Origin: Thiobacillus sp.
Lineage (GTDB): Bacteria > Pseudomonadota > Gammaproteobacteria > Burkholderiales > Thiobacillaceae
Length of the DNA stretch: 52,831 bases
Direction: 5' to 3'
Assembly: GCA_020724415.1 (NCBI GenBank)
Contig: DYHB01000003.1
Location: forward strand, 1-52,831
The notes under the pieces are model-generated. The model worked only from the letters and a program-made list of their open reading frames with translations, searched no databases and was not told where the DNA came from. The number at the start of each line of letters is the position of its first letter. Position 1 is the first letter of the stretch. A program made the position numbers and the translations under genes. Positions 1 to 52,831 of the stretch are shown piece after piece.

Positions 1-83
1 GTCACCCGTCACCCGTCACCCGTCACCCGTCACCCGTCACCCGTCACCCGTCACTTGTCACTTGTCACTTGTCACCCGTCACC
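1..83. repeat. Heptanucleotide tandem repeat (GTCACCC/GTCACTT)
   Basis: Seven copies of GTCACCC fill 1-49, then three copies of GTCACTT (50-70), one GTCACCC (71-77) and a partial GTCACC (78-83). The array starts at the window edge, so its full length is unknown. The last codons and the TGA stop of nifQ (65-67, minus strand) lie inside the array, so the repeat supplies the C-terminus of that protein. The unit is 7 bp, not a multiple of 3, so gain or loss of units inside the coding part would shift frame, while changes beyond position 65 would not alter NifQ. Function is unknown. Confidence 0.95.
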
Positions 84-655
84 GCATTAAAGCACTTGTC
101 GTAATCCACGCAGGATTGGCACGAGGGCGCGGGACAGACCGGGATGCCCTCCTTGTCGCAAATCTGTCGATACAGGAACTTCTTCCACTTCATGTCCCGC
201 TCGTTCCGGCCGGCCAGGGACGGAAAATTCCAGGTCATCAACTGGTTCAGGTCACGGCGGGACCAAAGGCCCAGGTCCTGCCACAGGTGGTCACCCCCCA
301 TGCAGGCGGCGGCGACGATCTCGGCCATCCATAGCTCGGATCGGTCCTGCCAGGCCCGATGCTCCAGGAGCAGGTCCACCAGATCCCGGCGCTCCATGGC
401 CCGGGCATCCTCCAGGGGCTCGCCCCTGCCCAGGCCCATGGGCGCGGCATGGGGGAAATGGCGCAACAGCATGTCGGCATAGGCCTTGGGCGCGAGGCCC
501 AGCCCTACCGGCAGGGCGCCCTTGCCCACGGCCTGACTGGCCAGCATCCGGGCCAGGAGATCGTCATTGCGCAGGCCTTCGGAATTCAGCATCAACTGGC
601 TGTATATCTCGGTTTCCAACTGGTGCTCGTCCAGCATGGCGAAGATGGCATTCAT
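65..655 (-). CDS. nifQ: NifQ, molybdenum donor for FeMo-cofactor synthesis
   Basis: The 196-residue protein carries the NifQ signature near its C-terminus: C174-x4-C179-x2-C182-x5-C188. In characterised NifQ these cysteines hold a [Mo-3Fe-4S] cluster that delivers molybdenum to the NifEN/NifH FeMo-co assembly complex in the cytoplasm. I chose the ATG at 655 because AAGGAG lies just upstream. An upstream in-frame extension to 784 would run into the preceding ferredoxin gene and looks non-coding. It is the last visible gene of the operon that starts with nifB. Odd feature: the last few codons and the stop lie in the heptamer repeat. Identification is strong from the motif and the nif context. 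Confidence 0.93.
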   Translation of the reverse strand: MNAIFAMLDEHQLETEIYSQLMLNSEGLRNDDLLARMLASQAVGKGALPVGLGLAPKAYADMLLRHFPHAAPMGLGRGEPLEDARAMERRDLVDLLLEHRAWQDRSELWMAEIVAAACMGGDHLWQDLGLWSRRDLNQLMTWNFPSLAGRNERDMKWKKFLYRQICDKEGIPVCPAPSCQSCVDYDKCFNAVTGDK

Positions 656-698
656 GGTCGTCTCCTTCCAGGCGGCCGGCCGGGGCCCGCCGCTCAAC

Positions 699-1058
699 TC
701 ACTTGCTCGGGTATTCCACCAGGATGTCCTCGTCCCGGAGCACCATCTGGCAGGCCAGGCGCCAGGAGGTATGGACGGTGTCATCCACCTGCATGGCCTC
801 GATCTCGGCCTTGGTGATCTTGCCCAGATCTTTCAGGACCGCCATTTCGCGATCGGTCATGGGGCCGCCCATGGGCCCTTTCCTGGTCAGGTTGGTAACT
901 TTGATCAGGCAGGTGCCGCATTCCCCGTCCTGGCAGGAGAAGTCGATGGGGATGTGGTTCTCCTTGGCCAGGGTGAGCAGGGTCTTGGTATGGCTGCCTG
1001 CCACGGCGTAGACGGTCTTGTCCTTGTGCAGGGGGCTGGAGAAGGTAACGAGAGGCAT
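699..1058 (-). CDS. [2Fe-2S] plant/adrenodoxin-type ferredoxin, nif-associated
   Basis: A 119-residue soluble ferredoxin with cluster ligands C42-x4-C47-x2-C50 and C103, the pattern of plant-type [2Fe-2S] ferredoxins. Between the third and fourth cysteine is an insert rich in Met, Gly and Pro (around residues 59-70), followed by a charged helix. It probably carries electrons for nitrogenase or for cofactor assembly; the actual partner cannot be read from sequence. It sits 43 bp before nifQ and 42 bp after a second, only distantly similar [2Fe-2S] ferredoxin in the same operon, so the two are not a recent duplication. No specific gene name is assigned. Confidence 0.88.
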   Translation of the reverse strand: MPLVTFSSPLHKDKTVYAVAGSHTKTLLTLAKENHIPIDFSCQDGECGTCLIKVTNLTRKGPMGGPMTDREMAVLKDLGKITKAEIEAMQVDDTVHTSWRLACQMVLRDEDILVEYPSK

Positions 1059-1100
1059 TGGATGGCTCCTTGGGTTGTGGTTAGGGTTGGGTAAGCTGTT

Positions 1101-2645
<1,545 letters not shown>

Positions 2646-2649
<4 letters not shown>

Positions 2650-3104
2650 GCGGGCGCCGGGGGTGGACAGGGCGCGTGGCCCGTGCGGGTGCAGGTTTCC
2701 AGGTCACCTTCGACGCGCAGCCGGCCGGCCGGATTCAGCTTGCTGCCGAGACCGATCCAGCAGTCCACCTCGGTCGGGTCGAAGCCGACGCGATAGTCGC
2801 CGTCGACTTCCATCAGGGGACGACGGATCAGCAGTGGATCGGCCAGCATCAGCACCAAGGCCTCGGTCTCGGTCACCCGGGTGGGATCCACCTGGCCGTC
2901 CCGTATCCGGGGTGAACTGAGGTTGAACCAGTCCGGCACCGGCAGATCGTCGAAAAACTGGCGCAGGCGCGGGGCCGTCCATTTTTCGGCGAGCAGGTTC
3001 CTGGCCTGGACGGTATGGCCGGCCGCGGCCAGCAGCACCTTCTGGCGGGTGTTGTTGGCGCAGCCGGGCTTTTCGTAAAACAGGATGGTGGCCACCTCGC
3101 TCAT
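2646..3104 (-). CDS. nifO: NifO-like nitrogenase-associated protein (ArsC/thioredoxin fold)
   Basis: The 152-residue protein begins with a beta strand followed by a Pro-Gly-Cys turn (Cys15) and a helix with a conserved Arg, the pattern of the ArsC/Spx glutaredoxin-like fold. It matches what I know of the nitrogenase-associated family that includes Azotobacter NifO, encoded between fdxN and nifQ, and the position here is similar. NifO has been linked to molybdenum or nitrate-related steps, but its biochemistry is not settled. The ATG at 3104 has GGGGAG upstream; a longer in-frame version would overlap fdxN. The 3' end overlaps the flavodiiron gene by 4 bp. The fold call is firm, the symbol moderately so. 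Confidence 0.75.
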
Positions 3105-3123
3105 GCTCCCCGGTGATGGCTGG

Positions 3124-3411
3124 TCATGGCAGCACCGCCGCCGTACCCTGGCGATCCAGGCCGGCCAGGATTTCGGGCGGGATGCCGGTGAGGGACCCGG
3201 GCGGGTTGAGGGGCACCCCCACTTCATCCAGGATGGCGCCTTCGATGGGGCAGATGCTGACGCACTGGGCTTCCATGTAATCGCCGATGCACTCGGTGCA
3301 TTTTTCAGCCGCGATCAGGAAATGGGGCTGGGCCTGGTAGATGGCCTGGTTCGGGCACAGGGGCTCGCAGGCGTAGCAGTTGACGCAGGATTCGATGATT
3401 TCGAAGGCCAT
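3124..3411 (-). CDS. fdxN: FdxN-type 2[4Fe-4S] ferredoxin
   Basis: A 95-residue dicluster ferredoxin. The first cluster motif is C9-x2-C12-x2-C15-x3-C19-P. The second is C38-x2-C41-x8-C50-x3-C54-P, with the long x8 spacing seen in nif-associated and Chlorobium-type ferredoxins. FdxN proteins supply low-potential electrons for nitrogen fixation, and in Azotobacter FdxN is needed for NifB-co synthesis. Its position 11 bp after nifB fits that role. The C-terminal 35 residues, rich in Pro and Gly, extend past the minimal fold. Confidence 0.92.
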   Translation of the reverse strand: MAFEIIESCVNCYACEPLCPNQAIYQAQPHFLIAAEKCTECIGDYMEAQCVSICPIEGAILDEVGVPLNPPGSLTGIPPEILAGLDRQGTAAVLP

Positions 3412-3422
3412 GACCGTTCTCC

Positions 3423-4928
3423 TCAGGCGACTTTCTGTTCGGCCACCGGCAGATCCAGCTTGCCGGCGACGCGCATCTCTTCGTACACGGCTGCCACGGC
3501 CTCCTCGATGGCCTCCATGGCATGCTCACCGTTGGGCGCGATGCCTGCGGCTTCCAGGGGTTGCCAGGGCTCGTAGCCGATCTTCGAGCACAACACCACC
3601 TCGCAGCCCTTGAGCACGCGCAGGGTCTGGTCCAGGGCGCTCTCGCCGTCACCGCAGGTGTCGCCCCCTTCGCAGTAGGGCGTGGTCTTGCGGTGGCCGA
3701 TGAAGCGCACGCCGTGACCCGAGGCCTCGTAGATCAGGAATTCGGCCGCGTGACCGAAGTGCTCGTTGATGACGCCGCCGCCCTTGGTGGCCACGGCCAT
3801 GAGCACCGGGCGGGCGGACGCCGCCAGAGGGGATTGCGCCTGGAGGGCGGCCAGTTCGGCCTGGGCCGTCCTGGCCTGTTGCTTGAGGGACAGTTCCTGC
3901 TCGATCTGGGCATGCACCTCGGCCCGCTTGACCATGGCGGCCGCGTAGTCGATCTCCATGGCCTCGATCTTGTCCAGGGTGAATTCCTGGCCGCGATCTT
4001 CCCCAAGGAGGCCGACGGCGTCGGCCCGGCACTGGCGGCAGTGGCGCATCATGTTCATGTCGCCGGCACACTGGTCCTGGAGTTGCTGCAGTTCCTCGTG
4101 GGTGGGGCCGCGCTGGCCCATGACGCCGTAGTAGGTACCGTGCTCGGCCTCGGCGATCAGGGGCATGACGTTGTGCAGGAAGGCGCCCTTGGCCTTGACG
4201 ATCTTCGACACCTCGACCAGGTGCGCGTCGTTGACGCCCGGGATCATCACCGAGTTGACCTTCACCAGGATGCCGCGCTCGGAGAGCATCTCCAGACCCA
4301 TCTGCTGCTGGGCGATGAGGATCTCGGCGGCTTCCCGGCCCCGGATGCGGCGATTCTTCCAGAAGATCCAGGGGTATATCTTGGCACCCACATCCGGATC
4401 GACGCAGTTGATGGTGATGGTGACGTGGTCGATGTTGTGCTTGGCCAGCTCGTCGACGCAGTCGGGCAGGGTCAGGCCGTTGGTGGATACGCACAGCTTG
4501 ATGTCAGGCGCCTTTTCGGACAGTTGGCGGAAGGTCTCGAAGGTGCGCTCCGGGTTGGCCAGGGGGTCTCCGGGGCCGGCGATACCCAGCACCGTCATCT
4601 GGGGAATGGTGGCCGCCACGGCCATGACCTTCTTCACCGCCTGGTCCGGGCTCATCACCTCGGACACCACGCCGGGGCGGGATTCGTTGGCGCAGTCGTA
4701 CTTGCGGTTGCAGTAGTTGCACTGGATGTTGCAGGCCGGCGCCACGGCCACGTGCATGCGGGCGAAGTAGTGATGGGCCTGTTCGGAATAGCAGGGATGG
4801 TTGTATACCTTCTGGCGGATATGCTCCGGCAGGTGGCCCATCTGGTCGTCGGTGGAACCGCAGGCATGGGATGTGCAGCCACCACTGGGGGCGGCGGGAG
4901 GGGCGGCATTGAGTACGGGCAGTTCCAC
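3423..4928 (-). CDS. nifB: NifB, radical SAM FeMo-cofactor precursor synthase
   Basis: NifB makes the 8Fe core (NifB-co, L-cluster) of the nitrogenase cofactor. The radical SAM cluster motif is C66-x3-C70-x2-C73, preceded by the family's N-terminal Cys/His-containing segment and followed by a SAM-binding barrel. From about residue 380 there is a NifX-like (dinitrogenase iron-molybdenum cofactor) domain with a variable Ala/Gln-rich linker before it. I place the start at GTG 4928 (501 residues): AGGAGA lies just upstream, and the alternative ATG at 4973 falls inside the -24/-12 promoter, upstream of the expected transcript start. It is the first gene of the seven-gene operon running to nifQ. 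Confidence 0.95.
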   Translation of the reverse strand: MELPVLNAAPPAAPSGGCTSHACGSTDDQMGHLPEHIRQKVYNHPCYSEQAHHYFARMHVAVAPACNIQCNYCNRKYDCANESRPGVVSEVMSPDQAVKKVMAVAATIPQMTVLGIAGPGDPLANPERTFETFRQLSEKAPDIKLCVSTNGLTLPDCVDELAKHNIDHVTITINCVDPDVGAKIYPWIFWKNRRIRGREAAEILIAQQQMGLEMLSERGILVKVNSVMIPGVNDAHLVEVSKIVKAKGAFLHNVMPLIAEAEHGTYYGVMGQRGPTHEELQQLQDQCAGDMNMMRHCRQCRADAVGLLGEDRGQEFTLDKIEAMEIDYAAAMVKRAEVHAQIEQELSLKQQARTAQAELAALQAQSPLAASARPVLMAVATKGGGVINEHFGHAAEFLIYEASGHGVRFIGHRKTTPYCEGGDTCGDGESALDQTLRVLKGCEVVLCSKIGYEPWQPLEAAGIAPNGEHAMEAIEEAVAAVYEEMRVAGKLDLPVAEQKVA

Positions 4929-4961
4929 GGCGGGTCTCCTGAGGCTGTCTGGGCTAGCTCT

Positions 4962-4977
4962 TGCAAACCCCATGCCG
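4962..4977 (-). promoter_or_regulatory. Sigma-54 (-24/-12) promoter of the nifB operon
   Basis: Read on the minus strand, CGGCATGGGGTTTGCA matches the sigma-54 consensus TGGCAC-N5-TTGCA: the invariant GG (4976-4975) and GC (4964-4963) are 10 bp apart, the -12 half is perfect and the -24 half has 4 of 6 matches. Transcription would begin near 4951, giving a leader of about 22 nt before the GTG of nifB. Confidence 0.85.
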
Positions 4978-5039
4978 ACCCGGAGATCCGTTGCATATGA
5001 CTGTTTATGAAAGATTTTTTATTCCGCACCCGACCCGGC

Positions 5040-5055
5040 TGTCGGAAATGGCACA
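5040..5055. promoter_or_regulatory. NifA upstream activator sequence, proximal
   Basis: TGT (5040-5042), ten bases, ACA (5053-5055): an exact match to the palindromic NifA site TGT-N10-ACA. Its centre lies about 97 bp upstream of the predicted nifB transcript start, within the usual range. The DNA between it and the promoter is AT-rich (around 4994-5024), as expected for a bent or IHF-assisted loop. Confidence 0.8.
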
Positions 5056-5072
5056 GCCCGGTCCAGGCGCCT

Positions 5073-5088
5073 TGTCGCCAACATGACA
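5073..5088. promoter_or_regulatory. NifA upstream activator sequence, distal
   Basis: A second exact TGT-N10-ACA (TGT 5073-5075, ACA 5086-5088), 33 bp (about three helical turns) beyond the first and so on nearly the same face of the helix. Two in-phase sites argue against chance matches. Confidence 0.78.
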
Positions 5089-5193
5089 AAGCCGGTGCCG
5101 CCTGGCTCGGCTATGATGACCACCCGCCGATTCGCACTTGCGCACCATGCCCTTGCCCCTGAATGGCCATCCCCACGGAGACCCGAGCCCGTC

Positions 5194-6390
5194 ATGAACT
5201 GTGCCAAGGGACTGCCTGGCTGGCTGATCCTGATGGGCCTGCTGATCGCCATCGCCCCCCTGTCCATCGACATGTACCTGCCGGCCTTTCCGGACATGGA
5301 GGGAGACCTGGCTCATGGAACCGGACAGGCGGAGTTCACCCTGGCCAGCTTTTTCGTGGGGATCGCCCTGGGCCAGATCTTCTACGGCCCCCTGAGCGAC
5401 CGATTCGGGCGCAAGCCGCCCCTCTATGCCGGCCTGGGCATCTATGTCCTGGCCTCCCTGGGCTGCGCCTGGGCGGCCAGCCTGGAATCCCTGGCGGCCT
5501 GGCGTTTTCTCCAGGCCCTGGGCGGCTGTTCGGGCATGGTGATTGCCCGGGCGGTGATCCGGGACCGGTGCGAAGCCCAGCAGGCTGCCCGAGCCTTTTC
5601 CATGGCCCTGCTGGTCATGGGCGTGGCGCCCATACTGGCCCCCCTGCTGGGCGGCTGGATCAATGCCGCCCTGGGCTGGCGGGCCCTGTTCCTGACCCTG
5701 GCCGGCTTTGGCTTGTTTTGTCTCGGCCTGGTCCACTGGGCCATGGCCGAAACCCGTATCCCGCCGCCCGGAGCCACCTTGAGCCTGACCCGCAGCCTGG
5801 GCGATTTCCGCACCTTGCTGGGGGAGCGTGGCTTCCTGGGCTACAGTCTGACCGGAAGCCTGGTCAGCGCCGGCATGTTCGCCTACATCGCCGGGTCACC
5901 CCACGTGCTGATGGAGGTGTATGGCGTCCCCCCGGAGCATTTCGGCTGGGTCTTCGGCATCAATGCCCTGGGTTTCATCGCCGCCAGCCAGCTCAATGCC
6001 CGGCTGCTGCGCCACACCGCCCTGGCCATCCTGCTGCGCCGGGCCTTGCGCCTGACCGCCCTGACCGGGCTGGCCCTGGCCGGGTTCGCCCTGCATGGCG
6101 AGCCGCCCATGCTGCCGTTGCTGGCCAGCCTGTTCCTGTTCATGACCAGCCTGGGCATGGTCAGCCCCAACGCCCAGGCCGGGGCCCTGGCCAATCATGG
6201 CCGGATGGCGGGAACCGCATCGGCCCTCATGGGCACCCTGCAATTCACCGGTGCGGCCCTCACCGGCGCCGGCCTGGGTCTGTGGGGAGATGCCGGAGTG
6301 ACCGCCCTGACCACGGTCATGGCCTTGTGCGGCCTGGGCGCCTGGGGCATCCACAAGGCCATCATCACCCGGGCCCGGGGCGGGGGTTAG
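5194..6390 (+). CDS. Bcr/CflA-type multidrug efflux MFS transporter (DHA1)
   Basis: A 398-residue inner-membrane permease with about 12 hydrophobic segments. It has the DHA1 pattern: a first helix ending in a short acidic motif (Ser-Ile-Asp-Met-Tyr-Leu-Pro), motif A (G-x-L-S-D-R-F-G-R-K) in the loop after helix 2, and an Arg-rich motif B region in helix 4. These match the Bcr/CflA subfamily, proton-driven exporters of drugs such as bicyclomycin or chloramphenicol; the substrate cannot be predicted. The ATG at 5194 immediately precedes helix 1; earlier in-frame starts would add a non-conserved arginine-rich leader overlapping the NifA site. It is divergent from nifB and functionally unrelated to it. 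Confidence 0.88.
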
Positions 6391-6517
6391 CCGGAACAAC
6401 CGGGGAATTCAGTTCAGCAGGGACGGTGCTCTGGCGCCGCCCCCTTCTCCAGCTCCGGGTTTGCCTACACCCCCGGGAATGGTAAGGTGCCCTCCCCCAA
6501 GCACTCACTGGAACGCC

Positions 6518-6967
6518 ATGGCCATCTGGGTCGATGCCGATGCCTGCCCCGGCGTCATCAAGGACATCCTCTTCCGAGCCGCAGAACGGGCCCGAGAGCC
6601 CCTCACCCTGGTGGCCAACCGCCTGCTCCATGTGCCGCCCTCGCCCTGGATCAAGGCCCTCCAGGTGGCCCACGGCTTTGACGTGGCCGACGAGGAGATT
6701 GTCAACCGGGTCAGCCCGGGCGACCTGGTCATCACCGCCGACATCCCCCTGGCCGCCGCCGTGCTGGCCCGGGGTGCCCAGGCCTTGAATCCCCGGGGCG
6801 AACCGTTCTCGCCCGATACCATCGCCGCCCAGCACACCCTGCGCGATTTCATGGACACCCTGCGCGCCAGCGGCATCCAGACGGGTGGCCCGCCCCCCAT
6901 CAGCCAGGCCGACCGCAAGGCATTCGCCAGTCAATTGGATCGCTGGCTGGCACGCCGGGCGCGTTAG
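6518..6967 (+). CDS. YaiI/YqxD family protein (DUF188, UPF0178)
   Basis: The 149-residue product begins with the family signature Trp-Val-Asp-Ala-Asp-Ala-Cys-Pro and contains the second acidic strand (Ile-Thr-Ala-Asp-Ile-Pro-Leu) near residue 75. The acidic residues and fold resemble PIN/NYN nucleases, but no activity is established for the family. Length is typical. The start at ATG 6518 is set by the conserved N-terminus. It lies 127 bp after the efflux gene and 116 bp before argJ, so it is probably transcribed on its own. Confidence 0.88.
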
Positions 6968-7083
6968 CAGGCATCGAACCCGTCCAGGCCAGCCGCGCCC
7001 GAAGGCAGCCACGGAAAGTTGCTGGAACTCGGATGGCGTTCGGCGGCAAAATGCCGATTCCATCATCCATCACCGGTTGCGCC

Positions 7084-8322
7084 ATGCCCGTCCATCTCGC
7101 CCCTCCCGATCCTGCTTCCCTCCTTCCCGTCCCCGGCGTCGAGCTGGGCATCGCCTCCGCCGGCATCAAGAAACCCGGCCGCAAGGACGTGCTGGTGATG
7201 CGTCTGGCCCCGGATTCGGAGGTGGTGGGGGTGTTCACCCAGAACCGTTTTTGCGCCGCACCGGTGACCCTGTGCAAGGAGCACCTGCATGATCACGACG
7301 CCTCCGGCGGCATCCGTGCCCTGGTGGTGAACACCGGCAACGCCAACGCCGGCACCGGCGAGGACGGCCTGCGCCGGGCCCGGGAGACCTGCGCGTCCCT
7401 GGCCGGCCAGCTGGGGCTTTCGGCGCGCCAGATCCTGCCTTTTTCCACCGGCGTGATCCTGGAGCCCCTGCCTCACGACAAGATCGTCGCCGTCCTGCCC
7501 GACGCCATCGCCGACCTCAAGCCGGCCAACTGGGCCGAGGCCGCCCAGGCCATCATGACCACCGACATCGTCGCCAAGGCTGCCTCGCGCAAGGTGGCCC
7601 TGGACGGCCGGGAGTTCGTGGTGACGGGCATCGCCAAGGGGTCCGGCATGATCCACCCCAACATGGCCACCATGCTCGGCTTCGTCGCCACCGACGCCCC
7701 GGTCTCCTGCGAGGCACTGGAGGCGATCCTGCGCCACGCCGTGAACAAGTCCTTCAACTGCATCACGGTGGATGGCGACACCTCCACCAACGATTCCTGC
7801 ATTCTGATCGCCACCGGGGCCACCGCAGCCCCGGTGATCATGGATGACGGCGACCCGCGCTTCAACAGCCTGCGCGATGCGATCACCGAGCTGATGATCC
7901 AGCTTGCCCAGGCCATCGTCCGGGACGGCGAGGGCGCCACCAAGTTCATGGAGATCCGGGTCGAAGGCGGCCGTGACGAGGCCGAATGCAAGCAGATCGG
8001 CTACGCCATCGCCAAGTCGCCCCTGGTCAAGACCGCGTTCTTCGCCTCCGACCCCAACCTGGGGCGCATCCTGGCCGCGGTGGGCTACGCCGGGGTGACC
8101 GACCTGGATGTGGACCGGATCAAGCTCTGGCTGGGCAACGTCCTGGTGGCCGAGAACGGTGGCCGCTCCCCGGGGTACCAGGAGGCGGAAGGCGCCCGGG
8201 TCATGGCCGAAGCCGAGATCAACGTGCGGGTTCACCTGGGCCGCGGCGACGCCGTCGCCACGGTGTGGACCTGCGACTTCTCCTACGATTACGTGAAGAT
8301 CAACGCCGAGTACCGTACATGA
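7084..8322 (+). CDS. argJ: ArgJ, bifunctional ornithine acetyltransferase / N-acetylglutamate synthase
   Basis: ArgJ transfers the acetyl group from N-acetylornithine to glutamate in the cyclic arginine pathway. The 412-residue precursor carries the autocleavage motif Lys-Gly-x-Gly-Met-x-x-Pro-x-Met-Ala-Thr-Met-Leu; cleavage before Thr (about residue 196) would give the alpha and beta chains, with Thr as nucleophile. The ATG at 7084 matches the family N-terminus. Its stop overlaps the start of the DUF815 gene by 4 bp. argH lies about 6.4 kb downstream in a separate unit. Confidence 0.96.
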
Positions 8323-9221
8323 ACGGCGACGATGCGGACGACCTGTCCTATGAGGTGAGTCCGGAGCTGGCGCTGCTCCTGGTGCGGGCCAACGAGGTGC
8401 TGGCCCGGCTGGAGCCCTGGCTGCCGCCCAAGCCACCGCGCATCGACTGGAGAAGCACCCTGGCCTGTCGCTGGCGCCGGGGCCGCTGGGGCGGCTGGCT
8501 GGAGCCGGTCACCGCGCTCAACTGCCCGGACTGGAACGCCCTGCGCTGCGTGGACCGGCAGAAACAGGCGCTGGACCGCAACACCCGCCAGTTCCTCAAG
8601 GGACTGCCCGCCAACAACGCCCTGCTGACCGGCAGCCGGGGCTGCGGCAAGTCCTCCCTCATCAAGGCCTTGCTGACCCGGCATGCCAAGAAGGGACTGC
8701 GCCTGGTGGAAGTAGACCGGGAAGACCTGATCCACCTGGAGGACATCGTCCATCGTCTGGACGGCCAGCCCTGGCGCTTCATACTATTCAGCGACGACCT
8801 CTCCTTCGAGCCGGGTGATGCGGCCTACAAACCTCTCAAGGCAGCCCTGGACGGCTCCGTGTCCGGCCTGCCCGAAAACATGCTCATCTATGCCACCTCC
8901 AACCGGCGCCACCTGATGCCGGAGTTCTTCGAGGAGAACGACGCAACGCGCTACGTGGGCCACGAAGTCCACCCTGGCGAGAGCATCGAGGAAAAGGTAT
9001 CGCTCTCGGACCGTTTTGGCCTCTGGCTGTCCTTCTATCCCTTCGGCCAGGAGGACTACCTGGCCATTGCCCAAGGCTGGGTCGAGGCGCTGGGAGGCGC
9101 CTGGAGCGATGCCGCACGGCTGGAATCCCTGCAGTGGGCAACCCAGAGGGGCGGCCGCTCGGGGCGCACGGCCCGCCAGTTCGCCATCGACTGGGTGGGC
9201 GGCCAGGGACTGAAGCGTTGA
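8319..9221 (+). CDS. DUF815 family AAA ATPase
   Basis: A 300-residue P-loop ATPase. Walker A is G-S-R-G-C-G-K-S-S (about 105-113) and Walker B is F-I-L-F-S-D-D-L (about 154-161); the sensor-like strand [10 protein letters not shown] is typical of the family. Its molecular role is unknown. The N-terminal 75 residues are helical and variable. Start at ATG 8319 gives a 4-bp overlap with argJ, and a Nudix gene follows 11 bp later; I recall this trio as common in betaproteobacteria. Confidence 0.92.
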
Positions 9222-9232
9222 CGCCCCCGGCC

Positions 9233-10237
9233 ATGCACGCCAACCGGCCAGAAGACCACGCGGACGGACACCCGCCCCGGGACAGGATCGAGGTGGCGGC
9301 GGCCGTCATCGAACGCCCGGATGGCCGGTTCCTGATGGCCAGCCGGCCGGAGGGCAAGGTGTACGCGGGCTGGTGGGAGTTCCCCGGCGGCAAGGTAGAG
9401 GCCGGGGAAAGCGCCCGCCACGCCCTGGACCGGGAGTTGCACGAAGAACTGGGGATCACGGTCAAGAACGCCTACCCTTGGCTCAACCGGGCCTTCGACT
9501 ATGACCATGCCCGGGTCATGCTGCGTTTCTTCCGGGTCACCGAATGGGACGGCGAACCCCACCCCCGGGAAGGCCAGGGTGGCTTGGCCTGGACCCGGGC
9601 CGCGTGCCCGGACGTCCAGCCCATCCTGCCGGCCAATGGCCCCATCCTGCGCGGTCTGGAACTGCCCTTGAACTACGGCATCACGGCCCTCACCGAATGG
9701 GGCGAGTCTGGTTTCATGCCCCGCCTGGAGCAGGCCCTGGTCCGGGGCTTGCGGCTGGTCCAGTTCCGGGAGAAAACGCTGCCCCGGGAACGGCAAATGG
9801 CCCTGGCCAGGGAAGTGGGCGCCCGTTGCCGGGAGCACGGCGCCCTGATGCTGGTGAATGGCCCGGCTGACGTGACCATGCCTCTGGTGGATGCGGGCCT
9901 GGCCGCAGGCCAGCATCTGGACAGCGCCAGCCTGATGGCCTTGCCGGCGCGGCCCGATGTCCCGTGGCTGGGAGCCTCCTGTCACAGTGCTCCCGAACTG
10001 GCCCAAGCCGAGGCTCTGGGTGCAGACCTGGCCGTGCTGGGCCCGGTCTGCGACACCCTCTCCCATCCCGGCGCCCCAACCTTGGGCTGGGCGGGCTTTT
10101 CGGACCTGGTGCAGGACTGTGGCCTGCCGGTCTTTGCCTTGGGCGGCCTGACCCTGACCGACCTGGCCCAGGCACGGACCTCCGGTGCCCACGGCATCGC
10201 CCTCAAGAGCGCGGCCTGGGCAGGGGACAGGCCATGA
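9233..10237 (+). CDS. Nudix hydrolase fused to a ThiE-like domain
   Basis: This 334-residue protein has two parts. Residues about 18-140 form a MutT-type Nudix domain with a complete Nudix box (G53-x5-E59-x7-R67-E68-x2-E-E-x-G), so it should hydrolyse an oxidised or other nucleoside triphosphate. Residues about 155-325 resemble thiamine-phosphate synthase (TIM barrel; motifs Gln-Phe-Arg-Glu-Lys, Leu-Val-Asn-Gly, Gly-Ala-Ser-Cys-His, Gly-Pro-Val). Whether the second domain is catalytic is uncertain, because its Gly-Pro-Val segment diverges from true ThiE. ATG 9233 is preferred; an in-frame TTG at 9218 is possible. The stop overlaps the next gene by 4 bp. Confidence 0.9.
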   Translation: MHANRPEDHADGHPPRDRIEVAAAVIERPDGRFLMASRPEGKVYAGWWEFPGGKVEAGESARHALDRELHEELGITVKNAYPWLNRAFDYDHARVMLRFFRVTEWDGEPHPREGQGGLAWTRAACPDVQPILPANGPILRGLELPLNYGITALTEWGESGFMPRLEQALVRGLRLVQFREKTLPRERQMALAREVGARCREHGALMLVNGPADVTMPLVDAGLAAGQHLDSASLMALPARPDVPWLGASCHSAPELAQAEALGADLAVLGPVCDTLSHPGAPTLGWAGFSDLVQDCGLPVFALGGLTLTDLAQARTSGAHGIALKSAAWAGDRP

Positions 10238-10665
10238 AACGCCCCTCCTGGCTGGTCCCTGCGGCCATCATCCTGCTCATGGGCGGCGTGATCGGGTTGA
10301 ATGCCTTGTATAAACCGGTCCGCAACGATGCCGTTCGGGTCACCTGTCCGGACCTGGGCGCAGGGTGCGCCGCCATAGGTGAGGGCCGGCAGGTGGAAAT
10401 CGGGGTGGAGGGGCGACTCAGGCTCCTGGAACCCTTCGTGCTCTGGGCCCGGGTCCAGGACGCCGATAAGGTCCAGGCCAGCTTCGACATGGAAGGCATG
10501 GACATGGGCTTCAACCTGTACACCCTGCGCCCGGACCCTTCGGGCACCTGGCGCACCAAGGTCACCCTGCCGGTGTGCATCACCGGGCGGAATGACTGGT
10601 TGCTGCATCTGGAGGTGGACGGGCAACGCTTCACGGTGCCTTTCGTCACGGAACTCCCAGACTGA
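10234..10665 (+). CDS. Small membrane-anchored protein, FixH/YtkA-like fold possible
   Basis: I do not recognise this 143-residue protein with confidence. It has one N-terminal transmembrane helix (about 7-24) and a soluble, probably periplasmic domain with a Cys-x6-Cys pair (about 36-43) and a later Cys. The segment with Met-Glu-Gly-Met-Asp-Met-Gly followed by a Gly-x-Trp strand and a Leu-Pro-Val-Cys turn recalls the Ig-like domain of FixH/YtkA proteins, which would suggest metal or redox chaperoning, but this is tentative. It overlaps the Nudix gene by 4 bp and is therefore the last gene of the argJ unit, ending convergently 53 bp from hemY. Confidence 0.7.
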   Translation: MKRPSWLVPAAIILLMGGVIGLNALYKPVRNDAVRVTCPDLGAGCAAIGEGRQVEIGVEGRLRLLEPFVLWARVQDADKVQASFDMEGMDMGFNLYTLRPDPSGTWRTKVTLPVCITGRNDWLLHLEVDGQRFTVPFVTELPD

Positions 10666-10718
10666 CACCGGGCGCTTCACCGACTCGAGGTGTGCCGGGA
10701 ACGCCCCGGCATCATGAC

Positions 10719-11261
10719 TCAGGGCGGCGGCGGCAAGGCCCCGGCCGCATTGCCAAGCGGCGGGTTCAGCTCATCCAGCCGTCGCTGCACGGCCTGTCGG
10801 GCGGCCACCAGTTCACCCACATCGTCTCCGATGCAGGCCAGCAGGTCCTGGACACTCAGGCGCTCGCCCAGCTCCGCCGCGCAGCGTGCCGCCACAAGAC
10901 TGGCCAGGGGGGTGGACTCCCGCTGAATGGCTTTGTCCGCCAGGCTGCGGGCATGGCCATATTCCCCCGCCATCATGGCCGCCACCGCCCGGGACAGTTC
11001 ATCCTCGGCCTTGATGCGCCGGCGCTTTTCCTGCCAGGCCCGGACATCCGACGGCAAGCGCAGGGTCACCCGCAAGAGGCGGATCACCAGATAGCTGAGC
11101 ACGAACATGCCGAAGGTCAGCGCCAGCATGAGGATGAAGGACATCTCCACCCGCCAGGGCGGAAACACCACCAGGACATATCCTTGGTCGAAGCGTACGG
11201 CGATCAGGACCGCAACCCCGATCACCAGAACCAGCAGGATCCAGAGCAGGACGCGCATCAT
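10719..11261 (-). CDS. hemY: HemY-like protein, short form (N-terminal domain only)
   Basis: The 180-residue product has two membrane helices (about 3-24 and 41-64) and the conserved HemY N-terminal region ending near residue 130. Proteobacterial HemY is usually near 400 residues, with C-terminal TPR repeats that are absent here. The reading frame closes with a Pro-rich tail, and only 53 bp separate it from the convergent gene, so the missing part is not nearby in another frame. HemY is an inner-membrane protein linked to late tetrapyrrole synthesis by association; it is not the protoporphyrinogen oxidase of the same name. The start overlaps hemX by 4 bp. Confidence 0.82.
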   Translation of the reverse strand: MMRVLLWILLVLVIGVAVLIAVRFDQGYVLVVFPPWRVEMSFILMLALTFGMFVLSYLVIRLLRVTLRLPSDVRAWQEKRRRIKAEDELSRAVAAMMAGEYGHARSLADKAIQRESTPLASLVAARCAAELGERLSVQDLLACIGDDVGELVAARQAVQRRLDELNPPLGNAAGALPPPP

Positions 11262-12343
11262 GGCGCTTCACTCCGGGCTGCCTTGAGGGCCTTCAGGCTC
11301 TCCTGGATGTCGATTTCCCGATTGGCCACCGGCAACTCGCGGATGGACTCCAGGGAATCCAGCATGGCCTGGGTCGCGGGGTCCTGGCGATTGAAGTAAT
11401 TCTTGACCCAATCCGCTGCCGCAGAAATGTCGCTCCTGAAGATGGTTTCATCCCGCTGGAGCAGGCTGAGCCGAGCGGAAAGCAGTCTCAGGATCAGGTT
11501 CTGGCGCAAAAAGTAGACCTGGCCCGGGGTCAAGAGGGGCATTTCAGGATGATCCAGGCGCCGGATGCGCACCAGTTGCTTGAGTTCGCCCCAGGCGTCG
11601 GCCCGCAGTCGCTCCAGCCAGCCCAGGGTGGCCTCGGCACTGACCTCATCGGCCGGCCTGGGTTCCATGTCGGTTTCCAGCTTGAGCTTGGCCACGTTCT
11701 GGATCATGGCATCCAGGCGGGCGTTGATGCCCAGTACGTCAGCCGCCGGCAACAGACGCAGTCGAGCCGCGTCCAGGGACATGGCTTCCCGCAGGCGGTT
11801 GAACTGAGGCTTGTCCAGTTTGGCCAGGCGGCCCTCCAGTGCTTCCAGGCCCAGCACGGCGGCCCGGATGTTGCCCGCCAGATGCAATTGCTGCTGGACC
11901 AGCAACAATCCCTGTTCCAGGTCCGCCAGCAACCGTTCGTCATTGCTGCGGGCCAATTCCTGGTACATCGTGGCCAGGGCGAGCTGCTGGTTCTGGGCAT
12001 CCTGGGCCTTGGTCTCCAGGGCCGTGATGCGTACCAGGAGATCCTCCGTCACTGAGCGGGCCTCCTTGGCGGCCGTACGGGCTTCGGTGGATGAGCTGTC
12101 GAAATCGCCGATGCGCCGAGCCAGTTGCAACTGCATCTCCAGCAGGCTGGAATGGGTCTGCCAGAAACCCCAGCCCGCGCCGGCCAGGGCCACACAGGCC
12201 AGGGTCAAGGCCACCGGCGCCAGCCAGCCATGCCTGGGTGCAGGTCCTGGGGACGCCGGGGCAACGGCCGGGGCGGCCGGGGCGACCGGCTCCGCTGCCG
12301 GGGTGGGGGCGTCGGCTGCCTTTGCTTCGTTCGGGTCACTCAT
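11258..12343 (-). CDS. hemX: HemX-like membrane protein
   Basis: A 361-residue protein with an Ala/Pro-rich cytoplasmic N-terminus, one transmembrane helix (about 44-62), a coiled coil (about 65-130) and a large helical C-terminal domain. This is the architecture of proteobacterial HemX, found after hemD and often mislabelled uroporphyrinogen-III methyltransferase; no SAM-binding motif is visible. Its true role in haem synthesis is not established. ATG 12343 overlaps the stop of hemD by 4 bp; the longer in-frame extension to 12901 would lie over hemD and is rejected. Confidence 0.88.
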   Translation of the reverse strand: MSDPNEAKAADAPTPAAEPVAPAAPAVAPASPGPAPRHGWLAPVALTLACVALAGAGWGFWQTHSSLLEMQLQLARRIGDFDSSSTEARTAAKEARSVTEDLLVRITALETKAQDAQNQQLALATMYQELARSNDERLLADLEQGLLLVQQQLHLAGNIRAAVLGLEALEGRLAKLDKPQFNRLREAMSLDAARLRLLPAADVLGINARLDAMIQNVAKLKLETDMEPRPADEVSAEATLGWLERLRADAWGELKQLVRIRRLDHPEMPLLTPGQVYFLRQNLILRLLSARLSLLQRDETIFRSDISAAADWVKNYFNRQDPATQAMLDSLESIRELPVANREIDIQESLKALKAARSEAP

Positions 12344-13116
12344 GTCCGTTCTCCAAAATATGCCGCCATGCCATGCACCAGGGCCGCCTCGTCGGGCCCG
12401 CATTCCAGCACCGGGCGGATACCCCTGTCCCGGGCTGCCTCCGCAATGCGGGGATGATGGGTGAAGCAGGGGGTGGAGCGCAGCAGCCCGGCCCCGGACT
12501 CCCCCAGGAGATCGAACAGATGATCCAGGATTTCCACGCTGGTGACCGTGACCGCGTTCACGGCGCCGGCTTTCCAGAGGCCCAGGATGGGGGCTGGATC
12601 CAAGTTGGATCTGACCCGCCGGTAGCCATCTGCGTATTCCACCCGTGCCCCCAGGGCCGCCAAGCCATGTCCCAGGCCATCCCGCCCGCCCTCGCCGCGC
12701 ACGATGAGGACATGGCGCGGGGGATGATCCACCAGGGTGGGCAACGCGAGCAGTGCATCGCCACCGCTGGCATCCTCCGGATACAGGATGTGCTTCATGC
12801 CATGGCCTTGCAAGGCCCGCCGGGTACCCTGGCCCACGGCGGCCACCCGGAAACCGTGGGGCCAATCGCCATGGCGCGCCAGGATGTGGGGCCAGGACCA
12901 CTCCACGGCCGTGGGACTGATGAACACGATCAGGTCGAATTCCCGCAGGCGGCCGATGCGCTCGGCCAATGCCTGGGGAAAGCTGGGCGGCTGGATGTCG
13001 ATGACGGGCAGCAACACGGCAGTGCCCCCCAGGGCCCGGACCCGGTCAGCCAGGGACTGGGCCTGGCTGGCGGGCCGGGTCACCAGGACACCGACGCCGG
13101 CCAGGGCCATGGTCAT
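12340..13116 (-). CDS. hemD: Uroporphyrinogen-III synthase
   Basis: HemD closes and inverts ring D of hydroxymethylbilane to give uroporphyrinogen III. The 258-residue sequence has the two-lobed pattern of the poorly conserved family: an N-terminal Val-Leu-Val-Thr-Arg-Pro strand, the central Phe-Ile-Ser-Pro-Thr-Ala-Val motif near residue 70 and a second lobe with Thr-Ser-Val-Glu. Order directly after hemC, with a 4-bp overlap at each end, supports the call. Confidence 0.93.
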
Positions 13117-14078
13117 GGGCTCAGGCGCCCCATCAATTCTGCCAGCAGGCGATCGGCGCCCTGAGCGATGAGCGCATCGGCCACCTTGTGGCCCAGGGCC
13201 TCCGGATCGGCCATCTCACCCGTCGCTTCGGCCCGATAGAAGCGAATGCCCTCCAGGTCGGACACGAAGCCACGCAGGTAGAGCGCCCCGTCCCGGACGA
13301 TGGCATAGCCGCCGATCGGCGCCTGGCAGCCCCCCTGCAAGGCCCGGCTCATGGCCCGCTCGGCCCGGACACAGGCCGAAGTATCGGGATCTGCCAGGGG
13401 TGCCAGGGCAGCAATGACATCCCCCAGTGCGCTCGGGGCCTCGATGCCCAGGGCGCCCTGACCCACGGCAGGGAGGCTGGCCTCGGGTGACAGGACGGAC
13501 TTGATACGATCGCCAAAACCCAGCCGCTTCAGGCCGGCCGCCGCCAGGAGGATGGCGTCGTACTGGCCCTCGTCCAGCTTGCGGAGCCGGGTGTTGACGT
13601 TGCCACGCAGGGTGTCCACCTCCAGGTGGGGATAATGGGCCCGCAACTGGGCCTGGCGGCGCAGGCTGGACGTGCCGACCCGGGCGCCCTCGGGCAGGTC
13701 TTCCAGACGTGCATGGCTATTGGAAACGAAGGCATCCCGGGGGTCTTCCCGTTCGGTCACTGCCGCCAGGATGAAACCTTCGGGCAGGTCCATGGGCACG
13801 TCCTTGAGGGAGTGCACGGCCAGGTGGGCACGCCCCGCCAGCATGGCCTGTTCCAGTTCCTTGACGAACAATCCTTTGCCCCCCACCTTGGACAAGGGGG
13901 AATCCAGGATCTGATCGCCCAGGGTGGTCATGCCCAGCAACTGGACATCCACCTCGGGATAGAGCGCCTTGAGGCGGTCGCGGATATGCTCGGCCTGCCA
14001 GAGGGCCAGCTGGCTTTCCCGCGTCGCAATTACCAGGGGCGAGGGGACGTTTTGACTATTGGGGTGAGTGGTCTGCAA
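13113..14078 (-). CDS. hemC: Porphobilinogen deaminase (hydroxymethylbilane synthase)
   Basis: HemC polymerises four porphobilinogens into hydroxymethylbilane. The 321-residue protein has the dipyrromethane cofactor-attachment Cys251 in Leu-Gln-Gly-Gly-Cys-Gln-Ala-Pro and the usual Arg/Asp-rich active-site segments (His-Ser-Leu-Lys-Asp-Val-Pro, Gly-Thr-Ser-Ser-Leu-Arg-Arg). The start must be TTG 14078: no ATG or GTG precedes the conserved N-terminus, an in-frame TAA sits immediately upstream of this TTG, and AGGA lies about 9 bp before it. A TTG start may keep expression low. It heads the hemC-hemD-hemX-hemY operon. Confidence 0.95.
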
Positions 14079-14119
14079 TTAATACAATCCTAGGGCAGAA
14101 GAGGGTGAAACATCATCAT

Positions 14120-14137
14120 GAACATACTGAACATACA
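14120..14137. repeat. Two adjacent 9-bp direct repeats in a divergent promoter region
   Basis: GAACATACT followed immediately by GAACATACA, in the 72-bp gap between hemC (minus) and the thioredoxin-fold gene (plus). It could be a small operator for either gene; I recognise no matching regulator. Confidence 0.5.
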
Positions 14138-14150
14138 TCCCTGAAATGAC

Positions 14151-14639
14151 ATGACGAAACAGACACTTGCACTGATCGCGCTGATTGTAGCATGTGCCGT
14201 CCCGGCTGCCCGGGCCGCCGGAGACGTGCCCGTCAGCCACGACCTGCGCCGGGACGCCGCTGCCGCCCGGGGCATCAACGGCGTGGTGCTGGTGGTCTTC
14301 GTGCGGGATTTCTGCGGTTATTGTGAACGCGTCCTGCGGGAATTCCTCATTCCCATGAATGGTCGCATGGAATACCAGAAGAAGGTGGTGATGCGCAGGA
14401 TCGAATCCGACAGCGATGAACGGCTGCTGGATTTCCAGGGCCGGGAGACCACCCACCACGCCTTCTCCAGGGCCCATGGTGTTCGCCTGACGCCCACCAT
14501 CCAGGTGTTCGATACCCAGGGCAACCCCATGGGCAAGCCGGTGATCGGACTTGGGCCGGTGGACTATTACGGCGACTACCTGGATCAGGCCATCGACGGG
14601 GCCCTGGAGAAGATACGCGCCCTGGGGCGGAAACACTGA
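14151..14639 (+). CDS. Exported thioredoxin-fold protein (SoxW/DsbD-gamma-like)
   Basis: A 162-residue protein with a Sec signal peptide (cleavage after about Ala23) and a thioredoxin-like domain whose redox motif is C55-G-Y-C58, followed by a long helix and a cis-Pro candidate (Leu-Thr-Pro-Thr, about residue 119). It resembles SoxW-type and thiol:disulfide reductase proteins of the periplasm. No sox or ccm genes are nearby, so its substrate is unknown; it may simply help keep exported cysteines reduced. It stands alone between hemC (divergent) and argH. Confidence 0.82.
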   Translation: MTKQTLALIALIVACAVPAARAAGDVPVSHDLRRDAAAARGINGVVLVVFVRDFCGYCERVLREFLIPMNGRMEYQKKVVMRRIESDSDERLLDFQGRETTHHAFSRAHGVRLTPTIQVFDTQGNPMGKPVIGLGPVDYYGDYLDQAIDGALEKIRALGRKH

Positions 14640-14732
14640 CGTCACGGTCCCGGGAGCCTGCCGACCGGGGCGGCTGCGCAATCCGCTTCGGTTTCCGGGA
14701 TAATGGCGCTTTGCTTCCCGCCACACCCTGCC

Positions 14733-16148
14733 ATGTCCGACTCTGCCACGCCCCCTGAAAAAACCTGGTCCGAACGCTTTTCCGAACCGGTCTCCGAACT
14801 GGTCAAGCGCTATACCGCCTCGGTGACCTTCGATCAGCGCATGGCCCGGCAGGACATACGAGGCTCCTTGGCCCACGCCAGAATGCTGGCCCGGCAGGGC
14901 ATCATCGGCAGTGACGACCTGGCGGCCATCGAGCAGGGCATGGCCAGGATCCGTGAGGAAATCGATCAAGGCACCTTCACCTGGAGCCTGGACGACGAGG
15001 ATGTCCATCTGAACATCGAGAAGCGCCTGACCACGCTGATCGGCGATGCCGGCAAGCGGCTGCACACCGGACGTTCCCGAAACGACCAGGTGGCCACCGA
15101 CATCCGCCTCTGGCTGCGGGACGAGATCGACCGCATCATTCACCTGATCCATGACTTCCAGGTGGCCGTGCTGGCCTTGGTGGACAAGTACGCCGATACC
15201 CCCATGCCCGGCTTTACCCATCTGCAGGTGGCCCAGCCGGTCACCTTCGGCCACCACCTGCTGGCTTATTTCGAAATGACGCAACGGGACAAGGAGCGCT
15301 TCCAGGATTGCCGCAAGCGCCTGAATCGCCTGCCTTTGGGCGCCGCAGCCCTGGCCGGCACCGCGTACCCCATCGACCGGGAATACGTGGCGGGAGAACT
15401 GGGGTTCGACAGCGTGTGTGAAAACTCCCTGGACGCCGTCTCGGATCGGGATTTCGCCATCGAGTTCAGCGCGGCAGCTGCCCTGTTGATGACCCACCTC
15501 TCCCGGCTCTCCGAAGAACTGATCCTGTGGATGAGCCCCCGTTTCGGTTTCATCAACCTGCCGGACCGCTACTGCACCGGCTCCAGCATCATGCCCCAGA
15601 AGAAGAATCCCGACGTGCCCGAACTGGTGCGCGGGAAGACCGGCCGGGTCAATGGCCATCTGGTGGCCCTGCTGACCCTGATGAAATCCCAGCCCCTGGC
15701 CTACAACAAGGACAATCAGGAGGACAAGGAACCCCTTTTCGACACCGTGGACACGGTGGTGGACACCTTGCGCATCTATGCCGACATGTTGTCAGGATTG
15801 TGCGAAAAGGTGGACGGGGTGCGGCCGGAGCGCATGCGCTCCGCCCTGGCGGAAGGCTTTGCCACGGCCACCGACCTGGCCGATTATCTGGTCAAGAAGG
15901 GCGTCCCCTTCCGCGATGCCCATGGCGTGGTGGCCAAGGCGGTGCGGGAAGCCGAAGCCAGGGGCTGCGACCTGCCCCAGCTCACCCTGGAGGAGCTGAA
16001 GGACTTCTCTCCGGTCATCGAGGCGGATGTCTACCAGGTGCTCACCGTGGAAGGCTCCTTGGCCAGCCGCAACCACACGGGGGGCACGAGCCCGGCCCAG
16101 GTACGGGCTGCCCTGGTACGTGCCCGGCGCCGGATCGAGGCAGTCTGA
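14733..16148 (+). CDS. argH: Argininosuccinate lyase
   Basis: ArgH splits argininosuccinate into arginine and fumarate, the last step of arginine synthesis. The 471-residue protein contains the fumarase/aspartase superfamily signature [11 protein letters not shown] (about 283-293) with the catalytic Ser, the Thr-His-Leu-Gln motif, and the Gly-Arg-Ser-Arg-Asn-Asp-Gln loop near the N-terminus. ATG 14733 fits the family start. A GATAAT hexamer at 14699-14704 may be the -10 element of its promoter. Confidence 0.97.
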
Positions 16149-16164
16149 GGCGCCAGGCCGCGCC

Positions 16165-16662
16165 TTATTCCAGCTGGCAATCCGGTGCGGACGGTGCCCG
16201 TCCGGCGTAAATGCCGGCCAGAAGCTCCCGCAGCATGTCGTGGCGATGCCTCAGATCCCGGGCCAACTGGGCCGCCAGGACATACTGGAACCGGCATCCA
16301 ATATCCGAATGGGGCTGATACAACAGCATGTAGGCCGAGAAGGGCAGACTGGCCACCTTGACCGGTCCCACCGACATGCAACTTGCCACGGCCGGCTTGC
16401 CGTCCGACAGGGATAGCAAACCGAAGAATTCACCCGCCTGCAGGGTCTTCAGGGTATGAGTGCGGCCGGTCGGGCCATAATGGCAGACACGTACCTCGCC
16501 TTCCAGGATGAGATGCAGATCCCGGGCCAGCTTGTCCTGATAGACGAACACATGGCCTGCCGGGTGGTCCTCCACCCGCATGGCGGCGGCCAGATGCTCC
16601 GCATCCAGTTCGGTCAGCAGTTCCGCTCCGGGCAGCGTGCGCAGGTAATTTCGCAGCAGCAT
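16165..16662 (-). CDS. Stand-alone cyclic-nucleotide-binding-fold protein B
   Basis: A 165-residue protein made of one cNMP-binding beta roll (about 20-120) plus C-terminal helices; no helix-turn-helix or other effector domain follows. The phosphate-binding cassette is degenerate: after Gly-Glu-Phe the expected Arg-(Ser/Thr)-Ala is replaced by Lys-Pro-Ala, so canonical cAMP binding is doubtful. It starts at the base after the stop of the preceding cNMP-fold gene (TAG directly followed by ATG), so the two are translated together, downstream of cyaY. Function is unknown. Confidence 0.82.
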   Translation of the reverse strand: MLLRNYLRTLPGAELLTELDAEHLAAAMRVEDHPAGHVFVYQDKLARDLHLILEGEVRVCHYGPTGRTHTLKTLQAGEFFGLLSLSDGKPAVASCMSVGPVKVASLPFSAYMLLYQPHSDIGCRFQYVLAAQLARDLRHRHDMLRELLAGIYAGRAPSAPDCQLE

Positions 16663-17211
16663 CTATTTGCTCCCCAGCAGATGGCGGACGAAATCCAGGA
16701 TGCCTTGGCCGGGCACGGCATGGCCTGCCTCCGGCAAGGACTGGTTCACTGGCAGCAGCAACTGGCCGTCGGCGTCCAGCACCGGGTTCTGGGCGGTCAC
16801 CCGCAGACGGTGGATGAGCATGGTGACCAGGACATGGGTGAGGCGACAGGCAGCCTCGGGGGCGGCCCGGGAGAAGGCGCTGAACTCCGCAAAGCCCATC
16901 CGGAACAGCCAGACCGGGGTCCGTGCCGTCACCGTGGAGCAAGCCGTGTAACTTCCGCTGAAATAGGCCACTTCGCCGATCCAGTTGCGTGCGTCCAGGT
17001 GACCCAGTTGCAAGGTATGCCCGGCCACATCCACCGACAGGGCCACCTGCCCCTCCAGGATCAGGTACATGGCCGACACCCGCTCCTGGTCCCCATGCAA
17101 GCGGTCCCCGGGCTGCAACTCCAGCCACTGGCCGTGTTCCAGCACGGCATCCACCTGATCAGGGCCCACCTGATCGGCCAGGATCGCCCGGCAGGTCTGC
17201 AACGGGGTCAT
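16663..17211 (-). CDS. Stand-alone cyclic-nucleotide-binding-fold protein A
   Basis: A 182-residue protein with a single cNMP-binding-type beta roll (about 25-125) and a helical C-terminus, again without a DNA-binding domain. In the phosphate-binding cassette Gly-Glu is kept, but the following Arg is replaced (Ser-Tyr-Thr-Ala), as in its partner. Sequence similarity to protein B is limited to the fold. It overlaps cyaY by 4 bp. Paired half-size proteins suggest a heterodimer sensing something other than cAMP; that is inference. Confidence 0.82.
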   Translation of the reverse strand: MTPLQTCRAILADQVGPDQVDAVLEHGQWLELQPGDRLHGDQERVSAMYLILEGQVALSVDVAGHTLQLGHLDARNWIGEVAYFSGSYTACSTVTARTPVWLFRMGFAEFSAFSRAAPEAACRLTHVLVTMLIHRLRVTAQNPVLDADGQLLLPVNQSLPEAGHAVPGQGILDFVRHLLGSK

Positions 17212-17528
17212 GGCCCGAGCCTGACCGCCTGTCCCGACTGCTGGCTGGCCATGGCACTCATGGCCGTGAATATCTCATCGCCGCTGCGGGTATCCCGCCA
17301 GTGGGCGCCATCCCAGCGGTAATGGAAACCACCGCTTTTGGAGGCTACCCAGATCTCGTGCATGGGCGCCTGGCGGTTCACGACCATCTTGGAGCCATCG
17401 TCAAATTCGATTTCCAGCACGCCACCGGCGGCCAGCTCGAAATCCAGGCCGGAATCCACCTGCTCCAGGGCCTGTTCCAGCTGGCCGAAAAAGGCATCCG
17501 CCAGGGTCTTGTATTCACTGTCGGTCAT
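17208..17528 (-). CDS. cyaY: CyaY, bacterial frataxin
   Basis: CyaY binds iron through acidic helix residues and modulates IscS in Fe-S cluster assembly. The 106-residue product has the alpha-beta sandwich pattern: an acidic first helix, strands with Asp-Gly-Ser-Lys-Met-Val-Val-Asn-Arg-Gln, and the Ile-Trp-Val-Ala ... Gly-Gly-Phe-His-Tyr core. ATG 17528 is preferred over an in-frame extension to 17576. It is divergent from lptM-lysA, an arrangement like the E. coli cyaY/lptM region, and leads a three-gene unit with the two cNMP-fold proteins. Confidence 0.94.
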   Translation of the reverse strand: MTDSEYKTLADAFFGQLEQALEQVDSGLDFELAAGGVLEIEFDDGSKMVVNRQAPMHEIWVASKSGGFHYRWDGAHWRDTRSGDEIFTAMSAMASQQSGQAVRLGP

Positions 17529-17581
17529 AGCTCTGCTTCCTTGCGTGATAGACTTTCGCGTCCATTCTATCCGCATCCATC

Positions 17582-17698
17582 ATGCGCATCGCAATCATCC
17601 TGATCCTGGCCCTGGGCCTCCTTGCCGGCTGCGGCAAGAAAGGCGCCCTTTACCTGCCCGATCCGGCGGCGCAACAGACATCCGCCCAGCAGCCATGA
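17582..17698 (+). CDS. lptM: LptM (YifL)-type small lipoprotein
   Basis: A 38-residue lipoprotein. The signal segment ends in the lipobox Leu14-Ala-Gly-Cys17, followed by Gly-Lys-Lys-Gly-Ala-Leu-Tyr-Leu-Pro, the hallmark of the LptM/YifL family. LptM assists maturation of the LptDE lipopolysaccharide translocon in the outer membrane. Its stop overlaps the start of lysA by 4 bp, and cyaY is divergent 53 bp away, matching the known neighbourhood of this family. Confidence 0.93.
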   Translation: MRIAIILILALGLLAGCGKKGALYLPDPAAQQTSAQQP

Positions 17699-18939
17699 AC
17701 CCGTTCCCGCTCATTGACGGCCGCATGCACTGCGAAGAGGTGCCCCTGGAACGCATCGCCGAAGACTTCGGAACCCCCTGCTACGTGTACTCCGCCAGTT
17801 ATCTGGATGCGGCCTTCCAGCGCTACCGCAACGCCTTTGCCGATCATGCGCATCTCATCTGCTATGCGGTCAAGGCCAATCCCAGCCTGGCGGTACTGAA
17901 CCGTTTCGCCCGCCAGGGAGCGGGCTTCGACATCGTCTCCGGGGGCGAGCTGGCCCGGGTGCTGGCAGCCGGCGGAGACCCGGGCAAGATCCTGTTCTCC
18001 GGCGTAGGCAAGACCGAGGCCGAGATGGCCATGGCCCTGGAGGCCGGGATCCTATGCTTCAACGTGGAATCCAGAAGCGAACTGCGGCGCCTGGACCAGG
18101 TGGCCGGACGCCTGGGCAAGACCGCGCCGGTCAGCCTGCGGGTCAACCCCAACGTGGATGCCAAGACCCATCCCTACATCTCCACCGGTCTCAAGGACAA
18201 CAAGTTCGGCATCGCCCATGACGAAGCCCTGGCCACCTACCTGGAAGCTGCCTCGCTGCCCAACCTCCGGGTGACGGGCATCGACTGTCACATCGGTTCC
18301 CAGCTGACTGACATCAGCCCCTACGCCGAAGCCCTGGAGAAGGTGCTGCAACTGGTGGACCAACTGGAGCAGCAGGGCATCGAGCTGCACCACATCGACA
18401 TGGGCGGTGGCATCGGCATCCGCTACAAGGATGAAACCTCCCCCGACCTGGACGCCTATGCCGCCATCCTCCTGGCAGGATTGAAGGGGCGCGGCCAAAC
18501 CTTGATCCTGGAACCCGGACGCTCCCTGGTGGGCAACGCCGGCGTCCTGCTGACCCGGGTCGAATACCTGAAGCACGGGCAGAGCAAGGACTTCGCCATC
18601 GTGGATGCCGCCATGAACGACCTCATGCGACCGGCCCTCTACGATGCCTGGCATGACATCCAGCCAGTCAGGCCACGCCAGGGCGAGGCCAAGCCTTACG
18701 CCGTAGTCGGGCCCGTCTGCGAAAGCGGCGATTTCCTGGGCCACGACAGGGTCCTGGCCCTGGCGGAGGGCGATCTGCTGGCCATCCTTTCAGCCGGTGC
18801 CTATGGCATGAGCATGAGTTCCAACTACAACACACGGCCCCGGGCTGCCGAGGTTCTGGTGGACGGACGCGACTGTCATCTCATCCGCGCCCGTGAACGA
18901 TACGCGGATCTCATGGCCCTGGAACACGTTCCCGAATAG
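17695..18939 (+). CDS. lysA: Diaminopimelate decarboxylase
   Basis: LysA decarboxylates meso-diaminopimelate to lysine. The 414-residue fold-III PLP enzyme has the Schiff-base Lys60 in Tyr-Ala-Val-Lys-Ala-Asn, the His-Ile-Gly-Ser motif, the glycine-rich phosphate loop (Gly-Gly-Gly-Ile-Gly) and the catalytic Cys-Glu-Ser-Gly-Asp near residue 342. Start at ATG 17695 is fixed by the 4-bp overlap with lptM and by the family N-terminus. Confidence 0.97.
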   Translation: MNPFPLIDGRMHCEEVPLERIAEDFGTPCYVYSASYLDAAFQRYRNAFADHAHLICYAVKANPSLAVLNRFARQGAGFDIVSGGELARVLAAGGDPGKILFSGVGKTEAEMAMALEAGILCFNVESRSELRRLDQVAGRLGKTAPVSLRVNPNVDAKTHPYISTGLKDNKFGIAHDEALATYLEAASLPNLRVTGIDCHIGSQLTDISPYAEALEKVLQLVDQLEQQGIELHHIDMGGGIGIRYKDETSPDLDAYAAILLAGLKGRGQTLILEPGRSLVGNAGVLLTRVEYLKHGQSKDFAIVDAAMNDLMRPALYDAWHDIQPVRPRQGEAKPYAVVGPVCESGDFLGHDRVLALAEGDLLAILSAGAYGMSMSSNYNTRPRAAEVLVDGRDCHLIRARERYADLMALEHVPE

Positions 18940-18980
18940 CAACACGGCATTCATGAAAGTTTAAAAAACCGCATCCGGCC

Positions 18981-19011
18981 TTGCATTCGGGGCGATTTTT
19001 TGTTCTAGAAT
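18981..19011 (+). promoter_or_regulatory. Candidate sigma-70 promoter of the histone-like gene
   Basis: TTGCAT at 18981-18986 and TAGAAT at 19006-19011 are separated by 19 bp, a long but workable spacing, with a T-tract in between. The leader to the ATG at 19094 is about 75 nt, and AAGGAG sits just before the start codon. Confidence 0.45.
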
Positions 19012-19093
19012 TGTGCCAGCGCGTGGATTCGCGTGGAAACGCTTGAGGCATAAGGCTTTTTTGCCTTACCGACAAACCGTAAAGGAGTGAGAC

Positions 19094-19753
19094 ATGCCCG
19101 CTGCAAAACCCGCTGCCAAAGCCCCCGCGAAGAAGGCTGCCGTAGCCGCCAAACCCGCCCCCGCAAAGAAGGCCACTGCCACCAAGGCTGCCGCAAAGCC
19201 CGCGGCCAAGACGGCGGCACCCGCCAAGGCAGCCGTCGCCGCGAAACCCGCCCCAGTCAAGAAAACCGCCGCAGCAAAACCTGCGGCAGCCAAGAAGCCT
19301 GTAGCGGCCAAGGCCGCCCCCGCCAAGGCCACCGCCGCCAAGAAGGCACCTGCGGCCAAGACTGTCGCAGCCAAGCCCGCCGCCGCAAAGAAGACCACTG
19401 CAGCCAAGCCGGCTCCTGCCAAGGCCACCGCCGCCAAGAAGGCACCCGCCACCAAGACCGCAGCTGCGAAACCTGTCGCAGCGAAATCCGTCGCAGCAAA
19501 ACCCGCAGCCGCTAAAAAGCCAGCCCCAGTCAAGAAAGCGGCGGCAGCCAAGCCTGTTGCCGCCAAGAAGCCGGTAGCGGCCAAGGCCGCCGCTGTCAAG
19601 AAGGCACCCACGGCCAAGGCCGTCGCGGCCAAGCCCGCCAGCGCCAAGAAGCCCGCCACGGTCAAGGCAGCGCCAGCCAAGGCTGCCACCGCCAAAAAAG
19701 CAGCTGCACCCAAGAAGGCGGCGGCACCCAAGGCCAAGGCCACAGCAAAGTAG
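19094..19753 (+). CDS. Histone H1-like lysine/alanine/proline-rich DNA-binding protein
   Basis: The 219-residue product consists almost only of Ala, Lys and Pro, arranged as irregular Ala-Lys-Pro-Ala and Ala-Ala-Lys-Lys units along its whole length, with no globular domain. This matches the AlgP/Hc1-like histone H1 homologues common in beta- and gammaproteobacteria, which bind DNA through the Lys-rich tails and may compact the nucleoid or act in regulation. AAGGAG precedes ATG 19094. The repetitive DNA should be prone to length change. A terminator follows. Confidence 0.88.
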   Translation: MPAAKPAAKAPAKKAAVAAKPAPAKKATATKAAAKPAAKTAAPAKAAVAAKPAPVKKTAAAKPAAAKKPVAAKAAPAKATAAKKAPAAKTVAAKPAAAKKTTAAKPAPAKATAAKKAPATKTAAAKPVAAKSVAAKPAAAKKPAPVKKAAAAKPVAAKKPVAAKAAAVKKAPTAKAVAAKPASAKKPATVKAAPAKAATAKKAAAPKKAAAPKAKATAK

Positions 19754-19774
19754 GTTTCGGCCCCAAGCCCGCCT

Positions 19775-19803
19775 GAAAACGCCCCGCTCGTCGGGGCGTT
19801 TTC
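19775..19803 (+). terminator. Rho-independent terminator after the histone-like gene
   Basis: Stem of 12 bp (19775-19786 with 19792-19803) around the loop CTCGT, G+C-rich in the upper part, with an A tract before and a T tract after. Confidence 0.9.
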
Positions 19804-19842
19804 ATTCAGGGCGGCACAGGCGACCGGGCCGGAGAAGGGCCA

Positions 19843-20268
19843 TCATCTTGAAGGTTGCTGCTTTCCTTGCGCCGATAGCACCTGATGCACATGCCGCCGC
19901 AGCCTCCGGGCGTCTTCTGGCGACAGCATCCCCGGCAGGATCAGGATGGTGTGACCTGCGCGAGCATCAGGCCAACGCCAGTTGAGCACCATCCACCATG
20001 TCTGCACGCTGCTGTCAGCCAGGAGCTCCACGGCGCGCCATTCGTCTTCCCACCACAATTGCATCCCCGCTTCTTGATGCATGCGCATGCGCCACTCGCG
20101 AGGGGCAGGCCAGGTCCGGTACAGGCTGACGGCCAGCAGCCCACCCAGGAGCCACTGCCCGTAGTCGGGCAGATCCGCCAGCAGGATGGCCAGCGCGGCC
20201 AGGAGATGGACGGCCAAGAGGTAATGCTGAAGGCCTCGTCCTGTTTGGACAATGTACACGGGGGCCAT
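19843..20268 (-). CDS. YgfX-like small membrane protein
   Basis: A 141-residue protein with two adjacent hydrophobic helices (about 15-32 and 38-50) and a basic segment, then a soluble domain with Trp-rich strands and a C-terminal Pro-Glu-Asp-Ala-Arg-Arg-Leu-Arg-Arg helix. This layout fits the YgfX (CptA) family, which in E. coli pairs with the flavinator SdhE; no sdhE is present here, so the call is tentative. It is divergent from dacB across a 99-bp gap and convergent with the histone-like gene. Confidence 0.6.
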   Translation of the reverse strand: MAPVYIVQTGRGLQHYLLAVHLLAALAILLADLPDYGQWLLGGLLAVSLYRTWPAPREWRMRMHQEAGMQLWWEDEWRAVELLADSSVQTWWMVLNWRWPDARAGHTILILPGMLSPEDARRLRRHVHQVLSAQGKQQPSR

Positions 20269-20367
20269 GGAACGCTACCCTAAATACCTGCTCAGGATAT
20301 CTGCCCGGCAATCAGAATGGGGCCCGAGGCAGATCAACATATCGCGTGTGCATCTGGATGCTCTCCC

Positions 20368-21765
20368 ATGGTTCATTTCCGTACTCTCCTGTTCTTGTTA
20401 TGCCTGGCCTGGCCAACCTGGGGCCAAGCGGCCCTTCCGGAACCCCTGCGCACCCAGATGGATCGCCTGGGCATCGATGGCTCTGCCGTGGGCCTTTGGG
20501 TGCAGAACCTGGCCCATGTCAGCCCGGAGCTGGCCCATCAGCCCGATACGGCTTTCAACCCCGCCTCGGTCATGAAATTGGTCACCACCCTGGCTGCCCT
20601 GGACACCTTGGGCCCGGCCCATGTCTGGAAGACGCGGGTCTGGATACGCGGCCCACTGGAAGACGGCGTCCTGCATGGCGACCTGATATTACAGGGTGGC
20701 GGCGATCCAAGCCTCACCCAGGAGCGTTTCTGGGCCTTGTTGCGTGAGGTGTACGCCCGGGGCGTTCGTGAAATACGCGGCGACGTGGTCATCGATAACG
20801 GATTCTATGGCATAGAACCCGAAGACCCCGGGGCCTTCGACCAGGCGCCCCTGAAACCCTATAACGCGGCCCCCACGGCCCTGCTGGTGAATTACAACGT
20901 GCTCACCCTGCGCCTGTACCCCCAGGACGGCCAGGCCATGGCCCGTCTCGATCCTCCCGGGCTTCCGGTAGTCACCGGCCTCAGTCTAGACGCACGCAGC
21001 CCATGCAACCATTGGCGAAACCGCCTGGACATCCGCCGCGAAGGAGACCGGCTCGAGGTCTTCGGCAGTTATCCCCTGGCCTGTGGAGAACAACGCGTCT
21101 GGCTGAACCTGATGTGTCCTCCTGCCACGGCCGCCACGCTTTTCCGAGCCCTCTGGGGAGAACTGGGTGGCACTCATACGGGTCAGATCCGCCTTGGCGA
21201 GATGCCCGGCGATGCCCGATTGTGGCTGGAACATGATTCCGAACCCTTGAGCCTGATCGCCCGGGACGTCAACAAGTTCAGCAACAACGTCATGGCCAAG
21301 ATGCTGCTCTTGAACCTGGGCGCCCATCGCCATGGCGGGCCGGCAACCTGGGAAAAGGGACAGGCGACCCTTCATGCCTGGCTGGCAGAAAAGGGGATCA
21401 ACGCGCCCGAACTGGTGGTCGAGAACGGGGCCGGACTGTCGCGCCTGGAGCGGGCGTCCCCCCGCACCATGGCCCGGCTCCTGCACTGGGCAGCACAGCA
21501 GCCCTTATTTTACGAGTTCGCGGCTTCCTTGCCGGCCCTGGGTCTCGAGGGCACGCAGAGGAACCGCCTGCGTGATTCTCCCAATGCCGGGCGGGCTTGG
21601 CTGAAGACGGGCAGCCTGAATGGCGTGCGCAACCTGGCGGGCTATTTCATGGACACAGCCGGACGCAGAAAATCGCTGGTCCTGTTCATCCAGCAGCAGG
21701 ACCCGGCTCGGGCAGCAAAACTCCAGGAGGCCGTGCTGAACTGGGTACTGGACATGGACCATTGA
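20368..21765 (+). CDS. dacB: PBP4-type D-alanyl-D-alanine carboxypeptidase/endopeptidase
   Basis: A 465-residue periplasmic class C penicillin-binding protein with a signal peptide (about 1-21). Active-site motifs are Ser67-x-x-Lys70 (Ser-Val-Met-Lys), Ser305-Asn-Asn and Lys413-Thr-Gly, with the long insert between the first two motifs that defines PBP4. It trims or cleaves peptidoglycan cross-links. ATG 20368 immediately precedes the signal peptide; the in-frame extension to 20317 has no such sense. Downstream lies the origin-like region and priA. Confidence 0.95.
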   Translation: MVHFRTLLFLLCLAWPTWGQAALPEPLRTQMDRLGIDGSAVGLWVQNLAHVSPELAHQPDTAFNPASVMKLVTTLAALDTLGPAHVWKTRVWIRGPLEDGVLHGDLILQGGGDPSLTQERFWALLREVYARGVREIRGDVVIDNGFYGIEPEDPGAFDQAPLKPYNAAPTALLVNYNVLTLRLYPQDGQAMARLDPPGLPVVTGLSLDARSPCNHWRNRLDIRREGDRLEVFGSYPLACGEQRVWLNLMCPPATAATLFRALWGELGGTHTGQIRLGEMPGDARLWLEHDSEPLSLIARDVNKFSNNVMAKMLLLNLGAHRHGGPATWEKGQATLHAWLAEKGINAPELVVENGAGLSRLERASPRTMARLLHWAAQQPLFYEFAASLPALGLEGTQRNRLRDSPNAGRAWLKTGSLNGVRNLAGYFMDTAGRRKSLVLFIQQQDPARAAKLQEAVLNWVLDMDH

Positions 21766-21811
21766 CCCCTGGGCGGCGTGACCACCTTTTCATGGCTAAT
21801 TTAGAACGTAC

Positions 21812-21820
21812 TTATACACA
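21812..21820 (+). promoter_or_regulatory. DnaA box (perfect)
   Basis: TTATACACA, an exact match to TTATNCACA. Confidence 0.7.
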
Positions 21821-21822
21821 CG

Positions 21823-21835
21823 AATCAAGCCGTTG
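21823..21835 (+). promoter_or_regulatory. IHF-binding consensus
   Basis: AATCAAGCCGTTG matches WATCAANNNNTTR at every defined position and lies 2 bp from the DnaA box at 21812-21820, as in E. coli oriC where an IHF site sits near box R1. Confidence 0.6.
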
Positions 21836-21883
21836 CATGGCATTCAGGCCGTTGCCCATGGCAAAAAAAGTGTTATCTCACAA

Positions 21884-21922
21884 CCAATTGATTATTAAAG
21901 ACTTTATTTTTGCGCATTTTTT
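21884..21922. other. AT-rich block (candidate DNA-unwinding element)
   Basis: About one fifth G+C in an otherwise roughly two-thirds G+C region, rich in T runs and TTATT/TTAAA elements, placed between the upstream DnaA box and the downstream box pair. Confidence 0.5.
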
Positions 21923-21978
21923 GGGCTCCGCAAGGAAAGGCGCGCAGGCACGGGCATTTATTACGCATCCATGACCAC

Positions 21979-21987
21979 TTTTCCACA
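21979..21987 (+). promoter_or_regulatory. DnaA box
   Basis: TTTTCCACA fits the relaxed consensus TTWTNCACA and lies 3 bp before a perfect box in the same orientation. Confidence 0.55.
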
Positions 21988-21990
21988 CAC

Positions 21991-21999
21991 TTATCCACA
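21991..21999 (+). promoter_or_regulatory. DnaA box (perfect, R1/R4-type)
   Basis: TTATCCACA, the high-affinity version of the consensus. Confidence 0.75.
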
Positions 22000-22086
22000 G
22001 GTTTCGTGGACAACCCGGAAAGTCCTAGGCCCTGCAAGTACATTCCTACCGACTATGCACAAATCACTTTAACTTCGGCGGCTAAT

Positions 22087-24279
22087 TTGAGTCTTGACCC
22101 CCAGCCCACTTCTGTTGTTCAAGTTGCCCTGGACACGCCCCTGGAACGCTTGTTCGACTATCGCATACCCGCTGGCCAGACCGTGACGTCGGCGGATGTC
22201 GGGCGCCGGGTCCGGGTCCCGTTTGGCCCGCACCGGAAGATCGGCGTCCTGGTGGCCCTGGGAGACAGTGGATCCGTGGCCCAGGAAAAGCTCAAGATGC
22301 TGGATGAGGTGGATCGCGCCCTGCCTCCATTGCCCGCCGACATTATGAATCTGGCCCGCTTCGCCGCCGGTTACTACCAGCATCCCTTCGGGCAAACCTT
22401 GCTCGCGCTGCTGCCCCCTGCCCTCAAGCGCCCACGCTTCCGTACCCCGGCACCGCAAGCGTGCCGCCTGACCGAGGCCGGTCGCCTCCACTGGAACGGG
22501 TTGCCCGAACGCGCCCACGCCCAACGGCGTCTGGGCCAGCGCCTGGCCCGGGGACCTGTGGCCATGTCGGCACTGGGCGATCTGCGCGGCCCCCTCCGGG
22601 AATGGCTGAAGCGGGGCTTTGCCGAAGCGGTACACCTGCTGCCGGAGCCCGGGCCGTGCGTCTCCCGGCCCGAGCTCACGCGAGCCCAACAGGTGGCCCT
22701 GGAGCAGGTAATGGGGGCTTCCGAGGGCTTCAAAGCCTGGCTGCTCCATGGGGTGACCGGGAGCGGCAAGACCGAGGTCTACCTGCGTCTCATCGAGGAA
22801 ACCCTTGCCCTGGGGCGACAGGTACTCGTCCTGGCACCCGAGATACATCTGACGCCCCAGCTCACCGAGCGCTTCAGGCAGCGCTTCCCGGAACGGCATC
22901 TGGTCTGCCAACACAGCGGGCTGGCCGACGGTCCACGCCTGGCGGCCTGGCTGGACTGCGCGGAAGGCCGGGCAGACCTGGTCCTGGGCACCCGGCTGTC
23001 CGTGTTCACGCCCATGCCGCGCCTGGGCCTGCTCATCGTGGACGAAGAGCATGACCCTGCCTACAAGCAGATGGAAGGTTTGCGCTATCACGCCCGGGAT
23101 GTGGCTGTCTGGCGCGCCCGGCAGGCGGGCATCCCGATCCTGCTCGGTTCCGCCACGCCCGCCCTGGAAAGCTGGCGCAACGCCCAGTCCGGCCGATATG
23201 GGCTGATCAGCCTACCGGATCGGGCCCATGCGGAAGCAACACTGCCCGACATCCAGCGCGTGGACAGTCGCACCGACCGGCCCCGACAAGGATTGACCGG
23301 GACCTTGATCCAGGCACTGGCGGAAAATCTGGCCAGGGGCGAACAAAGCCTGGTATTCATCAACCGGCGTGGCTACGCACCCACCCTCTATTGCCAGCAA
23401 TGTGGACACATCAGTGACTGTCCCCGGTGCAGCGCCCACCAGGTGCTGCACCGGCAGGGACATGGCTATGAACTCCGCTGCCACCATTGCGGCCTCGCCG
23501 CACGCCCGCCCCAGGTATGCCCGGCCTGCGGCAACCCTGACCTGCGCCCCTTCGGCCAGGGCACCCAGAAAGTGGAGGAAGCCCTGGCGCAACAGTTCCC
23601 AAGCGCGAGGCTCCTGCGCATCGACCGTGACACGGCCAGCCGCAGGGGGGCATTCGATGACATGCGGCGGCGCATCACCGACCGGGAAGTAGACATCCTG
23701 ATTGGCACCCAGATCATCGCCAAGGGCCACGATTTCCCCATGCTGACGCTGGTGGGCATCGTTGGGGCGGATCAGGCCCTGATGTCGCCGGACTTCCGGG
23801 CCGGCGAACGCCTCTTCGCCCAGCTCATGCAAGTGGCGGGGCGGGCGGGACGGGCCGCCCACCAGGGCCGGGTCCTGATTCAGACCGACTACCCGAACCA
23901 CCCTCTTTATGCCACACTGGCCGCCCACGACTACCCGGCCTTTGCCGCCCGCACGCTGCGCGAGCGACGGGACGCGGAATTCCCGCCCTTCACCCACCAG
24001 GCCCTGCTTCGGGCCGAGTCCGCAAGCCTGGAGACAGCTCTGGATTTCCTGGGTCGGGCACGCGCTCTGGGAGCCCCCCTGGCCGGTCCGGCGATCCTGT
24101 ATGATCCGGTGGCCGCCAGCATGGCCCGCATCTCGAACTGGGAGCGGGCCCAGTTGCTGGTCCAATGCCGTGACCGGCGTGCCTTGCAAGCCTTCCTGGC
24201 CACCTGGGTCCCGGGACTGCGCGAGATCACGTCACGCCAAGTGCGCTGGCACCTGGACGTGGACCCACTGGAATTCTGA
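22087..24279 (+). CDS. priA: PriA primosomal helicase
   Basis: PriA reloads the replicative helicase at stalled forks. From TTG 22087 the protein is 730 residues, a usual length. It has the N-terminal 3'-DNA-binding domain, Walker A (Gly-Val-Thr-Gly-Ser-Gly-Lys-Thr, about 222-229), a DEEH box near residue 318, and the zinc-binding insert with eight cysteines in Cys-x2-Cys pairs (about 437-485). No ATG or GTG lies between the stop-free upstream DNA and the conserved Val-Val-Gln-Val-Ala-Leu start apart from this TTG; a GTG at 22006 would add 27 unconserved residues over a DnaA-box region. The start is therefore uncertain while identity is not. Confidence 0.95.
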   Translation: MSLDPQPTSVVQVALDTPLERLFDYRIPAGQTVTSADVGRRVRVPFGPHRKIGVLVALGDSGSVAQEKLKMLDEVDRALPPLPADIMNLARFAAGYYQHPFGQTLLALLPPALKRPRFRTPAPQACRLTEAGRLHWNGLPERAHAQRRLGQRLARGPVAMSALGDLRGPLREWLKRGFAEAVHLLPEPGPCVSRPELTRAQQVALEQVMGASEGFKAWLLHGVTGSGKTEVYLRLIEETLALGRQVLVLAPEIHLTPQLTERFRQRFPERHLVCQHSGLADGPRLAAWLDCAEGRADLVLGTRLSVFTPMPRLGLLIVDEEHDPAYKQMEGLRYHARDVAVWRARQAGIPILLGSATPALESWRNAQSGRYGLISLPDRAHAEATLPDIQRVDSRTDRPRQGLTGTLIQALAENLARGEQSLVFINRRGYAPTLYCQQCGHISDCPRCSAHQVLHRQGHGYELRCHHCGLAARPPQVCPACGNPDLRPFGQGTQKVEEALAQQFPSARLLRIDRDTASRRGAFDDMRRRITDREVDILIGTQIIAKGHDFPMLTLVGIVGADQALMSPDFRAGERLFAQLMQVAGRAGRAAHQGRVLIQTDYPNHPLYATLAAHDYPAFAARTLRERRDAEFPPFTHQALLRAESASLETALDFLGRARALGAPLAGPAILYDPVAASMARISNWERAQLLVQCRDRRALQAFLATWVPGLREITSRQVRWHLDVDPLEF

Positions 24280-24447
24280 GCGCCGATACCCTCAGACCTG
24301 AGCGCTCCGCCCTGGCGCACGCACCGGGCGATCGTCCGGTTTGCTGTGGCATCCCCCGCCAGGCCCTATCACGCACCGCGCCCCGACGCTATCGGTGCCG
24401 AGCCGTCCGGGTCGGCTATAATCCCCCGGATTGACGAGATCCAACCC

Positions 24448-26187
24448 ATGACTTCCTCCTACATCGAGCCCAAATCCCATCTGGTCGACCTGTTTCGACA
24501 AGCGGTCCGCCATGTAGCGCCCGACAGCGAGATCACCATCGACCTGGAACGGCCCAAACAGGCCAGTCATGGCGACTTTGCCTGCAATGCCGCCATGCAA
24601 CTGGCCCGCAGCCTGAAGCGCAATCCCCGGGAAGTGGCGCTCCAGATCATCGCCGCCCTGCCTTCTTCCGATCTGGTGGAAAAAACCGAGGTCGCCGGCC
24701 CGGGCTTCATCAACGTCTTCCTCAAGGCCCGGGCCAAGCAGGCCCTGGCAGGCCACATCCTGGCCCGGGGCAACGCCTTTGGCAGCACCGACCTGGGCCG
24801 CGGCGAACGCATCCAGGTGGAATTCGTTTCTGCCAATCCCACCGGCCCCCTCCATGTGGGCCACGGTCGCGGTGCTGCCTATGGCGCAAGCCTGGCCAAC
24901 GTCCTGGCCTTTGCGGGTTACAACGTGCACCGGGAGTTCTATGTCAATGATGCCGGCCGGCAGATGGACATCCTGGCCCTGTCCACCTGGCTACGCTACC
25001 TGGAACTGAACGGCCAGAAGATTCCCTTCCCCGGCAACGCCTACCAGGGCGACTACGTCAAGGTCATGGCTGAGGGCATCTATGCCCTGCACGGTGACAA
25101 ATATGCCCGGGATGCATCCCATATCCTCGCAGGACTGCCCGACGCCGGCACGGACCCCGAGAGCCATCTGGATGGCCTGATCGCCAATGCCAAGCGCCTC
25201 CTGGACCAGGACTACGCCTACATCCACGGCTATGCCCTGGAGGAGCAACTGGGCGACAGCCGCAACGACTTGACCGAATTCGGCGTGGTGTTCGACCAGT
25301 GGTTCTCCGAGCGCACCCTGCACGATGCCGGCCTCATCGACCGCATCGTGGCCGACCTGCAACAGCACGGCCACATCTACGAGCAGGACGGTGCCCTCTG
25401 GTTCCGATCCACGGCCTTCGGGGACGAGAAGGACCGGGTGGTGAAGCGGGACAATGGCATCTACACCTATTTCGCCGCCGACATCGCCTACCACATCAAC
25501 AAGTTCGAGCGGGGCTTCAGTCGGGTGGTGGACATCTGGGGTGCCGACCATCACGGCTACATCCCCCGGGTCAAGGGTGCCCTCAAGGCCGCCGGCCAGG
25601 ACCCGGAACGCCTGGAAGTGGCCCTGGTCCAGTTCGCCGTGCTCTGGGAAGGCGGCCAGAAGAAATCCATGTCCACCCGGGCCGGCCAATACGTCACCCT
25701 GCGCGACCTGCGTCGGGAAGTGGGCAATGATGCCTGCCGGTTCTTCTACGTCTTGCGCAAATCTGACCAGCACCTGGATTTCGACCTGGACCTGGCCAAA
25801 TCCCAAAGCAACGAAAACCCGGTCTACTACATCCAGTACGCCCATGCCCGCATCGCCCGGGTACTGGAAGCGTGGGGCGGCGACCCCGCCGACCTGGCCG
25901 AGGCCGACCTGGACCGGCTGGAACATGCCCAGGAACTGGCACTGCTGAACCGCCTGGCCGAGTTTCCGGAGATCTGCGCCAATGCCGCAGCAGACTTCGC
26001 CCCCCACAGCGTGGCCTACTATCTCAAGGACCTGGCGGCAGACCTGCACGGTCTGTATGCCGCCTGTCAGTTCCTGGTGGATAACGAAGCCCTCAAACTG
26101 GCCCGTCTGGCCCTCATCGCTGCCACCCGGCAGGTGCTGCGCAACGGCCTGACCCTGCTGGGGGTCTCGGCCCCGGAACAGATGTAA
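24448..26187 (+). CDS. argS: Arginyl-tRNA synthetase
   Basis: Class I synthetase of 579 residues. It has the N-terminal Add1 domain, the HIGH-type motif in Pro-Thr-Gly-Pro-Leu-His-Val-Gly-His, a KMSK region replaced by Met-Ser-Thr-Arg-Ala-Gly as usual for ArgRS, and a DALR anticodon-binding C-terminal domain. ATG 24448 suits the family start, and a TATAAT at 24417-24422 lies just upstream and could be its -10. The SPOR-domain gene follows 3 bp after the stop. Confidence 0.97.
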   Translation: MTSSYIEPKSHLVDLFRQAVRHVAPDSEITIDLERPKQASHGDFACNAAMQLARSLKRNPREVALQIIAALPSSDLVEKTEVAGPGFINVFLKARAKQALAGHILARGNAFGSTDLGRGERIQVEFVSANPTGPLHVGHGRGAAYGASLANVLAFAGYNVHREFYVNDAGRQMDILALSTWLRYLELNGQKIPFPGNAYQGDYVKVMAEGIYALHGDKYARDASHILAGLPDAGTDPESHLDGLIANAKRLLDQDYAYIHGYALEEQLGDSRNDLTEFGVVFDQWFSERTLHDAGLIDRIVADLQQHGHIYEQDGALWFRSTAFGDEKDRVVKRDNGIYTYFAADIAYHINKFERGFSRVVDIWGADHHGYIPRVKGALKAAGQDPERLEVALVQFAVLWEGGQKKSMSTRAGQYVTLRDLRREVGNDACRFFYVLRKSDQHLDFDLDLAKSQSNENPVYYIQYAHARIARVLEAWGGDPADLAEADLDRLEHAQELALLNRLAEFPEICANAAADFAPHSVAYYLKDLAADLHGLYAACQFLVDNEALKLARLALIAATRQVLRNGLTLLGVSAPEQM

Positions 26188-26190
26188 GCC

Positions 26191-26802
26191 ATGGCCCGGC
26201 GCTCATCCAAAGCCCACCGCGAGCCCCCCCAGACGACGCCGGCCAAGGCAGGTGGACGTGGCCTGGTGGCAGGCATTTTCGCAGGTCTGGTGGGTGGCCT
26301 GGTATTGGCCGCCGTCCTTTACTGGTATCTGGTGGCCCAGCCCGATGGCTTCAAGATCGTGGAACAGGCCCCTGAATTGACACCGCCGGCCGCGCAGGTC
26401 CAGGCGCCCGTCGCCCCCCCCACCCAGCCCCCCTCCCAACCCGAGGAAACCAAGGAACCGTCCGGTGACGCCCCCGCCGCTGCCGAGAAACCGGATTACA
26501 GTTTCTACGACATCCTGCCTGGCAAGGCCACGCCCAAGCCCGCGTCCCCCGACCCGGCACGGGAAGTCTACTGGCTCCAGGTGGCGGCCCTGAAGAACGC
26601 CGAAGAAGCCGACCGCCTCAAGGCCAGCCTGAGCCTGCTCAACCTGAACGTCAGCATCCAGCGCTTTCAAGGTGCAGAAGGTGTCCTGCATCGGGTACGC
26701 GTGGGCCCGTTCAATTCTGAAGACGAGGGCATGAACGCCCTGGACACCCTGGCCGTGAACGATTTCGAACCGCGCTGGGTCAAAGAACCTGTTCATCCAT
26801 GA
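26191..26802 (+). CDS. SPOR-domain membrane protein (FtsN/DedD-like)
   Basis: The 203-residue protein has a basic cytoplasmic tail, one transmembrane helix (about 26-48), a Pro/Ala/Gln-rich periplasmic linker and a C-terminal SPOR domain (about 125-198). SPOR domains bind denuded glycan at the division septum, so a role at the divisome is likely. In betaproteobacteria a protein of this type between argS and dsbA is common and often called FtsN; sequence identity is too low for the name. The stop overlaps a possible early dsbA start. Confidence 0.87.
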   Translation: MARRSSKAHREPPQTTPAKAGGRGLVAGIFAGLVGGLVLAAVLYWYLVAQPDGFKIVEQAPELTPPAAQVQAPVAPPTQPPSQPEETKEPSGDAPAAAEKPDYSFYDILPGKATPKPASPDPAREVYWLQVAALKNAEEADRLKASLSLLNLNVSIQRFQGAEGVLHRVRVGPFNSEDEGMNALDTLAVNDFEPRWVKEPVHP

Positions 26803-26822
26803 GTCACCCCCTGGAGTTTCCC

Positions 26823-27482
26823 ATGCCCTTCAAACACCATGCCCATCGACTGGTCGCCCTTTTCCTCATCGCCCTGGCCGTGGCTTTCCACCATGGCACG
26901 CTGCATGCGGCCGAGGCAGGCTTCGACTACAAGGTGATCAGCCCGACCCAGGCCAAGGAAAGCCGGGCCAAGGTGGAAATACTGGAGTTCTTCTCCTACC
27001 GGTGTCCCCATTGCGCCCAATTGGAACCCAGCCTGAAGGCCTGGACTGCCAAGCTGCCCAAGGGCGTCGAGGTCCGGCGGGTCCCGGTCGTGTTCAGTGA
27101 CACCTGGGAAACCACGGCACGGGCCTACTACGCACTGGAAGCCATGGGGCTGGTGAACAAGCTCCATGACAAGGTGTTCGATGCCATGCACAAGCAAGGC
27201 TACAATTTCGACGACCCTGGCGTGTTCTTTGATTGGGCGGCGAAACAGGGGGTAGATGCCAAGAAACTCCAGGACGTCTACCGCTCCTTTGGCGTCAGCT
27301 CCAAGATCGCCCGCAGCAAGATGCTGGCCAAGGGTTACAAGCTGGAAGGGGTGCCCGCCCTGGCCGTGAACGGGAAATACATCACTTCCGCCTCCATGAC
27401 CGGCACCTACAGCGGCCTGTTTGCCACCCTGGACGAGCTGGTGGCCATGGAACTCGGCCGGAAAAGCGCCGCACGAAAATGA
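26823..27482 (+). CDS. dsbA: DsbA thiol:disulfide interchange protein
   Basis: Periplasmic oxidase that introduces disulfides. The 219-residue precursor has a signal peptide ending near Ala32, the active site Cys61-Pro-His-Cys64, the helical insertion domain and the cis-Pro loop (Gly-Val-Pro-Ala). I prefer ATG 26823 with CTGGAG upstream; an ATG at 26799 that overlaps the SPOR gene by 4 bp is also possible and would only lengthen the signal peptide. Confidence 0.94.
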   Translation: MPFKHHAHRLVALFLIALAVAFHHGTLHAAEAGFDYKVISPTQAKESRAKVEILEFFSYRCPHCAQLEPSLKAWTAKLPKGVEVRRVPVVFSDTWETTARAYYALEAMGLVNKLHDKVFDAMHKQGYNFDDPGVFFDWAAKQGVDAKKLQDVYRSFGVSSKIARSKMLAKGYKLEGVPALAVNGKYITSASMTGTYSGLFATLDELVAMELGRKSAARK

Positions 27483-27575
27483 TGTCCCGGGGTCGACCTG
27501 ACCCCTCCCATAACGCCACGGGTGTGGCATGGGTTATGATGATGCCCACATAGTAAAGAACAGCGGGTATACACC

Positions 27576-28208
27576 ATGAATCCCATCCGTGTCCTGATCG
27601 TTGACGACCATCCCCTCATCCGCCTGGGTGTCAAGCGCGCCCTGGAAAACGAACCGGAACTGAGCGTTACCGGCGAATGTGCGGATTTGGCCGCGACCCG
27701 GGCATGGCTGGCAGACTCGGGCCAGGCGGATGTAGCCATACTTGATCGCAGCCTTCCGGACGGCGACGGACTCGAACTGGTGAACGAGCTGAAGCAGGTG
27801 GGCATGAAGATCATCATCCTCACCGTGGAAGATGCGGACGAAGAGATTCGTGCCGCCATCGACGCCGGCGTGGACGGTTACCTGCTGAAATCCTCGGACA
27901 CCGAACAGATCATCCATGCCATCGGCATCGTCCTCCAGGATGCCGGCGCCTTCCCCCCGGCCATCCTGCAGAAAATGTCCCGGGGCGACATGAACGCCCC
28001 CCTGGCCAAGCTTTCCCCCCGGGAAATGGAGATCGCCGAATACGTGGCCCAGGGCTACAGCAACAAGGTGATCGGGGCCAAGCTGGACCTGTCCGACAAC
28101 ACCGTGCGCAACCACCTTGCCAACATCATGCAGAAGCTGGATTTCCATAACCGGGTCCAAGTGGCCACCCTGGTCCTCCAGCACATGAAACGCCACAAGA
28201 AGCTCTGA
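27576..28208 (+). CDS. NarL/FixJ-family response regulator, orphan
   Basis: A 210-residue two-domain regulator: receiver (about 4-120) with Asp10-Asp11, phospho-acceptor Asp57 and the conserved Lys in Leu-Leu-Lys-Ser, then a LuxR-type HTH (about 145-205) with Leu-Ser-Pro-Arg-Glu-Met-Glu and Asn-Lys-Val-Ile-Gly. No histidine kinase gene adjoins it, so its partner must be elsewhere. The gap before it (27483-27575) holds an imperfect hairpin (CATAACGCCAC with GTGGC and GTTATG, about 27510-27538) that could act as terminator for dsbA or as an operator. Confidence 0.92.
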   Translation: MNPIRVLIVDDHPLIRLGVKRALENEPELSVTGECADLAATRAWLADSGQADVAILDRSLPDGDGLELVNELKQVGMKIIILTVEDADEEIRAAIDAGVDGYLLKSSDTEQIIHAIGIVLQDAGAFPPAILQKMSRGDMNAPLAKLSPREMEIAEYVAQGYSNKVIGAKLDLSDNTVRNHLANIMQKLDFHNRVQVATLVLQHMKRHKKL

Positions 28209-28246
28209 CAGGCCCGAAAGCCAAGCCATTCCCCGGGAGTGACGCC

Positions 28247-28615
28247 ATGACCGACCTGACCGACAACGCGCCCAAAGAGGCGGACAAAACCCTCACCCAC
28301 GTCATCTACGGCCTCTATGCCGCTTCGCTTCTGGTGGGCATCACCGGCCTGGTGGCCATCGTCCTCAACTACGTGAAACGGGACGACGTGGCCGGCACCC
28401 TCCTGGAAAGCCACTTCAGGTGGCAGATCCGCACCTTCTGGTATTCCCTGCTCTGGGCGTTCGTGGGGCTGCTCACCTTCCTGATCCTGATCGGCTGGGT
28501 CATCCTGATCGCCGACCTGGTCTGGTTCATCTATCGCATCGTGCTGGGCTGGCTGCGCCTGAACGATGGCAAACCCATGTACGACGCCCCGGTCCAGGGG
28601 GTCGTCAGGACCTGA
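28247..28615 (+). CDS. DUF4870-like small membrane protein
   Basis: A 122-residue protein with three predicted membrane helices (about 18-43, 64-83 and 86-103) and short charged loops, resembling the DUF4870/TIC20-like group in which a His-Phe-Arg-Trp-Gln-like segment precedes helix 2. Function is unknown. It lies 38 bp after the response regulator and may be cotranscribed with it; it ends convergently 66 bp from ampG. Confidence 0.75.
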   Translation: MTDLTDNAPKEADKTLTHVIYGLYAASLLVGITGLVAIVLNYVKRDDVAGTLLESHFRWQIRTFWYSLLWAFVGLLTFLILIGWVILIADLVWFIYRIVLGWLRLNDGKPMYDAPVQGVVRT

Positions 28616-28681
28616 TCGTCCAGGAATAAAGCCCGCCTTGCCTTTCTAGGCCCTGGCCCGGGGCCGCCGGGCGTCACCCGG

Positions 28682-30178
28682 TCAGGAAGCCCCGTTCAGG
28701 CGCCCCAGGCTGGCCCGCATCCACCACACGGCCAGCAGTCCCGGCACCGCCATGGCCACGGAAAACAGGAAAAACGCCGGCCAGCCGATACTCTCCGACA
28801 GCACCCCCGACAGGGGACTGACGTAGATCCGTCCCACCGCCGCGAAGGCCGACAGGAGGGCATAGTGGGTGGCCGTGAACTGTCGGTTGCACAAGCCCAT
28901 CAGCAAGGCCACGAAGGCCGCCGTACCCATGCCGCCCGCGATGTTCTCGAAGGCGATGGCGCTCATCAGCATCACGTCGATCTGACTGGCCTGATCCAGG
29001 GCCACGAAACCCAGGTCGAAGGGCGGCAGGGTGAAGCTGCCCCAGGCCCCCTTGCCCGAAACCGCCAGCAACCAGAACCCGAAATTGGACACCAGTTGCA
29101 GGATGCCGAACCACATCAACGCCCGGTAGAGGGAAATCCGCAGCATCAGGGCCCCGGCCAGCAAGGCCCCCAGGATGGTGAGCCAGATGCCGATGATCTT
29201 GTTGACGATGCCCACCTCGGCCTGGCTGAAGCCCAGGCCCTTGATCAGGAAGGGCGTGGTCAGGACCCCGGCAAAGGCGTCCCCCAGTTTGTACAGGATG
29301 ATCAGAAGCAGGAAAGCCAGGGCACCCGACTGGCTGAAATAGCTATCCAGGGAGCGGTTCAGGGTCTCGAAGCCCGCCTGGCGGGCAGCCCAGTAGCCCA
29401 AGGGCAGCGCCGCCGCCAACTGGGCCAGGATGAAGACCAGCTGCAACCACTTGTTGGGGGCGTCCGGGTCCAGGCCCAGGCCCATCAACACCACGCGAGC
29501 CGCAAACCAGCCCACCACGAAGCCGGCCAGCATGGCCGCAAAACCGGCCAGTTCCCGGCGCGGGTTCGACGCCAGGGGCCTCAGCTCACTGGACACCCTG
29601 GGCAACAGGACCAGGGACACCACCGCTGCCGCTGCCATGATGCCCGCCATGGTCAGGTACACCCGGGGCCAGCTCTGCCACTGTTCGGCCCAGATCAGGC
29701 TGATGCCGCCCGACAGGATCATGGCCACCCGATAGCCGAATACCGATAGGGAGCCCCCCAGGCCCCGCTCGTGGGCGGCCAGCACATCGGTACGGTAGGC
29801 ATCCACCACCACGTCCTGGGACGCCGAGAGGAAGGCGATGGCCAAGGCGGCCAGGGCGAACAGAACGGCGTTTTCCTGAATCGACAACCCGGACATCCAC
29901 GCCAGGCCCGCGGCCAGGGCCAACTGGGTGAGGACCAGCCAGCCCCGTCGGCGGCCCAGGAAAGGCGGCTCGAAGCGATCCATCAAGGGCGCCCAGAGGA
30001 ACTTGAAGGTGTAGGGAATGCCCACCAGGCCCAGGAAACCAATGGTGGCGATATCCACGCCATCCACCGTCAGCCACGCCTGCATGGCCTGGCCGGTCAG
30101 GGCCAGAGGCAGGCCGGAGGCGAAACCGAGGAAGAGGACGGCAGCTAAACGTTGTGCGCTCGTAATTGAATGCAACAT
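28682..30178 (-). CDS. ampG: AmpG-family muropeptide MFS transporter
   Basis: A 498-residue permease with about 14 hydrophobic segments. The N-terminus (Gly-Phe-Ala-Ser-Gly-Leu-Pro-Leu) and the Ser-Gln-Asp-Val-Val-Val-Asp-Ala-Tyr motif in helix 4 are typical of AmpG, which imports anhydromuropeptides for cell-wall recycling. ATG 30178 sits a single base from the stop of the upstream ATPase gene (30180-30182), so no native promoter remains between them; transcription must come from within or before that gene. Confidence 0.9.
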   Translation of the reverse strand: MLHSITSAQRLAAVLFLGFASGLPLALTGQAMQAWLTVDGVDIATIGFLGLVGIPYTFKFLWAPLMDRFEPPFLGRRRGWLVLTQLALAAGLAWMSGLSIQENAVLFALAALAIAFLSASQDVVVDAYRTDVLAAHERGLGGSLSVFGYRVAMILSGGISLIWAEQWQSWPRVYLTMAGIMAAAAVVSLVLLPRVSSELRPLASNPRRELAGFAAMLAGFVVGWFAARVVLMGLGLDPDAPNKWLQLVFILAQLAAALPLGYWAARQAGFETLNRSLDSYFSQSGALAFLLLIILYKLGDAFAGVLTTPFLIKGLGFSQAEVGIVNKIIGIWLTILGALLAGALMLRISLYRALMWFGILQLVSNFGFWLLAVSGKGAWGSFTLPPFDLGFVALDQASQIDVMLMSAIAFENIAGGMGTAAFVALLMGLCNRQFTATHYALLSAFAAVGRIYVSPLSGVLSESIGWPAFFLFSVAMAVPGLLAVWWMRASLGRLNGAS

Positions 30179-30179
30179 G

Positions 30180-31631
30180 TCAGACCGTAACCCGCAGCAA
30201 ATTCCGTGCGATCGTGTAGCAGTGCAAGCTGGTTGGCATGAACTCAATCTCTATATTGCCGTCGCTGCCAATTCCGCTTGCGGTCAAGGTAGTCACTACG
30301 GGGCAGCGGATCAATTCATGCTTCGCAGCAAACTCACGCAAGCCGCGCAATTCTCCCCAGTTCGAATAAGCTGCGTCCGACCATTTGATCTCCACTGCAA
30401 ATCGCGGCTTCAGCGTGCGGATATCGATGGAAACCAGGTCCACCTCCAAATCCGAGCGCCCCTGCCTCCAGCGTGCGTAATGCAGCGACTGGATCGTACT
30501 GGTATCGTGCAGCCACTGACTCCATACCGCCGTTTCCGCCAGTGCGCCCATGGCCGGATCGCTGGCAACCGAGTCCCCGAACAGTGCGGCGCGGATCGAC
30601 GGGTTGGTCAGATATACCTTGAACGTCCGTGCGCGCTGCATGCGCCGGGCCGTATCGTCGACACGGTGCACCCGCTTGATGAGAAAGGCCGCTTCCAGAT
30701 ACTCTAGATAATCCAGCAGCTTCTGCTTGCCGATACCCGTATCCTTCGACAGCTTCTCCGGACTCAGCTCGTCGCCAGTGTTGTAGGCCAGCACATTGAA
30801 AAAACGATTCAGTTCCTGGGTATCGTTGATGCCGTACAGGCTTGGCAAATCTTTTAGCAATACCTTGTCCACAATGTCCTGGCGCAGATAACGCGCCGGA
30901 TTCTCGCGTATGGCGGGATTCATCACCGCCTCCGGGAATCCGCCGTAATTCAGATAGTTCACGAACTCGGCGTTCAGCGCCTCGATGCTGCGTGCGCGAT
31001 ACGTCGGCGCACGACCGGGCTCCACCGGTTCCCCGACAATCAGCTCATCCTCACGGCCGGCAAAGGCCAGGTACTCGGAAAACGTCAGCGGAGGCAGAAC
31101 AAAATCGGTGAAGCGCCCAGCACCCGACTCCCGGCTCTTCATGCGCAGCGCCGCCGCTGCCGAACCGCTGGCGACAAACCGGACAGACCGGAAAGTATCG
31201 ACCAGCGATTTGAGATGCACTTCCCAATCCTTCAGGTACTGGATTTCATCAAAGAACACCCACAGGCGCTTACCGTCGCCATGCCGGTGCAGTTCCATGA
31301 AGGTCCGGACCAGATTTTCCAGCGAACGGCCCGAGTACAACGGCGTATCCAGCGAAACATAAAGAATCTCGCTGCCAACCACGCTGTCATCCAGTAGCGC
31401 CTGCACGGCATGCGCCAGCATCACAGTCTTGCCCACCCGGCGCGGGCCGATCAGCACCACTGCACGCGGCACCTCGACGGCCCCAACCAATTGCATGAAG
31501 GGCGCGAAGTACGCCCGTCGCGGCCACTCGCGACGCTCAGCGTCGATGCCACCGCCCGCCACCCACCACGGGTTGTCGAATGCCAGCCGTTTTTGCACGT
31601 CAGCCAGCGGAATTTCGAAGGGCTTCGCCAT
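30180..31631 (-). CDS. AAA_14/DUF4143 ATPase
   Basis: A 483-residue P-loop protein. Walker A is Gly-Pro-Arg-Arg-Val-Gly-Lys-Thr (62-69) and Walker B ends in Asp128-Glu129; a winged-helix segment follows near 300-340. The C-terminal DUF4143 region holds an acidic residue (Asp397) and Val-Glu414-Ile-Lys416, a PD-(D/E)xK-like nuclease pattern. Members are widespread on accessory DNA and their function is not known. ATG 31631 is preferred to TTG 31643; neither has a good ribosome site. G+C is visibly lower than in ampG, in line with acquisition together with the neighbouring restriction-modification gene. Confidence 0.9.
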   Translation of the reverse strand: MAKPFEIPLADVQKRLAFDNPWWVAGGGIDAERREWPRRAYFAPFMQLVGAVEVPRAVVLIGPRRVGKTVMLAHAVQALLDDSVVGSEILYVSLDTPLYSGRSLENLVRTFMELHRHGDGKRLWVFFDEIQYLKDWEVHLKSLVDTFRSVRFVASGSAAAALRMKSRESGAGRFTDFVLPPLTFSEYLAFAGREDELIVGEPVEPGRAPTYRARSIEALNAEFVNYLNYGGFPEAVMNPAIRENPARYLRQDIVDKVLLKDLPSLYGINDTQELNRFFNVLAYNTGDELSPEKLSKDTGIGKQKLLDYLEYLEAAFLIKRVHRVDDTARRMQRARTFKVYLTNPSIRAALFGDSVASDPAMGALAETAVWSQWLHDTSTIQSLHYARWRQGRSDLEVDLVSIDIRTLKPRFAVEIKWSDAAYSNWGELRGLREFAAKHELIRCPVVTTLTASGIGSDGNIEIEFMPTSLHCYTIARNLLRVTV

Positions 31632-31665
31632 AAGAAGAATCAAACCTACTTAAAAAGTCAAAATA

Positions 31666-31694
31666 AGCATAATTATTATTGACTACTTGTGCAA
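31666..31694 (-). promoter_or_regulatory. Candidate sigma-70 promoter for the DUF4143 ATPase (and ampG)
   Basis: On the minus strand TTGCAC (31694-31689), exactly 17 bp, then TATGCT (31671-31666), in a very AT-rich 92-bp gap. It is the most canonical sigma-70 match in this part of the window and would serve the ATPase and, by read-through, ampG. Confidence 0.6.
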
Positions 31695-31723
31695 TTTAAT
31701 ATTTATTATTAATAATCAGCCAG

Positions 31724-34558
31724 TTATCTTGTATCTCTAGCTGCTCTGACACGCCGCTTGGCAGGCTTTTCAGCGGGCAGCAGCGAAACCAGCGCCTGAT
31801 AGCGCTCGAACAGAAAGGCCACACGCTCGGCCTCGCTCTTGAAGGATTTGACGCCATAAGCCGCATCGACGGCGCGGTCGAGTTGCTGGTGGGCCTTGAG
31901 CAGGTCCGGCGGCATGGCCAGCGGGTCGTAGAGGTCTGCCAGGGTCGCACCGGGAAACCGCGTGCGGGCGTCGAGCACGGCCTGGGAGGCAGCCTCGATG
32001 GTGGCGCGCTGCTTGTCGGTGGGGTCGGGCCAGGGGAAGTTGTTGAAGACGATGCCGACGGAGTAGCGGTAGCGGCTTTCAAGACGGCCGCAGACAGCGC
32101 GGACCCACGCCATGTGCATGGTCGATTGCAACACCCCGAGGGGGTATAGGGTGGCGTTGGGCGCAATAAAGAGCAGGTCACTAGCTAGTGTTTCGGGTTG
32201 TTCGAAACCGATGGGAAGGTAGTGCCGCCGCTCGGAACTCACCTTCGGGATAACCAAGTAAGTATCCAAGGGAATGTTTTCGACATGAAACCGCGTTGGC
32301 GTCGCGGCTAGTTTACGAGTCGATTCGGGTGGCTTTTTCTCAGAAATCTTACCTTTTGAATTTGGCCCTTCTCCCAGTCTGAATCGGCGAACTGCTTCTA
32401 CTCTTTTCAGCGTTTCCGGCATCCGCCGCAATTCATCTGGCGCACAGTTGCCAAGCCATAAACACCAGCGTTCATAGCCATTCAGAAATTCGTCGGCACC
32501 TATCCAGCGGCGAAACCATTTATCTGCTTGCGGTTCACGTAACAGAAACTCGGCCTTTTCCGCCGTGGTGAACAGGTAATGTCCACCGTCGATAGGTTTG
32601 TTGCCGATTCCAACTTCCAAGACGGGACAAATGGGTCGTGAGCGGTTTGCCAACACAATGTCCGGTCCGTCCACGAGATACGGATTGATGTTGGTGGCCT
32701 TGATGGCATGAGGCTCCGATTTCGGCGTCTCGTAGTCGAACAGCCATTTCTCGGCCGCGTCCTGCACACCGAAGCCGACGATCACACAATGCACGGCCGC
32801 CTTTCCGCGTGCCTCGCTACTCCACTGGAAGGTGCGGTGGGCGAAGTGGATCTTCACGCCTCTCCCGAACAAATCAGGCCATAACACACCTGCTTGCTCG
32901 CCCTGGGTGATCGAGTTTGTGGAAACGAAAGCTGCCCGCATTTCTGGATGCGGCACCATGTATTCAGCCGCCTTGCGATACCAACAGGCGACGTAATCCA
33001 GCAGGCCCGAATTCTTGGTACCCTCAAATACCGCCGCCACCTCTACACGTTGTGCCTCAGTTAAAAACTTTGCCCCAATAAACGGCGGATTCCCCAACAG
33101 ATAATCCAGCCGCTCGGCCGGTATCACGTCATTCCAGTCCAGCGTCAGGGCGTTGCCGTGGACAATGTGGGGCGCGTGCTTGAGCGGCAGGCGGACGTAG
33201 TAGTCGCCGAATTCCTCGGACACGCGCATGTTCATCTGGTGGTCGGTGAGCCAGAGCGCAACCTCGGCGATGCGCGCCGGCCATTCCTCGATCTCGATGC
33301 CGTGGAACTGGTCCACGTCAATCTGGACGAGCTGGAAGATGTCGAGGTGCATCTGGCCGGTGTCGCGGACATGGCGCAGCACTTCGAGTTCGAGCAGGCG
33401 CAGCTCGCGGTAGGCGATGACCAAGAAGTTGCCGCAGCCGCAAGCGGGGTCGAGGAAGCGCAGGCCGGCGAGCTTTTTCAGGAATTCGAACAGCTTGTTC
33501 TTGTTGTGCCTGACCTTCTCGAACTCGGCCCACAGGGCGTCTAGGAACAGCGGCCGGATCAGGCGCAGGATGTGGGCTTCACTGGTGTAGTGGGCGCCGA
33601 TGGCTCGCCGCGCCTTGGCGTCCATGATGCTCTGGAACAAGCTGCCGAACACGGCGGGCGAGATGCGGCTCCAGTCGAGAGCGCAGCAGTCGAGCAGGGT
33701 TTCGCGCATGGCCGAGTCGAAGGCGGCGATGGGCAGTTGCTCGCGGTAGAGCTGGCCGTTGACGTAGGGGAAGGCGGCGAGCTGTTCGTCGAGGGCCTTC
33801 TGGCGCTTGTCGTGCGCGGTGTCGAGTACCTGCCAGAGTTGGGCGAGGTGCATGCCGAGGTCGCTGCCGTCCGGTTCGGTGCGGGTTTCGATGTAGTCCT
33901 GGAACTGCCGCTTTTCGTAAATGGCGGTGTCTTCGGCGAACAGGCAGAACAGGACGCGAACCAGGAAGACTTCCAGCGCGTGGCCTTCGTAGCCGCTGGC
34001 CCTGAGCTGGTCGTGCAGGCGGCCGAGGTGTTCGGCGGCCTTGGCGTTGACCGGGTCTTCCTGGCCGAAGTGGCGGGTCTGGTAGCCGGCGATGAAGCCG
34101 AACTGGCGGATGTGCTTGGGGAAGTCCTTGAGCGCGAATTCGTAATAGCCCTCACCCGGCGCTTTCGCGCCACCCTCTCCCGCTTGCGGGCGAGGGTTTT
34201 CAAGGTCGTAGAGGCGGATGCGGGCGAAGTCGGAGACGACGACATACTTGGGCAGGTCGCGTTCCTTCAGGCCGGGGAAGTAGTCGAGCGCCTGGGTGTA
34301 GGCCTTGTCGAGGTCCTTGCCGCGCGACTTGTGCTCGACCAGCAGGGTGCCTTTCCAGAGCAGGTCGATGAAGCCCTGCCTGTCGCCGAGCTTGCGGACC
34401 GGTTCCTCAAAGCTGGCGACGCGCTTGCTGGAGATGCCGAAGACGTTGAAGAACTCGATCCAGAACGGCTTGGCCTGGGCGTTTTCGGATTCGGCATCGG
34501 CCCATTCGCGGGCGAAGGCGTGGGCGCGGCTGCGGATTTCGTTCCAGGACAGCGGCAC
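31724..34558 (-). CDS. MmeI-like single-chain restriction-modification enzyme (type IIL)
   Basis: A 944-residue protein with the MmeI layout. The N-terminal nuclease domain has Asp65-x9-Glu75-x-Lys77, the same spacing as the MmeI catalytic D-x9-ExK, so cleavage activity is plausible. A helical spacer follows, then an adenine-N6 methyltransferase core with motif I Asp-Pro-Ala-Cys-Gly-Cys-Gly (about 369) and motif IV Asn489-Pro-Pro-Phe, a target-recognition region (about 500-800) and a helical C-terminus. Such enzymes modify one strand and cut about 20 bp away. GTG 34558 is supported by AGGGAG upstream. It begins 19 bp after xth. The recognition region is lower in G+C than the rest, and a palindromic element is inserted in frame near residues 119-137. 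Confidence 0.92.
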   Translation of the reverse strand: MPLSWNEIRSRAHAFAREWADAESENAQAKPFWIEFFNVFGISSKRVASFEEPVRKLGDRQGFIDLLWKGTLLVEHKSRGKDLDKAYTQALDYFPGLKERDLPKYVVVSDFARIRLYDLENPRPQAGEGGAKAPGEGYYEFALKDFPKHIRQFGFIAGYQTRHFGQEDPVNAKAAEHLGRLHDQLRASGYEGHALEVFLVRVLFCLFAEDTAIYEKRQFQDYIETRTEPDGSDLGMHLAQLWQVLDTAHDKRQKALDEQLAAFPYVNGQLYREQLPIAAFDSAMRETLLDCCALDWSRISPAVFGSLFQSIMDAKARRAIGAHYTSEAHILRLIRPLFLDALWAEFEKVRHNKNKLFEFLKKLAGLRFLDPACGCGNFLVIAYRELRLLELEVLRHVRDTGQMHLDIFQLVQIDVDQFHGIEIEEWPARIAEVALWLTDHQMNMRVSEEFGDYYVRLPLKHAPHIVHGNALTLDWNDVIPAERLDYLLGNPPFIGAKFLTEAQRVEVAAVFEGTKNSGLLDYVACWYRKAAEYMVPHPEMRAAFVSTNSITQGEQAGVLWPDLFGRGVKIHFAHRTFQWSSEARGKAAVHCVIVGFGVQDAAEKWLFDYETPKSEPHAIKATNINPYLVDGPDIVLANRSRPICPVLEVGIGNKPIDGGHYLFTTAEKAEFLLREPQADKWFRRWIGADEFLNGYERWCLWLGNCAPDELRRMPETLKRVEAVRRFRLGEGPNSKGKISEKKPPESTRKLAATPTRFHVENIPLDTYLVIPKVSSERRHYLPIGFEQPETLASDLLFIAPNATLYPLGVLQSTMHMAWVRAVCGRLESRYRYSVGIVFNNFPWPDPTDKQRATIEAASQAVLDARTRFPGATLADLYDPLAMPPDLLKAHQQLDRAVDAAYGVKSFKSEAERVAFLFERYQALVSLLPAEKPAKRRVRAARDTR
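34158..34197. repeat. REP-like double palindrome inside the MmeI-like gene
   Basis: Two hairpins side by side: GGCGC-TTTC-GCGCC (34158-34171), and a 12-bp stem with one mismatch around a TT loop (34172-34183 with 34186-34197), flanked by CCCTCACCC. The CCCTCTCCCGC / GCGGGCGAGGG arms look like the intergenic palindromic repeats common in proteobacteria. Here the element is translated as a Gly/Pro/Ala-rich segment. Confidence 0.75.
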
Positions 34559-34577
34559 GGTGTCTCCCTGACGTTGT

Positions 34578-35360
34578 TTATTTCAGGGCGTAATCGTAAT
34601 CCACGATCAACGGCGCATGGTCGGAAAAGCGTTCATCCTTGTACACGCTGGCGGACTTGGCCGTAGCCGCGATACCCGGCGTGGCGATCTGATAATCGAT
34701 TCGCCAGCCGACGTTCTTGGCCCAGGCCTGGCCGCGGTTGGACCACCAGGTGTAGCCTTCCCCTTCGGCATGGGGATAGAGGCGACGATAGACGTCAACC
34801 CAGCCCAGTTGCTCGAACAGCCCGCCAATCCAGGCCCGTTCCTCGGGCAGGAATCCCGAGTTTTTCTGGTTGCCCTTGGCATTCTTGATGTCCATCGCCG
34901 TGTGGGCGATGTTCCAGTCGCCGCACACGATCACCTCCCGGCCGCTGGCGATGAGTTGCTCCAGGTGGGGCCTGAAGTGGTCCATGAAGGCAAATTTCGC
35001 GACCTGCCGTTCCGGACCGCTGGAGCCGGAGGGCAGGTAGACGGACACGATCGACAGGTTGCCGAAACGTACTTCGATGTAGCGTCCCTCGCCGTCGATG
35101 TCGGGAATGCCCAGGCCTTCGATGATCGCGTCCGGTTGCCTGCGCGACCAGATGCCGACGCCGCTGTAGCCCTTCTTCTCGGCGTAATGGAAATAGCCAT
35201 GGTAGCCGGGCGGATTGAGCATGCCGGCCTCCAGGTCGGTCACCTGGGCTTTCAATTCCTGCAGGCAGACCACGTCCGCGCCGGAGCCGGCCAACCACTC
35301 CAATACGCCCTTCTTGGCGGCGGAGCGAATGCCGTTGAGGTTCAGGGATACAATGCGCAT
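34578..35360 (-). CDS. xthA: Exodeoxyribonuclease III
   Basis: XthA is the AP endonuclease and 3'-5' exonuclease of base-excision repair. The 260-residue protein has the exonuclease/endonuclease/phosphatase motifs: Leu-Asn-Leu-Asn-Gly-Ile-Arg at the N-terminus, Leu-Gln-Glu-Leu-Lys (metal-binding Glu), Gly-Asp-Trp-Asn-Ile-Ala-His, and the C-terminal Ser-Asp-His-Ala-Pro catalytic triad. It is divergent from pyrE with only 22 bp between start codons, so both promoters must lie within the opposite gene or overlap each other. Confidence 0.95.
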
Positions 35361-35382
35361 GTGTTCAGTTCGAGTCGCGAAA

Positions 35383-36024
35383 ATGCAGGATTACAAAAAG
35401 GAGTTCATCGAGTTCGCCATCCGGAAACAGGTACTGCTGTTCGGCGAATTCAAGACCAAGGCAGGCCGGATGTCGCCCTATTTCTTCAACGCAGGCCTGT
35501 TCAACGACGGCGATTCGCTGAAGCGGCTGGGCGAATTCTACGCGAAAGCCATCCTCGGCTCGGGCATCGAGTTCGACGGCATCTTCGGTCCCGCCTACAA
35601 GGGCATCCCCCTGGCGGCCAGCATTGTGGTGGCCCTGGCCGCCCTGGGCCGCAACGTGCCCTTCACCTACAACCGCAAGGAAGCCAAGGACCATGGCGAA
35701 GGCGGCACCCTGGTGGGAGCCGAGCTCCGGGGACGCATCCTGATCGTGGACGACGTGATCTCGGCCGGCACCTCGGTCCGGGAATCGGTGGCACTGATCG
35801 CCGGGGCGGGCGCGGTCCCATGCGGCGTGGCCATCGCCGTGGACCGGATGGAACGGGGCCAGGGCGAGCTGTCGGCGGTCCAGGAAGTGGAACGGCAACA
35901 TGGCATGCCGGTGATCAGCATCGTCAACCTGGATGACCTGAGCGACTACCTGGCCACCCAGCCGGATTCCGCGGCGCTGCTGTCGGCCATTGCCGATTAC
36001 CGGGCCCGCTACGGCGCGGCCTGA
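35383..36024 (+). CDS. pyrE: Orotate phosphoribosyltransferase
   Basis: PyrE joins orotate and PRPP to form OMP in pyrimidine synthesis. The 213-residue product has the PRPP-binding signature [11 protein letters not shown] and the flexible loop with Arg-Lys-Glu-Ala-Lys-Asp-His-Gly-Glu. ATG 35383 fits the family start (Met-Gln-Asp-Tyr-Lys). The end is convergent with gatB, 17 bp away, with no hairpin terminator. Confidence 0.97.
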
Positions 36025-36041
36025 GCCCGGCCGGAGCAGGT

Positions 36042-37499
36042 TCAGGCCAGCTTGCGCTTGAGCAGTTCGTTCACCTGGGCCGGGTTGGCCTTGCCCTTGG
36101 TGGCCTTCATGACCTGACCCACCAGGGCGTTGAAGGCCTTCTCCTTGCCCGCCTTGAACTCCTCGACGTTCTTCTGGTTTTGCGCCAGAACCTCGTCGAT
36201 GATGCGCTCGATCTCCCCCGAGTCGGACATCTGCTTCAGACCCTTGGCTTCGATGATGGCATCCACCGAGTGCCCATGCTGGTCGCCTTCAGTCCACAAC
36301 ACTTCAAACACCTGCTTGGCCAACTTGTTGGACAGGGTACCATCCGCGATGCGTTTCACCAGATCCGCCAGTTGGGCCGGAGCAATGGGCGCCTGGGTGA
36401 TGTCTTTCTCGTCACGGTTCAGGCTGGCTGATACCTCGCCCTGCAACCAGTTGGCCACCAGCTTGGCATTGGCCTCGCCGGCCAGGGCCAGGGTATCGGT
36501 AAAGAAGGTGGCCATCTCCCGCTGGCTGGTCAGGCCAAGGGCATCGTAGGCCGACAGGCCATAGTCGCGCTGGAAGCGCGCCCGCATGGCCCCGGGCAAT
36601 TCAGGCATGGCCGCCTGGATGCGGTCGATCCAGTCATCGTCCAGCTTCACCGGCAGCAGGTCCGGGTCGGGGAAGTAACGGTAGTCGTGGGCGTCTTCCT
36701 TGGTCCGCATCATGCGGGTCTCGCCGGTGTCCGGATCGAACAGCACGGTGGCCTGCTGGATCTTGTGGCCGTCCTCGATCTGCTCGATCTGCCAGCGCAC
36801 TTCGTAGTTGATGGCCTGCTCCAGGAAGCGGAAGGAGTTGAGGTTCTTGATCTCGCGCCGGGTGCCGAATTCCTGCTGGCCCACCGGGCGTACCGAGACG
36901 TTGGCGTCGACCCGGAAGCTGCCTTCCTGCATGTTGCCGTCGCAGGTGCCGATCCAGGTGACCAGGGTATGCAGGGCCTTGGCGTAGGCCACGGCTTCGG
37001 CGGCGGAGCGCATGTCCGGCTCGGAGACGATCTCCAGCAGCGGCGTGCCGGCCCGGTTGAGGTCGATGCCGGTCATGCCGTGGAAATCCTCGTGCAGGGA
37101 CTTGCCGGCGTCCTCCTCCAGATGGGCGCGGGTGATACGAATGGTCTTGGTCACCGCCTTGTCGCCCTCGCCGACCTGGATGTCCAGGCTGCCGCCCTCG
37201 ACGATGGGCAGGGGGAACTGGCTGATCTGGTAGCCCTTGGGCAGGTCGGGGTAGAAGTAGTTCTTGCGATCGAAGACGTTGACCCGGTTCAGCTTGGCGC
37301 CGATGGCCAGGCCGAAGCGGATGCCGCATTCGACCGCGCCCTTGTTCAACACCGGCAGCACGCCGGGCAGGGCGATGTCCACCTGGCAGGCCTGACTGTT
37401 GGGCTCAGCGCCGAAGGCGGTGCTGGCGCCGGAGAATATCTTCGACTTGGTCGTGAGCTGGGTATGGACCTCAAGTCCAATGACGGTTTCCCATTGCAT
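36042..37499 (-). CDS. gatB: Asp/Glu-tRNA amidotransferase subunit B
   Basis: GatB is the kinase/tRNA-binding subunit of GatCAB, which converts misacylated Glu-tRNA(Gln) or Asp-tRNA(Asn) to the amidated forms. The 485-residue sequence begins [10 protein letters not shown], contains [14 protein letters not shown], and ends in the YqeY-like tail domain. It lies 2 bp after gatA in gatC-gatA-gatB order. Confidence 0.97.
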
Positions 37500-37501
37500 G
37501 G

Positions 37502-38956
37502 TCAGAATCCTCCCGGCGTACGTTGGTGCCAGTCGGTGGCGAGTTGATACTGGTGCGCGACGTTGAGCATGCGAGCCTCGGAGAAGTAGTCACCGATCAG
37601 TTGCAGGCCGATGGGCAAGCCCTGGCCGTCAAAGCCGCAGGGCAGGGACATGCCGGGCAGGCCGGCCAGGTTGACGGCAATGGTGTAGATGTCGGACAGA
37701 TACATCTGCACCGGGTCGTCGGCCTTCTCGCCCAGCTTGAACGCCGTGGTCGGCGCGGTCGGGCCGAGGATCACGTCGCACTGCCTGTAGGCCTCGGCGA
37801 AGTCCTGGGCGATGAGGCGGCGCAGTTTCTGGGCCTGGATGTAGTAGGCGTCGTAGTAGCCGTGACTGAGCACGTAGGTGCCGATCAGGATGCGCCGCTT
37901 CACCTCGCTGCCGAAGCCTTCGGCGCGGGTCTTCTCGTACATGTCCGTGAGATCGGTGTAGTCCGGCGTGCGGTAGCCGTAGCGAACACCGTCGAAGCGC
38001 GACAGGTTGCTCGATGCCTCGGCCGGGGCGATGACGTAGTAGGCGGCCACCGACAGGCCGGAATTGGGCAGGCTGACTTCCACCGTGGTGGCGCCGAGTT
38101 TCTTGAACTGGGCGATGGCCTCCTGCACCGCCTTGGCGGTGTCGCCGGTCAGACCTTCGCCGAAGAACTCCTTCGGCAGCCCGATGCGCAGGCCATTCAA
38201 TGGCTTGGCCAGGTCACGAGCGTAGTCTTCCTGCTCGCGCTCCAGACTGGTGGAGTCACGACCGTCGAAACCGGCCATGACATTGAGCAGCAGAGCGCAA
38301 TCCTCGGCCGACCGGGCCATGGGACCCCCCTGGTCGAGGGAGGAGGCGAAGGCGATCATGCCGTAGCGCGACACCACGCCGTAGGTGGGTTTCAGGCCGG
38401 TGATGCCGCACAGGGCCGCCGGCTGGCGGATCGAGCCGCCGGTGTCGGTGCCGGTGGCCGCCGGCGCCAGGCCCGCCGCGACACAGGCCGCCGAGCCGCC
38501 CGAAGAGCCGCCTGGCACCCGGGCCATGTCCCAGGGGTTCTTCACCGGGCCGTAGTAACTGGTCTCGTTGGACGAGCCCATGGCGAACTCGTCCATGTTG
38601 GTCTTGCCCAGAGTGGGCATGCCGGCCTTCTTGAACTGTTCGATGACGTGGGCATCGTAGGGCGATACGAAGTTGTAGAGCATCTTCGAGCCGCAGGTGG
38701 TCAGCCAGCCCTCGGCGCAGAAGATGTCCTTGTGGGCAATGGGCACGCCGGTCAGAGGCCCGGCGTTGCCGGCGGCACGCAGGGCATCGGCGGCCCGGGC
38801 CTCGGCCAGGGTCCGCTCCGCATCCACGGTGATAAAGGCGTTGAGGTCCGGGTTGCGGGCCTGGATGCGTGCCAGATAGTCCTGACAAAGCTCCACGCTG
38901 GAGGCCTTGCCGGTGGCAAGCTGCCCGGCGAGTTGCTTGAGGGAATGGTAGGTCAT
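37502..38956 (-). CDS. gatA: Asp/Glu-tRNA amidotransferase subunit A
   Basis: GatA is the amidase subunit that releases ammonia from glutamine. The 484-residue protein shows the amidase signature (Gly-Gly-Ser-Ser-Gly-Gly-Ser-Ala-Ala) with the Ser-cisSer-Lys triad: the catalytic Lys in Ala-His-Lys-Asp near residue 76 and the serines near 150-175. It lies 6 bp after gatC. Confidence 0.97.
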
Positions 38957-38962
38957 GTTGGG

Positions 38963-39250
38963 CTATTCGATGACTTTGGGCACAAGGTACAGGCCGGCTT
39001 CGGTCTGGGGCGCCACGGCCTGGTAGGCCTCGCGCCTATCCGTCTCCGTAGCCCGGTCGTCGCGCAGCCGCTGGTAGACATCCCGGGCGTGGGCCATGGG
39101 TTCCACGCCCTGGGTATCCACCGCCTGCATGGCCTCGATCAGGGAAAAGATGCCGTTCAATTGGCCCTGAGTCTGGGCCGCCTCGGTGTCGCTGACCCGA
39201 ATCCGGGCCAGGTGGGCGATGCGCTTTACGTCATCCAGTGAAAGCGACAT
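38963..39250 (-). CDS. gatC: Asp/Glu-tRNA amidotransferase subunit C
   Basis: The 95-residue small subunit stabilises GatA and tethers it to GatB. Typical features are the N-terminal Val-Lys-Arg-Ile-Ala-His-Leu-Ala-Arg helix, a central Gln-Leu-Asn-Gly-Ile-Phe segment, and the C-terminal Tyr-Leu-Val-Pro-Lys-Val-Ile-Glu. First gene of the gat operon, divergent from mreB. Confidence 0.95.
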
Positions 39251-40375
<1,125 letters not shown>

Positions 40376-40383
40376 CCCCCCGA

Positions 40384-40434
40384 CAAGGAACAAGGTGCCC
40401 GGATCAAGACAGCGTTGGCATACCCTGTTCCTTG
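40384..40434. other. Long imperfect hairpin between mreB and mreC
   Basis: CAAGGAACA (40384-40392) pairs perfectly with TGTTCCTTG (40426-40434); inside, GGTGCC can pair with GGC..ACC. There is no T tract, so it is more likely an mRNA processing, stability or attenuation element than a strong terminator. It could set mreB expression above mreCD. Confidence 0.55.
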
Positions 40435-40457
40435 AACCTTGAGCCTGAGGCCTGACG

Positions 40458-41357
40458 ATGTCCCGCACACCCCAGGCCCCCATGTTCGTCCGGGAGATGG
40501 GCCTGCCGGTCCGTCTTACCCTCTACCTGGTCTTCGGGCTCGGCCTGATGGTGGCGGACCAGCGTCTCGACGCCCTGTCATTGCTGCGCTCAAGCATGAT
40601 GGCCCTGTTGCACCCCATGCAGGCGCAATTGGCCCGACCGTTCCAGTTTTTCGGCGAGGCCAGCGACTTCTTCGTCATCCACGGCGACCTGATGGCGGAC
40701 AACCGAAAACTGTCCCAGGAACGGGATGCACTGCTCCAGTCCATGCAGTCCTGGCGCAGTCTCGAATTGGAAAACACCCGTCTACGTGACTTGCTCGCCC
40801 TGCCCCCTCGCCCCGAGGTGGCGAGCCTGGCCGCCGAGATCATTCGCACCCAGCCCGACCCCTTTGCCCGTCGTGTCGTGGTAAATCGCGGGGAGAAGGA
40901 CGGCGTGCTCCCGGGCCGGCCCGTCGTCGATCCTCATGGCCTGGTGGGCCAGGTGACGCGGGTCTACCCCACCTCCAGCGAGGTCACCCTGCTGGTTTCC
41001 AAAGAACAATCGGCCCCTGTCATGAACGCCCGTAACGGCTTGCGGTTGATCGTTTCCGGCGTAGGGTCGGACGACCTGCTGGAAGTGCGCTATCTGGACA
41101 TGCAGGCGGATCTCAAGGCAGGCGATCTTCTCGCCACTTCCGGCATCGATGGCGTTTACCCGGCCGGCATTCCCGTTGCCCGGGTGCTACGGCTGGAGAT
41201 GCCCAGCCACACACCCTTCGCCCGGGCGGTATGCGCCCCCCTGGCCCAGACCGGGCAGTATCAGCATGTCCTGATCCTGCAACCTCGGCCGGGTCTGGCC
41301 GCACCAGTCCCCCCCGTGCCAGCCGCCCCGTCCCCTGAGCAGCGTGATGCCGGATAA
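40458..41357 (+). CDS. mreC: MreC, rod-shape scaffold protein
   Basis: A 299-residue bitopic protein: one transmembrane helix (about 15-33), a periplasmic coiled coil (about 70-110) and the double beta-barrel domain with Val-Asn-Arg-Gly and Gly-Leu-Val-Gly-Gln-Val. It links MreB to PBP2/RodA. It ends in a Pro/Ala-rich tail that overlaps the mreD start by 11 bp. Confidence 0.95.
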   Translation: MSRTPQAPMFVREMGLPVRLTLYLVFGLGLMVADQRLDALSLLRSSMMALLHPMQAQLARPFQFFGEASDFFVIHGDLMADNRKLSQERDALLQSMQSWRSLELENTRLRDLLALPPRPEVASLAAEIIRTQPDPFARRVVVNRGEKDGVLPGRPVVDPHGLVGQVTRVYPTSSEVTLLVSKEQSAPVMNARNGLRLIVSGVGSDDLLEVRYLDMQADLKAGDLLATSGIDGVYPAGIPVARVLRLEMPSHTPFARAVCAPLAQTGQYQHVLILQPRPGLAAPVPPVPAAPSPEQRDAG

Positions 41358-41889
41358 ACCGCTTCTCCCCCAGGGCCAGGAACTGGCTGCCCCCCCCTCC
41401 TTCCGTTGGGTGGCCGTCAGCCTGGCGGTCGCGTTCCTGCTCACCCTGTTGCCGTGGCCGGATGGTTGGCGTTGGCTGGTACCGGATTTCACTTTGATGG
41501 CCCTGCTCTACTGGCATATTCACGCCCCCCGCCTGGCCCCCCTGGGAGCCGCCTTCGGCTTTGGCCTGATGACCGATGCGGTCCGGGGCGTGCTCATGGG
41601 CCAGCATGCCGTGGCCTATACCCTGACGGCCTTCCTGGCCATCTACCTGCGTCGCCGCCTGGAGAATTTTTCCGCCCCGGCCCGGGCGGTCCAGCTGGCC
41701 CCGCTGTTCCTGTTCAAGGAGATGCTGGTGTTGGCGCTGGGATGGCTCTTTGGCGGTCACGCCGCCGACTGGCGTTTCCTGTTGGCCGGCATTGTCGCGG
41801 CCCTGCTCTGGCTGCCCCTGGCCATGCTGTTCGACCGCCTGGCCGGACGCCCCTGGTCTGAATCTGCTCCGAGTCGCGCCGTCAAGTGA
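41347..41889 (+). CDS. mreD: MreD, rod-shape membrane protein
   Basis: A 180-residue integral membrane protein with about five or six helices and the family motif Pro-Asp-Phe-Thr-Leu-Met-Ala-Leu-Leu-Tyr-Trp in helix 2. ATG 41347 is chosen; GTG 41344 directly before it is an alternative. The stop overlaps the GTG start of mrdA by 3 bp within a GTGA. Confidence 0.92.
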   Translation: MPDKPLLPQGQELAAPPSFRWVAVSLAVAFLLTLLPWPDGWRWLVPDFTLMALLYWHIHAPRLAPLGAAFGFGLMTDAVRGVLMGQHAVAYTLTAFLAIYLRRRLENFSAPARAVQLAPLFLFKEMLVLALGWLFGGHAADWRFLLAGIVAALLWLPLAMLFDRLAGRPWSESAPSRAVK

Positions 41890-43865
41890 AGAACCACTAT
41901 CGCCTGATCAACCCGGAAGAGGAGTTCCATGGCTACCGGCAGCGGCTGCGCATTGCCGGCATCGGGGCCACGCTGCTGTTTCTGGTCCTGCTCGGCCGAT
42001 TCTTCTGGCTTCAGGTCCTGGAATACGAGCGTTACCAGTCCCTGGCGGAAAACAACCGCATTGCCCTGGTGCCGGCCGTGCCTTCCCGAGGGTCCATCCT
42101 GGACCGCAACGGCGCGGCCCTGGCCCACAACTTCTCGTCCCACACCCTGGAGATCACGCCCAGCAAGACCGGCGGGCTGGACGAGACCCTGGCCGGCCTG
42201 GCGGACATCGTGCGCATCGAACCCGGTGACTTGAAACGCTTCCGCCGCCTGCTGGCAGAGAGCAAGAACTTCGAGAGCCTGCCCATCCGCGCCCATCTGA
42301 CCGAGGAAGAGGTGGCCCGGTTTGCGGTGAACCGGTTCCGTTTTCCCGGGGTGGAAATCCGTGCCCGGCAATTTCGACAGTACCCCTTCGGCGAGTCCTT
42401 TTCCCATGTGGTCGGCTATATTGGCCGGATCAACCAGAAGGATGTGGACGCCCTGAGCGAAGATGGCCTGCTGGCCAATTACAAGGGCACCGACCACATC
42501 GGCAAGATGGGTGTGGAGAAAAGCTACGAGCGCTGGCTGCATGGCAAAACCGGCATCGAGAAGGTGGAAATCGAGTCCTCGGGACGGCCGGTGCGCATCC
42601 TGTCCCGCACCCCCCCCATGGCCGGCCATGCCATCTATCTGCACCTGGACAGCCAGTTGCAGCAGGTGGCGGAAAAGGTCCTGGGGGATTATCGGGGCGC
42701 CATTGTCGCCCTGGACCCGGCCAATGGCGGCGTCCTGGCCCTGGTCTCCCGGCCCGGCTTCGACCCCAACCTGTTCGTGGACGGCATTGACCCGGTGAAT
42801 TGGAATCTGCTCAACAATTCCCCCGACCATCCCATGATCAACCGGGCCTTGCGGGGCGCCTATCCACCCGGCTCCACCATCAAGCCCTTCATGGCCCTGG
42901 CGGGCCTGGAATTGGGCTATCGCAAACCCGGCGACACCATCGTCGATCCGGGATTTTATTCCCTGCCCGGCAGCAGCCACCGGTTCCGGGACTGGAAAAA
43001 GGATGGCCACGGCCTGGTGGACCTGAAAAAGTCCATCGTCGTCTCCTGCGATACCTACTACTACCAGTTGGCCCAGCAGATGGGCATCCGCAACATGCAT
43101 GACTACCTGGCCCGGTTCGGATTCGGGCGCAAGACGGGCGTGGACCTGGATGGCGAGATGGCCGGAGTCCTGCCCAGCCCGGAATGGAAGAGGAAACGCT
43201 TCAAGCAACCCTGGTGGCCGGGCGAAACCGTGATTGCCGGCATCGGCCAGGGCTACAGCCTGGCCACGCCCATGCAACTGGCCGTGGCCACCATGATCCT
43301 GGCCAACAACGGCACGGTCTACAAGCCCCAACTCATCCGGGCCTGGCGGGACCCAGCCACGGGCAAGGTCTCCATGGCCGCCCCGGAGGTGATGGATCAG
43401 GTGCAGATGCGTCCCGACTATCTGGAAATCATCCGCCAGGCCATGGTGGACGTGACCAGGCCCGGCGGTACTGCCGCCGCCTCCGCCGCCGGCGCCCCCT
43501 ATGCCATCGCCGGCAAGACCGGCACGGCCCAGGTGATCGGGATCAAGCAGAACGAACGCTACGATGAACACCGCATTGCCGCCCGACACCGGGACCACGC
43601 CCTGTTCGTCGCCTTTGCCCCGGCCGAGGCCCCCCGCATCGTGGTGGCGGTGATGGTGGAGAATGGCGGCAGCGGCAGTGGCACGGCCGCTCCCATGGCC
43701 CGCAAGGTGATGGACTATTGGCTGCTGGGCAAGCTGCCCGAGGCGCTGCGTGCGGAGGAGGTGGAGGCTATCGAGGCCGAGATGGCCGAATCGGACGACC
43801 TGGAAGCAGCCCCGGAGACCCCCGCCCCCCTCCCCCACTCGGAGATGAGCGATGCCCCCGATTAG
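41886..43865 (+). CDS. mrdA: Penicillin-binding protein 2, elongation transpeptidase
   Basis: Class B PBP of 659 residues with one N-terminal membrane helix (about 22-45), a pedestal domain and a transpeptidase domain with Ser330-x-x-Lys333, Ser387-x-Asp and Lys544-Thr-Gly. It cross-links new lateral-wall peptidoglycan with RodA. The start is GTG 41886 overlapping mreD. The C-terminal 50 residues are acidic and Pro-rich, longer than in E. coli PBP2. Confidence 0.97.
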   Translation: MKNHYRLINPEEEFHGYRQRLRIAGIGATLLFLVLLGRFFWLQVLEYERYQSLAENNRIALVPAVPSRGSILDRNGAALAHNFSSHTLEITPSKTGGLDETLAGLADIVRIEPGDLKRFRRLLAESKNFESLPIRAHLTEEEVARFAVNRFRFPGVEIRARQFRQYPFGESFSHVVGYIGRINQKDVDALSEDGLLANYKGTDHIGKMGVEKSYERWLHGKTGIEKVEIESSGRPVRILSRTPPMAGHAIYLHLDSQLQQVAEKVLGDYRGAIVALDPANGGVLALVSRPGFDPNLFVDGIDPVNWNLLNNSPDHPMINRALRGAYPPGSTIKPFMALAGLELGYRKPGDTIVDPGFYSLPGSSHRFRDWKKDGHGLVDLKKSIVVSCDTYYYQLAQQMGIRNMHDYLARFGFGRKTGVDLDGEMAGVLPSPEWKRKRFKQPWWPGETVIAGIGQGYSLATPMQLAVATMILANNGTVYKPQLIRAWRDPATGKVSMAAPEVMDQVQMRPDYLEIIRQAMVDVTRPGGTAAASAAGAPYAIAGKTGTAQVIGIKQNERYDEHRIAARHRDHALFVAFAPAEAPRIVVAVMVENGGSGSGTAAPMARKVMDYWLLGKLPEALRAEEVEAIEAEMAESDDLEAAPETPAPLPHSEMSDAPD

Positions 43866-44955
43866 TTATTGGCTCCGACGCCTGTTCGGCCATATCGACG
43901 TGCCCCTCCTGGCACTGCTCATCCTTTTGCTGCTGTTGAGCCTGGTGGTGATGTTCAGCGCATCCGGCGAGAACCCCGCCAAGGTGGTTTCCCATATGGT
44001 GAACATGAGCGTGGCCCTGGGCGCCATGTTGATCATCTCCCTGGTGCCGCCCCAGCGCCTGATGCAATTCGCGCTGCCCATCTACGTACTGGGTCTGGTC
44101 CTGCTGCTGGGCGTGGCCCTGGTGGGGGACATCGTAAACGGTTCCCGGCGCTGGTTGAATCTGGGCATCACCCGCATCCAGCCCTCCGAGTTCATGCGCC
44201 TGGCTGTCCCCATGATGCTGGCCTGGTACCTTCATTTCCGCCAGGAAACCCTGCAACGGCGTGACTTCGTCATCGCGGCCGTCTTGCTAGCCTTGCCCGT
44301 GGGTTTCATCCTCAAGCAGCCCGATCTGGGGACGGCACTGCTCATCAGTGCCTCCGGCGCCTATGTGCTATTCCTGGGCGGACTGTCCTGGCGGGTCATC
44401 CTGGGGGCAGCCGCCGCCTTCCTGGCCTTCCTGCCCATCGCCTGGAACTACCTGTTGCACGATTACCAGCGGGGCCGGGTGCTCATGCTGCTCGATCCCA
44501 CCCAGGATCCCCTGGGCGCCGGCTACCACATCATCCAGTCCACCATCGCCATCGGCTCGGGCGGGGTCCTGGGCAAAGGCTGGAGCTCGGGTACCCAGGC
44601 CCAACTGGATTTCCTGCCCGAACGCACCACGGATTTCATCTTTTCGGTCTACTCGGAGGAATTCGGACTGCTGGGCAACGTGGTCCTCCTGGCACTGTAT
44701 ACCGCCATCATCTGGCGTGGACTGCATCTGGCCGCCAATGCGCCCAACCTGTTCGGGCGCCTGCTCTCCGGGGCCATCGTCCTGATGTTTTTCACCTACG
44801 TTTTCGTCAACATGGGCATGGTCTCAGGGCTCCTTCCCGTGGTGGGCGTCCCCCTGCCCCTGGTCAGCTACGGGGGCACCTCCATGGTGACAGTGCTGGT
44901 GGGTTTTGGTATCGTCATGAGCGTTGCGACACACAAAAAGCTCGTAAAGACATGA
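43852..44955 (+). CDS. rodA: RodA, SEDS peptidoglycan glycosyltransferase
   Basis: The 367-residue polytopic protein has about ten membrane helices and the SEDS features: Gly-Ser-Arg-Arg-Trp-Leu-Asn near residue 97, the catalytic-Asp-region loop (about 210-250, with Gly-Tyr-His-Ile-Ile-Gln-Ser) and the C-terminal Pro-Leu-Pro-Leu-Val-Ser-Tyr-Gly-Gly. It polymerises glycan strands for PBP2. The start overlaps mrdA by 14 bp and the stop overlaps rlpA by 4 bp. Confidence 0.97.
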   Translation: MPPISYWLRRLFGHIDVPLLALLILLLLLSLVVMFSASGENPAKVVSHMVNMSVALGAMLIISLVPPQRLMQFALPIYVLGLVLLLGVALVGDIVNGSRRWLNLGITRIQPSEFMRLAVPMMLAWYLHFRQETLQRRDFVIAAVLLALPVGFILKQPDLGTALLISASGAYVLFLGGLSWRVILGAAAAFLAFLPIAWNYLLHDYQRGRVLMLLDPTQDPLGAGYHIIQSTIAIGSGGVLGKGWSSGTQAQLDFLPERTTDFIFSVYSEEFGLLGNVVLLALYTAIIWRGLHLAANAPNLFGRLLSGAIVLMFFTYVFVNMGMVSGLLPVVGVPLPLVSYGGTSMVTVLVGFGIVMSVATHKKLVKT

Positions 44956-45806
44956 GGTTAACGCACACATTTATCGGCGTTTCTAGCATCATGGTGCTTC
45001 TGGCAGGCTGTTCCTCCCTGTCACTGACCAGCCCCGGCAGCACGCCCGATGCCAGTGCCCGAAAGCCCGGAGGCTACTACAAGGATGACGGCCCCGGCAG
45101 CAATCCGCCCGCTGACCTGGCCGGCATCCCGGATGCCATACCCAGGGTGGAACCCTTGCACCGCTATGCCAATCGCACCTATACCGTGCTTGGCAAGACC
45201 TATACCCCCATGGCGGGAGACCGGGATTATCGTGCCCGGGGGCTGGCCTCCTGGTATGGTCGCCGCTTCCATGGCAAACCCACCGCGTCCGGGGAAATCT
45301 ACGACATGTACGCCATGACGGCGGCCCACCCTACCTTGCCAATCCCCAGCTACGTCCGGGTCACCAACCCGGCCAACCAGCGCAGCGTCGTGGTGCGGGT
45401 CAACGATCGCGGCCCGTTCCATGAAGGCCGCATCATCGACCTGTCCTATACGGCCGCCTGGAAACTGGACCTGCTGAAGGGGGTACGGGAAGTCCTTGTG
45501 GAAAGGATCGACCCGGCCCGGTCCCTGGCCGCGGCCAGCGATCCATCTCCCAGCACCCCCCAGGCGCCGCCCGCCCGGGGCAATTATCTCCAGTTGGCGG
45601 CCCTGGGCAGTGAAGAGGCGGCCAGGAACCTGCTGCAACACGTCCGGTCCAGACAAGCAGAACTGCAACTGCCTGGCATACATCGCATCGAGTCCGGGGA
45701 CTTGATCAAGATCCATGTCGGCCCCTACCAACCGGATCAACTGGACATGGCCCGAGACCTTCTGGCTCGGGAATTCGGCCTGGCCCCCTTCAGGGTCAGT
45801 TATTGA
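44952..45806 (+). CDS. rlpA: RlpA, septal-ring lytic transglycosylase lipoprotein
   Basis: A 284-residue lipoprotein with lipobox Leu17-Ala-Gly-Cys20, a double-psi beta-barrel (about 94-185, with Ala-Ser-Trp-Tyr-Gly and Val-Asn-Asp-Arg-Gly-Pro-Phe) and a C-terminal SPOR domain (about 208-280). RlpA cleaves denuded glycan strands at the septum. Its position after rodA and before dacA is standard for proteobacteria. Confidence 0.95.
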   Translation: MRLTHTFIGVSSIMVLLAGCSSLSLTSPGSTPDASARKPGGYYKDDGPGSNPPADLAGIPDAIPRVEPLHRYANRTYTVLGKTYTPMAGDRDYRARGLASWYGRRFHGKPTASGEIYDMYAMTAAHPTLPIPSYVRVTNPANQRSVVVRVNDRGPFHEGRIIDLSYTAAWKLDLLKGVREVLVERIDPARSLAAASDPSPSTPQAPPARGNYLQLAALGSEEAARNLLQHVRSRQAELQLPGIHRIESGDLIKIHVGPYQPDQLDMARDLLAREFGLAPFRVSY

Positions 45807-45988
45807 ACCTGGGGAGGTCAACGAACTCAGACACTGATGTGCCCGTCATCCTTCGCCGAGCCAATCCGGTCGAAAAGACCAGGCGCACTTGGTCAGCCCC
45901 GGTTTTCCCCCAGTTTTTAGCAATCGAGTTCAGCAGGCCCCCCTCAGCAAGCGGACCTGCACCGTCAAATACAGGATTTGCAAGCCCC

Positions 45989-47116
45989 ATGACTTATCGA
46001 TTCATCAGCCTTTTGTTACTTTCCCTGAGTCTGGCCAGCCAGGCCACGGCCAACCCCACCCCCCCGTCCATCGAAGCCCGTACCTGGTTGTTGCAGGACT
46101 TCCAGAGCGGTGCGGTACTGGCCGAGAAGGATGCCGACAGACGGGTCGAGCCGGCCTCCCTCACCAAGTTGATGACCGCCTACCTGACCTTCTCCGCCCT
46201 GAAGGAGGGACGCCTGAAGCGGGACCAGACCCTGCCCGTGTCCGAGCATGCGTGGCGGGCAGAGGGCTCCCGCATGTTCCTGGACCCACGCCAGCCCGCC
46301 AAGGTGGAAGAACTCATCCAGGGACTGATCATCCAGTCCGGCAATGACGCCGCCATCACCCTGGCCGAGGCCATCGGCGGCGACGAGGCCGGTTTCGCCA
46401 CCATGATGAACCAGACCGCCAAGAAACTTGGCATGACGGGTAGCCAGTTCCGCAATGCCACGGGACTGCCCCATGCCGAGCACTACACCACCGCCCGGGA
46501 CCTGGCCATCCTGGTCAAGGCCCTGATCCGTGACTTCCCCGAGGATTACCGCTACTACGCCATCAAGGAATTCAGCTACGCCGGCATCACCCAGCCCAAC
46601 CGCAACCGCCTGCTTTGGCTGGACCCGAACGTGGACGGGGTCAAGACCGGCCATACCGACAGCGCCGGCTACTGCCTGATTTCCTCTACCAAGCGGGACA
46701 ACCGTCGCCTGCTCTCCGTCATGCTGGGCGCGGCCTCCGACGCCGCCCGCACCAGCGAAAGCCAGAAGCTGCTGAATTATGGCCTGCAGCACTTCGAGAC
46801 CTTGCGTTTCTACAAGGCCAACCAGCCGGTCAGCACCTTCCGCATCTACAAGGGACGGGGCAGTCAGGTGAAGATCGGTTTCACCCAGGACTTCTACGTC
46901 ACCCTGCCCAGGGGCGCCAGCAAGGGTCTCAAGGCCGAAGTGATCGCCCGCCAGCCCATGCTGGCCCCCGTTTCCCGGGGCCAGCACATCGCCACCTTGC
47001 GCCTGAGCGCCCAGGGCAAGACCCTGGCCGAATACCCCATGCAGGCGCTGGAGACCATCCCCGTGGCCGGGCTGTTCGGACGCCTGTGGGACAATCTGAT
47101 GCTAATGTTCAAGTGA
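45989..47116 (+). CDS. dacA: PBP5/6-type D-alanyl-D-alanine carboxypeptidase
   Basis: The 375-residue precursor has a signal peptide (about 1-22), active-site motifs Ser57-Leu-Thr-Lys60, Ser117-Gly-Asn119 and Lys219-Thr-Gly, a beta-rich C-terminal domain and a terminal amphipathic helix for membrane anchoring. It removes the terminal D-Ala from peptidoglycan pentapeptides. ATG 45989 starts the signal peptide; an in-frame extension to 45803 has no signal and is rejected. A 182-bp gap after rlpA may hold its own promoter. Confidence 0.96.
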   Translation: MTYRFISLLLLSLSLASQATANPTPPSIEARTWLLQDFQSGAVLAEKDADRRVEPASLTKLMTAYLTFSALKEGRLKRDQTLPVSEHAWRAEGSRMFLDPRQPAKVEELIQGLIIQSGNDAAITLAEAIGGDEAGFATMMNQTAKKLGMTGSQFRNATGLPHAEHYTTARDLAILVKALIRDFPEDYRYYAIKEFSYAGITQPNRNRLLWLDPNVDGVKTGHTDSAGYCLISSTKRDNRRLLSVMLGAASDAARTSESQKLLNYGLQHFETLRFYKANQPVSTFRIYKGRGSQVKIGFTQDFYVTLPRGASKGLKAEVIARQPMLAPVSRGQHIATLRLSAQGKTLAEYPMQALETIPVAGLFGRLWDNLMLMFK

Positions 47117-47146
47117 ACACTGAGCGGATTCGAAAGTGCACATGCC

Positions 47147-48028
47147 ATGCCCACGGTCTACCTGAATGGCGCGTACATGGACCTGTCGGAAGCCCGGGTG
47201 CCCGTACTGGACCGGGGATTCATCTTCGGCGATGGGGTTTATGAGGTGGTGCCCGTCTACAGCCGGCGCCCCTTCCGGCTGGATGAGCACCTGAGTCGAC
47301 TCCAGCACAGCCTGGACAGCATCCGGCTCACGAACCCCCTGACCGTTGACCGCTGGCGGGAACATATCCACGCCCTCATCCGACAGGCCCCCTGGGAAGA
47401 CCAGGGCATCTACCTCCATGTCACCCGGGGTCCGGCACCCCGGGATCATGCCTTCCCGGCCCATCCGGAACCCACGGTGTTCATGATGCCCATGGCCTTG
47501 CCGTCCCCGGGGCCCGACGTCCTGGCCCACGGCGTCGCCGCCGTCACCGCCCAGGACAACCGCTGGCTGCGGGGTGACATCAAGGCCACCTCCCAACTGG
47601 CCAACGTGCTGCTGCGCCAGCTATCCGTCGATGCGGGATGTGCCGAGACCCTCCTGCTCCGGGACGGCCAGTTGACCGAGGGCAGTGCCAGCAACATCTT
47701 CGCCGTCATCCAGGGCGAACTGACCACGCCCCCCAAGTCCCACCTGATCCTGCCCGGCATCACCTACGACGTGGTGCTGGAACTGGCGACCAGCCTGGAT
47801 ACGCCTGTCCGGATACGCCACGTCAGTGAAGCCGAACTGCGCCTGGCCGACGAGCTCTGGCTGACCTCCTCGACCAAGGAAATCACCCCGGTCACCCGGC
47901 TGGACGGCCGTCCCGTGGGTGACGGTCGGCCCGGTCCCGTATTCCGGGCATTCCACACCGCCTACCAGGAGTACAAGCGCCGGGCGATGCGCGGCCTGGA
48001 AGGCAACACCTCGGAGCACACCCCATGA
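47147..48028 (+). CDS. dat: D-amino-acid aminotransferase (class IV PLP)
   Basis: A 293-residue class IV aminotransferase with the Schiff-base Lys146 in Gly-Asp-Ile-Lys, the Arg-Gly-x-x-x-Arg motif and Glu-Gly-Ser-Ala-Ser-Asn for cofactor binding. The family makes D-Ala/D-Glu or related amino acids; branched-chain or 4-amino-4-deoxychorismate activity cannot be ruled out, but its place after dacA favours D-amino acids for the wall. Its stop overlaps ybeD by 4 bp. Confidence 0.9.
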   Translation: MPTVYLNGAYMDLSEARVPVLDRGFIFGDGVYEVVPVYSRRPFRLDEHLSRLQHSLDSIRLTNPLTVDRWREHIHALIRQAPWEDQGIYLHVTRGPAPRDHAFPAHPEPTVFMMPMALPSPGPDVLAHGVAAVTAQDNRWLRGDIKATSQLANVLLRQLSVDAGCAETLLLRDGQLTEGSASNIFAVIQGELTTPPKSHLILPGITYDVVLELATSLDTPVRIRHVSEAELRLADELWLTSSTKEITPVTRLDGRPVGDGRPGPVFRAFHTAYQEYKRRAMRGLEGNTSEHTP

Positions 48029-48288
48029 GCCAGGAGGCCCTGCTGCAATTCCCCTGTGATTTTCCCATCAAGATCATGGGCCAGTACACGGAGACCTTCG
48101 CCGACAGCATCCTGGCCATCGTCCAGCGCCACGCCCCGGACGGGCTCGCCAGCGAGCCGGAATACCGCCCCTCATCGGGCGGCAACTACCTCTCCATCAC
48201 CTGTGTGGTTCGGGCCAGCAGCCAGGCCCAACTGGACGGGTTGTATCGGGAGCTGTCGGGGCATCCGATGGTGAAGGTGGTGTTATGA
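48025..48288 (+). CDS. ybeD: YbeD family protein (DUF493)
   Basis: An 87-residue protein with the alpha-beta fold resembling the allosteric domain of regulatory enzymes: Phe-Pro-Cys-Asp-Phe-Pro-Ile-Lys at the start and a C-terminal Gly-His-Pro-Met-Val-Lys strand. The role is unknown; in other proteobacteria it usually precedes lipB and lipA, which are missing here. Confidence 0.92.
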   Translation: MSQEALLQFPCDFPIKIMGQYTETFADSILAIVQRHAPDGLASEPEYRPSSGGNYLSITCVVRASSQAQLDGLYRELSGHPMVKVVL

Positions 48289-48330
48289 CTAGGTAGCCAA
48301 TCGAGTCCATATCAGTTCAATAGAGATATC

Positions 48331-48363
48331 AAAAAAAACGGCGCTTTAAGCGCCGTTTTTTCT
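48331..48363. terminator. Bidirectional Rho-independent terminator
   Basis: CGGCGCTT (48339-48346), one T, AAGCGCCG (48348-48355), flanked by eight A's and by a T run. It can end transcripts from ybeD (plus) and from the convergent lipoprotein gene (minus). Confidence 0.93.
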
Positions 48364-48379
48364 CTGGATGCCAACTGCC

Positions 48380-50725
48380 TTATGGCGCGGTAACAGTCAA
48401 GGTTGCCAATGCTGTCAGACCATTGCCATCCGTAACCACAAAGTCGACTACCCCATTCTGATTGGCAAGGACTGTAGCGGCAAACACGTATGGCGATGTC
48501 GCCGATACTGCACCTACCGTGGCCAGAGCAGGATTGGAAGAGATCACTGTATAGCCGGGTGTGCCACCGGAGATCACAAAATTCAGTGTCCGGTTGGATG
48601 CTAGCTGCGTCACTGAAGGCGCCGCTGGGCTAACTGCAGGCGCAGTCGGAACCGCTGGGTCATCAATATCAATATTGAACTGTGCCGTTACCGTTGCATT
48701 AACGCTATCCCTGAACACCAGCGTCGCGTTACCTTCCGCGATACATTCAGCTTCGGCCCTGAATGTGTAGTAACCCTGTGCATTCGGGGCCCCAGAGGTT
48801 CCAGGGATGGTAACAATCAACGGACTGGTACTGATGGCGGTATACGGAGGCACCCCACCATAGACGACAAAATCACTGTACGGGATACCTGGAGTACATG
48901 CACCCGCGCCCACTTTCCAGTCAACGGAGGAAGAGACAACGCTCAGTAGCGTTCCCCCGGGTTGGGTCACGGTCATGTCCACTGTTTGGATCGACCCCGT
49001 GCTGTCCCGGATGATCAACTGCACCGTACCCGCCGATACCGGAGTAAACACGAACGTACCGCCACTGGAGGCAACCGAGGCAGGGGCCACGGTACCAATG
49101 GAGGTGTTGGTGGAGGTTACGGTGTAGCCCGGCGTGCCCCCGGTAATGACCAGGTTGAAGGTCTGCCCAATGGCCACACTTCCGCCCACCGTGGGCGTTA
49201 CCGTCAAGGCCTGGGTACCCGTCCCACCTGTCACGGTAATGGGTACCGTCACGGCCTTGCCGGAGGTATCGGTCACCACGATGCTGGTGCTGCCGGTGCC
49301 CACCAAGTCCACAACCACTCGGTTGCCCGTGGATTGCACGGTGTCGATGGCGGCAATACTGCCGTTGTTGGACACCTTGGCATAGCTCCCGCTTCCCCCC
49401 GTGATGACAAAAGTCAGTTCGGCACCTACAGCCCCTGCACCGCTGGTGGGGCTGACCACCAGAGCGGGCGTCGGCTCAGGCGTCGGCACTGTCGGCGCCG
49501 TATAGGCAATGGACAGGGCCCGCTGCTGGGAGACACCCTTGGTATCCGTGGCCCGGGCCACGAAGGAGAAGGTGCCACTGCTGGAGCCAAAGGGCGTCCC
49601 CGCGATTACACCGGATTCGGTCAGGGTCAGCCCTGTGGGCAAGCCGAACGTCACCAGGGACCAGGTGTAGGGCGGTGTGCCCCCCGAGGCCTCCAACAAG
49701 GCCGCGTAGGCAATGCCGCCTTGGGCAGCCGGCAAATCCGTGGTGGTGATGGAAATGGGCGACGCCGTGCCCGTGTTAGGCGCCGTGGTCACCACGGAAA
49801 TGGCGAAGTAATTCACCAAGGGCTGGGCGATGCCGTTGCCCACGTCGTTGTCCAACAGGTCGGACATGGCTTCTACCATCAATGTACCGGCAGAGTTGCC
49901 GCTGACTACGGTGAACTGAGCCTGGCCATTGATGCTGCGGACATGTATGGACTGCCCCGCCACTGGCTGGCCGGACCCGTTGACACCCCGGAGGATGGCG
50001 GCGTCATCTGCTGTGCTGCCGGACACGGGCATGATTCGCAGTTGAAGGTTGTTGCGGCCGGAGGTGGGGTTGGGCAGTGCCTGACCGCCCTCATCCACCA
50101 TGTTGGCGGCGATCTGGGCCTGGGTGGGACCGTTTTGCCCCTGGGTAAAGAGGTAGCCCGGGCTGCTCAGGTTTTCTAGCAGGATCTGGGAAACACCGCC
50201 GGACGAACCGCCCACCTGGATGTTGACGCTGGCACTGCGCTGGATGTTGGTGCCCGGCTCGTTGACCGTGCAGCGGACCGTAGCGGTACCCGCCGTGTCC
50301 CACGCCAGGTAATGGAAGGTGGCGCCGCCGGCATTGCCGTCCAGCACCACGGAGCGGAAGGCCAAGGGCACTTCGACCGTGGTACCGTCTGCCAGCGTGA
50401 CCTCTTCCACGTGCTCGTCGTCTCCGTCCAAGTAATACAGGATGCCGGAATCAAAGCCGTTGAGAATGTTGCAGGAGAAGATGTCCTCCCCGCCGGGGAT
50501 GGGCCTGCCGCCATTGTCCTTGGCTTCCACATACAGGGTGGTGAGGTAGCGCCCGCCGATGCGCGGGCCTTCCAGCGCGACATTCAAGGGAAGTGAGGTC
50601 TTGTCCGCACGTACCGTGATGGTGAAGGGTCCGGCACCGCCGCCACCGCCACCGCCACCGCATCCGGCGAGCAACCCGATCAGGCCGGCGGCCATCCACC
50701 CACGATAACGCTTCATCCAGTTCAC
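48380..50725 (-). CDS. Ig-like-repeat lipoprotein downstream of pilQ
   Basis: A 781-residue predicted lipoprotein: signal segment with lipobox Leu19-Ala-Gly-Cys22, then a poly-Gly run of eight, then Ig-like beta-sandwich domains. One domain has the putative-Ig pattern ending Gly-Val-Ile-Ala-Gly-Thr-Pro (about 400), and the C-terminal half holds four degenerate repeats of about 85-100 residues sharing Phe-x-Ile-x-Gly-Gly-Thr-Pro-Gly-Tyr-Thr-Val. I prefer GTG 50725 because AGGAG lies 7 bp upstream; ATG 50716 would be too far. It follows pilQ by 75 bp with no terminator seen, so it is probably in the pilus operon. A surface or pilus-related adhesive role is plausible but unproven. Confidence 0.8.
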   Translation of the reverse strand: MNWMKRYRGWMAAGLIGLLAGCGGGGGGGGAGPFTITVRADKTSLPLNVALEGPRIGGRYLTTLYVEAKDNGGRPIPGGEDIFSCNILNGFDSGILYYLDGDDEHVEEVTLADGTTVEVPLAFRSVVLDGNAGGATFHYLAWDTAGTATVRCTVNEPGTNIQRSASVNIQVGGSSGGVSQILLENLSSPGYLFTQGQNGPTQAQIAANMVDEGGQALPNPTSGRNNLQLRIMPVSGSTADDAAILRGVNGSGQPVAGQSIHVRSINGQAQFTVVSGNSAGTLMVEAMSDLLDNDVGNGIAQPLVNYFAISVVTTAPNTGTASPISITTTDLPAAQGGIAYAALLEASGGTPPYTWSLVTFGLPTGLTLTESGVIAGTPFGSSSGTFSFVARATDTKGVSQQRALSIAYTAPTVPTPEPTPALVVSPTSGAGAVGAELTFVITGGSGSYAKVSNNGSIAAIDTVQSTGNRVVVDLVGTGSTSIVVTDTSGKAVTVPITVTGGTGTQALTVTPTVGGSVAIGQTFNLVITGGTPGYTVTSTNTSIGTVAPASVASSGGTFVFTPVSAGTVQLIIRDSTGSIQTVDMTVTQPGGTLLSVVSSSVDWKVGAGACTPGIPYSDFVVYGGVPPYTAISTSPLIVTIPGTSGAPNAQGYYTFRAEAECIAEGNATLVFRDSVNATVTAQFNIDIDDPAVPTAPAVSPAAPSVTQLASNRTLNFVISGGTPGYTVISSNPALATVGAVSATSPYVFAATVLANQNGVVDFVVTDGNGLTALATLTVTAP

Positions 50726-50800
50726 TTTACGTCTCCTAAGTCGTCGGCCTTGGGGTATGGCCAAGCATGCATGAATACCATCTAAACCGCGCTGCCCGGC

Positions 50801-52831
50801 CTAGCGCGTGAGTTGGCTGCCCTCACCCAGCAGTTTGGGCGTGAGGAAGACCAGCATCTCGCTCTTGTCGTCCAAGCGGTTGTTGTTTCTGAACAGGTGG
50901 CCCAGTACGGGCAGGTCGCCCAGCAGGGGCACCTTGTTGGTGTCGTTGCGCAGGGTTTGCTCGAAAATGCCACCCAGAACGGCGGTCTCGCCGTTCTTGA
51001 CCCGCACCTGGGTCTTCAGCCGCTTGACGTTGATGGCGGGGCCGGCACTGGTATTGTCGCCCTGGGCATCCTTGGTCACTTCCACGTTGAGGATGATCTC
51101 GTCATTGTTCAGGACCTGAGGGGAGACCAGCAGACAGAGCAGGGCATCCCGGAACTGGGTGTTGGTACCGTCGGCACTCACGGTCTGGTAGGGAATCTGG
51201 CGACCTTGCAGGATGACGGCGGGACGCAGGTTGGCGGTGACCACCCGGGGGTTGGAGATGATCTTGCCGCGCTTGTCGGCCTCCAGGGCCTGGAGCTCCA
51301 GGCCCAGGGCCACGCCGGAGGCGGCATTGAGGATGCTGAAGCCGATGGAGCCGGCATTGCCCACACCGAACAGGCCGGTGCCCAGATCGACATTGGGACT
51401 GACCGAGCTGCCCAGGGCCGGGACGGTGGCGGCACTGGCGGCGGCTTCCATGGTGCTGCCGGTGCCATACAGGGTGTTGCTGTTGAAGCCTTGCCCGGAC
51501 ACGCCCAGGCGGGCCCCCAGGGTGCGTCCGAAGACATCGTCGGCCAGCACCACCCGAGCCTCGATCAGGACCTGCTTGGTAGGCACGTCGATGCCCTTGA
51601 GCACGTCTTCCACGGCGGCGTGACGCTGGGGAATGTCGGTCACGATCAGGGAATTGGTGGTGAGGTCGTAGGAAGCCGCTCCACGGGGTGACAGCACCCG
51701 GTTGACGGCGTAATTGGTCTGGCTGCCCGGGGCGCCGGACTGGGCCTGGGTGAGGTTGGTGCGGCCGGCGTCGTTGCTGCCGGTGCTGGCCTGGGACTTG
51801 ACACCCTCGGCGCTGGGCGAGCAACTGGCGGTCTCGTCCAGGCTGCTGCTGTAGCGGGAGCCGCCGGAGATGACGATCATGGCTTCGTCGGCGCGTACAT
51901 AGTTGAGTCGGTAGTTGCGGGTGACCAGGGTCTCGATGTCCTCGGCCGTCTTGCGTGCCTCGAGCTCCTGCCGTTCCTTGGCGATGAGTTCCTCACGGGG
52001 CGCCACCCAGATGACATTGCCGGAGACCCGCTTGTCCAGGCCCTTGGTGCGCAACACCAGATCCAGGGCCTGATCCCAGGGCACGTCCTTCAGGCGCAGG
52101 GTGACGTTGCCACTGACGGTTTCGGCGGCAATGATGTTCAGGCCGGTGAAGTCGGCGATCACCTTCAACACCGCGCGCACGTCCTGGCCCTGGAAGTCGA
52201 GGGAGAGCTTTTCGCCGCTGTAGGTCATGCGCTGGGCCACACCCGTGGGCTGGGGCTCGATGGAAGTGATTTCCAGGATGAATTGCTGGCCGGCCTGGTA
52301 GGCCGAATAGTCCCAGCGTCCTTTCGGCCGTACCGTCATGCGGGTCAGGTTGCCCTGCTGGATCGTCTCGATGCTCTGGGCCGGGGTGGCGAATTCACTC
52401 ACGTCCAGCCGACGCCGCAAATTGCCGGGCAGGGAGGTGTTCAGGAACTCCACCTGGATGGTCTGGCCCTTCTGCTTGATGTCGATGCCCACGCTGGGGT
52501 CGGACAGGGCCACTTCGATCCGGCCGGCGCCGTTCTCTGCCCGGCGGAAGTCGATGTTGCGAACGCTGTGGGCCTGCTTGGGCTCGGCCGCGGCAAAATG
52601 GGCCGCAGGCGCGTCGCCGGGCGCCGACGAGGCCCCGGACACGGCGATGTACAGTTGGGCACCATCCCGGCGCAGGTCATAGGTGGCCGGGCCCTTCAGG
52701 TTGATGACCACACGGGTCCTGTCGTTGGCCTGGACGACCCGGTAGGTGCCCAGCACGCCCTTGTTCAAGTCGCCCGAAGGCTGGCCGATCTGATTGGCGG
52801 TACCCGGGAAATCCAGCACGATGCGATGGGG
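50801..52831 (-). CDS. pilQ: Type IV pilus secretin PilQ (5' end outside the window)
   Basis: The visible 676 residues lack the start, which lies beyond the window edge; the frame stays open to the last base. Seen in order: an AMIN domain strand (His-Arg-Ile-Val-Leu-Asp-Phe-Pro-Gly) at the edge, a second AMIN-like region, an STN/secretin-TonB short domain (about 205-270), an N-domain (about 300-420), and the secretin pore with Val-Pro-Leu-Leu-Gly-Asp-Leu-Pro-Val-Leu-Gly. PilQ forms the outer-membrane channel through which the type IV pilus passes. A Ser/Gly/Thr-rich insert with a single Cys (about 330-365) lies inside the N-domain. Confidence 0.96.
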   Translation of the reverse strand, partial: PHRIVLDFPGTANQIGQPSGDLNKGVLGTYRVVQANDRTRVVINLKGPATYDLRRDGAQLYIAVSGASSAPGDAPAAHFAAAEPKQAHSVRNIDFRRAENGAGRIEVALSDPSVGIDIKQKGQTIQVEFLNTSLPGNLRRRLDVSEFATPAQSIETIQQGNLTRMTVRPKGRWDYSAYQAGQQFILEITSIEPQPTGVAQRMTYSGEKLSLDFQGQDVRAVLKVIADFTGLNIIAAETVSGNVTLRLKDVPWDQALDLVLRTKGLDKRVSGNVIWVAPREELIAKERQELEARKTAEDIETLVTRNYRLNYVRADEAMIVISGGSRYSSSLDETASCSPSAEGVKSQASTGSNDAGRTNLTQAQSGAPGSQTNYAVNRVLSPRGAASYDLTTNSLIVTDIPQRHAAVEDVLKGIDVPTKQVLIEARVVLADDVFGRTLGARLGVSGQGFNSNTLYGTGSTMEAAASAATVPALGSSVSPNVDLGTGLFGVGNAGSIGFSILNAASGVALGLELQALEADKRGKIISNPRVVTANLRPAVILQGRQIPYQTVSADGTNTQFRDALLCLLVSPQVLNNDEIILNVEVTKDAQGDNTSAGPAINVKRLKTQVRVKNGETAVLGGIFEQTLRNDTNKVPLLGDLPVLGHLFRNNNRLDDKSEMLVFLTPKLLGEGSQLTR

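Follow-up and report, generated by a model that had tools for sequence, protein, structure and literature searches.

The window, a stretch of 52,831 nucleotides from a Thiobacillus sp. contig, carries a two-gene island that lies with both of its borders on the minus strand, in the order xth, MmeI-like gene, a 92-bp gap, DUF4143 ATPase gene and ampG. The upstream border is xth (exodeoxyribonuclease III, 34578..35360; NCBIfam TIGR00633, 252.9 bits, above cut-off) and the downstream border is ampG (muropeptide transporter, 28682..30178; NCBIfam TIGR00901, 451.4 bits, above cut-off). The island codes for an intact MmeI-type (Type IIL/IIG) restriction-modification enzyme of 944 residues (31724..34558, GTG start; matches in Pfam, in PADLOC and to PDB 5hr4) and for a DUF4143 ATPase of the PDC-S01 family with 483 residues (30180..31631, ATG start). 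Their coding genes are spaced by the gap at 31632..31723, the putative promoter and operator region of the ATPase gene. An earlier note on this DNA had placed the two genes between xth and ampG, which NCBIfam and Pfam bear out. Its description of the gap as very AT-rich agrees with a G+C content of 22.8%, and ampG lies indeed one base from the ATPase stop, base 30179 alone preceding the ampG ATG. The lower G+C that it ascribed to the island applies to the ATPase gene (59.2%) and to the C-terminal half of the MmeI gene (57.2%), but not to the N-terminal half of the latter, whose 64.2% equals the window mean (64.2%). The MmeI-type gene begins 19 bp downstream of xth and is probably read from the xth transcript.

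The MmeI-type protein is a single chain with nuclease, helical spacer, N6 methylase, target recognition (TRD) and C domains, as found in Type IIL enzymes. All five Pfam MmeI domains (MmeI_N, hel, Mtase, TRD and C) score above cut-off, the PADLOC REase_MTase_IIG match reaches 1206 bits, and the match to the MmeI structure 5hr4 covers the full length (1194 bits). Catalytic residues D65, E75 and K77 align with D70, E80 and K82 of MmeI; the intact D-x9-ExK site read earlier from the sequence is present as D65-x9-E75-x-K77. Enzymes of the Type IIL (MmeI) family methylate one strand of their site and, where the site is unmethylated, cleave about 20 bases away. In the window enzyme, a single predicted protein would combine methylation of an adenine within its site with distant cleavage of unmethylated DNA. 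Its specificity was predicted from residues aligned with 5hr4, using the recognition code given in the available text of PMC4833311. In this reading K645 specifies C at position 2, K751/D773 specify G at position 3, L774 with R810 specifies G at position 4, position 5 is the methylated A and E806/R808 specify C at position 6. The predicted site is nCGGAC, position 1 not being predictable. The gene features an in-frame insertion of about 14 codons (34155-34205) that is absent in most aligned relatives and is made of the palindromic repeat CACCCTCTCCCGCTTGCGGGCGAGGG (34171..34196, plus strand). This repeat is single-copy in the window genome at up to one mismatch; elements similar to it are found in more than 10 other fetched loci.

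The ATPase is composed of AAA_14 and DUF4143 domains (Pfam), with Walker A at residue 62 and DEIQ at 128. Its best PADLOC match is PDC-S01 (E 2.2e-53), and the PADLOC PDC-S01 models together with AAA_14/DUF4143 assign it to this family. An AlphaFold model computed with 88 homologues (pLDDT 89.7, pTM 0.90) has an AAA_14 nucleotide-binding domain (NBD), a helical domain, a winged helix (WHD) and a C-terminal PD-(D/E)xK domain. Over residues 30-351 the model superposes on the corresponding parts (NBD, helical domain, winged helix) of STAND proteins and of archaeal ATPases. The best match is WRR4A (Z 15.6, rmsd 4.3, 267 residues aligned), along with CED-4 (Z 15.5, rmsd 4.7, 290 residues), 2qen (Z 14.7, rmsd 4.5, 273 residues) and 2fna (Z 14.2, rmsd 4.2, 275 residues), so that the predicted protein has the NBD-helical-WHD core of STAND NTPases. 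The definition of STAND NTPases includes a C-terminal sensor of superstructure-forming repeats. Residues 360-482 of the model form a mixed alpha/beta domain carrying D397/E413/K415 and, as the model has no C-terminal repeat sensor, the ATPase is not filed as a canonical STAND sensor. The order of elements in residues 360-450 is that of a PD-(D/E)xK domain in the model. D397 and E413 are invariant in the 88 sequences and K415 is found in at least 90% of them; counted with the first Met, these residues are D398/E414/K416, the PD-(D/E)xK-like motif that had already been recognized in the ATPase. Searched against PDB sequences, the ATPase alignment returned nothing beyond marginal matches to ORC4 and ClpX. 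Assignment to the MADS system was rejected, the ATPase matching mad8 only at E 2.7e-4.

The region directly upstream of the ATPase gene is conserved in relatives, whereas the DNA further upstream is not. Its operator-like element GCTTATTTTGACTTTTTAAG (31649..31668, minus strand) is a single match at up to 3 mismatches in the 2.94-Mb assembly; a looser motif pattern had one match elsewhere in the same genome and missed the window copy, which differs from the pattern by one mismatch. The corresponding motif of the window's clade, tTAATtTGACAntTTAaGc, is found in 25/25 upstream regions of this inner clade, as compared to 0/25 shuffled and 1/25 downstream regions (cross-validation 23/25 vs 1/25). 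A wider, outer group of 62 loci codes for proteins that are 48-62% identical to the window's. The 22-bp palindrome TAAGATCAATnnATTGATCTTA, which has GATC in both arms, is present upstream in 50 of these loci and absent from 12, and it occurs twice in 28 of the 62, the copies being mostly ~41-42 bp apart. It was not found in 62 shuffled upstream, 59 downstream or 62 coding control sequences. Two-fold cross-validation of the outer motif gave 47/62 vs 0, and its model, run over 1.25 Mb of loci, gave 81 matches within 200 bp upstream vs 14 elsewhere. Among loci outside the model, the outer motif was found in four of seven viral loci (L298, L300, L301, L302) and in plasmid locus L305; it was not found in L303 and L304, and L299 has no upstream DNA. 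In L194 and L217 the upstream DNA is too short for this test.

The position of the outer motif relative to the start codon is similar across many phyla, and clade-specific motif sequences track the protein clades. Outer and inner motifs differ, being linked by position and partial half-site likeness only. In the recognition-helix region of the protein, K-N-T-I/L prevails in the wider group, and many sequences of the window's clade have K-Q-K/R-L or R-x-K/R-L instead; this change appears to go with the change of motif between groups. Binding of the ATPase protein itself would best account for a motif whose place before one gene is kept over many phyla while its sequence varies from one protein clade to another. 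Together with the predicted STAND-like winged helix, the upstream element suggests autoregulation. Palindromes of other sequence precede more distant DUF4143 genes, for example TTGTCCTTTTaAAAAGGACAA in L047 with a near copy in L049, and a strong inverted repeat is found upstream of 8/18 of these distant genes vs 0.8 expected. The near-identical palindromes of L047 and L049 (TTGTCCTTnT..AnAAGGACAA), located upstream of a different DUF4143 subfamily, suggest that operators may be general in the DUF4143 family. The conserved operator-like element of the ATPase subfamily is new here: a literature search covering mostly open-access journal papers found no described operator or autoregulation of the DUF4143/PDC-S01 family.

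The genomic setting of the island was defined by a survey of xth regions taken from genomes of the host's family, of which 98 of 100 sampled have an xth match. The survey comprised 69 stretches with xth, and dropping the 13 without ampG on the stretch left 56 intervals. The xth-ampG interval is occupied in 33/56 and empty in 23/56. In the empty intervals xth and ampG are separated by no more than 231 bp, in many cases by 14-41 bp, or overlap, and in the occupied ones 747 to 7440 bp lie between them. Presence of cargo between two genes that elsewhere lie near each other fits the view, put forward in the earlier note, of an island inserted between housekeeping genes. Xth is followed by MmeI (at least 45% identity) in 12/69 stretches, by weaker Type IIG-like genes in 7/69 and by DUF4143 in 4/69, the window being one further case. 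Pfam annotation of 20 cargo ORFs, selected among those called by a codon-score picker, identified Eco57I-type, Schlafen AlbA_2 with HATPase_c_4, Fic, HepT-like, DUF3800, DUF1828 and AAA_21 proteins, and also non-defence cargo (MscS channels, a cytochrome, a GGDEF-EAL protein, a kinase-receiver protein). The ampG-side position is occupied by other genes in relatives. Judged from its gene content, the interval is a defence-rich exchange slot in the host family that is not purely devoted to defence, and it offers a natural series of empty, R-M-only and R-M plus ATPase states. In two slots (L132, L152) a ~1385-aa gene and, no more than 3 bp behind it, a 575-579-aa gene possibly form an operon pair; Pfam, run on L132 only, identifies the former as Eco57I-type and the latter as Schlafen AlbA_2 with HATPase_c_4.

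The combination of xth, MmeI and ATPase genes is found in the window and in three relatives (G028, G068, G004), always in the xth-ampG slot. Its arrangement is more than chance because the same two genes recur in the same slot and order in other genera. This conserved order would fit a true two-gene defence unit, in which the ATPase-nuclease stands guard over the MmeI enzyme or steps in upon its failure, a PrrC-like logic. In addition, a single DNA block extends from the C-terminal part of MmeI through the gap to the ATPase stop, with identities to the window of 79% (G028), 80% (G068), 74% (G004) and, over a shorter length, 76% (G098); DNA upstream of the block is at 71-74% in G068. Judged from the block alignable in G028, G068 and G004, the MmeI-ATPase junction was probably made once and then, on one occasion or more, transferred whole or passed on by descent. 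Conservation of the ATPase among slot relatives (83-90% identity, vs 68-80% for xth) and a second, distant DUF4143 gene adjoining MmeI also speak for such a unit. The latter, in G088 (L164), has 31% identity and is found between MmeI and ampG in opposite orientation with an imperfect palindrome upstream. Against such a unit, MmeI is broken in two of the three relatives, by a stop at codon 393 (G068) or a split near codon 323 (G004), and is replaced in G098, where the ATPase gene follows a different Type IIG gene and only about the last 37 MmeI codons remain; yet the ATPase reading frame is open in all of these, as in the window and G028. Conversely, in G008 the ATPase position is taken by a Fic gene, while MmeI, although interrupted further along, has an N-terminus 94-97% identical to the window's. 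The ATPase gene also has its own upstream element. Note that G086 was not counted as a pair: the last 47 ATPase codons are at a contig edge, 836 bp from ampG, and MmeI is on another contig. No such pair was found outside the xth-ampG slot among 80 ATPase and 45 MmeI loci. MmeI was near the ATPase in 1/80 public-genome ATPase loci, namely L170, which is from the same genome as slot member G004 (with L170 set aside, 49/79 loci had flanks of 3 kb or more on each side). DUF4143 was beside MmeI in 0/28 order-level loci (30/399 genomes matched, two being host-family members) and 0/17 class-level loci (15/274 genomes matched, own genome included), with flanks of at most 1.5 kb a side. Co-occurrence of the two families in 100 host-family genomes is above chance (6/10 vs 12/90, Fisher p 0.002; the MmeI list being 18 genomes hand-picked at alignment E below 1e-100 and at least 45% identity), but leaving out the four same-slot genomes gives 2/6 vs 12/90 (p 0.21). 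Adjacency independent of one chromosomal site is thus not recurrent, as would characterize a dedicated MmeI-DUF4143 system, and an obligate unit is rejected. The combined unit of the earlier note is largely unsupported, and a guard or second-effector pairing appears improbable; two independent modules in an exchange slot are more likely. Coupling of xth and MmeI as a general rule was likewise rejected, with no xth match flanking the 45 order- and class-level loci (at most 1.5 kb a side).

An independent ATPase gene could also be a selfish or stability gene, toxin-antitoxin-like, with no part in phage defence. It is found as a single gene at many places, and its neighbours, picked by a crude ORF rule with misses likely, are diverse and in many cases housekeeping genes. 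Upstream of the ATPase, three loci (L160, L161 and L171) carry a second, decayed 5'-end of the downstream UvrD/AddA-like helicase gene; in L196 and L243 the ATPase is flanked on both sides by repeats of 65-80 bp (~97%). Flanking repeats at E 1e-3 are present in 10/77 loci vs 1/77 mismatched pairs, some being likely simple repeats. Such flanking copies resemble an insertion with long target duplication, a process discussed for restriction-modification genes in the available text of PMC3874152. A plasmid megablast with the whole island gave one match, a 76-base methylase stretch. A recurrent partner of the stand-alone ATPase was rejected, as no PADLOC family exceeds 1/72 upstream or 4/69 downstream neighbours. 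Against a stability gene, no antitoxin partner is seen, PADLOC lists PDC-S01 as a candidate defence gene, and the gene adjoins Type III methyltransferases or other candidates in L182, L184, L188 and L234 (in L182 and L184, from Polaromonas and Rhodoferax, the methyltransferase genes are directly downstream). A purely selfish role is rather unlikely. The upstream palindromes might be insertion targets or binding sites of another widespread regulator instead of autoregulatory operators, as two Bacteroidota loci (L241, L243) have the upstream sequence repeated downstream. This is improbable given that the motif is absent downstream in 59/59 outer loci, keeps a similar position to the start codon over many phyla, follows the protein clades in its clade-specific sequences and, in the window, is unique in its genome.

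The explanation that we consider probable overall is an exchange slot with two modules that act in parallel, a Type IIL enzyme and an autonomous PDC-S01 ATPase that represses itself and is switched by a cue. The slot takes up exchangeable defence and toxin-antitoxin-like genes in the host family. The ATPase gene would be autonomous, the 92-bp gap supplying a promoter of its own together with the conserved operator. Most likely, the ATPase represses its own gene by placing its winged helix on the operator. A cue (foreign DNA or a phage product) would switch it to attack nucleic acid, while the MmeI-type enzyme would work alongside it and not as part of one machine. The sequences themselves show the modules, the slot, the separate occurrence of the modules elsewhere and the conserved upstream element; DNA binding by the ATPase, derepression, nuclease activity and the defence role are what we infer. 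A more specific version, which we put forward tentatively as a possibility, is that PDC-S01 is a single-gene switch whose winged helix silences the gene at a palindromic operator co-evolving with the protein across many phyla, foreign DNA or a phage factor freeing the nuclease. Release of the protein from the operator would then both raise its level and free the nuclease. If so, paired sites ~41 bp apart (four helical turns) would allow looping and the GATC in both palindrome arms would allow methylation sensing. A Thermus thermophilus study reports, in its available text, a DUF4143 gene, possibly of another subfamily, that is up 6.6-fold with a plasmid, only with Argonaute present, which gives weak support to inducibility. 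Self-regulation of PDC-S01 is the new, testable part. The operator offers a way into how this very abundant but still unvalidated candidate might be controlled and marks promoters of the family at the sequence level, and it is usable as a DNA probe and as a reporter for an inducing phage factor.

Both components of the island are of known kinds, the defence slot here holding one more Type IIL enzyme and one more PDC-S01 gene. With MmeI the enzyme shares full-length homology, the same five domains and intact D..ExK and methylase (Type IIL; PDB 5hr4; available text of PMC4833311). Unlike MmeI, it carries the repeat-derived insertion and different target-recognition residues, with predicted site nCGGAC vs TCCRAC for MmeI in the same text. 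The word undescribed, used in the earlier note for a combined defence unit, was too strong: the ATPase belongs to PDC-S01, already a candidate from guilt-by-embedding in other immune systems, although most such candidates still await experimental validation (PMC12988326, available text). According to the accessible part of the literature, PDC-S01 has been ranked fourth in frequency among the defences of prokaryotes, and in a rumen study it outnumbers every other single locus (PMC13356809). The window ATPase resembles PDC-S01 as described in the available text of PMC12988326 in being fused to a PD-(D/E)xK domain, but its gene lies beside a restriction system and not embedded inside it. With STAND NTPases (Avs, CED-4, plant NLRs) and the archaeal 2fna/2qen it shares the predicted NBD-helical-WHD fold of residues 30-351, differing from STAND NTPases in that its modelled C-terminus is nuclease-like instead of a repeat sensor. 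Its putative control is reminiscent of the RptR-regulated Type I R-M defence island, whose defence genes are repressed through promoter repeats according to the available text of PMC12255303. RptR is a separate small repressor in that text, whereas the putative repressor in the window is the ATPase itself.
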